IMG/VR virus record: IMGVR_UViG_3300017951_000022
Span: 1-49,006 of that record
Direction: 5' to 3' (one strand)
Length of the DNA: 49,006 nt
Source: a virus
The notes beneath the pieces were generated by a model that was not told where the DNA came from, ran no database searches, and saw only the letters and a program-made list of their open reading frames with translations. The translations under genes were made by a program, and so were the position numbers. Positions 1 to 49,006 of this stretch are shown piece by piece. Position 1 is the stretch's first letter, and each line of letters opens with the position of its first letter.

Positions 1-68
1 CGGTTACTTAACGCCCCAACACTAGAGTTAGGGTTCAATAATCCACCAAGTTTTCGAGCGTTACCCAT
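1..68 (-). CDS. Partial tail-fibre-like protein (5' end only)
   Basis: The first 22 codons of a minus-strand gene that runs off the left edge. It starts MGNARKLGGLLNPNSS and stays open to the window end. The start resembles the next gene upstream (MSRTRDLGKMISGN), whose N-terminus also has a short basic stretch followed by a Leu/Gly-rich stretch, so it probably belongs to the same fibre array. An AAAGG ribosome-binding site lies about 9 nt before the ATG. Product beyond the edge is unknown. Confidence 0.6.
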   Translation of the reverse strand, partial: MGNARKLGGLLNPNSSVGALSN

Positions 69-105
69 TTGATAGTACCTTTGAATATTCTGATCTTGTC
101 ATTTG

Positions 106-1245
106 TTATAACTCCGCATCAAATGTCATAGTAGCAGTAGCATCATTAAAGTTTAACAGAATAACTCCTTGTCCTGTATTTCCGCCCGATATGTCATCCT
201 CAAGTCTACACATATAAGGAGTAGAACTCGCATTATTTATAGAAACAAAAGACGGATTGCTTGATGCACCATCATACATCCAACTTCCTGTTCGATTAAA
301 AGACGGAGCGCTTCGCATTGATACAGGGAAATTATAAACGGACTTTGCTCTAGTTGTGCTTTCGCACCATCCAATAAAACCGTAAGCTTGATATGCTGCA
401 CCATTTAACACAACACAATACCTCTGGCACCTCGCCAGTTCATCCCCGTATGACCGATGCTCATATGGAGTTGCGGTGTCGCCAGCCTCCAACTGAATAC
501 CTGTGATCTCCCACGAATTGTTTAAAGCGTCCCCAAAGTTTATTTGACCAGTCGCGCTTGATGGATCAGTAGCTGCGCGCCATGAAGTATTCAAAGTACC
601 GCCTTGAACAGCAGAGCCTGCCACCAGCCAAAACTGAATTTCTAATGAACTTGCATTATCGTTGTCAAACTTTCCTGTTGTATCTGCTGGGAAGTTTATT
701 GTATACCTATTCCAACTTGTATCCGACACAGTGTAAGAACCAGAAACATCTCTACCATTATCCCTATCATACAATTCTACAATGTATGTACCTGTTTTGT
801 TTGTCTTCACGTAGAAAGACAATGTAAACCCTTTTGCAGTAGAGAATCCTTTTTCAAATCTCTGTAAATCTTGCCCCTCAAGTTTATGAAATATTTTTAC
901 TTCTTCATTAGATGCTATAGAAGTGTCTGCGGTTGAACAAAGCATCTTTAAGGACTTATTAAATCCCGCTAAATCTGTAACAGTATTTTGTGAACATGTG
1001 TATGTGCTGCCTGCGTTCTGCCTATAGATATAAAACCTATCCAGAACATATTTATTGCCAACATTGGATGATACCGTCTGTCTCTGCGCCACCTGCATAG
1101 CTCCGTTGATAATCAGATTACGGTTACCAAGCTGGCCAATTGTGTTAATATTATTGTTTACGGCAGCAGCAGCATTGTCAAGCGATGCTGTAGGAACATC
1201 AAAGTTCCCTGAAATCATTTTACCTAAATCTCTTGTTCTTGACAT
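106..1245 (-). CDS. Tail-fibre / receptor-binding-like protein with carbohydrate-binding-like domain
   Basis: 379 aa. A short N-terminus leads into the motif GNRNLIINGAMQVAQRQT near residues 40-57, which recurs in marine phage fibre proteins, then a beta-rich jelly-roll-like region (about 130-230, LSFYVKTNKTG...) and the motif GIQLEAGDTATPYEHRS near 250-267, followed by a conserved Cys-containing RCQRYC. The same architecture is present in the protein at 7767-9149, so the two are paralogues. Role inferred: a virion surface protein that contacts host glycans. It is the second most distal complete gene of the minus-strand fibre array and is separated from its upstream neighbour by a repeated leader. 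No enzymatic motif seen. Confidence 0.75.
   Translation of the reverse strand: MSRTRDLGKMISGNFDVPTASLDNAAAAVNNNINTIGQLGNRNLIINGAMQVAQRQTVSSNVGNKYVLDRFYIYRQNAGSTYTCSQNTVTDLAGFNKSLKMLCSTADTSIASNEEVKIFHKLEGQDLQRFEKGFSTAKGFTLSFYVKTNKTGTYIVELYDRDNGRDVSGSYTVSDTSWNRYTINFPADTTGKFDNDNASSLEIQFWLVAGSAVQGGTLNTSWRAATDPSSATGQINFGDALNNSWEITGIQLEAGDTATPYEHRSYGDELARCQRYCVVLNGAAYQAYGFIGWCESTTRAKSVYNFPVSMRSAPSFNRTGSWMYDGASSNPSFVSINNASSTPYMCRLEDDISGGNTGQGVILLNFNDATATMTFDAEL
234..241 (-). promoter_or_regulatory. Possible internal late promoter TATAAATA
   Basis: Exact T4 late-promoter octamer on the minus strand, inside the 3' part of the fibre gene and about 166 nt before the partial gene at the left edge. The octamer could occur by chance in AT-rich coding DNA. 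Confidence 0.35.
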
Positions 1246-1262
1246 GTGTTTATCCTATTAAG
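1243..1262 (-). repeat. Cassette-boundary repeat, copy 1
   Basis: On the minus strand this reads stop region, TAGGATAAACAC, then ATG. It is identical over 20 nt to the boundary at 2840-2859, and over 15 nt to the one at 1976-1990. It carries the GGAT ribosome-binding site and start codon of the downstream fibre gene. A diverged copy is at 4456-4474. Confidence 0.7.
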
Positions 1263-1978
1263 TAGCCCATCAAAGAGGTCCATGCAACCCCAGCAGACAT
1301 GCTGTATGTGCTTGATGCTTGAGAGTAATATTCTAAAGTATCATTAACACTTAATCTAACAACTATAGAACTCTGATGTGTTTGATCGCCAGTCCTTTGA
1401 GATAATTGGTATGATCCGATTTGCCATGTAGAACCATTAACGTACCAGAGTGTTCTCCACCATTCTCCAACAGCAAGGTAGTACACATTGTGACTAACAT
1501 GAAAAACATAATTACCTTCAACAGGTGCGGTGAACCTATAATTTGTAGTATCCCAACAGTTACCAATATTAAACCTAGTACCACTTAGTGGTACTTTAGT
1601 TGACGTACCTGTATGACTAGGATTAGACGCATTTATATATGCATGGAACGCTGGTTGATTCGGTGTTGTAACATAACCATCGCTATGAATACGCATTGGT
1701 GAAATACCGGCGCCATTATTTCTAAATATATGCCCTCCGTTCACTCCACCTACGTTATTGAAATTTGCATCATAGTAGATGTTACCATCACTGTTACCTG
1801 TAATGGTAGAAAAATGTGTAGCTCCATTATCCGTATCTTCAAAGGCAATGTATGGATAAGATCCTTTAATGTGCAATGCATGTTCAGGCGAAGTTGTGCC
1901 CATACCCATAGTACCATCAGAATCAATTACATAATTGTCTGATAAGATCTGTCCATTGCCTCTAAGTGTTAGTGCCAT
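1250..1978 (-). CDS. C1q-like tail-fibre protein
   Basis: 242 aa. The N-terminus (MALTLRGNGQIL...) leads to MGTTSPEHALHIKG near residues 26-39, the leader type common in phage fibres. The C-terminal half has the C1q/TNF-like signature QPAFHAY ... YRFTAPVEGNYVFHVS and ends MGYLIG. Three neighbours (1988-2842, 2847-3620, 4463-5179) carry the same QPxFxA ... RFTAPVxGxY pattern, so this is a paralogous family. C1q-like folds usually form trimers, which suits a fibre tip; receptor binding is inferred. Preceded by the repeated TAGGATAAACAC leader. Confidence 0.78.
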   Translation of the reverse strand: MALTLRGNGQILSDNYVIDSDGTMGMGTTSPEHALHIKGSYPYIAFEDTDNGATHFSTITGNSDGNIYYDANFNNVGGVNGGHIFRNNGAGISPMRIHSDGYVTTPNQPAFHAYINASNPSHTGTSTKVPLSGTRFNIGNCWDTTNYRFTAPVEGNYVFHVSHNVYYLAVGEWWRTLWYVNGSTWQIGSYQLSQRTGDQTHQSSIVVRLSVNDTLEYYSQASSTYSMSAGVAWTSLMGYLIG

Positions 1979-1990
1979 GTGTTTATCCTA
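1976..1990 (-). repeat. Cassette-boundary repeat, copy 2
   Basis: Minus-strand TAGGATAAACACATG, identical to copies at 1243 and 2840. It forms the ribosome-binding site and start codon of the C1q-like gene that begins at 1978. Confidence 0.7.
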
Positions 1991-2842
1991 CGAAAGAAGA
2001 GTTACTGCAAAGTGATCACTGTTGTCAATATGTACGTTTGATCCAGCATATATTTCAATATAATCATTAGCATTTAAATAGATATAACCACCACCTCTAT
2101 GATGCTCAGTAGACATTCCCGGGTATACTTCTATAGCACTAAGTCCTTGCGCCCCCGAACTATTTTTCCATACCTGAGCATACATCGTACCAGCATTTGC
2201 TCCCGTTCCTTGACTACGAATCCCCATACTAACAGCATAAAATCCTGATACTGGCGCGGTAAATCTTCCGTTTGAATGGCTATTTGTCGCGTCATGAAAT
2301 TCAGACCATGCAGTAATAATAGCACCATTAGTTTGAGCTCCTGCGCTACCACCTCCTGCATAAAACGCCGGCTGTCTAGGTTTAGTAACATTTCCGTTGT
2401 TATCTATTTTTAACGCTACGCTGCGTGTCCCTGAATTTCCTGTTAAAAATTGGATACGCATTGGGACGTTGCCAGCAGAAACAGCACCATCAATTAAAAC
2501 TTCCATTGATGCGCGAAGTTGATAGTCCGTACCATCATGTCCATGGAAGTGAATTTGGCCAGCATTTTGGCCTGAAGCTTTGGTTGTTGGGTTGTCTTTG
2601 GTGCCACCATGCGTAAAAAAACGGATATCCGGTGCACTACCGTAATCTCTGTATATTTTTGGCCCAGCTTCTGTACTCCCACCATCAATTGTTAGTTCAC
2701 CCTTCATGTGTAAACTAGTTTGAGGTGTCGTCGTACCAATACCTAGTTTATTCGTAACAGACACACTACCATCACTATCCATAACCATGTTATCGGTTGT
2801 GGAGTTCTCGTGTTTGATATTTTCAAGTTTTAGTGTTGACAT
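1988..2842 (-). CDS. C1q-like tail-fibre protein
   Basis: 284 aa. N-terminal leader with GIGTTTPQTSLHMKG near residues 35-49, then a beta-rich middle, then a C1q-like module (RQPAFYAGGGSAG ... GRFTAPVSGFYAVSMG). It ends in VTLLS rather than the GYLIG of its paralogues. Middle and C-terminal surfaces differ strongly from the neighbours while the framework motifs are kept, as expected for receptor-binding variants. Stop and next start are separated only by the repeated leader. Function inferred from architecture and position. Confidence 0.77.
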   Translation of the reverse strand: MSTLKLENIKHENSTTDNMVMDSDGSVSVTNKLGIGTTTPQTSLHMKGELTIDGGSTEAGPKIYRDYGSAPDIRFFTHGGTKDNPTTKASGQNAGQIHFHGHDGTDYQLRASMEVLIDGAVSAGNVPMRIQFLTGNSGTRSVALKIDNNGNVTKPRQPAFYAGGGSAGAQTNGAIITAWSEFHDATNSHSNGRFTAPVSGFYAVSMGIRSQGTGANAGTMYAQVWKNSSGAQGLSAIEVYPGMSTEHHRGGGYIYLNANDYIEIYAGSNVHIDNSDHFAVTLLS

Positions 2843-2859
2843 GTGTTTATCCTATTAAG
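2840..2859 (-). repeat. Cassette-boundary repeat, copy 3
   Basis: Identical over 20 nt to copy 1 (and 3 to 4 more bases on the coding side, TTGACATG versus TTGACATG). It supplies the leader and ATG of the gene starting at 2842. Confidence 0.7.
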
Positions 2860-3620
2860 AATCCGCTGAAGCCATTGTGAGCATTTCCTGTACCATACAT
2901 AGTAAACGCTGCATTAGATCCGGTAACAACTGATGCATAATCTCCAGCATTCAACTGCATAACAACTGAGCCACTAGCCATCTGATATTTTGTAGCCGAA
3001 ACATTATTTTCAAAGTATGGGTTGTGTTTGTTGTATACTACGCCATTTTTTCTTATTTGTAACCATGTGACTCCTGACCCATTTTCGCCCATACCATATA
3101 CGTTAAAGAAATAATTTCCAGTCACAGGTGCAGTAAACCTACCGTTAGATGCGTTATAGCAACTACCGACATTTACTGCCACACTATTGTAAATTACTTC
3201 TGTGTTATATGATACATTGCCAGCATCACGAATGGCGCTAAAACATGGTTGATACGGCAAACGTTGATAGCCTTCTGGAGTAAGATACATTCTTTGAGTA
3301 CCAGATGTTACTCCTAATATTGTTCCTGTATGAAACGTCCAACCTAACGAATCACTATAATAAACTGACGCAGCAGATGAGGAATTCTTTAAAACAAATC
3401 TACCTGATACCGCTGAGTTCGAAGTATCAGTGTCAATAATTACACCTTCAATACCAGATGGATTCTTTACATGGACTCCACCAGATTGAAGTTCTAAATC
3501 AGAATTAGTGCGAACAGGTGCACCAGAAACACTACTGGATATATCTAAAACACCATCGCTGTTTCCTGTGGACAGATCCACATATCCGCTAGTATCACCT
3601 TTTATTCTTATAGTTGACAT
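2847..3620 (-). CDS. C1q-like tail-fibre protein
   Basis: 257 aa. N-terminus MSTIRIKGDTSGYVDLSTG, a central beta-rich region, and a C1q-like C-terminal module (YQPCFSAIRDAG ... GRFTAPVTGNYFFNVYG) ending SGFLIG. Third member of the local C1q-like family. Its start lies 1 nt from the stop of the upstream 'VNGV' repeat gene and lacks the TAGGATAAACAC leader. Instead, a perfect late-promoter octamer sits 52 nt upstream inside the preceding gene, so transcription may restart here. Confidence 0.77.
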   Translation of the reverse strand: MSTIRIKGDTSGYVDLSTGNSDGVLDISSSVSGAPVRTNSDLELQSGGVHVKNPSGIEGVIIDTDTSNSAVSGRFVLKNSSSAASVYYSDSLGWTFHTGTILGVTSGTQRMYLTPEGYQRLPYQPCFSAIRDAGNVSYNTEVIYNSVAVNVGSCYNASNGRFTAPVTGNYFFNVYGMGENGSGVTWLQIRKNGVVYNKHNPYFENNVSATKYQMASGSVVMQLNAGDYASVVTGSNAAFTMYGTGNAHNGFSGFLIG

Positions 3621-3621
3621 A

Positions 3622-4458
3622 TTATACTACTACCCATCTTGTGCCTGATTGCAACGATACCGTTACACCACTATTTATAGTAACAGGACCAGCTGCCATT
3701 GCGCTATTGCCAGTTGTTACTGTAAAGTCTTCTGTTACAGTTTGACTATTGATATGGAATGGTTGTGATGTTGTAATTGTCTTTGCAGTGACATGACCAG
3801 TAAACGTACCACCGTTTGTTGCAGAGACTGTATCAGCAACTGTTAAAGTGTTGTATGTTCTAATTAACACTTCATCACCAGAGTCTAGCGCTTCATTAAA
3901 CGTCACTGCTGTTGGTGTCATTGTATAGTCGTCAGATGGTCTTAGAGTCAAACCATTGACAGTAACAATTGTACCTTGAGCATTAACTGAAAGAACATTA
4001 CCAGATGCATCACTATCTTCAATAACTGTTGGCGTTCCGGTAATGTTATATTTGAAATCTTGTTCTACCGCTTGTCCAAAGACTACATTGCCACTATTGA
4101 ACGCAGAAACCACCACTGCATCACCTGAGTCGGCGGCCTCAGTCAAGGTAATAGTACTACCATCAGTTGCAGTATAGTCAACACCATTAACAAGAATAAC
4201 ACCGTTGACTTGAACTAGAATATTACCAGCTGTATAACTTAATGTTGCGTTGTTATCGTCAGCACCAGTAAATGCTGACTGAGTTCCAGATGCTGTGTAG
4301 ACGAATGTGTTTGAAAGAAGAGGACCAACTGCTGAGTCGATAATAGCTGTGATGGCTGCACTATCAACACTTGACAAGAACTCAATCGATGTTGATGCAC
4401 TATCGATCCTTGCTCTTCTACCGAGTTGTCCTAGTTCTAATGCTTTAGTTGTTGCCAT
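3622..4458 (-). CDS. Tail-fibre protein with repeated 'VNGV' beta modules
   Basis: 278 aa. Two tandem modules: residues about 50-125 (ILVQVNGVILVNGVDYTATD, then SGDAVVVSAFN) and about 130-205 (IVTVNGLTLRPSDDYTM, then SGDEVLIRTYN). The same module appears in the proteins at 6811-7275, 7767-9149 and 9635-11068. The C-terminus (NSAMAAGPVTINSGVTVSL, then TRWVVV) matches the tail of the 154-aa protein at 6811-7275 (KNAMVAGPVDINSEIVVYG, then SFTVV), so these two are close paralogues. A structural role in a fibre shaft or adaptor is likely; no catalytic motif. Confidence 0.72.
   Translation of the reverse strand: MATTKALELGQLGRRARIDSASTSIEFLSSVDSAAITAIIDSAVGPLLSNTFVYTASGTQSAFTGADDNNATLSYTAGNILVQVNGVILVNGVDYTATDGSTITLTEAADSGDAVVVSAFNSGNVVFGQAVEQDFKYNITGTPTVIEDSDASGNVLSVNAQGTIVTVNGLTLRPSDDYTMTPTAVTFNEALDSGDEVLIRTYNTLTVADTVSATNGGTFTGHVTAKTITTSQPFHINSQTVTEDFTVTTGNSAMAAGPVTINSGVTVSLQSGTRWVVV
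3672..3679 (-). promoter_or_regulatory. Late promoter TATAAATA for the gene at 3620
   Basis: Exact T4 late octamer on the minus strand, 52 nt upstream of the ATG at 3620 and inside the last codons of the upstream fibre gene. Confidence 0.55.
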
Positions 4459-4462
4459 TTGC

Positions 4463-5179
4463 TTATCCTAATAAGTAACCAGACCAGTGGCTTTCTGCTT
4501 TAAATTCTTTAGTTACGCCACCAGCTCCAATTGCATCCATAGTAACATAATCATTCGCAGACAAGTTCATGATCCATGCTCCATTTTCAGTATGATAATA
4601 TTGCGAGGTCATAAAGTCTGAAAATGACACACCTCTTGATCTATCAACGCTTCTATTACCATTGACAACTGGATAAAAATATACCCAGGTAGGATTATTA
4701 TTATTTTCTAATTGGAACATCCATGTCATTAAATACTTGCCTGTAACAGGAGCCGTAAATCTATATGTTGTAGTGCTAAAATGGTTGCCCATATTCCAAC
4801 CGGTGCTGTCAAAGATCATTGTTTGCCAAGCGGAGTTATTAGTTAAAGTTTGTGTACCTGTACCTCCGGATGGATACGCATAGAAACTTGGCTGACTTGG
4901 TTTTAAAACATTGCCTTCAAGAGGCTGTAACAATAAATCGTTGGCGCTATTATCGCTTGTATCGTATGCTTGAATACCAGTAGCACTAGATCCTGGGCCA
5001 ACCGCTCCCATACCAATTGCCTTTGTCTGACCTGTACGAGTAGGCTGAATTCTAAATGCTATATCACTACTATTCATTTCAGATATATTAGCAGCAAAAT
5101 AGCCAGTATCTTCGTTATTGATGGTTAGTGTGCCATCCATAGTTTCCTTATGTCTGACTTTTACTCTAGTAAGCGCCAT
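4463..5179 (-). CDS. C1q-like tail-fibre protein
   Basis: 238 aa. N-terminus MALTRVKVRHKETMDGTLTI, then a C-terminal C1q-like module (SQPSFYAYPSGG ... YRFTAPVTGKYLMTWMFQ) ending SGYLLG. Fourth member of the family, but separated from the other three by the 'VNGV' gene, so the order looks shuffled rather than a simple tandem. Its stop is followed by a diverged boundary repeat (4456-4474). Its start overlaps the stop of the upstream gene at 5179. Confidence 0.77.
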   Translation of the reverse strand: MALTRVKVRHKETMDGTLTINNEDTGYFAANISEMNSSDIAFRIQPTRTGQTKAIGMGAVGPGSSATGIQAYDTSDNSANDLLLQPLEGNVLKPSQPSFYAYPSGGTGTQTLTNNSAWQTMIFDSTGWNMGNHFSTTTYRFTAPVTGKYLMTWMFQLENNNNPTWVYFYPVVNGNRSVDRSRGVSFSDFMTSQYYHTENGAWIMNLSANDYVTMDAIGAGGVTKEFKAESHWSGYLLG

Positions 5180-5706
5180 TACTGTGCGATCTCCATTGCT
5201 GTAATTGTTTGAGTGCTTCCAGTATACCAGCTTAAATAAATGAATTCACCTTGCGTTGTTGACCCTGCTGCTAACCTAGCCTGTAGCTTATATGTTTGCT
5301 GTGCTGTTGAAGCTGGAGAAAAGTAACCGTGTGCTGATGAAAGAGATGATAAATTCTGTAATGCCTGATAATCGGTTCCTTGATATCTACTTTCAAATTG
5401 AATTTCAGAAGCATCTGCGTTTGTTAAACGTAAATCAATCCTAGCTACGTTTGTCGTGCTATCGTTTACAGCAACTATTGTACTCACAAAAACAAGTATT
5501 TTGCTTGATGAGGATGTAGGCGTTATGGAAACAGATAAACCTGTGTCTGTCCAAGATGTCCCACTTGATGAGTTATTGTTTCCAGACTGTGTGTCGTGCA
5601 CCACCTGCACCACATGCCCTGGAGCATGAAACTTATGACCAGATGTAACATTAACAGTATCACCAGTAATTGCTTGGATGGAGTTGACATGTAATCTACT
5701 GCTCAT
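5179..5706 (-). CDS. Short beta-rich tail-fibre-like protein (EIAQ family)
   Basis: 175 aa from the ATG at 5706, chosen because it overlaps the preceding stop as ATGA; a longer in-frame start at 5736 would overlap the upstream gene more. N-terminus MSSRLHVNSIQAI, then VTSGHKFHAPGHVVQVVHDT, a Ser/Thr-rich ITPTSSSSKILVFVS strand, and C-terminus ITAMEIAQ. The proteins at 5703, 6272 and 7272 share the order SGxTLDxS, P/Q-V/I-Q, (S)ITPKxSxSxIxV and a final (M/T)EIxQ/S. A family of small structural proteins with unknown exact role. Confidence 0.7.
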   Translation of the reverse strand: MSSRLHVNSIQAITGDTVNVTSGHKFHAPGHVVQVVHDTQSGNNNSSSGTSWTDTGLSVSITPTSSSSKILVFVSTIVAVNDSTTNVARIDLRLTNADASEIQFESRYQGTDYQALQNLSSLSSAHGYFSPASTAQQTYKLQARLAAGSTTQGEFIYLSWYTGSTQTITAMEIAQ

Positions 5707-6275
5707 TGTGCAATCTCCGTTACTTGAAGTGAACACGTCCCACGGTCTTGGCTATTGTATGCATATGGTCGGTTTATCATCCAATAGTTTACCGGATCGT
5801 CAACGCTAATTGCTTGACCAAAAGTGTATGTAGTTCCAGCAACATGGCCCGTAGAAGTTTCTAAAAGACTTACTGTATTAATATACCACTCGGGACCATA
5901 ATTATAGCTAACAGTAAAACCACCTGGCCACACATCATGTCTTAATACAGTTCCAATAATAGATCCGTCTTTTGTAAACCAAAAATTGTTTCCCCAACCA
6001 TCTAAGTTCGTCGAAGCAGGACCAATACCGTGTTGCCAAACGCCAAAACACGTAATAATACTATTACTTGATTTGGGAGTAAAACTTATTGTATTAATGT
6101 CTGTACTAGCAGTTCCTGTCTGTCTTGTGCTATTTCTAACAATCTTTGTTTGTAATATTTGATCAGGTGCAGGAATAAAACCTGCACTAGCGTCCAAAGT
6201 ATTACCAGAAGCAACAGTGATTGTACCAGTGCCACCTACTGCAGCAATGTTATCTGCTTTCATAATACTGGTCAT
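5703..6275 (-). CDS. Short beta-rich tail-fibre-like protein (EIAQ family)
   Basis: 190 aa from the ATG at 6275, which forms an ATGA overlap with the upstream stop; a longer start at 6305 is possible. N-terminus MTSIMKADNIAAVGG, then TVASGNTLDASAGFIPAPDQ, ISFTPKSSNSIITCFGVWQ, and C-terminus LQVTEIAQ. Same order of motifs as its three paralogues in this region. Aromatic-rich middle (Trp, Tyr) suggests a ligand-binding surface, an inference only. Confidence 0.7.
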   Translation of the reverse strand: MTSIMKADNIAAVGGTGTITVASGNTLDASAGFIPAPDQILQTKIVRNSTRQTGTASTDINTISFTPKSSNSIITCFGVWQHGIGPASTNLDGWGNNFWFTKDGSIIGTVLRHDVWPGGFTVSYNYGPEWYINTVSLLETSTGHVAGTTYTFGQAISVDDPVNYWMINRPYAYNSQDRGTCSLQVTEIAQ

Positions 6276-6811
6276 TGTTTGATCTCCGTAATCCGCACAG
6301 ACCACCTTAAATCTGGACTATTGATGGGGGAATTATTAGGAAAATATACAGCACTACCATTTGGATATACATGGAATGTGGACGTAATAGAACTTGTAGA
6401 GCCGGCTATGTATTTAAAGTCAAAAGGAAAGTTCCAACTGATATGCCCTCCAGTATAATTATAGCCGTCATTCCACAACGCTGGTGTGGTTGTGTTTCCA
6501 CCAGAATTTACTGCTTTTACACCAAAGTATGTATTTCCGTCAGTTCGCCAAACAGCTACTACTGCTGAAACTACAATTAGACTGTTGGAAAACTTAGGTG
6601 TTATTGATCCCGCTACAGGCGATGCTGACCACGAAGCTCCAGTGGCAACAAAAGTGTCATTACCCGAGTAAAATTCCTCTTGTACCACTTGCCCAACACT
6701 CGGCACAAACGTTCCGCTGGATACATCTAGCGTATGACCAGATGGAACAGTAACCACATTACTGTTCTGCGCTAAACCTTGAATGTCACCTACTGATAAT
6801 ATTGAAGCCAT
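6272..6811 (-). CDS. Short beta-rich tail-fibre-like protein (EIAQ family)
   Basis: 179 aa. N-terminus MASILSVGDIQGLAQNSNVV, then VPSGHTLDVSSGTFVPSVGQVVQ split over residues about 20-45, GSITPKFSNSLIVVSAVVAV, and C-terminus SVRITEIKQ. It overlaps its upstream neighbour by 1 nt (stop and start share 6811) and its downstream neighbour by ATGA, so the trio 6811-5706 is translationally coupled. Structural role inferred. Confidence 0.7.
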   Translation of the reverse strand: MASILSVGDIQGLAQNSNVVTVPSGHTLDVSSGTFVPSVGQVVQEEFYSGNDTFVATGASWSASPVAGSITPKFSNSLIVVSAVVAVWRTDGNTYFGVKAVNSGGNTTTPALWNDGYNYTGGHISWNFPFDFKYIAGSTSSITSTFHVYPNGSAVYFPNNSPINSPDLRWSVRITEIKQ

Positions 6812-7275
6812 TATACCACCGTGAATGAGCCGTAAACTACAATCTCTGAGTTAATATCAACTGGTCCTGCAACCATTGCATTTTTATCAGAGTCGACGAC
6901 TATGTTTGTGTCTATACTATTTGTATTTATACGTACAGGAGTATCCGTTAATGCAACTGTTGATGCTAGTTTAGCTGGTGTAATTGCATTATCAGATACA
7001 GTTGCTACTGCATGAGATTCCCCAACAACATTGATAAAATCAATAGTGTCGGCTGAATCTAGTGTTTCCGAGAAAGTGATTGTTGCCCCAGAAACTGTAA
7101 ACGCAGAACCTGGATTCTGAATTACACCATTAACGGATACAATTAATTGTTCAGCAAGTAGAGTTGATTTATTAACACCTCTATATTGCAATGTGTATGA
7201 TGCAGTCCCATTGGTTAGAATAGGATCAATCTTATATGCTTTTGCATATTGTGGTGAGTTACCTATAATGCTCAT
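6811..7275 (-). CDS. Small 'VNGV' module tail-fibre-like protein
   Basis: 154 aa. One beta module (LIVSVNGVIQNPGSAFTVSG, then FSETLDSADTIDFIN) followed by DNAITPAKLAS and a C-terminal segment (KNAMVAGPVDINSEIVVYG) shared with the protein at 3622-4458. N-terminus MSIIGNSPQYAKAYKIDPIL resembles the start of the 460-aa fibre protein upstream (MATLGNKPQFGTYGFTRTQ). It reads like a short version of the adaptor part of the larger fibres. Overlaps the upstream gene by 4 nt. Confidence 0.68.
   Translation of the reverse strand: MSIIGNSPQYAKAYKIDPILTNGTASYTLQYRGVNKSTLLAEQLIVSVNGVIQNPGSAFTVSGATITFSETLDSADTIDFINVVGESHAVATVSDNAITPAKLASTVALTDTPVRINTNSIDTNIVVDSDKNAMVAGPVDINSEIVVYGSFTVV
6924..6931 (-). promoter_or_regulatory. 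Possible internal late promoter TATAAATA
   Basis: Exact late octamer on the minus strand, 113 nt before the ATG at 6811, inside the upstream gene. It could give an extra start for the coupled trio 6811-5179. Confidence 0.4.
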
Positions 7276-7763
7276 GATGCGATCTCCATCAAGGTTATAG
7301 TAAATGGCACATTGCTAAATGTTCCGGAAGCAGTCCTACTAAAGAAAAAAGGACCACCACTCGAGTGGCATCCAAGTCTATAAGTTTTTGAAAGGCCAGT
7401 GGTTGTATCTTCACCAGCAAATGTGTACACAAATGGCTCGTCGTTATTATATCTCATGTGACGATATCCTGACGCTATTAGTGTTTCAGGTGATGTTAGG
7501 TGCAAGCATACAATAGAAGGCCTCCCAGACCCAGCATCCGACATATCAACATGGCCACTTGCTTGAAGGACAACACTTGAATTACTATATTTTTTAGTAA
7601 ATGTGTACTGCTCCACAGTGTATGTATTAGAAATCGTTGGAGTTGTAGATACAGCCCAGGAACCACTTGTTGATTTTGATATTGGGGATATCCTCCAAAC
7701 AGCAGATTGTACAACAGTACCCGGATCGATATTCATATCTCTTGGTATTTTACTTAGTGCCAT
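7272..7763 (-). CDS. Short beta-rich tail-fibre-like protein (EIAS end)
   Basis: 163 aa. N-terminus MALSKIPRDMNIDPGTVVQS, a beta-rich body with alternating Ser/Thr/aromatic residues, and C-terminus FTITLMEIAS that matches the EIAQ endings of the three proteins downstream. It lacks the clear SGHTLD motif and so is the most divergent of the four. Function inferred only from position and family resemblance. Confidence 0.66.
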   Translation of the reverse strand: MALSKIPRDMNIDPGTVVQSAVWRISPISKSTSGSWAVSTTPTISNTYTVEQYTFTKKYSNSSVVLQASGHVDMSDAGSGRPSIVCLHLTSPETLIASGYRHMRYNNDEPFVYTFAGEDTTTGLSKTYRLGCHSSGGPFFFSRTASGTFSNVPFTITLMEIAS

Positions 7764-7766
7764 TTG

Positions 7767-9149
7767 TTATATCTCCGCGTCTGCTTCTAGGTAACTACTG
7801 CCATACGTCCCAACAAAAACCAGATCACCAATAGTGGTGTTTGGAACAGCTCCAGTAAAATCAAGCCACGTTGTATCTACATTTAATGACGTTGTCCAAG
7901 CGCCCGCCAAAGTACCAGTAGTTATGCTATTATTAGCTGATTGTAAATAGAATGTTCCGCTGGCAGACCATGATGGGCTTGCTCTCATTCTTCTTGGCAT
8001 CGTGATAGGACCTTTAGAACCAGTACCGGAAATCATTTGTGTGCCAAATATTCTATAGCTACCTGTAGGAGTCCTCCAAAAATATCTAAAACATTCCTGT
8101 TCTTCATTAGCATATGGTTTAAATTCAAATTGTGTTGCCTTTGTTCCAACTTCTAGCTGAACGCCAGCTAGTTGAATATATGATCCCGCTGTTCCCGACA
8201 TTGCAGACATACCATATCCACGCTGACCATTCGGATATCCACCAGAAGCCCAACCATCATCGCTAGGATCATCAGCGCTTGTTACAAACTGACCAGCAGC
8301 TGATATCCACCAGTTGATCCCAATAGACCTTTCATTAGTTGCTCTAAGCCCTTGCGCTGTTCTACCAGGAATTAAAATTGTTTTATATTCCCACGTGTCA
8401 GCTGTGTTAATATTAAAATATTGAATATTAGTATAAATTGTAGATGATGGATCGTATGTATCAATCTCAATGTTATATCTTCCCGTGATACTTCCTTTGA
8501 CCCAGAAACTTAACGTAAGCGATTCAGCATTCGATGTTCCCCACTTCAAATGAGTAGTGTTTAAACCTTCAATAGATGTAGTAATATGAACAGCACTGTT
8601 AGGTGTTCCAACAGCTGATGTTACTTCATATCTCAAACACTGAGTATGACCAGCAGGACCATCACTGTGTTGACTTACTGTCCATGTGCCTTCACCGATA
8701 TAATCTCTCCAACGGTCTAATTTATATGTACTACCCGCCGCGTTGGTAAACGTAGTTCCTCTTTGAGCTATCTGAAAGTTTCCGTTGCTAATCAGGTTAC
8801 GATTGCCTAGTGGAATATCTGTTCCTAATTTAGCATATGTAACTGAGTTGTCATCGGGGACCAATGTTTGTGTATCAAGGGTTGTGCCAGCTTGACGATA
8901 TACAATATAGATGTTGTTAGTACCCACACTTGGCGCGCCGCTAAACGTCAGAGTGGTACCATTAACACTATATGATCCATCAAATGGTGACTGTTGTACG
9001 TTATCAACTAAAACTTCAATGTCCTGAGCATTTTTTACATAGTGACCCATAGTGAAAGAAAGTGTGCTTCCGTCACCATTAAACGACTCGGCCTGCGTAC
9101 GAGTAAAACCATACGTGCCAAACTGTGGTTTATTGCCGAGCGTTGCCAT
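7767..9149 (-). CDS. Tail-fibre / receptor-binding-like protein with carbohydrate-binding-like domain
   Basis: 460 aa. N-terminal adaptor (MATLGNKPQFGTYGFTRTQA, residues 1-20), a 'VNGT/VDNV' beta module (about 25-90), then GNRNLISNGNFQIAQRGT (115-132), a jelly-roll-like region (about 190-300, LSFWVKGSITGRYNIEI), GVQLEVGTKATQFEF (about 330-345) and a C-terminal domain with MPRRMRASPSWSASG. It has the same central and C-terminal architecture as the 379-aa protein at 106-1245, with an added adaptor. Best candidate in the array for a full-length receptor-binding fibre; the smaller genes downstream look like parts of it. Confidence 0.76.
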   Translation of the reverse strand: MATLGNKPQFGTYGFTRTQAESFNGDGSTLSFTMGHYVKNAQDIEVLVDNVQQSPFDGSYSVNGTTLTFSGAPSVGTNNIYIVYRQAGTTLDTQTLVPDDNSVTYAKLGTDIPLGNRNLISNGNFQIAQRGTTFTNAAGSTYKLDRWRDYIGEGTWTVSQHSDGPAGHTQCLRYEVTSAVGTPNSAVHITTSIEGLNTTHLKWGTSNAESLTLSFWVKGSITGRYNIEIDTYDPSSTIYTNIQYFNINTADTWEYKTILIPGRTAQGLRATNERSIGINWWISAAGQFVTSADDPSDDGWASGGYPNGQRGYGMSAMSGTAGSYIQLAGVQLEVGTKATQFEFKPYANEEQECFRYFWRTPTGSYRIFGTQMISGTGSKGPITMPRRMRASPSWSASGTFYLQSANNSITTGTLAGAWTTSLNVDTTWLDFTGAVPNTTIGDLVFVGTYGSSYLEADAEI

Positions 9150-9150
9150 G

Positions 9151-9486
9151 TTATGTTTGCTCCACGATAGACATGATAATGTCGATTGAATCTGAATCCG
9201 TGCTAACTGCTTTCATCACGTTACCTGTTTGCATGATGATCTTCTGTTCACCACCAACTGGAACCAATGAACCACCAGGAGCGATTGTAGCACCTTTGAC
9301 AACATGAGTTCCTGTTGCGCTAGCAGAATCGTGTAGTGTGATATCAATGTCCACGTTTTGATTTGATAGAATGTTAGCACCGGTCATTCCAATGACGATT
9401 GTAGTAGTATCTGCAGGAACAGTATACAGGCTAGCTGCCGTAACTCCTACACTCCTACTCTGTACATTTTTAAGTGTGTTTGCCAT
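9151..9486 (-). CDS. Small structural protein, conserved in T4-like marine phages
   Basis: 111 aa, MANTLKNVQSRSVGVTAASL. Predominantly beta (VPADTTTIVIGMTGANIL ... VDIDITLHDSASATGTHVV ... IAPGGSLVPVGGEQKIIM), with the look of a compact jelly-roll or small beta-sandwich. I recall similar proteins next to fibre genes of T4-like marine phages, but no specific function. Lies 1 nt upstream of the 460-aa fibre gene and directly follows a 47-codon gene. Probably a virion or fibre-assembly component. Confidence 0.65.
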   Translation of the reverse strand: MANTLKNVQSRSVGVTAASLYTVPADTTTIVIGMTGANILSNQNVDIDITLHDSASATGTHVVKGATIAPGGSLVPVGGEQKIIMQTGNVMKAVSTDSDSIDIIMSIVEQT

Positions 9487-9488
9487 TG

Positions 9489-9632
9489 TTAACCACCAAA
9501 GATAAGCGCGTTAAGAAGACTGTCGTCCTCAATTTTTGTTTCCATTACGGTCATATCTGAATCCATCAATTCAATAACGTGCTCATCAGCATCGTCATGA
9601 AAGTTGGTTCCTCTAAATTTTGTAAGCGGCAT
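9489..9632 (-). CDS. Small acidic protein of unknown function (47 aa)
   Basis: 47 aa, MPLTKFRGTNFHDDADEHVI, ending LLNALIFGG. Very acidic middle (VIELMDSDMTVMETKIEDDS). It fits exactly between its neighbours: stop at 9489-9491, three bases after the next gene's ATG at 9486, and start 2 nt before the stop of the 477-aa fibre gene. This tight packing, plus an unbroken frame, supports a real gene. No recognised domain. Confidence 0.6.
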   Translation of the reverse strand: MPLTKFRGTNFHDDADEHVIELMDSDMTVMETKIEDDSLLNALIFGG

Positions 9633-9634
9633 TT

Positions 9635-11068
9635 TTAAGCTCCAACTGTTATGCGTTGCGTTTTGACTGAAGTGTTACTGTATGAAGGCGTCACTAATAG
9701 TCGTACATTACCACTAAGAATATCTGCATCGATTGTACCTAGTGATGAATCTGTTTTTACTTCACCATATTCTGTCATAAAGACATCTGTTCCATTATGT
9801 GTCAGTAGTACCTCTGTTGCATGATATTTATTATCAGAATCATGCATAAGTTGAACAATATACTTGGATGTTCTGTAGATCGAAGCATCATATTGGTCAA
9901 CAACTAATTGGACAGCTGCTGAATCACCATCTTCTTGGTTTGGAACAACACCTCTGTCGATTAGATATGCTTTGCCAAATGATGAGATAACAACGGTATC
10001 GCTCGAGTCGACTTCATAGTCAGTTAGAAGAGTGACACTTGTTCCATCTGTTGCTGTGTAATCGAGTCCTGGAGTAAGTCTTGAACCGTTCAAGAATACT
10101 TCAATTTTACCAATATCATAAGCAAGCGTGTTACTGTTAATATCAGCACCAGTCAACACATATGTTTCAGGGTTGGGTTGGTAAATGTAATCTGTATGGT
10201 CTCTTAGAGATACGCTTGCAGCTGTAATAATTCTTGTCTCGATTGCATCTCCAAGACCTGGAGCCGAATCGAATGTCAGAACATTACTATTTAATGTATA
10301 AGCATCAACGTGTTGTGATACACCATTGATTGTAACAAAGACATTTTGATCTGTTACAGGAGCTGCACCAAGTGTATATGCTGTCGTTGAGCTATCACCA
10401 GTAAAGCTGTTCAGTGTTACATCAGCAGCAACTGATCCACCACCACCTCCGCCTGTTGACGCAAAGGTAATTGTCTTAGATGCTGAGTCTGATGTGATAG
10501 TCATACCAGAGCCAGCGGTAAATCTTACAGCGTTACCACTTGAATCAGATCTTACTGTTTCGGATCCAGTAACATTAATTGTAGCAAAGCCACCACCTGC
10601 ACCTGCTACAGTGCCAGGAGAGAAAACTCCTAGGTCAGAGTCCCACACAAGAGCTTGGCCGTCTTGTACACCGTTTGTATCTACGTTAATGAAGTGACCA
10701 ATACTGTCTTGACTTGTAACACTATCAATGAATGTTCTAAGAACAGCACTATCAACTGTTATAGTTAAGCTCTTAGCGTTTGGACTATCGTTATTGCTTG
10801 TGTTAAGATCAATAAAGTCACCAGCTTTAATTTCTAGTGTATCTTCGCCTACAGCAACTAGATCACTATCACCTGCAACTTTGATTGTCTTAAATGCACT
10901 ACTAAGTACTTGGCCTGAATCTAAAAAGGATCTAATTTGATTGGAATCGTTTTTATAGTATAACCGACCATCAGCATAGTTGATAGCCAATTCACCATAT
11001 TCTAAGTCGCCTGCTAGAGGTACCTTACCAGCAACCGACGACTTTTTGAGTTTTAACTTAGTCGCCAT
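9635..11068 (-). CDS. Tail-fibre protein (shaft type, with 'VNGV' modules)
   Basis: 477 aa. N-terminus MATKLKLKKSSVAGKVPLAG followed by LEYGELAINYADGRLYYKN (about 21-42), the adaptor type found in T4-like marine phage fibres. A Gly-rich linker (TGGGGGGSVAADV, about 203-216) separates it from two beta modules (VTINGVSQHVDAYTL; IEVFLNGSRLTPGLDYTA). C-terminal region about 370-477 is a small beta domain ending QRITVGA. Rich in Asp-Ser dipeptides. Likely part of a fibre shaft joined to the baseplate. Possible weak late-type sequence (TATAAAAC) lies upstream at 11085-11092. Confidence 0.75.
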   Translation of the reverse strand: MATKLKLKKSSVAGKVPLAGDLEYGELAINYADGRLYYKNDSNQIRSFLDSGQVLSSAFKTIKVAGDSDLVAVGEDTLEIKAGDFIDLNTSNNDSPNAKSLTITVDSAVLRTFIDSVTSQDSIGHFINVDTNGVQDGQALVWDSDLGVFSPGTVAGAGGGFATINVTGSETVRSDSSGNAVRFTAGSGMTITSDSASKTITFASTGGGGGGSVAADVTLNSFTGDSSTTAYTLGAAPVTDQNVFVTINGVSQHVDAYTLNSNVLTFDSAPGLGDAIETRIITAASVSLRDHTDYIYQPNPETYVLTGADINSNTLAYDIGKIEVFLNGSRLTPGLDYTATDGTSVTLLTDYEVDSSDTVVISSFGKAYLIDRGVVPNQEDGDSAAVQLVVDQYDASIYRTSKYIVQLMHDSDNKYHATEVLLTHNGTDVFMTEYGEVKTDSSLGTIDADILSGNVRLLVTPSYSNTSVKTQRITVGA

Positions 11069-11091
11069 ATTAGATCCTAAAAAGGTTTTAT

Positions 11092-11111
11092 AGGCCAGTA
11101 AAAACTGGCCT
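11092..11111 (-). other. Stem-loop between two fibre genes
   Basis: Perfect 8-bp stem AGGCCAGT/ACTGGCCT with a 4-nt loop. On the minus strand it follows the stop of the 593-aa gene and precedes the ATG at 11068. It is not directly followed by a U run in that direction (TATAAAACC follows, with a T5 further on), so it may be a weak terminator, a processing site or an mRNA-stabilising hairpin. Confidence 0.5.
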
Positions 11112-11123
11112 TTGTATTATATA

Positions 11124-12905
11124 TTAGTATGATCCGCCATCAAGCTCGATGATAGTAACATCACCTTTTGCCGATACGCTGAACTGTCTATTGTTACCAG
11201 GGAATGGAGCATTCTCTGAGTCAGTATAACCACCAAATGATGCAGTACCTACATTTGTACGACTTGCATATTGGTTCATGAAAATAATTTCATTGGTCGA
11301 ATCTTTGTAGACAATATCCTGGCCTGAAGAATCATGCCCTTTGAATACGTTAGATACAAAGTGATCTTGTAGAACTTCTTTGTAGTCAATATCATTGACT
11401 GTCAAACCAGCAGAGTCTGCTAGGTTAATTGTTCTATTAAAGTCCCAAGCACCGGTTGCATGATCGTAAGTGATCGTTGCATTTGCACCTTCAACCGTAA
11501 TACCAGCACCATCCGCAGCAGCAGAGTCAGCAGCCGAATCAGCAAGGACAATATTTTTGTCTCTGAGGTTGACTGTGGTTGAATTAACTTGTGTTGTTGT
11601 ACCTTGGACATACAAGTTACCGCGAACAATAACATCACCTTGATAACCACCAGCTGAGTCACCAACTGGAGATGGATCAATAACAATTAGATTCGATGAA
11701 TCTGTTGTGCTAATGACATTGCCATCTAGCTTAATATTATCAATAAGAGCAGAACCAATAACTTCCAGTGAACCGGTAAGTGAAAGTGTTCCATTACTAT
11801 CGTATGTAAGTGCGTTTGAACCAGTTACTGTTACGTCAGTATTACCATTACCATCGCTATCTACACCACGTGCAAATAGAACTTGGTCTTCAGTGACATT
11901 GCCAAGAGCAAGTTGATTTAGAACAACTTCACCCCCATTGGCACCACCATTAATATAAAGATCTTCGCCGCTATCTGTTCTAGAAATAGAACCAGAGTCA
12001 ATTGTGATACCGTATGTTGATAGACTTGATAGACCTGAAAGACCAGAGTCTAGGTTAACTGTAACACCATTCGATTCTACAATGATGTTAATGTTAGCTC
12101 CACCAACAAATACTAGATTGGAATCAAGAAGATCTACACTACCAACTGTATTCGAATCGCCACGTAGGTTTAGTGTTGTTGCAATGTCAACGTTTTTAGC
12201 AGAGTCAATGTGACCAGCTGAGTCAACTGTAAATTGTACAATCTGTGTTTCAGAACCATATGTACCAGCTACAACACCGGACATGTCATGAGAGATGGTG
12301 AGAGCGTTACTATCGGCCGATCCAACACGCTGTGACATAGTTGTGGAAATCCACTCGTCACCTTTAATTGTTAGGTCAGAGTCATCAAGGTCAATAGTGT
12401 TTGTACCACTATCGGCTACAATTGTAAATAGCTGAGCTGTGTTTTGTGCATCAACATAACGCTTTGTTGCAAGGTCATGATCAAATACAGGATCAGCAGC
12501 ATGGCTAACTTTTGATGAGTCAACAGAAATGACACCGTTATTTTTGGGGCTAAGAATAATGTCACCGTCTGTTAAGGATGTACCCTCAATCGAACTAATA
12601 ACATTTTGGTTGATACGTAAATAATCAACCTTAATTTCTTGCATTTTACCTGCTGAGTCAGTAATCAAGGCACTATGTGGTTGTAGTGTACCTTGAGTAT
12701 GATCCATCAGATTGGCAAAATACTCACCGCCAATTGCAACAATGGAAGTTGCGTTACCTAGACCGTCGTCACCTTTACCGAAATAAAGACGATCACCGCC
12801 ATTTGAGTCTGCGCCTAAACCAGCACTATAAGCTAATTCACCAGTCTTAAGCGACGGTGGCGGCGTAGTACCGGTCGATCTTTTAATTCTAATAATTGCG
12901 GCCAT
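11124..12905 (-). CDS. Long tail-fibre protein rich in Asp-Ser
   Basis: 593 aa. N-terminus MAAIIRIKRSTGTTPPPSLK then GELAYSAGLGADSNGGDRLYFGK split by a Gly-rich turn (about 21-45): the GELAYS/LYFG adaptor is common in T4-like marine phage fibres. The rest is beta-rich with LxI.xNVISSxxxxxLxI repeats and more than 20 Asp-Ser dipeptides. The C-terminus (ENAPFPGNNRQFSVSAKGDV ... LDGGSY) resembles the end of the 77-aa gene upstream (INGGSY). Likely a main fibre subunit. Overlaps the 77-aa gene by 1 nt. Confidence 0.75.
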   Translation of the reverse strand: MAAIIRIKRSTGTTPPPSLKTGELAYSAGLGADSNGGDRLYFGKGDDGLGNATSIVAIGGEYFANLMDHTQGTLQPHSALITDSAGKMQEIKVDYLRINQNVISSIEGTSLTDGDIILSPKNNGVISVDSSKVSHAADPVFDHDLATKRYVDAQNTAQLFTIVADSGTNTIDLDDSDLTIKGDEWISTTMSQRVGSADSNALTISHDMSGVVAGTYGSETQIVQFTVDSAGHIDSAKNVDIATTLNLRGDSNTVGSVDLLDSNLVFVGGANINIIVESNGVTVNLDSGLSGLSSLSTYGITIDSGSISRTDSGEDLYINGGANGGEVVLNQLALGNVTEDQVLFARGVDSDGNGNTDVTVTGSNALTYDSNGTLSLTGSLEVIGSALIDNIKLDGNVISTTDSSNLIVIDPSPVGDSAGGYQGDVIVRGNLYVQGTTTQVNSTTVNLRDKNIVLADSAADSAAADGAGITVEGANATITYDHATGAWDFNRTINLADSAGLTVNDIDYKEVLQDHFVSNVFKGHDSSGQDIVYKDSTNEIIFMNQYASRTNVGTASFGGYTDSENAPFPGNNRQFSVSAKGDVTIIELDGGSY

Positions 12906-13138
12906 TAGTAGCTGCCTCCGTTAATGTTTTGCTTTTCTAGATCAATGGTGGATTCCCATATTTGAGTAGTTCCATTAAATACTAGGACATGTCCGTCATC
13001 TGCACCAGTGGTATTAATACCACCTAAGTTGTTAATACTAAATGCACCAGAGGTAACCCTTTTAACCGGGGTTCCAACAACAACCTTCTTTACTTGAGTA
13101 GTTGATCCGGATGTAACGACTGTTGTGTATCTTGACAT
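12905..13138 (-). CDS. Small fibre-associated structural protein
   Basis: 77 aa, MSRYTTVVTSGSTTQVKKVV, with GINTTGADDGHVLVFNG and C-terminus INGGSY. The 'DDGHVLVFNGTTQIWE' segment (about 47-62) is a repeat type usually seen inside long fibres. Here it stands alone, just upstream of the 593-aa fibre gene with which it shares the GGSY end and a 1-nt overlap. Possibly a fibre-base adaptor or a detached fibre segment; not identified. Confidence 0.65.
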   Translation of the reverse strand: MSRYTTVVTSGSTTQVKKVVVGTPVKRVTSGAFSINNLGGINTTGADDGHVLVFNGTTQIWESTIDLEKQNINGGSY

Positions 13139-13148
13139 ATTGTTCCCG

Positions 13149-13499
13149 TTATGTTACCGATGGTGTCACTTGAACTCTACCTTCCAAAACTCTTTCAACA
13201 ATATCGTCACCTGCACTATCCTGATATAATAGTTCAACATCATAAACATAACGACCGTGTTTAAGAGTATCGGTCTGTAAATTTGTAAGGGAGATCGTGG
13301 CCACACCGTCCGTAGCGGGGGATGCAACAATGCTGTTAAACGTTAGCGTATCTGCACTGTCGCTTGTATATGTCTTCTTCAACTTGGCTGTAACTTGGTG
13401 GTTCGTTAAATCTTTTGCTGAGCCATCTCTATTCACAAGATGAATCTCAACAGCCACGTCACTGCCTTTGTCAATAGTAAATTCTTCATACTGGGCCAT
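13149..13499 (-). CDS. Structural protein with BppU-like N-terminal-type beta domain
   Basis: 116 aa, MAQYEEFTIDKGSDVAVEIH. Pattern 'IDKGSDVAVEIHLVNRDGSAKDLTNHQVTAKLKKTY ... GVATISLTNLQTDTLKHGRYVYDVEL' (given in parts; residues 8-100) matches the Ig-like beta-sandwich seen in baseplate upper proteins and in T4-like marine structural proteins. First gene of the late fibre operon: a perfect late promoter lies 58 nt upstream. AAAGG ribosome-binding site before the ATG. Confidence 0.65.
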   Translation of the reverse strand: MAQYEEFTIDKGSDVAVEIHLVNRDGSAKDLTNHQVTAKLKKTYTSDSADTLTFNSIVASPATDGVATISLTNLQTDTLKHGRYVYDVELLYQDSAGDDIVERVLEGRVQVTPSVT

Positions 13500-13556
13500 G
13501 AAATACCTTTGATTTCTTTGTCGGACGCGCTGAGCGCCCCTGCTCCTATTTTAGTT

Positions 13557-13564
13557 TATTTATA
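13557..13564 (-). promoter_or_regulatory. Late promoter TATAAATA of the fibre operon
   Basis: Exact T4 late octamer on the minus strand in a true intergenic gap (13500-13592), 58 nt before the ATG at 13499. The predicted 5' leader contains a GC-rich stretch with a short GCGC/GCGC hairpin (about 13525-13540), unusual in this AT-rich sequence. Confidence 0.85.
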
Positions 13565-13592
13565 ATAAAATAAATCTCTAACTAATTGATGT

Positions 13593-14090
13593 TTACATTT
13601 TTATCCATTTATGTTTCCAATCTGGATTTTCAATTTGTGTTGGATCTACAAGGAAATAGTTATAAGTAAATCTCATTTGATCTGCAGACTTATAATCATG
13701 CCATGTTACATCTGTCTCACCGCAAAACACCATAAGCCGGTTTGGTTTCCATTCAATTTCAAATTCTTCATCTAAATAGAATTTTGTACCATGAGATTTT
13801 TCTGGACCAATATAAACAATTGCTGACATAATCTTAAATTCTGCTTCATAATGTTTACGGTGTTCAAAGTGCGGAGGTGTTGCTGCAGTATGAATCCACT
13901 TGGCTAATTTACGGTAACCCCGTTTAACATGGAAATGATTTAAAAGCTCTGCGATTTGTGGTGTAGGATCATGAGTAAAAAATTCACGTTCAATGTTTTG
14001 ACTATGAGGATTTGCTTCTTGGTATTTACGATATAACATTTCGTATGTTTCTTGTGGAAGGAAATCATCCTTTACTATAATTTTTGTCAT
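13593..14090 (-). CDS. 2-oxoglutarate/Fe(II)-dependent oxygenase-like protein
   Basis: 165 aa. The C-terminal two thirds fit the double-stranded beta-helix of prolyl-4-hydroxylase-type oxygenases: putative iron ligands H80-x-E82 (KHYEAEF), H131 (TWHDY) and a 2OG-binding R140 (MRFTYNYF), nine residues after the distal His. FKIMSAIVYI (85-94) and GTKFYLDEEF (101-110) occupy the usual strand positions; Glu replaces the more usual Asp of HxD. Such enzymes hydroxylate proteins, nucleobases or small molecules; substrate unknown. Overlaps the upstream 301-aa gene by ATGA, so both are probably co-expressed. Confidence 0.72.
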   Translation of the reverse strand: MTKIIVKDDFLPQETYEMLYRKYQEANPHSQNIEREFFTHDPTPQIAELLNHFHVKRGYRKLAKWIHTAATPPHFEHRKHYEAEFKIMSAIVYIGPEKSHGTKFYLDEEFEIEWKPNRLMVFCGETDVTWHDYKSADQMRFTYNYFLVDPTQIENPDWKHKWIKM

Positions 14091-14992
14091 TGGTTCATTA
14101 TCCTATTAAATACGTCTATAAGTTCATCTTTATTACATATTACTTTTTGATACTCAGCGGGCTTTAATACTATACATTTGTTTCCATGATCGTATTGTCT
14201 AATATTAGCAGGATTCAAGGACAGCTTTCCCCATTGGTACGATTGTGTTTTAACATGCCTTTCATTACCATTAATATCATAACAATTATATTTCATTTCA
14301 GGTATCGAATCAAGTGTGCCCCACGATGTTGTTGGTACATTTAATGTAGCAGTAAAATAATATGTCCCGCCACAATAACTAAAATGATGATCGGATCCAA
14401 GTAGTGTATGATATATGTCATCCATTGTCATACTATAGTCTATGTATTTTACATCATATCCAATTTTACTAGCATACTCTAATATTACAGGTTCTAGTTT
14501 ATTTTCTAAGTCTTCGGTTAATGGTTTACGAAACCGTGACATTAATCTTTCAACTTTATGGATTGTAATATATTGTCCTTTTGGTTTCCATTGTTTTTCC
14601 ATTGGCCAAAACTCACCAATTCTCCAAGGTGTGGCAAACCAAGGACGTTGATGATTTGTTTTATAGATACTAATGATAGCTCCATTTGTAGGAGGCATCA
14701 TATGTTTTATCCACCAGTTTAATATTTGATATGCTGATTCAGAATTTTCTGGCTTACGTTTAAACGATAAATCTAATGGCCATAATATAGAAATTCTATA
14801 TGGCTGATCTGTAATTTTTTCATCTGCTAATGTTTGAGCTGTACATAATGCATTACTCAATAAACTCATAATTGTCGCATGAGCATGTGAGGTGTTCCAA
14901 CAAAATCGAACAATATGAGATTTATCTGGTTCAGCAATAGTACCATCATCTTTACAACCCAAATAAATAGTTTCAATATGTTTAATAGTCAT
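14087..14992 (-). CDS. Unknown protein, possible glycosyltransferase-like
   Basis: 301 aa, MTIKHIETIYLGCKDDGTIA. Not securely recognised. An N-terminal Rossmann-like half (IVRFCWNTSHAHATIMSLLS; YRISILWPLDLSF) is followed by a C-terminal segment DHHFSYCGGTYYFTATLNVP (about residues 210-229) leading to TTSWG. This is reminiscent of the nucleotide-sugar side of GT-B enzymes, where a Gly-rich turn and a conserved Pro-Thr occur, but I see no decisive catalytic motif. Its neighbours (oxygenase downstream, divergent glycosyltransferases upstream) make a glycan-related job plausible. Start is 9 nt from the divergent ATG at 15002. Confidence 0.55.
   Translation of the reverse strand: MTIKHIETIYLGCKDDGTIAEPDKSHIVRFCWNTSHAHATIMSLLSNALCTAQTLADEKITDQPYRISILWPLDLSFKRKPENSESAYQILNWWIKHMMPPTNGAIISIYKTNHQRPWFATPWRIGEFWPMEKQWKPKGQYITIHKVERLMSRFRKPLTEDLENKLEPVILEYASKIGYDVKYIDYSMTMDDIYHTLLGSDHHFSYCGGTYYFTATLNVPTTSWGTLDSIPEMKYNCYDINGNERHVKTQSYQWGKLSLNPANIRQYDHGNKCIVLKPAEYQKVICNKDELIDVFNRIMNQ
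14962..14969 (+). promoter_or_regulatory. Possible late-like promoter AATAAATA
   Basis: One-base variant of TATAAATA, 33 nt upstream of the plus-strand ATG at 15002, inside the divergent gene. The same variant lies 26 nt before gp4 at 41614, the only other divergent plus-strand operon start. Confidence 0.35.
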
Positions 14993-15001
14993 GGATCCAC
15001 A

Positions 15002-15904
15002 ATGAATAGAATTATATTTACCATATTTATCGATATCGATAAGGATGACTTAGATCCTCAACCTCCACACATTGGTGATACCGAAGACAAAAATTTAAAG
15101 GCCAAACGTGAGTTTTTAGAAAACTATGATTGGTTAACTAGTCGACAACAAACATACGCACAAAATATAGGTGCAGAATATAAAATATTTTTAGCCGATG
15201 ATAAATGGGAAAATTTTAAAACCGAGTACCTGGAAAAATATCCTGTGCTTACAATGTATAATATTGTAAACTTTTATAAGATACATATCATGTATCAACT
15301 GAAAAAACAATACGATGAAATTTTATATTTGGACTTAGACGTCGTTCCAGTTGGCACAGAAAACTTTTTTGAACATTGGAATTTAGAAAATGGAGTTGCC
15401 ATCTTAACAAACAGAGCAATTGTTGACAGATCGCGTGAAGAAGTAAAAAGACGTGAAAAAAACTTTTTAAAGTCTGGTAAAAATCATAGCATACGTAGCC
15501 CTACCGCAAAATACTGGAATACAAAGGCAATGATATTTGAGTTTGGTTCATATGCAGATGATCCTAATGTTTATAATACAGGCATCGTTGGTATAAACAA
15601 ACATTGGCTAGACAAGTTAAAATACTTTGACAACTTTGATGAGACTATTCAGATTATGACAGAATTAAAAAATGAAGATCCATCAATGTGGCCAAAGTAT
15701 ATCCAGGACATGTTTGGATGGGATAATGAAACATTGTGGGGTTTGTTTATGCATATCTATGATATTCCTATGCAAAGATTAACAAACACATGGCATTACT
15801 TTATTGACCAGAAAATGTATATTCCACCCAGCGTAAAGCTAATCCACGTCATAAATAAAGATTTTAAAGCTGTGAGGGAATGGTGTGAAACGAATAATCT
15901 TTAG
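15002..15904 (+). CDS. Glycosyltransferase (GT-A, DxD type), first of tandem pair
   Basis: 300 aa from the ATG at 15002; an upstream in-frame start would overlap the divergent gene by 78 nt and lacks conservation with the paralogue. N-terminus MNRIIFTIFIDIDK, donor-side strand LYLDLDVVPVG with the metal-binding DLD at 111-113, then VYNTGIVGINKHWLDKL about 212-228, as in GT8-like transferases. The next gene starts MKRIIFSIFS and has the same order of motifs, so the pair is a tandem duplication. Substrate unknown. The last 20 nt overlap the next gene. Confidence 0.78.
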   Translation: MNRIIFTIFIDIDKDDLDPQPPHIGDTEDKNLKAKREFLENYDWLTSRQQTYAQNIGAEYKIFLADDKWENFKTEYLEKYPVLTMYNIVNFYKIHIMYQLKKQYDEILYLDLDVVPVGTENFFEHWNLENGVAILTNRAIVDRSREEVKRREKNFLKSGKNHSIRSPTAKYWNTKAMIFEFGSYADDPNVYNTGIVGINKHWLDKLKYFDNFDETIQIMTELKNEDPSMWPKYIQDMFGWDNETLWGLFMHIYDIPMQRLTNTWHYFIDQKMYIPPSVKLIHVINKDFKAVREWCETNNL

Positions 15905-16661
15905 TATTTTTAGTGATAACGTAGACACAAATCATGTTAGCTCAAGTGACTACAAACTTTCTCAATTTAAAAAATATAAAGACCAGTTAAAAGCTGCACA
16001 GCAGGCATATGCTAATAAATGCGGTGCAGATTATGTTTTGCACGAAAATGATTGGACCGAATATAATGACTTACAATTTGAAAAGATTCTAAAACTTGAG
16101 CAATACGCAAATGAGTACGATCAAATTCTTTATTTAGATTTTGATGTGGTGCCAACAGAAAAAGCCGAAAACATATTTGAAGTTATTGATGATTCTACAA
16201 TTGCAATGCATCCATTGGAAAGAAATCTATCTGATCAGGAATTAAGATGGATATTACAAGATGATACATTTAATATACAAAATGTATTTGTAAAAACCTG
16301 TGCTAAAAATTCTATGCTTATTCTTGAAGACCGTATGGGGAATAATAACCTTTATAATACAGGTGTAGTCTATGGTGGCAAGGATGTAATTCAAAGTCTT
16401 CGATTTGCAGAAAGACTTGATTATATGAAAGAATTGTTAGAGGAAGCAAAGGAAGATTCTTTATTCCCTGTAGAAATTAGTAGAAACTTTTCATATAATA
16501 ATGAGGCATTCGTGACCTTTCTCGTTGAAAGATACGATATACCCCATACAGATTTACCACTACATTGGAATTTTATTATGGACCAAAGATTTCCAGAGAA
16601 ATCAGATATAGCATACTTTTTACATCATGTAAATAAAGAATTTGAAAAAAGTTTTACTTAG
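15885..16661 (+). CDS. Glycosyltransferase (GT-A, DxD type), second of tandem pair
   Basis: 258 aa with a GTG start inside the end of the previous gene (20-nt overlap, different frame), chosen because MKRIIFSIFS aligns with its paralogue's MNRIIFTIFI. DxD at 85-87 (ILYLDFDVVP), QQAYANKCGADY at 39-50 and YNTGVVYGGKDV around 157-168 mirror the upstream enzyme. About 40 residues shorter. Convergent with the minus-strand 176-aa gene: the two stops overlap by 8 nt, with no visible terminator between them. Confidence 0.77.
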   Translation: MKRIIFSIFSDNVDTNHVSSSDYKLSQFKKYKDQLKAAQQAYANKCGADYVLHENDWTEYNDLQFEKILKLEQYANEYDQILYLDFDVVPTEKAENIFEVIDDSTIAMHPLERNLSDQELRWILQDDTFNIQNVFVKTCAKNSMLILEDRMGNNNLYNTGVVYGGKDVIQSLRFAERLDYMKELLEEAKEDSLFPVEISRNFSYNNEAFVTFLVERYDIPHTDLPLHWNFIMDQRFPEKSDIAYFLHHVNKEFEKSFT

Positions 16662-17184
16662 TTTCTTGGTATTTACGGTATACTTTAATTGCAGCTTCAA
16701 CCGCAGTGATCAAATCTTCTGACTGGCGTAGTTCTTTTTTCAATGCACGATCAGTTACAGACTTTACAAATTCTTGTTCAAACAATTCCATCTTCAAAAA
16801 GAATAACTGCTCTTTATGTTCTTCAGGATCAAACTCCATAAACAAAGCTTTAACGATAGCTTTATAGATGTTACTTGAAAGAGCTTGGTCAATATCGTAA
16901 ATATAACCTTGATCCTTGGCAATCTTAATTACCGTTTCTTGGAATTCTTTGACTTCATTCTTTTTACCTTGGTATGTGTTTTCATATAAATCATCTAAAG
17001 AAATAAGCTCCTGGAGTTCTTTCCATTGTGCATCGTCATCTTTTACTTCAACCAAAGTTTCTACTAGAAGTGGTGTACCATCTTCCTGATGAGGATTTTC
17101 CGGATCTGTCCAATATGCTCTAACGCAATCATATGCACTGTTTGCAAATTCTGCAGTAACAAATTCGTATCCTAGATTTTTCAT
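16654..17184 (-). CDS. Conserved-looking helical protein of unknown function
   Basis: 176 aa, MKNLGYEFVTAEFANSAYDC. The N-terminal third is mixed, the rest strongly alpha-helical and acidic (LDDLYENTYQGKKNEVKEFQ; EQLFFLKMELFEQEFVKSV). No enzyme motif. GAGGA ribosome-binding site. An embedded late promoter lies 94 nt upstream. Its composition is different from the glycosyltransferases around it; a regulatory or scaffolding role is a guess only. Confidence 0.6.
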   Translation of the reverse strand: MKNLGYEFVTAEFANSAYDCVRAYWTDPENPHQEDGTPLLVETLVEVKDDDAQWKELQELISLDDLYENTYQGKKNEVKEFQETVIKIAKDQGYIYDIDQALSSNIYKAIVKALFMEFDPEEHKEQLFFLKMELFEQEFVKSVTDRALKKELRQSEDLITAVEAAIKVYRKYQETK

Positions 17185-17185
17185 G

Positions 17186-17494
17186 TTATTCCTCTTTTCC
17201 GCACCAGTCTTTACATTGCCTAATTGTAATGCTTGAATCTTCCCATGATTCTGGTAAAGTATGTGTAAACCATGTACTATTTATAATGTCTTCCATCGTA
17301 TTATTATGTATATTATAGCGTTCTTTATTATTATCGTATTCTTTCATGATAGATTCACGTTCTATCATTTTTTGTGTATCACTATAATAAACATTTGCCA
17401 AATAGCAACAGGGTAAAACCTGTCCATCAGGATTTACCAAAATTCGATTCTTTTCCATCCACTTACATGTTATTTTCATTTGTTTACTTGCCAT
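17186..17494 (-). CDS. SPASM-like cysteine-rich half of a radical SAM enzyme
   Basis: 102 aa. Cysteines C10, C29, C30, C94 and C98 with the pattern CKWMEKNRILVNPDGQVLPCC (10-30 in parts) are typical of the auxiliary iron-sulphur (SPASM/twitch) domain that normally follows the core of a radical SAM enzyme in one chain. The radical SAM core is the gene just upstream, overlapping by 19 nt in another frame. An in-frame ATG exists here, so it may be translated on its own, but the start lies directly after an A7 run where a one-base slip would fuse the two. See findings. Confidence 0.68.
   Translation of the reverse strand: MASKQMKITCKWMEKNRILVNPDGQVLPCCYLANVYYSDTQKMIERESIMKEYDNNKERYNIHNNTMEDIINSTWFTHTLPESWEDSSITIRQCKDWCGKEE
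17278..17285 (-). promoter_or_regulatory. Embedded late promoter TATAAATA
   Basis: Exact late octamer on the minus strand, 94 nt before the ATG at 17184, inside the SPASM-like gene. Confidence 0.45.
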
Positions 17495-18186
17495 GTTTTT
17501 TTATCAATCGTACTTTTTTCAAGTACTTGAGCATCACCGTTTTCATCAATAAAATCAAATACAGAAGAATGCTTATAGAATCTATCTGATTTAGTATAAA
17601 TGATTGTGGATGCGCCGTTTTTAAATACCATATCCTTTATGTCATCCAAGTAATTTTCATTATGTTTAAAGACAATTGTTTTTACTTTTGTATGAGCAAG
17701 TGTTTGTGAATGTGCTTTCATATTCTTTAACACTTTATCTAGTTCAGTCTTACGTCTATAATGGCTATGCATTTTTTGATCAATACCATCAATTGCAAAG
17801 TATGTAGTTAGCTGCTTTCCACCAGCAATTCCTAAATCCCACCACCATTCTTCATCACGAATCGATGCATTTGTATCTAAGTATATTTTTGCATTTGAAT
17901 ATTCTACAACATACTCTACCATTTTCATAATATCTTTATTCATTACAGGATCTCCCCAAGTTCCACAAAACTCAAAGACTCCCCATATATTATCTTCACG
18001 GTCTTGTTCGTGTAAACGGTAAGTGTTTTTAAACGTATCAAAATCCCATTGGTGATAGTTTAACCATTTAGCCATACCTAATCCATTTGGATCTGTTCTA
18101 TGGCATTGTGGACATCCTGCATTGCAAAATGTAGAAATATCTAAAAACACCTGTAAATTACGAGGTCTATATCTATGTGTGCTCAT
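17476..18186 (-). CDS. Radical SAM enzyme core
   Basis: 236 aa. The CX3CX2C cluster motif is C21-N-A-G-C25-P-Q-C28, near the N-terminus after the first beta strand (LQVFLDISTF). EFCGTWGDPVMN (about 72-83) matches the 'GGE'-like SAM-binding strand, and IYLDTNASIRD and TTYFAIDGID match later barrel strands. This binds a 4Fe-4S cluster and SAM to start radical chemistry; substrate unknown. The protein stops at ...KKTWQVNK, where related phage enzymes continue into a SPASM domain that is here in the next frame. ATGA overlap with the methyltransferase gene upstream. Confidence 0.8.
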   Translation of the reverse strand: MSTHRYRPRNLQVFLDISTFCNAGCPQCHRTDPNGLGMAKWLNYHQWDFDTFKNTYRLHEQDREDNIWGVFEFCGTWGDPVMNKDIMKMVEYVVEYSNAKIYLDTNASIRDEEWWWDLGIAGGKQLTTYFAIDGIDQKMHSHYRRKTELDKVLKNMKAHSQTLAHTKVKTIVFKHNENYLDDIKDMVFKNGASTIIYTKSDRFYKHSSVFDFIDENGDAQVLEKSTIDKKTWQVNK

Positions 18187-18809
18187 TTTCCTATTACCAT
18201 ATATCTTGTAAAATCGCCAAGATTTAATTCACCTTTATAAAGTATTTCTAATCCTGTATATTCAACAAACTCATCCAATGATTCCGAGCAATTAATATGT
18301 GAATGTAAGTCGAAAAAATTATTTGATTGTAAAGCAAATAGCTTGTTGCCAATACATCCTAATTCATCTATAAGATTTGTAATATCTTCACGTTCTATGT
18401 GTTCAACAGACGTACATACAAAAACATCAGCATCATAATATAATTTCGGATCAATAGCATCTTTAATTTTAAAATTAATTTTACTATCTGGAAATAACTC
18501 ATTCCCAATAATTGCAGTTACTCTATCAATGTCCAATGAAATGATTTTATTTTTATGGTAGGATTGTCTTAGTAAATGTGGAAGAAGACCATACCATGCA
18601 CCAGCACACCATATTTCACCTTTACCATTATAAATTTTAGATAATTCATCGACCAACCATTGTTTACTTAACCAGTGGTTTGAATCTAGACAATGGACAA
18701 TATCTTTGATACGATACATGTCCTGTTCCCAAATATCATCGTCATATCTAGAACCATCATATATTTGTTCTATCAGCTTTAATCCACGATTTAATATCAT
18801 CGGATCCAT
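18183..18809 (-). CDS. SAM-dependent methyltransferase-like protein
   Basis: 208 aa from the ATG at 18809, preceded by GAGGA 8-9 nt upstream; a TTG at 18824 is a longer alternative. Class I Rossmann features: EIWCAGAWYGLLPHLL (motif I), IISLDIDRV (motif II acidic residue) and YYDADVFVCTSVEHIE (motif IV region). The IWCAGAWYG glycine loop is a variant of GxGxG. The substrate is unknown. Overlaps the upstream glycosyltransferase by 53 nt and the radical SAM gene by ATGA, so the three are one unit. Confidence 0.7.
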   Translation of the reverse strand: MDPMILNRGLKLIEQIYDGSRYDDDIWEQDMYRIKDIVHCLDSNHWLSKQWLVDELSKIYNGKGEIWCAGAWYGLLPHLLRQSYHKNKIISLDIDRVTAIIGNELFPDSKINFKIKDAIDPKLYYDADVFVCTSVEHIEREDITNLIDELGCIGNKLFALQSNNFFDLHSHINCSESLDEFVEYTGLEILYKGELNLGDFTRYMVIGK

Positions 18810-19407
18810 AATCAACTTCCTCAAATGTAACTACTGGTGCGTTTGTATTATGAGTGTATTTATAGGACTGCACAAAATCTTGAGGGAATGTATCGTATTC
18901 AAATCCTTCATGCACAATAAAACGATCGATACCTGCGTATTTCCTTAAGTAATAATCCTTTGACGAAGAATTAAACTTATTCCATATTTGGTGTATCTCG
19001 CGGTTGTTTGCATCCCACGTGATGACCGAGGAGTTAACCTTTACATCAAAATGGTGTTTCTTGTTATCCTGCACGTGTGTCTTAAAATAACAATCAACTA
19101 ACGTAAGTTTATTCCAATCTACTATATTCAGAATATACCACGGATCATACCGAATGTAAACATCTAAATCAAAAAAGATGCATTTACCTGTTAATGGAAA
19201 ATTTTCAGAAAAAAGTGGTAATTTATTCCACCAAACCTTTAAAAGGGGTTTACTTTGGATGGGAATTATGTTAATATTATAATTGAGTCCAGATGGTTGT
19301 TCGGTATAACAATAGAAGTTAAAGTCCGGCCGGTACAAAGAATCATATAATCTATTCACGTCATCTGCAGAATACTTTGTACCCCACTTCACAAAAATCA
19401 CATTCAT
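18757..19407 (-). CDS. Glycosyltransferase-like protein (DxD)
   Basis: 216 aa, MNVIFVKWGTKYSADDVNRL. FYCYTEQPSGLNYNINIIPI (31-50) and GKCIFFDLDVYIRY with DLD at 80-82 are typical of phage- and bacterial GT-A enzymes of the GT8/'glycosyl transferase' kind. A later Asp/His-rich segment (SSVITWDANN; FIVHEGFEYDTFPQDF) would be the acceptor side. Different subfamily from the tandem pair on the plus strand. First gene of the minus-strand part of the modification cassette, directly after a structural gene. Confidence 0.74.
   Translation of the reverse strand: MNVIFVKWGTKYSADDVNRLYDSLYRPDFNFYCYTEQPSGLNYNINIIPIQSKPLLKVWWNKLPLFSENFPLTGKCIFFDLDVYIRYDPWYILNIVDWNKLTLVDCYFKTHVQDNKKHHFDVKVNSSVITWDANNREIHQIWNKFNSSSKDYYLRKYAGIDRFIVHEGFEYDTFPQDFVQSYKYTHNTNAPVVTFEEVDYGSDDIKSWIKADRTNI
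18857..18864 (-). promoter_or_regulatory. Late promoter TATAAATA before the methyltransferase
   Basis: Exact late octamer on the minus strand, 48 nt before the ATG at 18809, inside the end of the glycosyltransferase gene. Likely start for methyltransferase and radical SAM genes late in infection. Confidence 0.6.
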
Positions 19408-19409
19408 AT

Positions 19410-20333
19410 CTAAACTTGATAAATCCTTAAATAATAAGTACTAATAGCAACAGCTGTACCATCTGGAAACTCTTGTGCACGGTAATCATCAGCATTAACA
19501 AATCTCGTTTGGTAATTACCAGATCCATTTAAACGAGTGTCGGTCATACCTGATCCGCGGTTATTACCAGCTCCATTGATTCTATATCTAATTCTACTAC
19601 CAGTAACATGTTCTGCAACATACTTAATATTATCACGGATAGTGCTCTGAATTCCTGATGATGAATATACACTTAAATTTCCGTCACTACGTACTTTAAC
19701 TGGTGTAGTAAAGGCTGGTTGAGATCCAGAATTTGTTCTAAACAAATAATAATTTGTAACAGTAGTAGGTTGATCTAATGCTTCCGGAATTGAACCTGCA
19801 CTATATGCACCTACGTTCGCTCTTGTATCTGAAAAGACCGGTGAAGAACTAATAAGTGTATGTCCAGATAAACTGCTTGACGTATGGATACGATATGTAC
19901 CGGGTTGATCTGAACCATTGGTTAAAGTATCAATGGCTGGATAAATAATTGTATCCCAAAAATCGATTTGAGTCATAGCACGAATATTTCCGCCATCATA
20001 ATACGCAGGATATTCGACACTGTTTGGATCACCTGGATCGGTGGTACCATCTGACGATTGAGTAATTCTATCATATGTTGTAGTTACAGTACCAGGCTCT
20101 GCAGTCTCTGCTTCAGTGGGATATCTAGTCGTAAATGATTGGTATGCTCCAGCAGATTTTCTTGTATCACTAATTGCGTCAAGATTACCTGAGTTTGCAA
20201 CATGTGACAAATCTACAGAAGGTGATGTGCCATACAAATATCTCGCATAATCACGAAGTGCATTAATTTCAGCATCACTCATTTCTTGTAGATGATTGGC
20301 CGCTGTGAGCTTTAATGGTCTCCGAAATGCCAT
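19410..20333 (-). CDS. Virion structural protein, T4-like marine phage type
   Basis: 307 aa, MAFRRPLKLTAANHLQEMSD, then AEINALRDYARYLYGTSPSV. The start resembles proteins encoded next to baseplate and fibre genes in T4-like marine phages, from memory; exact function unknown. Middle contains FWDTIIYPAIDTL, the C-terminal part is beta-rich (YYLFRTNSGSQPAFTTPVKV; IRYRINGAGN) ending TYYLRIYQV. Last gene of the minus-strand baseplate block before the modification cassette. Confidence 0.65.
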   Translation of the reverse strand: MAFRRPLKLTAANHLQEMSDAEINALRDYARYLYGTSPSVDLSHVANSGNLDAISDTRKSAGAYQSFTTRYPTEAETAEPGTVTTTYDRITQSSDGTTDPGDPNSVEYPAYYDGGNIRAMTQIDFWDTIIYPAIDTLTNGSDQPGTYRIHTSSSLSGHTLISSSPVFSDTRANVGAYSAGSIPEALDQPTTVTNYYLFRTNSGSQPAFTTPVKVRSDGNLSVYSSSGIQSTIRDNIKYVAEHVTGSRIRYRINGAGNNRGSGMTDTRLNGSGNYQTRFVNADDYRAQEFPDGTAVAISTYYLRIYQV

Positions 20334-20346
20334 ACTTTATTCCTCA

Positions 20347-21468
20347 TTAAGATCCAGCGCCATAGAGAGTTTTTACTGCTGTCCCTGCTGAGTTATATAT
20401 TATCAATTCTACTTCGTCTTTAAGCTGTGCTCTTGCAATACCATCGTTCTTAATTGAAACTGCACCAGATGATACACTAAAGTTTGTGGAACTAAATGAT
20501 GCAATACCTTTAGCAGAGGTAGTTGCGTTGTTTGCAGCAATAACGCCTGAACTAAAAGTAATCGGAGCAGTTGCTGAAATATGAGCTCTAACTTCGGCCG
20601 CGCTTGGACCAGTATATGTAAATTCGCCAGTTGTTCCATTATAACTAAATGAACCGTCACCACCAGCATCTACTGCACTTACAGCAGCACGGGCATCGCC
20701 TTCAGCTCTTGTTGTGGTATAATATAAGTTTGTACCTTCTGGCAACTGTGTTGTTGTTTTGCCATTAAAGTATAGATTTGTAGAACCTTCCGCAATATCA
20801 TCTGTACCAATTGTACCCGAACCACCTAGTGATAACGTAATACCATTTAGTTCTGTATTATCATAAAACAATTGACCATTTGTAATTGCTGAGTTTGGAA
20901 TTGTAACATGTCCATTTGCATCAACATTAAATGTATCTGAGTCAAAGCTAGCTACGCCTACTCCATCAGATTCTGTTGCGTACTTAGCATTAAATTCGCC
21001 TGTAGTGTCATCATATGTTAGACCAGCTAATGGCCCTTGCGCAACACTTAAATGTCCACGTACTTCAGCGTCTGTTACACCAGTAAATGTAAATTGTCCA
21101 TTGGTATTATTATACTGCAATAGACCTCCACCACTATCAGAGACAACACTAAATTTAGTGTGGAAGTCTGAATCAGTATTGACGCGAGCAAAAACTTCAT
21201 TAACAGCTTCAACCAAACTACTTTTTGCAATAGTATCAAGGCTAGATAATTGACCAATTGAGCTAAATGCTGAATCAATGTCAATTCCTGCTTCACTATC
21301 TACTAAATCAACTCGAGTTTTAAGCTCATTAATTGCACCAACAACGCCGTTTGCGGTTGTAGTCAAAGACGAAACATCACCAACAGAATCAACAAGCTGA
21401 TTAAATCTCAAACGCTGAGAGTTAATCGTATCGTTTAATTGTACGTAAGGTATTTTTGAATTAGGCAT
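20347..21468 (-). CDS. Tail-fibre protein (shaft repeats)
   Basis: 373 aa. Starts with a helical segment (INSQRLRFNQLVDSVGDVSS; VVGAINELKTRVDLVDSE), then fibre repeats of the type GSTNLYFNGKTTTQL, GTNLYYTTTRAEGDARAAVS, GEFTYTGPSAAEVRAHIS, and two ASFDSDTFNVDANGHVTIP / ASFSSTNFSVSSGAVSIK units. These are typical of proximal fibre shafts. Overlaps the coiled-coil 71-aa gene by 8 nt. A perfect late octamer lies 130 nt upstream. Confidence 0.74.
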   Translation of the reverse strand: MPNSKIPYVQLNDTINSQRLRFNQLVDSVGDVSSLTTTANGVVGAINELKTRVDLVDSEAGIDIDSAFSSIGQLSSLDTIAKSSLVEAVNEVFARVNTDSDFHTKFSVVSDSGGGLLQYNNTNGQFTFTGVTDAEVRGHLSVAQGPLAGLTYDDTTGEFNAKYATESDGVGVASFDSDTFNVDANGHVTIPNSAITNGQLFYDNTELNGITLSLGGSGTIGTDDIAEGSTNLYFNGKTTTQLPEGTNLYYTTTRAEGDARAAVSAVDAGGDGSFSYNGTTGEFTYTGPSAAEVRAHISATAPITFSSGVIAANNATTSAKGIASFSSTNFSVSSGAVSIKNDGIARAQLKDEVELIIYNSAGTAVKTLYGAGS

Positions 21469-21676
21469 TTGGTTTGTTCTCTAATAGTTGCTTCAACATC
21501 ATCTTAATTTCACTTACGTCAGACTTTAAATTTTCAATCTCTTCACGTTCCTGTAACTTCTTTAAACGAGCTTGCTTGGCTTGTATAGCCTTAGAGCTAT
21601 TTATATTCACGATCATACCGGTCGATATATCTTTCATCAAATCAGGATGATCCTTTATAGGTACAAGTTTTCTCAT
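21461..21676 (-). CDS. Small coiled-coil protein
   Basis: 71 aa, MRKLVPIKDHPDLMKDISTG, then a strongly helical, charged stretch (IQAKQARLKKLQEREEIENL; SDVSEIKMMLKQLLE) with heptad-like spacing. I recall similar short proteins (start MxKLVPIKDHP) next to fibre genes in T4-like marine phages; function not known. Sits between the 557-aa structural gene (sharing base 21676) and the fibre shaft gene, so it could be a fibre oligomerisation or attachment factor. Confidence 0.65.
   Translation of the reverse strand: MRKLVPIKDHPDLMKDISTGMIVNINSSKAIQAKQARLKKLQEREEIENLKSDVSEIKMMLKQLLENKPNA
21598..21605 (-). promoter_or_regulatory. Embedded late promoter TATAAATA
   Basis: Exact late octamer on the minus strand, inside the coiled-coil gene and 130 nt before the fibre shaft start at 21468. 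Confidence 0.4.
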
Positions 21677-23349
21677 TATGCGGTAGCGATTGTTCTTAGA
21701 TTTTTAAACTCAGGAACGTTTGTAGATTTTGTTGAATGCATCGTGATCTTAATCTGATACTTATCAAAGTCTGCAATATCAAATACATTAAATTCAAATT
21801 GTCTAAACATTTCTGTAGTACCAATTTGAGAATAGTTTGAAGTGTTTGGTGGATTCACTGTTGTACTAAACTGTGTCCATTCAGTATCAGCTATTCTTGT
21901 ACTTGAACCAGCTTGGCGTGTTCTATACCAAATTTTAAAGTCGGTTCCATCAGGCTTAATTGCATCCACCAATACACGAATTGATGATGCTGTTTCTTCT
22001 AATGTAAATATGTCAGTTAAATAGCGAGCAGGTGATGTACCGCCTGACGCTTCTGTTTCTGAAATATAATCAAATGTAGTCATTAGATTTCTATTGGATC
22101 CAGTGTATCCATCAGAATCTTGATAATCGATAAAGTTTGTATGAGTTTTAATTGATGCGCCATTAGCATTAACATATGGAGCAACATACTTACTACTTGT
22201 ATTCATAATAAACTTGACGATAGTTGATGGATCGCCATTTAATTTAGTTGGTTCATTTTCTTGTGCAGAAGATGCAATTACATGTGGATGGATAAATTTA
22301 TTAATTCCATTTAGTGTAATAGCAACATCTGTTGAACGCGTGTATGCAGTTTCGTTACCAGCAATTGATTGGATTGTAGTAAAATCACCACCAGCTTCAA
22401 TTGATGTATAAGGAGGTGTTTCATACGGAGCTGACAATACAAATTCATCCAATTGATATTGTTCAGTAGCATATACAGAAGTTCCACCAACGTTCTTTGT
22501 AAGTGTAGCGTTTGAACCTGCAGTAAATGTATAACCCCAAGCATCAGCACTATCAATTGTTTTTGTGCCTAATAGCTGTGCACCGGCAATACCATTAATA
22601 GTGTCACCAGAATCAAAGCCGGCTGAATCAGTTGAAAGTGTAACTTTATCGCCAATAAGGAAACCATGAGCAGGATGCAATACACGAACCTTAGGAGATC
22701 CTGCAACCATACGAATTGGATCTGCTGGATATCTATGTAGACGTTCAGTAAATTCGTTTTCACCTAATGCTTTTACTGGTGGATTTTCTGCAGTAAAGTA
22801 TGCGGTATTACCAGTTGCATTAAACACTGCACGGTATACTTTAAATGCCAAGTCAGTAAATTGGTCCTTGTTCCATGCAGTACCATTTGATGATTGGTAC
22901 ATTACACCAGAGTTTAGATCTTTTGTAACCAACTTTGTTGTTGAATTTGCTAAGTGTTCACCTTGAGTACCTACCCAAAGTTTATAACGCCCAACCTTAG
23001 CCGATGTAGATACAACAATCGCATACTCAGTATTATTTTCTACATAAATTGGTTCTCTAAAAGTAAACTTTACTTCAGTAGAATTACTAAATGTAGTTGA
23101 AGCCGCAGCTCTTACAGTTGCAGCTGAAGCTTTTACTCGTGATCCTTGTAAGAATCGTGTAGCAGAAGGAACACCACTTTCAGTAACTGGCCTTAATTCA
23201 ACAAATACCGGTTGTTGAAGTTGTGCCGATGTAGGGGCTGTTGCAAAGAATAGTCCAACGCCTGTTAATACAGATCCACCTGGCTCAGTGACTCTGAAAC
23301 TTTGAGCGATTGGATTTTCTTGCTTAGTAAGTTTTAATGTACCTGTCAT
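21676..23349 (-). CDS. Baseplate/fibre structural protein (C-terminal partner of the DUF4815 protein)
   Basis: 557 aa. N-terminus MTGTLKLTKQENPIAQSFRV, then GGSVLTGVGLFFATAP and QPVFVELRPVTESGVPSATR. In other phages this 'xPLAQSF ... GxFLTxVDLFF ... PVxVxIRPxxxGxP' region follows a DUF4815-type domain within one polypeptide. Here it is a separate gene two genes after the DUF4815 protein. C-terminal half is a beta-rich domain (IRVLVDAIKPDGTDFKIWYR; FEFNVFDIADFDKYQIKITM). Virion component, likely outer wedge or fibre attachment. Confidence 0.7.
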   Translation of the reverse strand: MTGTLKLTKQENPIAQSFRVTEPGGSVLTGVGLFFATAPTSAQLQQPVFVELRPVTESGVPSATRFLQGSRVKASAATVRAAASTTFSNSTEVKFTFREPIYVENNTEYAIVVSTSAKVGRYKLWVGTQGEHLANSTTKLVTKDLNSGVMYQSSNGTAWNKDQFTDLAFKVYRAVFNATGNTAYFTAENPPVKALGENEFTERLHRYPADPIRMVAGSPKVRVLHPAHGFLIGDKVTLSTDSAGFDSGDTINGIAGAQLLGTKTIDSADAWGYTFTAGSNATLTKNVGGTSVYATEQYQLDEFVLSAPYETPPYTSIEAGGDFTTIQSIAGNETAYTRSTDVAITLNGINKFIHPHVIASSAQENEPTKLNGDPSTIVKFIMNTSSKYVAPYVNANGASIKTHTNFIDYQDSDGYTGSNRNLMTTFDYISETEASGGTSPARYLTDIFTLEETASSIRVLVDAIKPDGTDFKIWYRTRQAGSSTRIADTEWTQFSTTVNPPNTSNYSQIGTTEMFRQFEFNVFDIADFDKYQIKITMHSTKSTNVPEFKNLRTIATA

Positions 23350-23355
23350 TTTTTA

Positions 23356-24123
23356 TTAATCCCAAGGATTTGAAGAAGTTCTGTCTGAGCCAAATTCACT
23401 CCAAGAAGAACTCCAATTTGATGTACTATTGCTATACGAGTTATTTGAATAAGATGTAGTCGAAGTTCCAGTAATGTTATTTGTAGTAGTATATGACCAC
23501 GAATAACTTCCATCGCCTGCTGGAATTTTCTGTGAAGACATTGTAAATGCTGGACCGTCGTTACCACCGTTATCATTATTCGGAGGAGGAGGACTAACCC
23601 AAACCTGATAAGATTCTTGATATTTTTTCTGATATGTATAATATAGCTCATACTCACCAATTGCTTGATACTCAGCTTCACCAATAGATAAGCAATCATC
23701 TGGTTTAAGCACACTGATATCAATGGCTGTTAATGTACGTGTTCCGGTTGGAAAGTTTGTGGTTGAATTACTTTGGATGTAAAACAATCCTTCAAGCTTA
23801 CCTGTATTGTCTGTATTAAGCGGCCCATTTAGATTTGTCGGACCTCCATGTTGAGAAGGAAATTTTGTGGCTTTAATGTATTTATCGCCAGGATTTCTAA
23901 GTGCACTATTTTTAGCTTCAGCATTAAAGTCATCTAAGTTATAACTTGTATTGACCCATCTATTTACTTGCTTACCATCAAAAAACAACCAATGAGGTGT
24001 ACTAGGTCTTAAGCCTTCGAATTGAAAGAAAACAAACCGAGGACGGATAATTGAAATTTCTTCATATCCCAAGTCTTTTTCAATAGTTTTATATTTTGTT
24101 CTATATTTTGTTACATATGGCAT
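23356..24123 (-). CDS. Structural protein with Ser/Thr/Asn-rich tail
   Basis: 255 aa, MPYVTKYRTKYKTIEKDLGY, then ISIIRPRFVFFQFEGLRPST and HWLFFDGKQVNRWVN. The 'RPRFVxFxFxGLRPxTxHWxFFDGxxV' pattern is known in baseplate or fibre-linked proteins of T4-like marine phages. The C-terminal third is low-complexity (Ser, Asn, Thr, Trp), and a PPPPNNDNGG linker separates it. Lies between the DUF4815 gene and the 557-aa gene, all three probably one assembly. Confidence 0.68.
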   Translation of the reverse strand: MPYVTKYRTKYKTIEKDLGYEEISIIRPRFVFFQFEGLRPSTPHWLFFDGKQVNRWVNTSYNLDDFNAEAKNSALRNPGDKYIKATKFPSQHGGPTNLNGPLNTDNTGKLEGLFYIQSNSTTNFPTGTRTLTAIDISVLKPDDCLSIGEAEYQAIGEYELYYTYQKKYQESYQVWVSPPPPNNDNGGNDGPAFTMSSQKIPAGDGSYSWSYTTTNNITGTSTTSYSNNSYSNSTSNWSSSWSEFGSDRTSSNPWD

Positions 24124-24124
24124 A

Positions 24125-27079
24125 TTAGCTACCTTGTCCTTCGCCTTGCGATGAAACGGCTGTTGATCCTTTTGGCAAATAGGATTCTGTTTGGTCTACC
24201 TGATAACTTTCATCAACCTTTTTACGAATTCTCCAAGTATCCAAATCTGGCTCCATGATACCTGCACCTTTTGATTTTGAAATCTCAAATTGGTTTACAT
24301 CAATATATTTAGATGCAATTGTCTGATCAATCATTACTTCTTCAGTATATTTAGGCCAAACGCTATTGCCTTTTTTCACGACCCCTGTTGACAAATCTGA
24401 ATCGTAATATAAGCCAATTTGTCTTTTAAAGCCCATTGGTTTCATAATTTGAGCATCACGATTAATCATTGCGCGATAATCAGGATCATTTACCTTTGAC
24501 TTTTGATTATTTGTAAATCCGTCTGCAGTTAGTCCAAGTTTAATTCTATCAGGATATGTAGCATCGGTTGGATCTGGCACAGTTAGTCTAACGGTATCCA
24601 ATTCAGCTTGCGTAATTGTTACTGCTTCTTCAAGGTTGTCAATACGTTTTTCCAACCGTTGAATGTCGGACATTTTATATCCAAGATTATCATAGTCTTC
24701 AACCAAAACATCAGTAGTACCAATAACATATGGTGCTAGCGTAATATTATGTAGTAACATATCATCTTTTGAAATGTTAGCAGATTTCTTTGGTACGTTT
24801 TGGGTTTTACCATTATATACATTAATTGAACCATCAGGACCAAGTGTTATAGTGTCAACTCTTGGCTGGTAATATTTAGCAGTTCCAATTGTAATCAAAC
24901 CTGTGTTTTTAGGAAGTGGTTCAATTACTGCGGTTGAACTTGAAAAGTCATTATTAACACGAGACTTAGAAGGTCTCATGTCAATGACATCTGCCAAAAT
25001 ATATTCTTTACCTGTGCTTGTTACATATGTTGGAATGTTTTCATATTCAATATCTGGATATGAAGCTTTACCACCAAAGTAATCGCCATCTGAATGAGAG
25101 AACCAATCGTAAGTTACTGTAACAGTACCAGCTGGACTCGAAGCACCCGGTTTTAGTTTACCAGAACCACGCATATAGAAATCATCACGTTGTCCATTAT
25201 CAAATCTAAATCTATGTGTAATATCTTCACTTGTTGTATCATCTACAACACTTGTAAACTTATAAATGTCTGTCCGATCAAGCTCAAACTTACCACTTGA
25301 AAGTGATAGACCTGATTGGACTCTACCGGTATTTAAAGATTTAGTTTTACGTTGAGCTGTAATCTGCTCATACTGTAACATGGTTACAGCAGAGTTAAAT
25401 GGCAGTCCAGTAATAAGAGCAGAAGTTGAAGGTGTACCAGATACAGAAGGTGGTGAGAATAACTCGCCTGAACTATCAACTGAAACAATCCAGTTTTCTT
25501 GATCTGTTAATGTAGAACCTGAAATCTGTTGTGTAAATGTTGCGTTACCCGATCCGTCTGAAGTTGTAGTTGCAACAGTACCAACTGACATTGTTACATT
25601 ACTAATTTCGTATACACGAGTACGAGGTAGTTCAAACAATAAAGAATTTTCTTCTTTATCGTACAAATCATATCTGCCACTAATTGCAGTAAGGTTAGCA
25701 AAGTTATCTGCATCCCAGCCAACACTTCGTACAGCGCCAACTGAATATGGTGAACCTGCACTTGAATCCATTTTTACATCGAATACATGGATGCGATAAT
25801 CATTATCATATTCATCCATACCACGAATTCGAGCAGAACCAATTATACTGCCACCTCTATTTGTGGCAGAATACAAATTAATGTTTCCAAGGTTATCAAT
25901 TCTTTGAACTAGACCTTTAGCAGTTGTTGCAAGGAAAAAATTACCATAACGTGCTGAAATAAACTCATTTGTTTTTGTGTGTAAATCATCAATTAATGAA
26001 CGTGGCTTTTGTACACGGATTGTTTCTGGTACTGGACGTTCAATTCTATTGCCTTTGATATAGCCAACACCACCGCTTACTTTATAAAGCAAATGAGTTG
26101 ATTCACTATCTTCAGCAACTTCCACATCAAATTCACCAAATGGATTATCACGTACAACAAAGTTACCGGTAATATTTTCAGTGCGGCCAGCAAGAATATC
26201 ACCTACTTCACTTAGTAGATTATCCTTTGACTGTAGTGCACGAGCTACACCTTTTTTAATTTCATATAATGGATAGAATGTATCACCTGAACTAACATTT
26301 GCTTTATCGATCAGCGTCATTGTAATTTTATATCTGTCAGCACCTGGAGATGTAAGGTTAGGTGTTGAACCAGAATTATCATATAGTGCAATATCATCTG
26401 TTGCAGTTATAATTTCTTCTGTTAATTTGAAACCAATAACAGCATCTGGACTAGAACTATATTTAGAAATTACTAATGATTGCTTTTCTACCATAATAAT
26501 ATGGCCAGCAACAAACGTATTAAACTGTGGAACTTCTACAAATGAGCCTTTACCAGTAGCAGGATTTGCAGAGGTGTCGGTTGTCTGTACATTCAATGTA
26601 CCAGATAGTGAACCAGTATTATATGTAAGAGCTTCACCGGCTTCAAAGATACGAGGACCGGTAGCAGTGTTTGTTGAAGTATTATTGTTTGAGCTTACAT
26701 ACTTTACAAGTAAAGTGTTATTATCTGATCCAGACGCAGGAACAATTGCCTTAATAATGGCTGTAACACCAGATGGATTTTCTACCTCTTGATCTACAAG
26801 TAATCCATATCCTGTTGGAAGCGAATCAACTTTCACAAATCCAAGAGCATCAGGACCTGCTGAAATTGCACCATAGGATGTGTTAAAGATTCCACCTTCT
26901 CTAAAAATAAAACCTGCTAGCTTTGCAATTTCTTCTTGGATAATTGTTTGCGATTGAGTAAGTTCACGTGCTTGCAATGCACGACCGTTATTAAATAAGA
27001 TACGATGGTAATGATCGCTATCTCTCCAATCATCATTGTAGTTACTCAAAAAAGTTGATTGTGTTACTTGAGTTGCCAT
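24125..27079 (-). CDS. Large baseplate structural protein with DUF4815 domain (gp10-position)
   Basis: 984 aa. N-terminus with NYNDDWRDSDHYHRILFNNG (about 14-33) and ALQARELTQSQTIIQEEIAK (about 34-53) is the DUF4815 signature of T4-like marine phages. A long beta-rich body follows, with a coiled-coil stretch near 790-815 (DIQRLEKRIDNLEEAVTITQ). It stands where T4 has the gp10 wedge pin and could replace it in linking wedges to fibres, by position only; I see no direct similarity to T4 gp10. Directly downstream of gp8. Confidence 0.75.
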   Translation of the reverse strand: MATQVTQSTFLSNYNDDWRDSDHYHRILFNNGRALQARELTQSQTIIQEEIAKLAGFIFREGGIFNTSYGAISAGPDALGFVKVDSLPTGYGLLVDQEVENPSGVTAIIKAIVPASGSDNNTLLVKYVSSNNNTSTNTATGPRIFEAGEALTYNTGSLSGTLNVQTTDTSANPATGKGSFVEVPQFNTFVAGHIIMVEKQSLVISKYSSSPDAVIGFKLTEEIITATDDIALYDNSGSTPNLTSPGADRYKITMTLIDKANVSSGDTFYPLYEIKKGVARALQSKDNLLSEVGDILAGRTENITGNFVVRDNPFGEFDVEVAEDSESTHLLYKVSGGVGYIKGNRIERPVPETIRVQKPRSLIDDLHTKTNEFISARYGNFFLATTAKGLVQRIDNLGNINLYSATNRGGSIIGSARIRGMDEYDNDYRIHVFDVKMDSSAGSPYSVGAVRSVGWDADNFANLTAISGRYDLYDKEENSLLFELPRTRVYEISNVTMSVGTVATTTSDGSGNATFTQQISGSTLTDQENWIVSVDSSGELFSPPSVSGTPSTSALITGLPFNSAVTMLQYEQITAQRKTKSLNTGRVQSGLSLSSGKFELDRTDIYKFTSVVDDTTSEDITHRFRFDNGQRDDFYMRGSGKLKPGASSPAGTVTVTYDWFSHSDGDYFGGKASYPDIEYENIPTYVTSTGKEYILADVIDMRPSKSRVNNDFSSSTAVIEPLPKNTGLITIGTAKYYQPRVDTITLGPDGSINVYNGKTQNVPKKSANISKDDMLLHNITLAPYVIGTTDVLVEDYDNLGYKMSDIQRLEKRIDNLEEAVTITQAELDTVRLTVPDPTDATYPDRIKLGLTADGFTNNQKSKVNDPDYRAMINRDAQIMKPMGFKRQIGLYYDSDLSTGVVKKGNSVWPKYTEEVMIDQTIASKYIDVNQFEISKSKGAGIMEPDLDTWRIRKKVDESYQVDQTESYLPKGSTAVSSQGEGQGS

Positions 27080-27088
27080 AGTCTATCC

Positions 27089-28489
27089 CTAAAGTTTAAT
27101 AACGACTTTAATATCTTCTGTTTGTCCTGCGTCACGAGCAGTAGGTGTTGCTCTGTTATCAATATACAATAAATCGCCAGAGAAAATATCTATATCTGGA
27201 TCAACTGCAGCAGAATCAACTGTAAGTGCAGTAGCTGTATAATCATCAACTACAAGAGCTTCACCCGATTGGAATTGTTTAAAGCCTGTATTTTCATCTT
27301 GGTGATACCAGAATGTGCTTGAATCGTCGTAGAAGTCTACCCATGCTTGAGCAGTTGACAAAGAACCTGTCATTTTTACATCGTTTGAATAATTAATATT
27401 ACCAGGTGCTGTAGTAATTGTCAGTTTCTTAACTGCTGTAGCTTCAGATGAAGTGAACTTTGTATTTGAATTATATTCTGTTGGATTTCTTAATACACCA
27501 ATTTGTCTATAATCGTTACCAGTTACCCATTTATTATTTACAGTTCCATCCGGTTTAACGTTTAACATAATAGACGTAGATCTCAAATCATCTCTTGGAT
27601 CTGAGCCAAGTCCATTATTTGGACCGAAAATCGGAACAACTGTTGCAGGATTACCGCCGCCAGATAATGTACCTGATCCAACTGTAACGTTTGCGTATGT
27701 ATATCCTGAACCCATATTTGACAAAACTGGCGCATTGGCCGAATCACCTACTTCAACTGCTTGAATACCACCAGAAGTATTTAGAATTGCTCGTCCTTTT
27801 GCTCCTGTTCCATTACCAGTAATTGTAATAGAAGGTGCTGATGTATAAACACCACCTTGATCTACAACACGATATCCAACAATCTGTCCGGGGATTCCTG
27901 CGTTTTGGATAGTGTATTGGCCAAAATATGGGTCAGTCGCAGCAGCAGAATCTACATACTTGACTGGCATAAAGTTAGCGGTAAGAAAGCTATTCGCATC
28001 AGCTGTTGAAATTGTATACAAATATTTCCAAACATAACCATCTGTTTCAATAGGTAATGTTGCATCTGTATGATCCGGTTTAACTGTAGAAACCTGTATA
28101 GTACCAGTTGAGCTTTTACCACTTTTTACACAAAGATAAACATTGTTATCATCGGTCCGAACGTAAAATGATTGAGCAGGTTGTCCTATAGCATTATCAC
28201 TATACGCTGAATATACGGTATTTGAGGACCAATCATACAATGGAACAACAAATGAATGAGCTTCAACAGATTTCAATGATTGCATACTATATCTAAATCT
28301 ACGCTCTTCACGTTGGTTTTCAACAGGAGTTGGTGAAATGTCAGTGTTATCATCTGGTTGCCATTGCTGCGAACGTGAGATAGCAACGTAATAGTAATTA
28401 TCTGAGTCACCAATATTAGTGCCATCTAGCTCATCATATAAAGATTGAGCTAAAAGTTTTTTAATTTTATCTGTAATAATAGCTGTCAT
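27089..28489 (-). CDS. 8: Baseplate wedge subunit gp8
   Basis: 466 aa. N-terminus DKIKKLLAQSLYDELDGTNI, then NYYYVAISRSQQW (31-43), EERRFRYSMQSLKSVEAHSF (61-80) and DGYVWKYLYTISTADANSFL (150-169) are typical of T4-like gp8, which forms dimers at the outer wedge. T4 gp8 is 334 aa; the extra length includes an inserted beta module at about 206-272 (GGVYTSAPSITITGNGTGA; GSGYTYANVTVG) that also occurs in gp53 of this genome. Follows the gp9-like gene, not gp7 directly, a small reordering relative to T4. Confidence 0.82.
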   Translation of the reverse strand: MTAIITDKIKKLLAQSLYDELDGTNIGDSDNYYYVAISRSQQWQPDDNTDISPTPVENQREERRFRYSMQSLKSVEAHSFVVPLYDWSSNTVYSAYSDNAIGQPAQSFYVRTDDNNVYLCVKSGKSSTGTIQVSTVKPDHTDATLPIETDGYVWKYLYTISTADANSFLTANFMPVKYVDSAAATDPYFGQYTIQNAGIPGQIVGYRVVDQGGVYTSAPSITITGNGTGAKGRAILNTSGGIQAVEVGDSANAPVLSNMGSGYTYANVTVGSGTLSGGGNPATVVPIFGPNNGLGSDPRDDLRSTSIMLNVKPDGTVNNKWVTGNDYRQIGVLRNPTEYNSNTKFTSSEATAVKKLTITTAPGNINYSNDVKMTGSLSTAQAWVDFYDDSSTFWYHQDENTGFKQFQSGEALVVDDYTATALTVDSAAVDPDIDIFSGDLLYIDNRATPTARDAGQTEDIKVVIKL

Positions 28490-28501
28490 TGTTTTTTCCT
28501 A

Positions 28502-29473
28502 TTACGTAATATCCACATCTGAGTCACGGCTGTAACCGACTAGATACCAATCGTCTCCATCCCAAAGTGTTGTACATGCGCCATATTGACGAATTCTAAT
28601 TGTTGTTCCTGCAGTAAAGCTACTTGGTGTAATAATTGCATCACCAACACCTTTGTTAGTAAAGTACTTAATTTCACCTGTTACGTTACCATCTGGTAGT
28701 GTTAGGTTTAATGTAGAACCTTTATTGCAAATTACATGAGTAACTGTACGTGGAATTTGCTGATCACCAGTAATCTCTGATGAACCAAAGGCAATCTTTT
28801 CAATGATAACTGCACCTCGGTTACGTCCTCTAAAGTCAATACTAATATCAGAGTCTGCGCCATGTGCAGAAATAATAGGTGATTGTCCAGCAACAGCATT
28901 TGCAATATCAAAGTGATTAACGGCACCAGTAGTTGCAGAAATTTCTAAGAAGTCTGCACCATTGATGTCGAATATATGGTCAACAATACGAGGTGAATTA
29001 ATAATCGCGCTGTCTAAAGTTTTATTTTCTAGTGTTTGAGTATCAGTTGTACCAACAACTGCACCAGCTGGAATTGCTTTAACCGCACCATCTGCATTTA
29101 AGTTACCAGTGGAATCCGAAGTAACAAAGCTAAGAATAGGCAAGCCACATAGAACATTACTATCAGCGTTCAATGTTTTATTTGTTAAAGTTTGAGTGGC
29201 TTCATTAAGAGTAATTACGCCATCAGAATCTGGAAGTTCAATGCTTACGCTAGCGCTTCCTTCAATAAAACCTAATTTAGTAATATATGTATTGCCAGGG
29301 AAATCAATTCCGCTATCAGTTAGTTTTACGTTTGCGCCTAGTGTAGCGCTATCACCACCTAGTAAAGCATACAGTTCTGCGAAATTATTATTTATTTTGG
29401 TACCTGATTGGCGTAGTGTATCGCCAGTACCGTCATTCGCAACTGTGCCAGTGTTAATAATTTCTCTTGCCAT
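28502..29473 (-). CDS. gp9-like fibre connector fused to fibre repeats
   Basis: 323 aa. The N-terminus (INTGTVANDGTGDTLRQSGT, then KINNNFAELYALLG) closely resembles the start of T4 gp9 (IDTGEIGNASTGD..., KINSDFNAIY), the protein that anchors long tail fibres to the baseplate. The rest differs from gp9: two TQTLTNKTLN / TQTLENKTLD fibre repeats (about 92-160) and a C-terminal beta domain ending TTLWDGDDWYLVG. So it is best read as a connector with a fibre body. A perfect late promoter is 25 nt upstream. Confidence 0.72.
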   Translation of the reverse strand: MAREIINTGTVANDGTGDTLRQSGTKINNNFAELYALLGGDSATLGANVKLTDSGIDFPGNTYITKLGFIEGSASVSIELPDSDGVITLNEATQTLTNKTLNADSNVLCGLPILSFVTSDSTGNLNADGAVKAIPAGAVVGTTDTQTLENKTLDSAIINSPRIVDHIFDINGADFLEISATTGAVNHFDIANAVAGQSPIISAHGADSDISIDFRGRNRGAVIIEKIAFGSSEITGDQQIPRTVTHVICNKGSTLNLTLPDGNVTGEIKYFTNKGVGDAIITPSSFTAGTTIRIRQYGACTTLWDGDDWYLVGYSRDSDVDIT

Positions 29474-29497
29474 ATCTCATAGCCCTAAAGTTTAAAG

Positions 29498-29505
29498 TAT
29501 TTATA
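29498..29505 (-). promoter_or_regulatory. Late promoter TATAAATA
   Basis: Exact late octamer on the minus strand in the gap between gp7-like (stop at 29509) and gp9-like (ATG at 29473). Confidence 0.8.
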
Positions 29506-29508
29506 CCA

Positions 29509-30582
29509 CTATGACTCGTCAGAATCATAATCAGTGCTGTATTTGTGTAAGTCGAAGGATTGTTTCTTGAGTAGTGAATCGCTAATTGAACCAGCACTGT
29601 CAAGATCTGAATCAGACATTGTTGGATAATCTCTAATTGCACCACCAGCATCTGAGTCATCAGCCGTTTTAGAATTCGGATTCAAGAAGTCACCTAGTGA
29701 ATGATAGCCGGTTTGCAATTCTTGTAATGTAAGATTCTGATAATGCTCAACCATGCTACGTTCGATTTGACGATCAAGAGTACCGGAATCACCAGGTACA
29801 AGCAATGTAACATCAGCATCATATCCACCAACACCTACATTTGCAACTGCAGCAGACGCAACAAATTCAGGAATTGCAGCACCAACTTCATCCTGTATGT
29901 ATGGAATCCCTACTTCATTTGAAGAAACGATTAAAAGCTCTGAGCCAAGATACATACCGGCTGGATGAACAAATAATTTATATACGTCTTTCCATTCAGT
30001 AATTGATCGATCAACTCGGATAAGCAACGACAAAACTTGATAAAGCTTATCATCAGTAATAAACTTACGAGATTCTGGCCCGATCTTAGAAGCTTCAACT
30101 TTAACCTGCAGTCCATTATCATTTGTGACTGCCAACTCTTTATCAATCTCAGGACCTACTTTAAAAATGTTTTCCTTAGGATAAATAACTTGAGGGTCTA
30201 CGCCAAAGAATCCACGGAAAAATTGTTCAATTGCATACTTTGTACCTTTTGATCGGTACAATAAATTAGAAAACTTAATAGCTTCACGTTTGTTTTGGAA
30301 TCCACCAAAGTATGCTTGTCCAAGTAGAAGCTCATCTTCCAAGTATGATAGCAAGTCATCAGGAACTTGTGTTGCATCTCTTGATAGATAAAGATCTTTA
30401 ATTTTTTGATTAGGGTTTCCGTCAGAATCCATCCAATCATAATACTTTTCAAACAAAGTAATAAGCTTGGGGAAATCTTCTCCAAAGTATTCTGGTAGAA
30501 CATTTTCAATATCGGTCTTCTTCAAATTGAGAAGACGACGATTATTGTCTTTTAATGTTTTATCTTTATAATTTCTAGCCAT
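29509..30582 (-). CDS. 7: Short baseplate wedge subunit gp7-like
   Basis: 357 aa. LPEYFGEDFPKLITLFEKYY (about 29-48), then NKREAIKFSNLLYRSKGTKY and AIEQFFRGFFGVD, and later WKDVYKLFVHPAGMYLGSEL. This order matches the C-terminal third of T4 gp7 (helical 'F..Y...L', KRDAVARFF...STKGIEASYKFLF, VIRFVHPVGFG). T4 gp7 is 1032 aa, so about two thirds, the outer arm domains, are absent. The C-terminus here is Asp/Ser-rich. Position between gp6 and gp8 agrees with gp7. Confidence 0.72.
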   Translation of the reverse strand: MARNYKDKTLKDNNRRLLNLKKTDIENVLPEYFGEDFPKLITLFEKYYDWMDSDGNPNQKIKDLYLSRDATQVPDDLLSYLEDELLLGQAYFGGFQNKREAIKFSNLLYRSKGTKYAIEQFFRGFFGVDPQVIYPKENIFKVGPEIDKELAVTNDNGLQVKVEASKIGPESRKFITDDKLYQVLSLLIRVDRSITEWKDVYKLFVHPAGMYLGSELLIVSSNEVGIPYIQDEVGAAIPEFVASAAVANVGVGGYDADVTLLVPGDSGTLDRQIERSMVEHYQNLTLQELQTGYHSLGDFLNPNSKTADDSDAGGAIRDYPTMSDSDLDSAGSISDSLLKKQSFDLHKYSTDYDSDES

Positions 30583-30583
30583 A

Positions 30584-32584
30584 TTAGTTCGTTGCTGCTA
30601 CAATTACACCTGAAATTGAAGATCTATTTGGATCAAATACTAGCAGGTCATTTCTAAGTGGAGATAATGCAGACTGGTTTGCAGGTACAGCTGAAAGTTT
30701 AATTTCGGTTTCACCGCCAGAAATTGATGTAACGTTAAAGTAGTTAATTGTTACAACTCCAGTTGATGCATCATAGGATCCGATGTTATCTACAACAACA
30801 GAACCACCAGCAACATTTACAATTTGAATAATATTGCTAGATAGTTTATTTTTCAGAACACATTGGATACCGTTATAAGCAAATTGGTTACTATCAATGA
30901 TAAATTGGTCATCGTCAGGCGCTGAAATAGAAACTGGGAATCTTAGTTTTTGTGAATTAGTAATTGAAGTAGATGCAAGTTGTGATCTTGTATATGTATA
31001 ATTACTTGTTGTGTATTCATTATTAACAAGATAAGATGCAGCATCATTAAACTTTTTCTTTGTAACAAGATCTACCACATAATTAATTTGATCCGCTGTC
31101 AAAGTATTCAGTGTTAGTGTATTAATTACAGAAATAAGATTCGGTGATGTTGGCACAAATCTTTGTTGCATACGAATATCTGCTCTTGAAGACAGAATAG
31201 CATTCGAAGATTCATCAATATCTGTTAACATATTTGAACGTCTAAACGATTGTTTAAACTTACCAATAGAACCATTGAAGTAATTTGTAATAATATTTGA
31301 AACATTATCTTGCACAGCATTCAATGTTTGGTCTGTTAGTTTTGGATTAAACTGGAAGAAAGTATCTGTTTCAATAAATGTAGTAACTGGATCTACAAAA
31401 CGTAGGTTAAAACCAACGATTGACAATTGATTTGCCAAGTCAATAATACCACGTTTTGTTTCTTCTTGTATTGCAGAAGCCACATCATCTTCAAATAGAA
31501 TAGAAGTATAGACTGCACCGTATTCTGGATTTAAGTCATCCTCTCCACCCCAAGCAACAATATCTTTAATTAGTGTAGAATAGTTACGTAAAATTAGAGA
31601 TGAATAGTCATCTGCTGTAACCATTCTGTTTTGAGTTGCATATTGGAACGGTGCATTTTTACGAATTGATTCAATTGTTTCTTTATCATCACCACCAACA
31701 CTATTTGCAAGCGTTGTTACATTTAATGTGGCAGAAAAGTTTGAGGTCGAATATGCATTCTTTGCAGTAAACAATGAAGCGCCATTTGCCTGCGCACCAG
31801 CTGTTGATAGGTATGTTACCTCAATTCTATTACCGGCTTCAGGAGCAATACCAAACGTTTCACCATCACCAAAGGATAGTTCAAAGAAACCATTAGGTGA
31901 TTCTTTTAGAATATAAACTGTTGATGATGAACTAATAGTTGTGGCGTTTAGAATGTTTTGATACGCTACAAAGTTAGAACTTGTAGTTGATGGATATACC
32001 TTTACAGAAACAGTGTCGGCATCAATAGTAGTGTCAGGAATAACGTAAACAGGATTGTCTTCATATTGTCCGACCAAAAATCTTTTTGTACGTTGATTAC
32101 CTTCATATAAAGTAATTTGATTTGAACCAGATGCAGTAAGGAATTCATAGAAACCTGTACCATCATCAGTGGCATAATATGTTTCAATAGTTTGGAATGT
32201 ATATGAAACATCATCTACGTTTGTAGTAAATTGTGTATATGCTGGCAAAGCAACTACAGCATCACGTGGAGATGCAGTTGTATTAAAGAAAAGTCTTACC
32301 TTTGCTTGAGAAGCCGTATCTGTATCTGGTACATAACCAACACCTTCAGCCAATGAAACAACAGAACTTCTCAATTGAGCAGTACCAAGATACGATTCAT
32401 TCAAAGCAAAGTTTGCAATTAAAGCATTTACGTGAGTATTATAAGCAAGGACATCAAGAATATTAGAAAGTCCTGAGGCTTCAAAGTTATAATCAGCAAA
32501 CTCATCTTGTGCTGCCAAATAGCTTTTTAAATTGCTTTTAATATTATTAAAGTCTAGAGCTGTGGATTTAATTGTTGTTGCCAT
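30584..32584 (-). CDS. 6: Baseplate wedge subunit gp6
   Basis: 666 aa (T4 gp6 is 660). N-terminus TTIKSTALDFNNIKSNLKSY, SNILDVLAYNTHVNALIANF and ALNESYLGTAQLRSSVVSLA (about 40-85) are diagnostic for the T4-like gp6/J family. NGFFELSFGDGETFGIAPEAGN (given as residues about 232-253) is the J-like beta region, and RKNAPFQYATQNRMVTADDY lies near 300-320. gp6 makes the inner iris ring of the baseplate with gp7. Gap of 1 nt to gp25 and 1 nt to gp7-like. Confidence 0.9.
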   Translation of the reverse strand: MATTIKSTALDFNNIKSNLKSYLAAQDEFADYNFEASGLSNILDVLAYNTHVNALIANFALNESYLGTAQLRSSVVSLAEGVGYVPDTDTASQAKVRLFFNTTASPRDAVVALPAYTQFTTNVDDVSYTFQTIETYYATDDGTGFYEFLTASGSNQITLYEGNQRTKRFLVGQYEDNPVYVIPDTTIDADTVSVKVYPSTTSSNFVAYQNILNATTISSSSTVYILKESPNGFFELSFGDGETFGIAPEAGNRIEVTYLSTAGAQANGASLFTAKNAYSTSNFSATLNVTTLANSVGGDDKETIESIRKNAPFQYATQNRMVTADDYSSLILRNYSTLIKDIVAWGGEDDLNPEYGAVYTSILFEDDVASAIQEETKRGIIDLANQLSIVGFNLRFVDPVTTFIETDTFFQFNPKLTDQTLNAVQDNVSNIITNYFNGSIGKFKQSFRRSNMLTDIDESSNAILSSRADIRMQQRFVPTSPNLISVINTLTLNTLTADQINYVVDLVTKKKFNDAASYLVNNEYTTSNYTYTRSQLASTSITNSQKLRFPVSISAPDDDQFIIDSNQFAYNGIQCVLKNKLSSNIIQIVNVAGGSVVVDNIGSYDASTGVVTINYFNVTSISGGETEIKLSAVPANQSALSPLRNDLLVFDPNRSSISGVIVAATN

Positions 32585-32585
32585 A

Positions 32586-33032
32586 TTATCTCAGCCTTGA
32601 TATTACTGTTGTTAGCGTGACAGTTTCAGTAGTGTTTACAATTTGAAACTCTAAAACGACAGCTAAAGAATTTGTATCTGGTCGTGCATTTACCTGTAAA
32701 GAAACGATCTTAGCACGTGGTTCATACTTTTCAATGTTATTAATGATGTTAGTTTCTAAGTCTACATCAATATCATCATATGCAAGTTCAAAAAGCATAC
32801 CACGAACATTACCACCAAAATATGGTAAGAATGGTTTTTCAAAATGATTTGTTTGTATAAGATTTTTGATAGACTGCTTTACAGCACCTGCATCAGATTT
32901 CGTATACAACTCACCATTTGGCTTAGCACTAAATGTTAAATCAATATCTTTGTACACCTTACTTCTAGATGTAATCAAAGAAGCTCTATTTAACTTAGCG
33001 TCTTCCCTTGAAAATATTCTATTGGTTGCCAT
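32586..33032 (-). CDS. 25: Baseplate wedge subunit gp25
   Basis: 148 aa. Typical gp25/W family: IDLTFSAKPNGELYTKSDAG (30-49), AVKQSIKNLIQTNHFEKPFL (50-69), PYFGGNVRGMLFEL, then IVSLQVNARPDTNSLAVVLE. It is an early wedge component touching gp6 and the sheath end. T4 gp25 is 132 aa. Perfect late promoter 22 nt upstream, so gp25-gp6-gp7 form a late unit. Confidence 0.92.
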   Translation of the reverse strand: MATNRIFSREDAKLNRASLITSRSKVYKDIDLTFSAKPNGELYTKSDAGAVKQSIKNLIQTNHFEKPFLPYFGGNVRGMLFELAYDDIDVDLETNIINNIEKYEPRAKIVSLQVNARPDTNSLAVVLEFQIVNTTETVTLTTVISRLR

Positions 33033-33053
33033 TCGGTTTGCTCTTTTTAGCTT

Positions 33054-33061
33054 TATTTATA
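33054..33061 (-). promoter_or_regulatory. Late promoter TATAAATA before gp25
   Basis: Exact late octamer on the minus strand between the upstream spike gene stop (33066) and the gp25 ATG (33032). Confidence 0.85.
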
Positions 33062-33065
33062 AGGT

Positions 33066-35537
33066 TCATCGATAGTTCGAAAGGTCTCTTTCACCATTCT
33101 TTGATTTTAACCAATCAATAGCATTTACTGTACCAGACCTTACTTCTCTTGGTACATATGCTGGCAATTCAAATGGTACAAAGTGTCCAGGATCAGATTG
33201 ATCTCCAGCATTATTAAATAGACCATGCTTAATTGCAATCTCACGTACCTTTGTAATATACAAATTACCACGATGGTATGTGTAAGATTTATTTTTCTCG
33301 ATTAATAGTAGGTCAATTGCTAATCCATAATTATGCCAGCTTCCACCAGGAGATGCAGCTTGTACACCAGTTGCTTGAATATCAGACTGTTCTTGCATTG
33401 TACGAGTTGCACTACCAATAAGCACATCCTGTTCAGGTGTTGCCAATTGTACTTCTTTAATAAAGTTTACATATCTCAATCTAACTTCAGGATGCAATGA
33501 GTTAATTGCCCTAGCATTTCTTGCACCGTATTTTGTATTTTCTGGGAAGTTAGCTGCAGTATATAGTTCACCACCTTCAAAGATTTGAGGATCATAAATT
33601 GCATTTAATGAATCGCTAGATTTAACTTCAACCAACTCACCTTGAGAAAGTTTATTGCCATTATATTGAGTCTCAACATTACGGTTAAAGTCAGCTTTAA
33701 ATTCTTCGTTTAGTTCTGGCATAATGAATATGATACGACATGACAAACCATTACAATCAATCATATCATAATCCAAAATCATTTTTTCATAATATGTCGA
33801 ATCTTTTAGATACAATGCTAAGTCATACATTTTTTCCAAAGCTGAATTGCCATTTGCATCAATTAGATCATAAACAACAGCTTTACCTGTCATTTTCATT
33901 TCAGCAATACTATCCTTTGCAACAGTTTCATCAGGACCTGGTCTGTATAAACCTTCGGCAACAACCAAACGGAAGTTTTCAAACTGAGATTTATCTGATG
34001 CAACCGCCTGTAAAATTTGAGCATGCAAATAGAAGTTACGTGCAATTTTAATTCTTTGTACTTTATCACGTATATGATTTATATTAGACGGATCTTCACC
34101 ACCCAAAAATTTCGATAATGATATACCAGGACCGAGCTTAGTAGTAGGTGTTATCTCGCCATTCAGGCCTGGCGTGAACTGCGGTTCTGGCGTAAATTGT
34201 TGTGAAATAGCCTTTGTTACTACATAATTACTGGATGGCGTCAAACCAGATCCAGCATCTTGACGTGCAGTTTTATCTCCAGAAATACGACCAATTCCAG
34301 GAGGCGTGGTTTCAAACATATCTGGACATGCTGCACCGCTTGAAGTAACAGATGACATAAATTTATTATTTGATTTATTGTTTGGATTTCTCATACGAGA
34401 ACGTGCTTGGCCAGATGTTTCGATAGGTGTAGTAGAAGCTCCGCCAGTTTCATCTGACTTATTTAAGAAGTTCTTTAAGAAATCTCCAGCATCAATTACA
34501 ACCTTACGGATACCACCAGCAGCCTTTGTTAAATATGTTGAAACAAGCTGTGTTGTTGGATTTGTTATAGCTGGTGTTGCAGTATTAGTATTTGTCCAAC
34601 CTGATGGTGTACCTGTACTTGGTCCATAATTTGCAGTATCGGCTGAGATTGCTTCATCTGCTCTACCTGTTAAATCGCCGTGGAATGTAGGAGCTGTTAC
34701 CCCTTCTTGAAAGACTGCGCCTTTACCACTAAACAGCATTGATGTACCACCAATTGTTCCAGCTCCACCCATTACTGTCATATCATTAGCAGCTAATGTC
34801 ATATTGTCAGCAGAGGCATTAAGTTTTTCCTCTGAAGTAAATGTTACATCACCACTTGCAAAAAAACCAATAGAGCCATCAACATTATGATTGTATGTTC
34901 CTTTGACATTTTGAGAATACCCTCCCAAATAAGTTCCGACTACCTGGCCGTTTACTGTAGTTGAATAACTACCAGTAACTTGCATTCCATAATTACCAGC
35001 CACGTTTTGACGCAAGGCGCCATTAATTGTTTCTGTCTTATTCCCTTTTGTTTTTACATTATAATTTAAACACTCAACATTAAAGTCACCATTTACTTTA
35101 ATACTTAGGTTACCATTATAAATGAGATTACCGTCACCTTCAACAATAATTGTTTGATCTGCACCTGTAATTTGTACACTATTCCTAGGTGTAGTCAGAA
35201 GTAATGAACCATCCTTTTTCCATTCAATGCCTCCACCATCATTATGCATGATAAGCAATCGTTCATTACCAGGTGTGTCATCGGTTTCAATAATATGGCC
35301 TGACTTTGTTTCGCTTGTTTGTACGTTTGGATATTTACCTGGTGAAACATCATCTTCACCTAGATCTACTCCAGGTGCACCTCCGCCTGTCCATAGACTG
35401 TTTCTTTTTGCACCTTGCGCTGCATAATTAATGTTGTCACTACCAAAGTATTCTGCGCGCGGATACTCTCCACGAATATCGCCATCGGCTACATTCTTTG
35501 GTGTATCTTTCTTGATTTGATTAATTTTAGAAAACAT
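33066..35537 (-). CDS. Spike protein: gp5C/VgrG-like beta-helix with C-terminal M15 peptidase
   Basis: 823 aa. Residues about 80-270 hold a VgrG/gp5-C-like region (IETDDTPGNERLLIMHNDGG; TPRNSVQITGADQTIIVEGD; VNGDFNVECLNYNVKTKGN) with short repeats (QNVAGNYGMQVTGSYSTTVN), expected to form the membrane-piercing needle. The C-terminus (about 690-800) is a D-Ala-D-Ala/L-Ala-D-Glu peptidase of family M15: RTMQEQSDIQATG, then S-W-H735-NYGLAID742 and DPGH785F supply the zinc ligands. T4 gp5 instead has a lysozyme between OB-fold and needle in one chain. Linker about 300-480 is low-complexity. Confidence 0.78.
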   Translation of the reverse strand: MFSKINQIKKDTPKNVADGDIRGEYPRAEYFGSDNINYAAQGAKRNSLWTGGGAPGVDLGEDDVSPGKYPNVQTSETKSGHIIETDDTPGNERLLIMHNDGGGIEWKKDGSLLLTTPRNSVQITGADQTIIVEGDGNLIYNGNLSIKVNGDFNVECLNYNVKTKGNKTETINGALRQNVAGNYGMQVTGSYSTTVNGQVVGTYLGGYSQNVKGTYNHNVDGSIGFFASGDVTFTSEEKLNASADNMTLAANDMTVMGGAGTIGGTSMLFSGKGAVFQEGVTAPTFHGDLTGRADEAISADTANYGPSTGTPSGWTNTNTATPAITNPTTQLVSTYLTKAAGGIRKVVIDAGDFLKNFLNKSDETGGASTTPIETSGQARSRMRNPNNKSNNKFMSSVTSSGAACPDMFETTPPGIGRISGDKTARQDAGSGLTPSSNYVVTKAISQQFTPEPQFTPGLNGEITPTTKLGPGISLSKFLGGEDPSNINHIRDKVQRIKIARNFYLHAQILQAVASDKSQFENFRLVVAEGLYRPGPDETVAKDSIAEMKMTGKAVVYDLIDANGNSALEKMYDLALYLKDSTYYEKMILDYDMIDCNGLSCRIIFIMPELNEEFKADFNRNVETQYNGNKLSQGELVEVKSSDSLNAIYDPQIFEGGELYTAANFPENTKYGARNARAINSLHPEVRLRYVNFIKEVQLATPEQDVLIGSATRTMQEQSDIQATGVQAASPGGSWHNYGLAIDLLLIEKNKSYTYHRGNLYITKVREIAIKHGLFNNAGDQSDPGHFVPFELPAYVPREVRSGTVNAIDWLKSKNGERDLSNYR

Positions 35538-35547
35538 AATTATAGCC

Positions 35548-37152
35548 TTAGGAGTATGTTACAAGTTCACTTGATTTTAAAGGTTCTGCATTCTGTAGAT
35601 TTTTAATCACCAATTCTTTTTTATATTTGTTATATGAATATTCAATAACATTAAAGAATGGTTGGCCCTTTGCTTCAGTTGGATTAATATCATTCCACCC
35701 AAACACTTGTAGTCCAGGATACGATTTATACGCAGATCGAAGAAGACGATCATATGCTTTCCATTGACTTGAATTGTATGAACGTGAGGAAAATACTGTA
35801 TCACTCGTAATTTCTTCTGGCTCAGGACCTTCAATACCTCCAGCAAAGAAAACTAGTATAGAACGAAGATGGTGGTTATTTGGTAAACTACTTTCAGCTT
35901 TAGCTTCTAGTGAAACAGGATTCATCCGTTCAATTACACCATCACGTCTAATAAGGTAATGGAAATTATTAATACCATAGAAATTCAAATCATAACATGT
36001 AATATCTACATCTGTACCAGTGCCAGTGCATGCTACAATCATTTCTGTAATTTCTCTTTGGTTACCAGCTGCTATAAGTTCAGCTGATAATTCATCCTCA
36101 CCATATATTGGCGTACCTTCGAAGTACTCATCCTTTGTTTCTTCACCATTCCATTTACTTTGATTCGCAGAAACATCTCTTACATTCGATTCAACACCTG
36201 CTACCGGTTCGGCAATAGCAGTTGATCCAGAAGCATCAATTTGTTTAAGCTCATCTCTAATTTCTGCAATAGGTCTATCAGAATACTTTTCTGCTAATTT
36301 AACAGCTTGATCAAAATCTTTATTGGAAACTGCTCTAATAATTTCTAGTTGTTTATTATTAGGAATTTCTATGTTAATGCCATTCTTTTTTGCAATCTTT
36401 GTTAATGCAGTACCTGCAGGTTCAAATAATGTTTCAACAGCATTTTCAACTAATGAGCCAAAGCCTTTGTCCAAAGATTGCAAAGCAGTCTTTACATCTT
36501 TATCAAACCGAGAAAATACATTATTCTTTAAGCTATCAAAACCACGTGAAACACCAACAACATCTTGTACTACACTATTCAATGCCGTATCAAGAAAATT
36601 ATCCATATCTCTTAATACATCATCGCCTTTTAACTCAATACCATTAATTGTAATGGCGGGTAAATCAATAGCCTTTACATCAATTGCAGACTGTGCAATT
36701 TGCTGTAGTTTTTCTTTTTCAATTGTAGGTACAACTTCTTTAATTGCCGCAGCAGTTGCTTGTGGAAATGGCGCAGAAATAACTACGTTTAAAAATCCAT
36801 CATCGCTTGAAGCTGTACTTCCTGTAATAGAAGCCAAATCAGTTTTATCACTACCAACACTTTGTGTTAGCGTAATTTGAGAAGGATCTGATCCAAGTTC
36901 TACAACTGAAACTTGAAATGTGTCTTGAGCCTGCGTTGGTTTAGAACCTTGTACTTGTGAAACAACATCATCAACTACAGATACTTTAGCAGTAAATCCA
37001 TTTACAGTCTCGTTGACACTTACACCAAGCTTACTGGTCACTTTTATTTTTTGTTGAGCAATAACATTACCAAGACTTGCTAACTTCTCAGCTTCATTAG
37101 CAGCATCTCTAGTTGTTTTTAGAGCTTCTTCAATTTGACTTCTTACTGTCAT
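35548..37152 (-). CDS. Hub-associated protein with degenerate amidase-like domain
   Basis: 534 aa. Residues about 1-330 are helical or linker. Residues about 365-505 follow the N-acetylmuramoyl-L-alanine amidase (Amidase_2/T7 lysozyme) fold: EITEMIVACTGTG, NNFHYLIRRDGVIERMNP, SILVFFAGGIEG, SSQWKAYDRLLRSAYKSYPG, VFGWNDINPTEAKGQPFFNV. The three usual zinc ligands (His, His, Cys) fall on A374, W486 and Q497, so catalysis is probably lost and the domain may only bind peptidoglycan. Lies between gp5 and the spike peptidase gene; shares base 37152 with gp5. Confidence 0.68.
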   Translation of the reverse strand: MTVRSQIEEALKTTRDAANEAEKLASLGNVIAQQKIKVTSKLGVSVNETVNGFTAKVSVVDDVVSQVQGSKPTQAQDTFQVSVVELGSDPSQITLTQSVGSDKTDLASITGSTASSDDGFLNVVISAPFPQATAAAIKEVVPTIEKEKLQQIAQSAIDVKAIDLPAITINGIELKGDDVLRDMDNFLDTALNSVVQDVVGVSRGFDSLKNNVFSRFDKDVKTALQSLDKGFGSLVENAVETLFEPAGTALTKIAKKNGINIEIPNNKQLEIIRAVSNKDFDQAVKLAEKYSDRPIAEIRDELKQIDASGSTAIAEPVAGVESNVRDVSANQSKWNGEETKDEYFEGTPIYGEDELSAELIAAGNQREITEMIVACTGTGTDVDITCYDLNFYGINNFHYLIRRDGVIERMNPVSLEAKAESSLPNNHHLRSILVFFAGGIEGPEPEEITSDTVFSSRSYNSSQWKAYDRLLRSAYKSYPGLQVFGWNDINPTEAKGQPFFNVIEYSYNKYKKELVIKNLQNAEPLKSSELVTYS

Positions 37153-38225
37153 TATGAACTCCTCATAGCGCCTGACGCCAAATGACTATCATAAACATCC
37201 AACGCTTTTTGCGCATACTCTTCACGTACTTTTATTTTGGTTTGTTTATCTCTAGGTATTTCATATTTGTCAAGGAAAACCCATGTGGCGTTTGTACCAC
37301 TATTGCTCCATTCTATATATGGTCCACCTGAAATTTTGGTGCAGCGTCTTAAGTGATTATAAACGTTATTGAATGAAGAACCACCATCACCGTTTATTTC
37401 AACACCATTTAGTTCATGCAATAAAAACTTCAATTGTGTAAAGAAATCAAATTCACTTGTTCTAATTCGTCTTGCAAACCTTTGTAACTTTTGAAATCTA
37501 CCAGCATCGCTATTCCATTGAGCTAAGCCAAAGCTCGGTTCTCTTCTTCCATTTGCATCTACATAACTAGATGGTTCGCCTGGATCAAATGTACTATTTT
37601 CACCTTCAAGATTACCAACAATGCCTGCAGCTTGATTACGATCACTAAACATTGGATTTCCATCTTTGCCTTTTTGAGACATGAGAAATAGCATAATAAT
37701 CAAACGCTTAGCATTTAAGCCTTGTGTTGAAGTGTCATCTTTAACATTATCATAAGCTATTACAAGATTGTCTGGTGTTACGATTCCATCAGGTCCAATA
37801 CCACCAGTGCTTAGACCAAGTGATGGTTGTGTATCAATTAAACCATCTGTTCTTGTATTGCCAGATCCATATGATGCAAGGTTACGGCTTAACTCTTGCA
37901 TACGTCTTTGTTGAGTCGCTGAAGGATGTTCGTTATGTGATAATGATCCAAGAACTAATGGTGCTTGCGATTCCTTACCATCCATAAAAATACCAAAGCA
38001 AAATGCACTTTCAACGATTTGTGGAATTTTACCAATACCAGACACACCGCCTTCAGTAGATGGCAGCATTACTTCAGCCCAAGGATAGTCTGATACTGAA
38101 TAATCTTCAGGTCTATCACTATGCACACCATGAATTCTAATTTGAACTCTACCTCGTCCTTCAGGATCATTGGCATTTAAAACTCTACCAACAAACCAAC
38201 GGATATTATCTCCATAAAAGTCCAT
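37152..38225 (-). CDS. 5: Baseplate hub gp5-like: OB-fold plus tail lysozyme domain
   Basis: 357 aa. Residues about 8-96 match the T4 gp5 OB-fold (NIRWFVGRVLNANDPEGRGR; RVQIRIHGVHSD; YPWAEVMLP; FMDGKESQAPLVLGSLS). Residues about 172-340 fit the 'phage tail lysozyme' family (Phage_lysozyme2): RNQAAGIVGNLEGENSTFDP (196-215, E207 or E209 likely catalytic) and SFGLAQWNSDAGRFQKL (231-247). It lacks the C-terminal beta-helix of T4 gp5, which is in a separate gene two positions downstream. Role: central hub and local wall cleavage during tail penetration. Confidence 0.85.
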   Translation of the reverse strand: MDFYGDNIRWFVGRVLNANDPEGRGRVQIRIHGVHSDRPEDYSVSDYPWAEVMLPSTEGGVSGIGKIPQIVESAFCFGIFMDGKESQAPLVLGSLSHNEHPSATQQRRMQELSRNLASYGSGNTRTDGLIDTQPSLGLSTGGIGPDGIVTPDNLVIAYDNVKDDTSTQGLNAKRLIIMLFLMSQKGKDGNPMFSDRNQAAGIVGNLEGENSTFDPGEPSSYVDANGRREPSFGLAQWNSDAGRFQKLQRFARRIRTSEFDFFTQLKFLLHELNGVEINGDGGSSFNNVYNHLRRCTKISGGPYIEWSNSGTNATWVFLDKYEIPRDKQTKIKVREEYAQKALDVYDSHLASGAMRSS

Positions 38226-39592
38226 TATAACTCAGCTGCCTTTGTTAAATTTGTTAAACGACTACATTCCATAGAATATCTATGGATTCCTTCCTGGACA
38301 TCAAATGCATGACGCTTAGCCATAATAATAAACTTACCAGAACGTTTATAGTCGATCAAATCATCTTCATTTCTTTCAACTGGCATTTGGTTTTTTAAAA
38401 TATGGATAAGGATTTGATTACCAACAGTAGTATTTGTTGCGCCTTGAGAAAAAATCATACCGGGTCCAGACATTTGATATGTATTTTTAAGTAAATGCTG
38501 CAACATTCCTTTACGCACAATTCTCAAATAATATTGTTCATCATTTGTTTCTGATGAAAATCCATTATAAGGTGTTCCTACAGTTGTGTCTAAAGAAAAC
38601 TCAGTAATTGCTCTTGATACATAAGAACGAAGCCTATTTCCATCAGCATCTGGATTCGGAACAAATTGAGTATCTACTAACGGCATGTTATGATCAGGAG
38701 AAATCACGCCACTATTTACCAAACGATTGATTACAGTAGTAACATCGATTTCCTGTACAGCTTCCAATCCAGTTGTAATATCAACATTTGCATATAATGA
38801 TGTAATGGCACCATTTTGAGCCAATAGCAAAGTATCTTCATTTTTGTTTTCAGTAAACGTATCTAACGTAAACATTTTTTCATATAGATCGCCAGTCTGT
38901 TCATTTGTTGAAGCTTGTGAATACTTAAATGGCCGGCCAAAGTTAAATTCTTGTTGACGTAGAATTGTTTCCAAATCACGTAAAATAGGCTTATCTGAGT
39001 TAAGTGCAGAATACAAGAAATACGGCATACCGTTTTGAGTAGTCATTTTCTTTTTTACACGATAACATGCTTCAAGCGGAGTAATATAAGGTATAGTGTA
39101 AATAAACTCAGACTGATACGAAGGAGCATAAGCAACCTCAGGATTTAGTTCGGTTTTAAGTTTATCCTTTAAAATTTTCTGTATAATTTCTTCGCCACTA
39201 CCATGATATGCTTTACTAAATACCTGTACGTTATTAAACCATCCAATGTCTTCCATTAAGTTTAAAACTAAGACAGCTTCGTTATCATTACTTTTTAATG
39301 ATTGTACATTTGTCACTACAAAGTTTTTTTCAATAGGACCTTCATTTTCAAGTTGTGGCGGACATTCGTATATAAACTTGATACGCTCTGTACCTTGAAT
39401 GTTTGCTGCAGCAAATAAATTGTAATCATCCAACATTGTCAAATTGCCGGTCAAGTACGCTGAATTAATATTTTCAAATATGTTAACTTCAATTGTACTT
39501 GCTTTAATATCCAATGGCGCAGAAAAACGATCGCTATTCATAACGATCGAATGAATTTGTACCTTATCTGCAGTAATAGTTTGATTGGCCAT
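38225..39592 (-). CDS. 27: Baseplate hub subunit gp27-like
   Basis: 455 aa, MANQTITADKVQIHSIVMNS. Features of gp27-type hub proteins: ASTIEVNIFENINSAYLTGN, LLLAQNGAITSLYANVDITT, DDLIDYKRSGKFIIMAKRHA, and a C-terminal region RYSMECSRLTNLTKAAEL, the end typical of marine T4-like gp27. gp27 trimer joins tail tube and gp5. Shares base 38225 with gp5, and lies just after gp53. Confidence 0.75.
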   Translation of the reverse strand: MANQTITADKVQIHSIVMNSDRFSAPLDIKASTIEVNIFENINSAYLTGNLTMLDDYNLFAAANIQGTERIKFIYECPPQLENEGPIEKNFVVTNVQSLKSNDNEAVLVLNLMEDIGWFNNVQVFSKAYHGSGEEIIQKILKDKLKTELNPEVAYAPSYQSEFIYTIPYITPLEACYRVKKKMTTQNGMPYFLYSALNSDKPILRDLETILRQQEFNFGRPFKYSQASTNEQTGDLYEKMFTLDTFTENKNEDTLLLAQNGAITSLYANVDITTGLEAVQEIDVTTVINRLVNSGVISPDHNMPLVDTQFVPNPDADGNRLRSYVSRAITEFSLDTTVGTPYNGFSSETNDEQYYLRIVRKGMLQHLLKNTYQMSGPGMIFSQGATNTTVGNQILIHILKNQMPVERNEDDLIDYKRSGKFIIMAKRHAFDVQEGIHRYSMECSRLTNLTKAAEL

Positions 39593-39595
39593 ATG

Positions 39596-40642
39596 TTAAG
39601 ACTTCAATAATTGATTAAACTGATATACTACCTGAGCCGCAACTTCTGGCTTTAGAATTTTAATTTGTTTAAGCTGATCGTTTTGTTTTTCTAGTCTTTC
39701 AAGGTGTGTCACTTCTGTTTTACTTGCAAGTGATGTATTTGAAAAATCAAATGTTTTACCAGCAGCAAGTTCTGGACTACTTAAAAAATCTAAGTCGACC
39801 CATTCACCGTTTGAGTCTTCGTAATGGTGTGCAGAATTATATTGTTCTACAACTGTTTTTACACGTAAGATGCGAATTTCTTCATCATCCCAAAGAGTAG
39901 TGTCTGGCTGATCCTTTTGTGAATAAATAACAGTGTTATTCGCAATCATATTTGTTGATAGGTTTGCGATTGCTGTTGCTCTTGTACCACGAGCAAGATC
40001 AGGCAAACCAACTGTAATTGTTGGAGCCGTATCATAATCATCACCACCATCAAGTACAATAATTTGTCCAACGGTATCACTATCTAAAATAACCTGGGCA
40101 ACTGCGCCTTTACCACCGCCTCCAGTGAATGTTACATCTGGAACTGATGTGTAACCAGATCCACCATCATTTACAGTAATTGATCTAACTTCACGGATTG
40201 GTTTTACAATTAATTGTCCAAGGTCATAGTTTTTTTCTAGAATTTTACCTTTGAACATTGGATTTACAAATGGGGTTGTCGCGCAAATATCATCCTTATA
40301 AAACTCACCGTGCATTGTTTCTTCAGTAATAAGAGTGGTGTTAGGATAATATTCCTTTGCTAAACTAAATACTTCTTGTGTCGTAATGGGCCATCCCTGT
40401 TGACGGATCTTTTCGTTTAATAAATAAAATGTCCAGTAATAATCCTGCGTACCATACAGCTTATGCGAAAGTGTATCTGGTCTATCACCGTCATTAATTG
40501 TATGTGTAGTATAAAAACTAATATCATCAGCAATCTGATCAATTAAGTCAATATAGACACTAATATTTTGGAATGCTGTTACGTCAATTTCATCACCAAA
40601 ACGGTAATTTATTAGTGGAAAGTTCTTAAAGAATTTGCTCAT
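39596..40642 (-). CDS. 53: Baseplate wedge subunit gp53
   Basis: 348 aa. N-terminal gp53 features: FFKNFPLINYRFGDEIDVTA, DRPDTLSHKLYGTQDYYWTF (53-72), YLLNEKIRQQGWPITTQEVF. T4 gp53 is 196 aa; the increase is largely an inserted double beta module at about 152-213 (GGSGYTSVPDVTFTGGGGKG; GGDDYDTAPTITVG) also found in gp8, and a coiled C-terminus (LERLEKQNDQLKQIKILKPE). gp53 clamps wedges together. Between gp48 and gp27. Confidence 0.85.
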   Translation of the reverse strand: MSKFFKNFPLINYRFGDEIDVTAFQNISVYIDLIDQIADDISFYTTHTINDGDRPDTLSHKLYGTQDYYWTFYLLNEKIRQQGWPITTQEVFSLAKEYYPNTTLITEETMHGEFYKDDICATTPFVNPMFKGKILEKNYDLGQLIVKPIREVRSITVNDGGSGYTSVPDVTFTGGGGKGAVAQVILDSDTVGQIIVLDGGDDYDTAPTITVGLPDLARGTRATAIANLSTNMIANNTVIYSQKDQPDTTLWDDEEIRILRVKTVVEQYNSAHHYEDSNGEWVDLDFLSSPELAAGKTFDFSNTSLASKTEVTHLERLEKQNDQLKQIKILKPEVAAQVVYQFNQLLKS

Positions 40643-40646
40643 TTAA

Positions 40647-41570
40647 TTACCTTTGAATATCTTTTCTAGTCATTGCTCTTTCTTCAAGGAAGCTCAATGT
40701 TACAACTGTTTCCTGTGGATTGCCATCGCTATGGAATGCCATTGCATTAGGATTATATTGTACATCAACACCTTCAAGGAAACAAGGCAAAATACCAGTA
40801 CCAATACGGTTTCCATTGTATGATAATCTAATCTTAAATTTGCTGGGGAATTTTAACGCAACGGATAAACCGGTTCCCGCTCCAAGTCCACCAACTTCTT
40901 CAGGATACATTTCTTTGCGGAAAAAGTATATAATGTCTTTAATTTTTTCTGCTTCTTCATGAGAAGTTGGAATCATTTGGAATGCAAATCTAAAACGACG
41001 AATACCAACACCACGGAATGTTGTTCTTCTGTTCGGATTAAGAATAATTCCAGTTTCAGTTTCAACTGCACCGGCCACACCTTGTCCACCAAACCTGGCC
41101 ATTCTTGATGCGGCAATTTTTGCAGCCAAGCTTGCACCTGGGCCAACGCCATTTCTCAACGCTTCAGATACAGCACCTACATCTGGAATTGCATCTGACA
41201 TTCCTTGAGCAATAGCAGTGCCTAGACCTTTTCCAGCTCGAATAGCACCTGCAGCTGCACCACCAATTGTACCCAAATCTACGTTAGTATATTCTGCAGC
41301 ATCAGCAAAGTTAATAGCTGCAGGCAAATACAGCTGAACACTCCCTTTTGATACTACTGTAGCAATAGGTGCTCTTGTTGTTTGTTGTGTGCCGCGCAAT
41401 CCATCACCTTGACTACCTGGCGCAACTGCACCTTCTGGTTGATCATTCAAATCAGAAATAAGAGACCAGCCTGATTCTGCAAGAGTGTCATCCCATTGCT
41501 CTTGTACAGCCTCAAAGGTAATGCGGCCTTTATAATCATCTTTGTCATGAACCGGAAATTCTAGTGCCAT
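40647..41570 (-). CDS. 48: Baseplate tail-tube cap gp48
   Basis: 307 aa. Tube-fold features at the C-terminus: FRFAFQMIPTSHEEAEKIKD, IIYFFRKEMYPE, LKFPSKFKIRLSYNG, GILPCFLEGVDVQYNPNAMA, and ETVVTLSFLEERAMTRKDI, characteristic of T4-like gp48. Ala/Gly-rich helical centre (IGGAAAGAIRAGKGLGTAIA). It caps the baseplate and nucleates the tube with gp54. First gene of the long minus-strand baseplate block, with a perfect late promoter 37 nt upstream. Confidence 0.88.
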   Translation of the reverse strand: MALEFPVHDKDDYKGRITFEAVQEQWDDTLAESGWSLISDLNDQPEGAVAPGSQGDGLRGTQQTTRAPIATVVSKGSVQLYLPAAINFADAAEYTNVDLGTIGGAAAGAIRAGKGLGTAIAQGMSDAIPDVGAVSEALRNGVGPGASLAAKIAASRMARFGGQGVAGAVETETGIILNPNRRTTFRGVGIRRFRFAFQMIPTSHEEAEKIKDIIYFFRKEMYPEEVGGLGAGTGLSVALKFPSKFKIRLSYNGNRIGTGILPCFLEGVDVQYNPNAMAFHSDGNPQETVVTLSFLEERAMTRKDIQR

Positions 41571-41580
41571 GTTATGTCCT

Positions 41581-41588
41581 AATAAATA
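41581..41588 (+). promoter_or_regulatory. Possible late-like promoter AATAAATA for gp4
   Basis: One-base variant of the late octamer on the plus strand, 26 nt upstream of the gp4 ATG. Confidence 0.4.
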
Positions 41589-41606
41589 CCCAAAAGAATT
41601 TAGAAG

Positions 41607-41614
41607 TATTTATA
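41607..41614 (-). promoter_or_regulatory. Late promoter TATAAATA before gp48
   Basis: Exact late octamer on the minus strand, 37 nt before the gp48 ATG, touching the first base of the divergent gp4 start codon. Confidence 0.85.
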
Positions 41615-42105
41615 TGGCTTATTCAGGGAAATATATTGTAAAGCATCGAAGTAAGTACAAAGGCGATCCTGACAAAGTGATCTTTCGATCAATGTGGGAA
41701 CGCCATTGCTTTAAGTGGTGTGATGACAATCCAAAAGTTCGCTACTGGTCGAGCGAAGAAACGATTATACCTTATTTCTATGAGGTGGATAAAAGATACC
41801 ATAGATATTTTATGGATCTTAAGATTACTTTTAAAGATGGTAAGACGATCCTGGTTGAAATCAAACCAGAAAAAGAAACGAGCCCACCTTCATTTAACGG
41901 ACGTAAAACAAAACGTTATATCAATGAAGGTTTAACTTATGTAAAGAATATGAATAAATGGGCAGCTGCTCAAAAATTTGCACAGGATAATGGATACGAG
42001 TTTCAGATATGGACGGAGAACACTCTAAAGTCTATGGGTATATTACCAAACCCAAAAAAGACTATTAAACCATTAAAGCCATTGAAGATTAAGAAACGAA
42101 AATAA
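41614..42105 (+). CDS. 4: Head completion protein gp4 (gp50/65 type)
   Basis: 163 aa from the ATG at 41614 (MAYSGKYIVKHRSKYKGDPD), chosen over a start 45 nt upstream because gp4 homologues begin M-(A/S)YSG(K/R)Y. VIFRSMWERHCFKWCDDNPK, VRYWSSEETIIPY, KRYHRYFMDLKITFKDGKTI and LVEIKPEKET give the endonuclease-like fold of gp4, needed for finishing filled heads. A very basic C-terminus (TIKPLKPLKIKKRK). Divergent from gp48; 43 bp between starts. Confidence 0.88.
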   Translation: MAYSGKYIVKHRSKYKGDPDKVIFRSMWERHCFKWCDDNPKVRYWSSEETIIPYFYEVDKRYHRYFMDLKITFKDGKTILVEIKPEKETSPPSFNGRKTKRYINEGLTYVKNMNKWAAAQKFAQDNGYEFQIWTENTLKSMGILPNPKKTIKPLKPLKIKKRK

Positions 42106-42116
42106 CTGAAATACTA

Positions 42117-42124
42117 TATAAATA
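42117..42124 (+). promoter_or_regulatory. Late promoter TATAAATA directly before gp2
   Basis: Exact late octamer on the plus strand ending only 5 nt before the ATG at 42130. Predicted transcript start would fall at or near the start codon. Confidence 0.8.
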
Positions 42125-42129
42125 CTCGT

Positions 42130-42714
42130 ATGAGCAACTTATTTCAAACACTAGAGCTTGAAGCTTTCCGTAAAGGTATTACTCCCCGTACACGCGAGTC
42201 CCGGGAATGGTTCCGCCGTAAAGCAAATCAACTAAGAAGAGTCAACCGTAATCAGTTGATGAATGAAGAGCCGATTGACCTGAAAAGCAATTTTAGGCCA
42301 GGGGCAATGATGATGTTTTTCTATGATCCAAAAACAAAAGAAAAGCTTCCATATTACGATGCCTTTCCTCTTGTGATTGTAGTCGGTCCAGCTGAAGGTG
42401 GATTTTATGGTTTGAATCTGCACTATCTGCCTCCACTTCTGAGAGCTAAATTCTTAGATGGATTAATGGATAACCTAACAAACAAAAAATTTAACGATAA
42501 TACTCGCTTTGCTGTAACGTATAATTATCTTAAGCGTGCATCAAATATGAGATACTTTAAACCTTGCTTTAAACATTATTTAAGTGACCATGTAAGAAGT
42601 AGGTTTGCATTTGTATCAGCACCTGAATGGGAGATCGCTGCATTTCTTCCAACGGCAGATTGGCAAAAGTCATCTAGTAGTGCTGTATATAGAGACTCAA
42701 GGAAAATGGTATGA
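42130..42714 (+). CDS. 2: DNA end protector-like protein gp2
   Basis: 194 aa. N-terminus MSNLFQTLELEAFRKGITPR, TRESREWFRRKANQL, then MMMFFYDPKTKEKLPYYDAF and PLVIVVGPAEGGFYGLNLHY, the core pattern annotated as gp2 in T4-like marine phages as I remember it. Synteny supports it: in T4 gene 2 is next to gene 4. T4 gp2 (274 aa) protects the ends of injected DNA from RecBCD. The start codon has no Shine-Dalgarno sequence and sits 5 nt after a late promoter. Overlaps the next gene by 4 nt. Confidence 0.6.
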   Translation: MSNLFQTLELEAFRKGITPRTRESREWFRRKANQLRRVNRNQLMNEEPIDLKSNFRPGAMMMFFYDPKTKEKLPYYDAFPLVIVVGPAEGGFYGLNLHYLPPLLRAKFLDGLMDNLTNKKFNDNTRFAVTYNYLKRASNMRYFKPCFKHYLSDHVRSRFAFVSAPEWEIAAFLPTADWQKSSSSAVYRDSRKMV

Positions 42715-43433
42715 CATATTCTATTGATAAGTTCAAAGGATTAGTTTCATCAAAAGGTGGAATCGCCAGAACAAATATCTTCCGTGTAACATTACCGGCA
42801 CTACCTGGCGCGACAACTCGAGACATTGATTTGTTGTGTAAAGATGTAGTATTGCCCGGCCGCCAGATCGTTTCAAATGAAAGACGTATTGGTGTACACA
42901 TGGAAAAGATTCCATATGGATATGCAGTAACAGATGTTTCACTTACATTTAATGTCTTAAACGACTATGGCATCCGTAAGTATTTTGAAATATGGCAAAA
43001 CCGTGCTGTCAATCAAAATACATTTGAAGTCGGATATCAAAAAGGTGCAGATGGATATGCATTTGATATTAAGATTGAACAATTAAAACATGGTGTTGGA
43101 TTTCCAGTTTATTCAACTCCATTAGGAATTCCAAAGCTTCCTACTATCTTACAGAATAGATTGCCAAAAGTTGGACCATTTGATCTGGCACAAGGCGAAT
43201 TAGATTTAAACTTTATTACAAAGGAAGATGTTGTATATTCATGTACGCTATTTAATGCGTATCCAACAACAATGAATGACATACAATTAAACAATGATCA
43301 AGATGGTATTGTAGAACTGAATGTACAATTATCATATAAGAATTGGAAGTCTAACCAAACCGATGGTTATAACCCTGTAGAAAATTTTGTAAAAACAGCA
43401 ATAGGAACAGCGTTAACACGGTTAACAAATTAA
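42711..43433 (+). CDS. 54: Tail-tube-fold protein, likely baseplate tube initiator gp54
   Basis: 240 aa. SIDKFKGLVSSKGGIARTNI, FRVTLPALPGA, DIDLLCKDVVLPGRQIVSNE, RIGVHMEKIPYGYAVTDVSL, TFNVLNDYGIRKYFEIW: the shared gp19/gp54/gp48 tube fold with 'LPGR' and a tail 'LFNAYPTTMNDIQL' near residue 183. Choice between gp54 and tube gp19 rests on context: gp48, gp26 and tape-measure neighbours suggest the hub-side initiator, while gp19 normally sits beside sheath gp18. ATGA overlap with gp2. Confidence 0.65.
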   Translation: MTYSIDKFKGLVSSKGGIARTNIFRVTLPALPGATTRDIDLLCKDVVLPGRQIVSNERRIGVHMEKIPYGYAVTDVSLTFNVLNDYGIRKYFEIWQNRAVNQNTFEVGYQKGADGYAFDIKIEQLKHGVGFPVYSTPLGIPKLPTILQNRLPKVGPFDLAQGELDLNFITKEDVVYSCTLFNAYPTTMNDIQLNNDQDGIVELNVQLSYKNWKSNQTDGYNPVENFVKTAIGTALTRLTN

Positions 43434-43450
43434 TAATATGAGGAAATGAA

Positions 43451-44158
43451 ATGGCGTTACCTAAACTAAATAATTCACCAAAGTATGACTTAGTTATCCC
43501 CTCTTCTCAACAAAAAATAAGATTTAGACCTTATTTGGTAAAGGAAGAAAAGATTTTAATGTTGGCAATGGAAAGCGAAGATCAAAAGCAGATCTTTGAA
43601 GCAATTGCCGATACAATTGAAGCATGCTGTGATGGTGATGTAGATAAAAGAAAACTCACCACATTTGATATTGAATATATGTTTGTTCAACTCAGATCAA
43701 AATCTGTAGGCGAATCAATCACATTAAATTTGAAGTGTGCTGAATGCGATCATAGTAATGAAAATGTAGTCAAGGTTGATGACATTCAAATGACTGTACC
43801 AAAAGTAGATATGAAGTTAGACATCACAAATGATATTTCAATTGAAATGATGTGGCCACCTTATACTGCAATTCTTGATGATAATATTTTGGAAGGTACT
43901 TCTGAAACAGAACAAACATTTAAGCTATTGTCAAAATGTATTAATGCAGTATTGACAGATGATGAGCGTATCGTATTTAAAGATGAATCAGAGAAAGACC
44001 AAATGGAATTTATCGAGTCTTTAAATACCGAGCAGTTTAACAAAATCCGCGGTGTCCTTGAAAAGATGCCAACAATGCAACATACTATCGAATATAAATG
44101 TACTAAATGTGAACACGATAATTCAGTAACACTAAGAGGCATGTCTGATTTTTTTTAG
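43451..44158 (+). CDS. 26: Baseplate hub assembly protein gp26
   Basis: 235 aa. KYDLVIPSSQQKIRFRPYLV, KEEKILMLAMESEDQKQIFE (about 30-49) and TFDIEYMFVQLRSKSVGESI (about 73-92) are typical of the T4 gp26 baseplate family. Two CxxC pairs (CAECDHS about 98-104 and CTKCEHD about 217-223) suggest a zinc ribbon. Needed for hub assembly; acts like the tail-assembly chaperones of other phages. The gene ends GAT TTT TTT TAG: a T_TTT_TTT slippery heptamer directly before the stop, with gp51 in the -1 frame. GAGG ribosome-binding site. Confidence 0.82.
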   Translation: MALPKLNNSPKYDLVIPSSQQKIRFRPYLVKEEKILMLAMESEDQKQIFEAIADTIEACCDGDVDKRKLTTFDIEYMFVQLRSKSVGESITLNLKCAECDHSNENVVKVDDIQMTVPKVDMKLDITNDISIEMMWPPYTAILDDNILEGTSETEQTFKLLSKCINAVLTDDERIVFKDESEKDQMEFIESLNTEQFNKIRGVLEKMPTMQHTIEYKCTKCEHDNSVTLRGMSDFF

Positions 44159-44181
44159 TATCTCTTTCTCATGATAATCTT

Positions 44182-44349
44182 GTGAACTACTATCAGGTCA
44201 ACTTCCAATTGATACAGAATCATCACTATTCATTATCTGACGTAGAAGACATGATTCCTTGGGAAAGAGAAGTATACTTGACAATGTTAACAGAGCAACT
44301 AAAAGAACAGCGTGAACAGGCTGAACGACAAAGGGCACAACATGGCTGA
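44182..44349 (+). CDS. 51: Baseplate hub assembly catalyst gp51 (GTG start or -1 frameshift extension of gp26)
   Basis: 55 aa if started at GTG 44182 (VNYYQVNFQLIQNHHYSLSD, VEDMIPWEREVYLTMLTEQL, then a coiled acidic-basic end). The open frame actually begins at the last T of gp26, and reads LVSLSHDNLVNYYQVNF, which matches the usual gp51 start ('VSFSH..'), so the part before the GTG looks coding. There is no ATG and no Shine-Dalgarno before the GTG. A -1 shift at 44149-44155 would give a 299-aa gp26-gp51 fusion. T4 makes gp51 as a separate protein. ATG of the next gene overlaps the stop. Confidence 0.68.
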   Translation: MNYYQVNFQLIQNHHYSLSDVEDMIPWEREVYLTMLTEQLKEQREQAERQRAQHG

Positions 44350-46054
44350 GAAAAGTTTAAGCGATATCACTAAAGGTTTAGCGGTTGAACAGAAAAGTAC
44401 TACAACTGCTGTAAAGGAATTAAATAATACCTTTACTTCGTACTTTACTATGCTCAAACGCCAAGAAAAAGATGCTGAAGAAGATAGGCGTGAAAAACGT
44501 AAAGCAGCAAATCAACGTAGGTCTTCATCATCATCGGCTGCATCTGGTGGTGGATTACTTCCACGCTTTTTCTTAGGTGCAGGAATTGGTTCACTAATTG
44601 CACCACTTACCGGTGGCTTGCTAGCAATCGCTGGCGTTATGGCTGGCCTACGTGGTTGGGAACTAGATGCAATTAAGAAAATCAAAACTCTTGTAAAAAC
44701 TTCTATACCCAACACAATCTATAATGGTGTAGTAAAATTTAGAAATTCTGTTTATCGAATTTTTGGTCTTACACCAGAAGGTTTGCTTTCAAGAGATGCA
44801 CAAGGACGATTTACAAGAACTCCACCTATACGTCGTCAAATTGAAATGAGAATGAATGCACTTAGAATCCGTGTACTAAAAATATTTGGAATTGGTGCTG
44901 ACGGTAAGCTTTTATCGATACGGGATGAAAAGGGACTATTTAAGAAGAATATTATTGGCCGTGTTACTTTCCAAATTAAAAGATTGCTAAGTCCATTAAT
45001 GAAAGTATCTGAAGGCGTAGCTAAGTTTGCAACAGGAACTGGAGCAAGGTTATTTGACTTCATCCGTACTAATATTACTCCAGGCGTAACAAAGATTATA
45101 GGTATCTTTGGTAAAATTCTACGTCCTGTAGCTGTTATCTGGTCGCTATGGAAAGGCGTAGAAGCATTTATGAATTCAGATGAATCCAACATCCTTGGTA
45201 GAATCGGCGACTTTGCTAGCGGATTCTGGGGAGACTTTATTGGTGCACCACTTAACCTATTAAAATCTGCTGTTAACTATATTTGGGATAATGTTTTTGG
45301 TGTAACACGTGATGAGAATGGTAACGTTACATCAGAAGGATGGGCATCTTGGGCATCACAAAAAATGTCTGAGTTTGATTTCGTATCTGTCGTTGGTGGT
45401 ATTGCTAAATTACCATTTACAATTCTAAGTGAACTATGGAAACTACTTACAGAGCCAGGTTATTACCAAGAACAAACAGATAGAGTTTATAATAAAATTA
45501 CAGATTGGGTCACACGCTTTGTTAATTGGTTTGGTGGATTTTTACCAGATATGTCAGCAATTGGTGAGTGGGCAAAGGAAACAGCTAAAAGCGTTTTACC
45601 CGAAAGCGTTTATGAGTACTTCTTTCCACAAACAGAAGTTGAAAGAATGCGCGAGGAAATGAGTAGAAGGCAAGCTGAATTTGAGTATCAGCGTGAGCTA
45701 AATGAATTTAAAGCGCCTCAACTCAATAGACTCAGAGAATTGGATACTGATGGAGATGGTGCAGTTTCTTCATCTGAAATTTTTAGAGCAAATCAGTCAA
45801 TGGGACCATCAGCTCTAAAGGAAATCTTGGCGCCATTTGCCGAAGAACGTGGATTTGAGGTTTCAGATTTCTATCAGCAAATGATGGCAGACGCATCTCA
45901 ATCTATGATGGGTGGATTTAGTAGTATGCAGCCAATTGTTATTAATAACGTTGACAATAGCAATAACAGTAGTTCATCATCTCAAACAATCACGAGTCCA
46001 CAGCTTGAAGCAACGGACACGGAAAGACTTAAACGTAGTAGTTTCTTAGATTAA
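44342..46054 (+). CDS. 29: Tail tape measure protein (gp29-like)
   Basis: 570 aa from the ATG at 44342 (MAEKSLSDITKGLAVEQKST); a GTG at 44312 is less likely. T4 gp29 is 590 aa. A helical, charged N-terminus (KDAEEDRREKRKAANQRRSS) is followed by a hydrophobic Gly-rich stretch (FFLGAGIGSLIAPLTGGLLA, about 76-95), as in tape measures that enter the membrane. Near the C-terminus DTDGDGAVSSSE (468-479) is a canonical EF-hand loop. The end is Asn/Ser-rich (VDNSNNSSSSSQTI). Position right after gp51 agrees with gp29. Overlaps gp51 by 8 nt. Confidence 0.78.
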   Translation: MAEKSLSDITKGLAVEQKSTTTAVKELNNTFTSYFTMLKRQEKDAEEDRREKRKAANQRRSSSSSAASGGGLLPRFFLGAGIGSLIAPLTGGLLAIAGVMAGLRGWELDAIKKIKTLVKTSIPNTIYNGVVKFRNSVYRIFGLTPEGLLSRDAQGRFTRTPPIRRQIEMRMNALRIRVLKIFGIGADGKLLSIRDEKGLFKKNIIGRVTFQIKRLLSPLMKVSEGVAKFATGTGARLFDFIRTNITPGVTKIIGIFGKILRPVAVIWSLWKGVEAFMNSDESNILGRIGDFASGFWGDFIGAPLNLLKSAVNYIWDNVFGVTRDENGNVTSEGWASWASQKMSEFDFVSVVGGIAKLPFTILSELWKLLTEPGYYQEQTDRVYNKITDWVTRFVNWFGGFLPDMSAIGEWAKETAKSVLPESVYEYFFPQTEVERMREEMSRRQAEFEYQRELNEFKAPQLNRLRELDTDGDGAVSSSEIFRANQSMGPSALKEILAPFAEERGFEVSDFYQQMMADASQSMMGGFSSMQPIVINNVDNSNNSSSSSQTITSPQLEATDTERLKRSSFLD

Positions 46055-46084
46055 AAAAAGGGAGGCCGAAGCCTCCCTTTTCTC
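46053..46084. terminator. Bidirectional rho-independent terminator
   Basis: A-run, GGGAGGC, CGAA loop, GCCTCCC, then T-rich run. Works for both the plus-strand tape-measure operon and the convergent minus-strand gp32 gene. On the minus strand the loop is the very stable C(TTCG)G tetraloop, as known from T4 terminators. Confidence 0.92.
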
Positions 46085-47014
46085 TTAGTCCTCTGCAGCT
46101 AACTTCGCAAAGTAACTCATAGTGTCATCATCATCATCCATAGAAGACTCTGCAGTAGGAGAAGGAGAAGGAGCTGCTGCAGCCGGTTCCGGTGCAGTTG
46201 CAGTAGGTGCAGTGTCTTGATATGAAACATTATTATCAAGAGATACTTCTTGTTTGACTGTCCGAGGAGCTTGCTCACCAAGAACCATAGCCAATTTGGC
46301 TTTTAGTTCATCGTAAGTTTTGTAGTTCTTTGGATCTGTATATTCACTAATGTCATGCATACTGTTATATGTTGACTCTAGCTTTTCTTCATCACCATCG
46401 AACAATGAAGACGGAGAACGGAATTCTGATTTATCATAGTTCCGGTATCCTTCAACCTGACGAATTTTCAATACGAAGTCAGCGCCTTCCCAAAAATCAA
46501 ATGGGTTAACTGGCTTCTCATCTGGAAACTGCGGTTGCATCATATCCATGATCTTATCAAAGATCTTTTTACCAAACTCATAGATCATAACCTTACCTTC
46601 ATTGGCAGGGTTACCAGGATCAGAAACTACAAGCACGTTAGTTACATAATGTAGCCGACGCTTTTGTTTACGTGCAGTTTCTTTGTCTTCTTCATGACCA
46701 GAATTCCAAAGACGTGAGTTTAGTTCGCCAACTGGATCCTGTTGGCCAATAGAAGTCAAGGACTTTTCAAAGTACCATTGACCTGTTGGTCCTTTAAACC
46801 CGTGGTCCCAATAACGAACCCAAGGAATATCTTGACCTTCCATCGCAGGAAGAAACCGTAGGATGGCATAACCATTACCAGCCTTATCAACTGTTGGTTT
46901 CCAAATACGTTCATCTGTGTAGGATTTCTTTTCCCCACCGCCACCAGTTTCTTGTGCTGCTGAAACTAGTTTAGAAAAGTCGGTGCGGTTACGTTTTAGT
47001 GCTGAAAAGCTCAT
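46085..47014 (-). CDS. 32: Single-stranded DNA-binding protein gp32
   Basis: 309 aa. Core: RIWKPTVDKAGNGYAILRFL, IPWVRYWDHGFKGPTGQWYF, KQKRRLHYVTNVLVVSDPGN, NEGKVMIYEFGKKIFDKIMD, PFDFWEGADFVLKIRQVEGY. Acidic C-terminus (DDDDDTMSYFAKLAAED) would bind partner proteins. N-terminal LKRNR is the LAST-like self-association motif. The histidine of the T4 zinc site is present (DHGF) but the matching cysteines are absent (SIGQQDPVGELN), as I recall for marine T4-like gp32. Own early-type promoter upstream; terminator directly after the stop. Confidence 0.95.
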   Translation of the reverse strand: MSFSALKRNRTDFSKLVSAAQETGGGGEKKSYTDERIWKPTVDKAGNGYAILRFLPAMEGQDIPWVRYWDHGFKGPTGQWYFEKSLTSIGQQDPVGELNSRLWNSGHEEDKETARKQKRRLHYVTNVLVVSDPGNPANEGKVMIYEFGKKIFDKIMDMMQPQFPDEKPVNPFDFWEGADFVLKIRQVEGYRNYDKSEFRSPSSLFDGDEEKLESTYNSMHDISEYTDPKNYKTYDELKAKLAMVLGEQAPRTVKQEVSLDNNVSYQDTAPTATAPEPAAAAPSPSPTAESSMDDDDDTMSYFAKLAAED

Positions 47015-47070
47015 TTGTATTCTCCGTATATTTTAGTATATGTTTTATTGTCCACATTGTACATAATATT

Positions 47071-47100
47071 ATTCTACCATATTTTAATCAATAGGTAAAC
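47071..47100 (-). promoter_or_regulatory. T4 early-type promoter of gp32
   Basis: Minus-strand GTTTACC, 17-nt spacer, TAGAAT with extended -10 (ATGGTAGAAT), close to the T4 early consensus GTTTAC ... GTGGTATAAT. Lies inside the 3' end of gp33 and 57 nt before the gp32 ATG. Confidence 0.75.
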
Positions 47101-47317
47101 TGTTTTGTCGGGGCAAAAAATTTAATTTCATTGCTTCTGCCTCGAGCTTATTTTTTATAATAGGCGAAATAAATTTCTTTACTTCTTCTAACTCTACCTC
47201 GTGCTTCTCACACAGATGGATGATTGCATCCATGTAAGAAGACCGATGATCTTTGACAGTTTGCTCAATTAGTTTTCCGAACTCGCTTTTTGTTAGAAAC
47301 TGCTTGTGATTTTGCAT
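47084..47317 (-). CDS. 33: Late transcription co-activator gp33
   Basis: 77 aa from ATG 47317 (MQNHKQFLTKSEFGKLIEQT), preceded by AGAGGA 2-3 nt upstream; ATGs at 47338 and 47398 are longer options. The pattern FGKLIEQTVKDHRSSYMDAI, IHLCEKHEVELEEVKKFISP and IIKNKLEAEAMKLNFLPRQN matches T4 gp33 (IIEKMVEEFGMSYLEATTAF..., IPSGIIEKIQSEAIDENLL). gp33 bridges RNA polymerase and the sliding clamp at TATAAATA promoters. Overlaps the upstream gene by 53 nt in another frame. Confidence 0.82.
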   Translation of the reverse strand: MQNHKQFLTKSEFGKLIEQTVKDHRSSYMDAIIHLCEKHEVELEEVKKFISPIIKNKLEAEAMKLNFLPRQNSLPID

Positions 47318-47846
47318 GATCCTCTGATGCCATTTCATTAGTATACTCTTCTCCGATATCAGGATAAAATACTCCAGTAGTGCGTTTAGGCGTGCCATCA
47401 GGATAATATGCCATTGCTACGCAACGATGTCTAATCTTATTTTGACGATCAGCACCATAGAATATATCTCTATAAACACCATCATTTAGATACCGTGTTA
47501 GGTTAAACACATAAGTCTCTGTTTCATGATAAAGCTTACGGAGACCAGGATCCTTGCCCTTGTCAGCTCCGCGGAGTGACTTAAGCAATTCTTTCTGTTG
47601 CTTCAACCAAACTTTAACTTTATCAGGATGCAAAGCATGATCTGCAGGTAAGTCACGAATAGACTCATGTACAGATAAATTCTTTGCTGGACCACGTGCT
47701 TCACGTGCTTTAGCCATACGTTCTACCAATGCTGCCTTTTGCTCTGGAGTTAGCGTACGTTTCTTACGTGGTTTTTTTACTGGCTGAGGTTTAGACTCAG
47801 CAGCAATCATTTCACGAATTTGCATACGCTTCGATTTTCTAGCCAT
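47265..47846 (-). CDS. Conserved basic protein of unknown function
   Basis: 193 aa from ATG 47846 (MARKSKRMQIREMIAAESKP), preceded by AAGGAG 6 nt upstream; an ATG at 47864 has no such site. N-terminal 60 residues very basic (VKKPRKKRTLTPEQKAALVE), suggesting nucleic-acid binding. Middle helical (VKVWLKQQKELLKSLRGADK), C-terminal part beta (RHRCVAMAYYPDGTPKRTTG). I recall similar proteins beside gp33 in T4-like marine phages, but no function. It occupies the place of T4 gp59/dsbA without resembling them. Early-type promoter 27 nt upstream. Confidence 0.7.
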   Translation of the reverse strand: MARKSKRMQIREMIAAESKPQPVKKPRKKRTLTPEQKAALVERMAKAREARGPAKNLSVHESIRDLPADHALHPDKVKVWLKQQKELLKSLRGADKGKDPGLRKLYHETETYVFNLTRYLNDGVYRDIFYGADRQNKIRHRCVAMAYYPDGTPKRTTGVFYPDIGEEYTNEMASEDHAKSQAVSNKKRVRKTN

Positions 47847-47872
47847 ATTGATCTCCTTCATCATATAATATT

Positions 47873-47902
47873 ATTCTACCACAGTTTACAAGTAATGTAA
47901 AC
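47873..47902 (-). promoter_or_regulatory. T4 early-type promoter with dyad
   Basis: Minus-strand TTTACA (47896-47901), 17-nt spacer, TAGAAT (47873-47878) with TGTGG before the -10. A dyad GTTTAC-N7-GTAAAC (47884-47902) overlaps the -35 and spacer and could be an operator. Confidence 0.75.
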
Positions 47903-47924
47903 CATTAATTTCAATTAAGATCAA

Positions 47925-48131
47925 TTATTTTTCATCTAGTGGAAGTAATTCAATCTCTCCATTTTCATCGTACTTCCATTTGACTAGTTTTTCTTTAACG
48001 AGATACATGATAGTGTTTTCAATAATCAGGTCCTGATCACGTTGCGACCAAACTTTACCAATCATAAATGAACATGCTGATGCTGCTGCAAACAGAATCC
48101 ACATTACAATTTCAGTTGAAATCCATATCAT
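47925..48131 (-). CDS. Small membrane protein
   Basis: 68 aa, MIWISTEIVMWILFAAASAC then SFMIGKVWSQRD: one N-terminal transmembrane helix (about 3-25), then a charged cytoplasmic or periplasmic tail (LVKEKLVKWKYDENGEIELL). Strong AAGGAG 6 nt before the ATG. Perfect late promoter 22 nt upstream. Small one-helix proteins are common near replication genes of T4-like phages; function unknown (signalling or lysis-related roles are guesses). Confidence 0.7.
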   Translation of the reverse strand: MIWISTEIVMWILFAAASACSFMIGKVWSQRDQDLIIENTIMYLVKEKLVKWKYDENGEIELLPLDEK

Positions 48132-48152
48132 GCAATTCTCCTTCTTTTATTA

Positions 48153-48160
48153 TATTTATA
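48153..48160 (-). promoter_or_regulatory. Late promoter TATAAATA before the membrane protein
   Basis: Exact late octamer on the minus strand, 22 nt before the ATG at 48131 and just after the stop of the upstream gene. Confidence 0.72.
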
Positions 48161-48442
48161 TTACGTGAAACTAATCACATTTGCAACCTTAAACGATCGC
48201 CATTCACCAGAAGCAGTATCAACAACACGGATTACTTCATCACTATATGCAATTGACTTTTCATCCGTGTTGCCATCTTTTGCAAACTCTGGAATTGCAG
48301 ATTCCATAAGTGTACATTTCATATCACGCTCATCGCCATTTACCTTTTTAAAGATTACTCGGCATTCACGCTTACGCAGTTCATCAATCATTTCTTGTCT
48401 ATTCAAAACATAATCCTCCGTATCATAAAAAATTCCAGTCAT
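48161..48442 (-). CDS. Sm-like SH3-barrel protein (DUF2693/WYL_2 type)
   Basis: 93 aa. CRVIFKKVNGDERDMKCTLM (27-46) and EVIRVVDTASGEWRSFKVAN (69-88) match the DUF2693 pattern 'VxFxKxDGxxRxMxCTL ... VxDxxxxxWRSFxxxxI', a small SH3-like barrel common in T4-like phages. Function unknown; nucleic-acid binding is possible. The ATG at 48442 overlaps the upstream stop as ATGA and has AAGGA 8 nt upstream. Confidence 0.75.
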   Translation of the reverse strand: MTGIFYDTEDYVLNRQEMIDELRKRECRVIFKKVNGDERDMKCTLMESAIPEFAKDGNTDEKSIAYSDEVIRVVDTASGEWRSFKVANVISFT

Positions 48443-48645
48443 TCAGTCCATTCCTTTCCAACGGCTGATGCATCCCAAACATATGGACTATACTTAGGAT
48501 TGCCGACAACAACAACGTCAGCATCACCAACTTCAGTCCAAACACGATCGTCCATCCAACGGTGGTAGTATGCAGGACCACCCCAAACCCGGCGAGCTCG
48601 CTGGTAAGTGGCTTCGTCCATACCAACATAGTGCACAGTTCTCAT
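48439..48645 (-). CDS. Small conserved phage protein of unknown function
   Basis: 68 aa, MRTVHYVGMDEATYQRARRV, WGGPAYYHRWMDDRVW, then GDADVVVVGNPKYSPYV. Aromatic-rich. I recall short phage proteins starting MRTVHYVGF with a similar 'RVFGPPxFxHRxxDxR' pattern, without known function. Its Shine-Dalgarno (AGGAG) lies immediately after the 3' arm of the long RNA helix at 48659-48812, so this gene is the natural target if that RNA is regulatory. Confidence 0.68.
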   Translation of the reverse strand: MRTVHYVGMDEATYQRARRVWGGPAYYHRWMDDRVWTEVGDADVVVVGNPKYSPYVWDASAVGKEWTE

Positions 48646-48658
48646 GTCAATCTCCTCT

Positions 48659-48812
48659 GAGACTACTTACCGAATACGCCCTTAGTATATCCAATCGCTC
48701 CGCACGGCCTTATTGACATTGCCGCTCTAGTTTGATTGAAACTAACACTTCTTAGAAGTGATGCTTTTAGCCGTACGGGTCCTCCACACGGACATATCCG
48801 GAAAGTAGTCTC
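48659..48812 (-). ncRNA. Structured RNA element (unknown class), possible cis-regulator of the gene at 48645
   Basis: On the minus strand, arms 48790-48812 and 48659-48681 pair along 23 positions: 19 Watson-Crick, three G-U, one U-U. The G-U pairs would be A-C on the other strand, so the RNA is minus-sense. Inside it are P2 (CCGTACGGC, 48770-48778, with GCCGTGCGG, 48700-48708; one G-U), P3 (CACTTC TAA GAAGTG, 48746-48760) and P4 (TAGTTT CAATC AAACTA, 48728-48744), with P3 and P4 one base apart. The gap is free of convincing genes and more GC-rich than its surroundings. The 3' arm end TCTC could instead pair with GAGA of the next Shine-Dalgarno, a possible on/off switch. Not a tRNA or any class I recognise. 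Confidence 0.72.
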
Positions 48813-48813
48813 C

Positions 48814-48954
48814 TTATGCTACTAATTCACGAATCATTTTGTTTAACACTTTAAGCTGGTCCTGTTCAGGATAGCGATAAAAAGTTGGTGAAACACGGAC
48901 ACCATTTTCACCTAAGAACTCGATTAATTCTTGAATTTGAGATTTGATAGTCAT
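48814..48954 (-). CDS. Small protein of unknown function (46 aa)
   Basis: 46 aa, MTIKSQIQELIEFLGENGVR, then VSPTFYRYPEQDQLKVLNKM and IRELVA. GGAG 8 nt before the ATG, and an early-type -10 (TGTGGTAGATT) about 32 nt upstream. Helical with a Pro-rich turn. Its stop codon abuts the 5' arm of the RNA helix, so gene, RNA element and next gene form one transcript. Confidence 0.68.
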   Translation of the reverse strand: MTIKSQIQELIEFLGENGVRVSPTFYRYPEQDQLKVLNKMIRELVA

Positions 48955-48985
48955 ATAAGATACTCCATTAATTAACTGATAAACT

Positions 48986-49006
48986 AATCTACCACAGTTT
49001 TTCTCA
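48986..49006 (-). promoter_or_regulatory. T4 early-type promoter, -10 half only
   Basis: Minus-strand TGTGGTAGATT (-10 at 48986-48991), same form as the promoters at 47071 and 47873. The -35 would fall beyond the window edge. Confidence 0.5.

Follow-up and report, generated by a model that had tools for sequence, protein, structure and literature searches.

A family of structured RNAs in marine T4-like phages with a loop that changes yet stays self-complementary and may serve homodimer formation

The stretch of DNA analysed in this work, here called the window, comprises 49,006 nucleotides (positions 1 to 49,006 of IMG/VR virus record IMGVR_UViG_3300017951_000022) and is a fragment of a T4-like phage with a gp32 of the Kyanoviridae type. 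As stated in a preliminary description of this DNA, an intergenic gap of 168 nt (48646-48813) is flanked by a gene for 46 amino acids and a gene for 68 amino acids, and within this gap lies the element whose features are compiled in Table 1. A 93-aa open reading frame matching Pfam WYL_2 (PF10902) and phrog_1086 is present on the same strand (48161-48442, minus). In the window, no tRNA or tmRNA was found, and none of the Rfam 15 families (4227 models including ROOL, GOLLD, manA, wcaG, introns and tmRNA) was matched at gathering score.

The minus strand of the element folds with a minimum free energy of -61.7 kcal/mol, as compared to -37.5 +/- 3.9 kcal/mol in 200 dinucleotide shuffles (z -6.2), none of which was as good, while the plus strand folds much more weakly (-44.9, z -4.2). 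The fold thus clearly exceeds its shuffled controls. The arms of the closing helix, 23 nt each with 108 nt between them, are 83% Watson-Crick complementary and form 19 Watson-Crick pairs, three G-U pairs and one U-U opposition on the minus strand, so that the long, near-perfect closing helix described earlier is borne out.

Table 1. Features of the element and its surroundings in the window.
Feature	Position	Strand	Evidence or remark
Whole structured RNA element	48659..48812	-	fold z -6.2, 156 bits, homologues in >100 viral stretches
P1 closing helix, 5' strand	48790..48812	-	P1: 21 alignment pairs, 99.3% of cells paired, 10 doubly changed
P1 closing helix, 3' strand	48659..48681	-	ends AAGUAGU here; AAGGAGU is the next gene's Shine-Dalgarno in many relatives
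P2 arm, GUGU/GCAU stem and apical loop	48761..48789	-	97.2% of cells paired, double changes in 3 of 4 pairs
Self-complementary loop CCGUACGG, core GUAC 48773-48776, predicted homodimer kissing loop	48771..48778	-	tetramer covariation
P3 hairpin CACUUC-UAA-GAAGUG	48746..48760	-	variable position; absent or a longer insert in relatives
P4, UUAGUUUCAAUC with GAUUGGA...ACUAA, enclosing P5	48682..48745	-	99-100% of cells paired, double changes
P5 apical domain, near-invariant AGAGCGGCAAYGUCAAUAAGNCCGUGC	48702..48728	-	alignment and pattern search
Shine-Dalgarno AGAGGAG of the 68-aa gene, immediately outside P1	48652..48658 (AGGAG 48652-48656)	-	sequence
Downstream 68-aa gene, no assigned function	48439..48645	-	kept in 71 viral loci
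Upstream 46-aa gene; stop codon ends 1 nt before P1	48814..48954	-	sequence

The hairpin is one copy of a folded RNA family. Among the viral loci that carry relatives of the 68-aa gene, a subset has a similar element directly upstream and many do not. A search with the pattern GAGCGGCANNGTCAATAAGNCCGTGC retrieved 105 viral stretches in IMG/VR, and a second pattern confined to P2 retrieved 86, including elements without P5; neither motif occurs in any of 84,980 prokaryote species genomes (bacteria and archaea), and a host origin of the element was rejected on these grounds. One match to the P2 pattern, L201, was discarded as a chance hit since the surrounding element is absent. The homologue-bearing stretches, more than 100 in IMG/VR, are contigs of T4-like marine phages, and 12 of 23 large contigs tested contain a gp32 homologue, although two of the 12 are only distant. 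We delimited 69 distinct elements of 140-225 nt, one of which was dropped for a poor boundary. There is usually one copy per contig; tandem or neighbouring elements of the P1 type are present in L084, L089, L148 and probably L119. The family model R1 (cmsearch) scores the window element, which is among the sequences used for building the model, with 156 bits; opposite-strand matches of 20-32 bits are mirror images of the same hairpins and were rejected as separate copies.

The family appears to be new to description. Searched by itself against Rfam, the element matched nothing even at E<=10, and its carriers yielded no match besides tRNA and tmRNA. No real match was obtained when 50,697 GenBank phage records were searched by blastn with three copies, and a family-model search of C48C1 and HTVC008M, run without a positive control, came back empty. 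No earlier description was found in Rfam or in literature searches, which covered openly accessible journal papers. Some element-carrying contigs also contain tmRNA genes, namely L142 (6549-6943, minus), L150 (6787-7181, minus) and L078 (9467-9844, plus). The L142 tmRNA is of the alpha/permuted type according to Rfam, which suggests alphaproteobacterial hosts; the tags are ANNNFAPSGYALAA and ANDNVAPSGYALAA.

A consensus structure was derived with RNAalifold from an alignment of 36 short forms (A1). It consists of a heavily compensated closing helix P1 of 19-23 bp, the arm P2, a P3 that some members lack, and P4 with P5 at its tip. On this consensus, 99.3% of the cells are paired as against 92.0% in shuffles, with 17 doubly changed pairs (8.8 in shuffles), 108 doubly changed cells (31 in shuffles) and a covariation of 0.302 (0.160 in shuffles), a value that none of 500 shuffles reached. 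When the partners were slid, only 35-44% of the cells remained paired, a control biased in favour of the structure because the structure was derived from the very alignment tested. Stronger evidence is provided by the compensations, by variants lacking P5 and by single-sequence folds. L194, L199, L200 and L202 lack P5 and form P4 as a simple hairpin, P1, P2 and P4 all being retained; two of the P5-less sequences, folded singly, adopt P1/P2/P3/P4 by thermodynamics alone (z -6.9 and -7.8). The P5 helix is invariant in A1 and therefore falls outside the covariation test, and its invariance is in part due to the way the sequences were selected, as part of P5 served as search pattern. L196 carries another loop at this position. 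P5 is likely the region that contacts a protein or ligand.

Relatives thus keep the pairs, so that the loss of pairing in homologous regions, named in the preliminary description as a refuting outcome, did not occur. The lack of an Rfam match, the homologues and the compensated consensus helices support the view that the locus holds a structured RNA that had escaped recognition and whose fold is under selection. The three inner helices originally proposed fared unequally. The P3 hairpin (48760-48746) was upheld. In its minimum free energy fold the window copy has a 10-bp inner helix (CCGUACGGCU/GGCCGUGCGG), but just 3 of 36 homologues retain this helix in full, with 59% of cells paired, and it was rejected as a family feature. 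The TTAGTTT/AAACTAG hairpin (95% of cells paired) competes with the long-range helix P4, which is better supported by its higher pairing, its double changes and its occurrence alone in the P5-less variants. A pseudoknot between a CAAUC loop and GAUUG was likewise discarded, as these pairs belong to P4.

The core tetramer of the P2 loop is self-complementary in 36 of 36 sequences. GGCC (16 sequences), GAUC (11), GUAC (4) and CCGG (4) are strict palindromes, and UCGG (1) is self-complementary by way of G-U, as is GGCU in L198. Strict palindromes reach 97% at the P2 loop as compared to a mean of 7.7% over 82 tetramer windows with at least four variants, and the tetramer read as pairs 1-4 and 2-3 shows a covariation of 0.946 versus 0.156 in shuffles (0 of 500 as high). 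On a backbone tree of the remaining columns it changes at least 15 times, which, with five tetramers moving as cassettes, means 15 switches and not 15 independent inventions. It is hardly clustered on this tree, 17 of 200 shuffles being as low. L136 and L126, with 97% identity in the rest of the molecule, carry GGCC and GAUC, respectively, and two copies within one phage differ in their palindromes in L084 (GGCC and CCGG) and in L089 (GAUC and CCGG). The loop is mostly flanked by a purine before and an A after the tetramer (purine-NNNN-A), and the palindrome is mostly 4 nt long, reaching 6-8 nt in some elements, the window copy included. A degenerate tandem copy in L148 (459-554) has no strict palindrome in its P2 arm.

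No partner elsewhere in the molecule changes together with the tetramer. That self-complementarity is kept while the tetramer changes is directly explained by intermolecular pairing of identical loops. A homodimeric kissing loop is expected to vary in just this way, always remaining self-complementary, and this comparative evidence suggests that the RNA may work as an identical pair. A kissing interaction of 4 bp is weak unless tertiary contacts help. For the window sequence, nearest-neighbour energies favour by about 10 kcal/mol an alternative in which the palindrome is sequestered within an intramolecular helix.

The genomic surroundings of the elements vary. A tRNA gene (for Thr, Asn, Trp or Pro) begins no more than about 6 nt from the end of P1 in L073, L078, L080, L082, L100, L107, L117, L124, L127, L134, L139, L159 and L163, and the second copy in L084 (L084b) is equally close to a tRNA gene; the number of distinct contexts of this kind is about ten. 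Sigma70-like promoters lie just upstream of the element in L078 and L084, and TTGACA/TATATT-like sites scoring 11 of 12 precede 5 of 68 elements as compared to 2 of 340 random places. In L083, L093 and L167 the promoter of the next gene comes after the element. The orientation of the longest open frame downstream is uninformative in such AT-rich DNA with short genes. The tRNA, tandem and promoter contexts argue that the element is mainly a stand-alone RNA and not a riboswitch. Of the roles put forward initially, the processed phage ncRNA is therefore the better one, and the riboswitch-like leader is not supported as a general role.

A cis-acting translational leader, be it riboswitch-like, a protein operator or a ribosome-coupled switch, in which opening of P1 exposes the Shine-Dalgarno sequence, nevertheless deserves consideration. 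Where the 3' strand of P1 ends in AGGAGT, an ATG with an open frame follows after 5-7 nt in 29 of 33 elements as against 0 of 35 without AGGAGT, although these counts are inflated by shared descent and not independent; in addition, 27 of the 33 have the stop codon of the upstream gene next to or near P1. In such elements P1 may well hide the ribosome-binding site and lie under a terminating ribosome, as judged from this arrangement. The earlier suggestion that the Shine-Dalgarno sequence could pair with the end of the closing helix proved useful for these relatives, in which the 3' strand of P1 is itself the Shine-Dalgarno sequence, but it does not apply to the window copy, where AGGAG lies outside P1. 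About half of the distinct elements, the window copy among them, have no Shine-Dalgarno sequence in P1. Moreover, the state has only about two origins on the tree, many elements precede tRNAs, other elements or separate promoters, the downstream genes vary, and a cis-acting switch has no need of a self-complementary loop. As an account of the whole family the leader is distinctly unlikely, and we regard cis-regulation as a side use in one lineage.

The length of P1 (19-23 bp) and its location between genes and directly before tRNAs would also suit a processing signal of the RNase III type, that is a two-turn duplex separating cistrons and tRNAs with the interior as mere filler. The interior, however, is more conserved than P1 and contains further compensated helices as well as a palindrome under constraint, which makes this explanation quite improbable. 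Even less credit can be given to a mobile DNA element, in which the P1 arms would be the terminal inverted repeats of a MITE-like unit spreading among phages. Varied neighbours, tandem copies and the fact that one upstream gene precedes different versions of the element are in line with it, but repeats recognised by a transposase are expected to be constant, whereas the outer helix varies freely with compensation and its G-U pairs make sense on one strand only. No target duplication was seen by eye, there is usually one copy per genome, and bacterial genomes contain none by motif. An RNA decoy or antitoxin, perhaps dimeric, that sequesters an RNA-binding defence protein or a nuclease of the host fits the exchange of loop and interior cassettes and the phage-only distribution, both of which would suit an arms race. 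It differs from our preferred explanation in the partner only; as neither a partner nor a linked toxin gene was found, we consider this specific version unlikely, if less so than the translational leader.

Taken together, we favour a stand-alone, phage-specific structured RNA that is released by processing and has a homodimer formed via the P2 loop as its working form, a reading to which we assign a probability of roughly two in three. What this work establishes is the structure and how it is conserved, that the loop is self-complementary, and where in the genomes the elements lie; from these findings we infer how the RNA may be expressed, processed, dimerised and coupled to translation and which partner and biological role it may have. 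The RNA would measure about 100-225 nt, the window copy 154 nt, and its ends would be clamped by the 19-23 bp of P1. P1 would open into a multi-arm junction, from which the P2 arm presents its short self-complementary loop; two copies could dock by this loop, and the conserved P5 loop could contact a partner such as a protein. The RNA is probably made within phage transcripts and freed by processing. If a tRNA follows, cleavage by RNase P at the tRNA 5' end would generate an element 3' end a few nucleotides from P1. In front of a gene, P1 may use its 3' strand also as the Shine-Dalgarno sequence of that gene, so that the folded helix would mask the start of translation; ribosomes that terminate at the stop codon of the preceding gene, located at the P1 5' strand, could re-open P1 and couple translation. 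As to function, the RNA may be a dimeric scaffold or decoy, which is the reading we rate highest.

A more far-reaching proposal, which appears possible but doubtful, is that the loops are swappable cassettes of dimerisation specificity which ensure that a copy pairs only with itself within a genome, that the dimer acts against a target of the host or of a competitor, and that P1 provides a ribosome-gated Shine-Dalgarno sequence in one lineage. The exchange of GGCC, GAUC, GUAC and CCGG on near-identical backbones would then determine which copies pair. Few small natural RNAs that work as homodimers are known. The family provides evolutionary evidence for such an RNA, as the sequence of the loop shifts and its self-complementarity stays, and it adds an apparently undescribed and widespread RNA family to marine T4-like phages. 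With a size of about 100-150 nt the RNA is easily transcribed, and dimerisation by the palindrome, swapping of cassettes and gating of the Shine-Dalgarno sequence are directly testable.

Several known RNAs bear comparison. ROOL and GOLLD are phage-encoded structured ncRNAs, often near tRNA islands, which form homo-oligomers partly via covarying kissing loops (PMC12286853). The element resembles them in being phage-encoded and often located beside tRNA genes, with a homo-oligomer that is here predicted from the sequence; however, they are much larger (many GOLLD RNAs exceed 800 nt), have other folds in place of about 100-225 nt with one palindromic loop, and their Rfam models match neither the element nor its relatives. 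The pRNA of phage phi29 multimerises by a 4-bp loop-loop interaction that is sufficient with protein help (PMC7357161). A contact of the same kind is predicted for the element, but pRNA uses two distinct complementary loops to build rings in the packaging motor, whereas a single self-complementary loop predicts closed dimers. In the HIV-1 DIS kissing loop, a palindromic apical loop lies between purines (PMC7357161), reminiscent of the purine-NNNN-A loops described above; that palindrome has 6 nt and resides in viral genomic RNA, in contrast to the mostly 4-nt palindrome of a small phage RNA, and there is no homology. The manA, wcaG and PhotoRC-II motifs are structured RNAs from marine metagenomes and T4-like cyanophages (PMC2864571), but they have other structures, are treated as cis-regulatory, and their Rfam models do not match the element.

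Compensated P1, P2 and P4 helices and a self-complementary P2 loop, the features by which we define the family, were all found. Variants exist in which the same outer P1 motif encloses different interiors (L064/L206, L035/L204, L203, L084b and L089b), and their P2-like loops read GGCC in L064/L206, L035/L204 and L203 and CCGG in L084b and L089b. It thus seems that the constant part consists of P1 and the palindromic arm, and that P5 and P3 are exchangeable modules. The 46-aa gene is followed either by a typical element with a GUAC, GGCC, CCGG or GAUC loop or by an element of the L203 type. It stands directly before an element in six of six distinct contexts, a count that may reflect ascertainment because the loci were mostly found via the element or the 68-aa gene.

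A noncoding stretch of about 200 nt ending in GGGGAGGGGCACTGCAGAAAGTCCCTCCCACGA is located directly upstream of the element in L084 (about 795-980, minus) and occurs just upstream of it in L108/L135, L142/L150 and L171 as well. It has no credible match in Rfam and is possibly another structured RNA. Related inverted-repeat elements of 110-122 nt are present in L119 (about 10341-10462, minus) and L067 (303-412, plus). They share the outer P1 motif and have an unrelated interior, CTATATAGTACGAGC...AACCCGTAAAATCCTGGT, and the one in L119 lies directly upstream of a typical copy.
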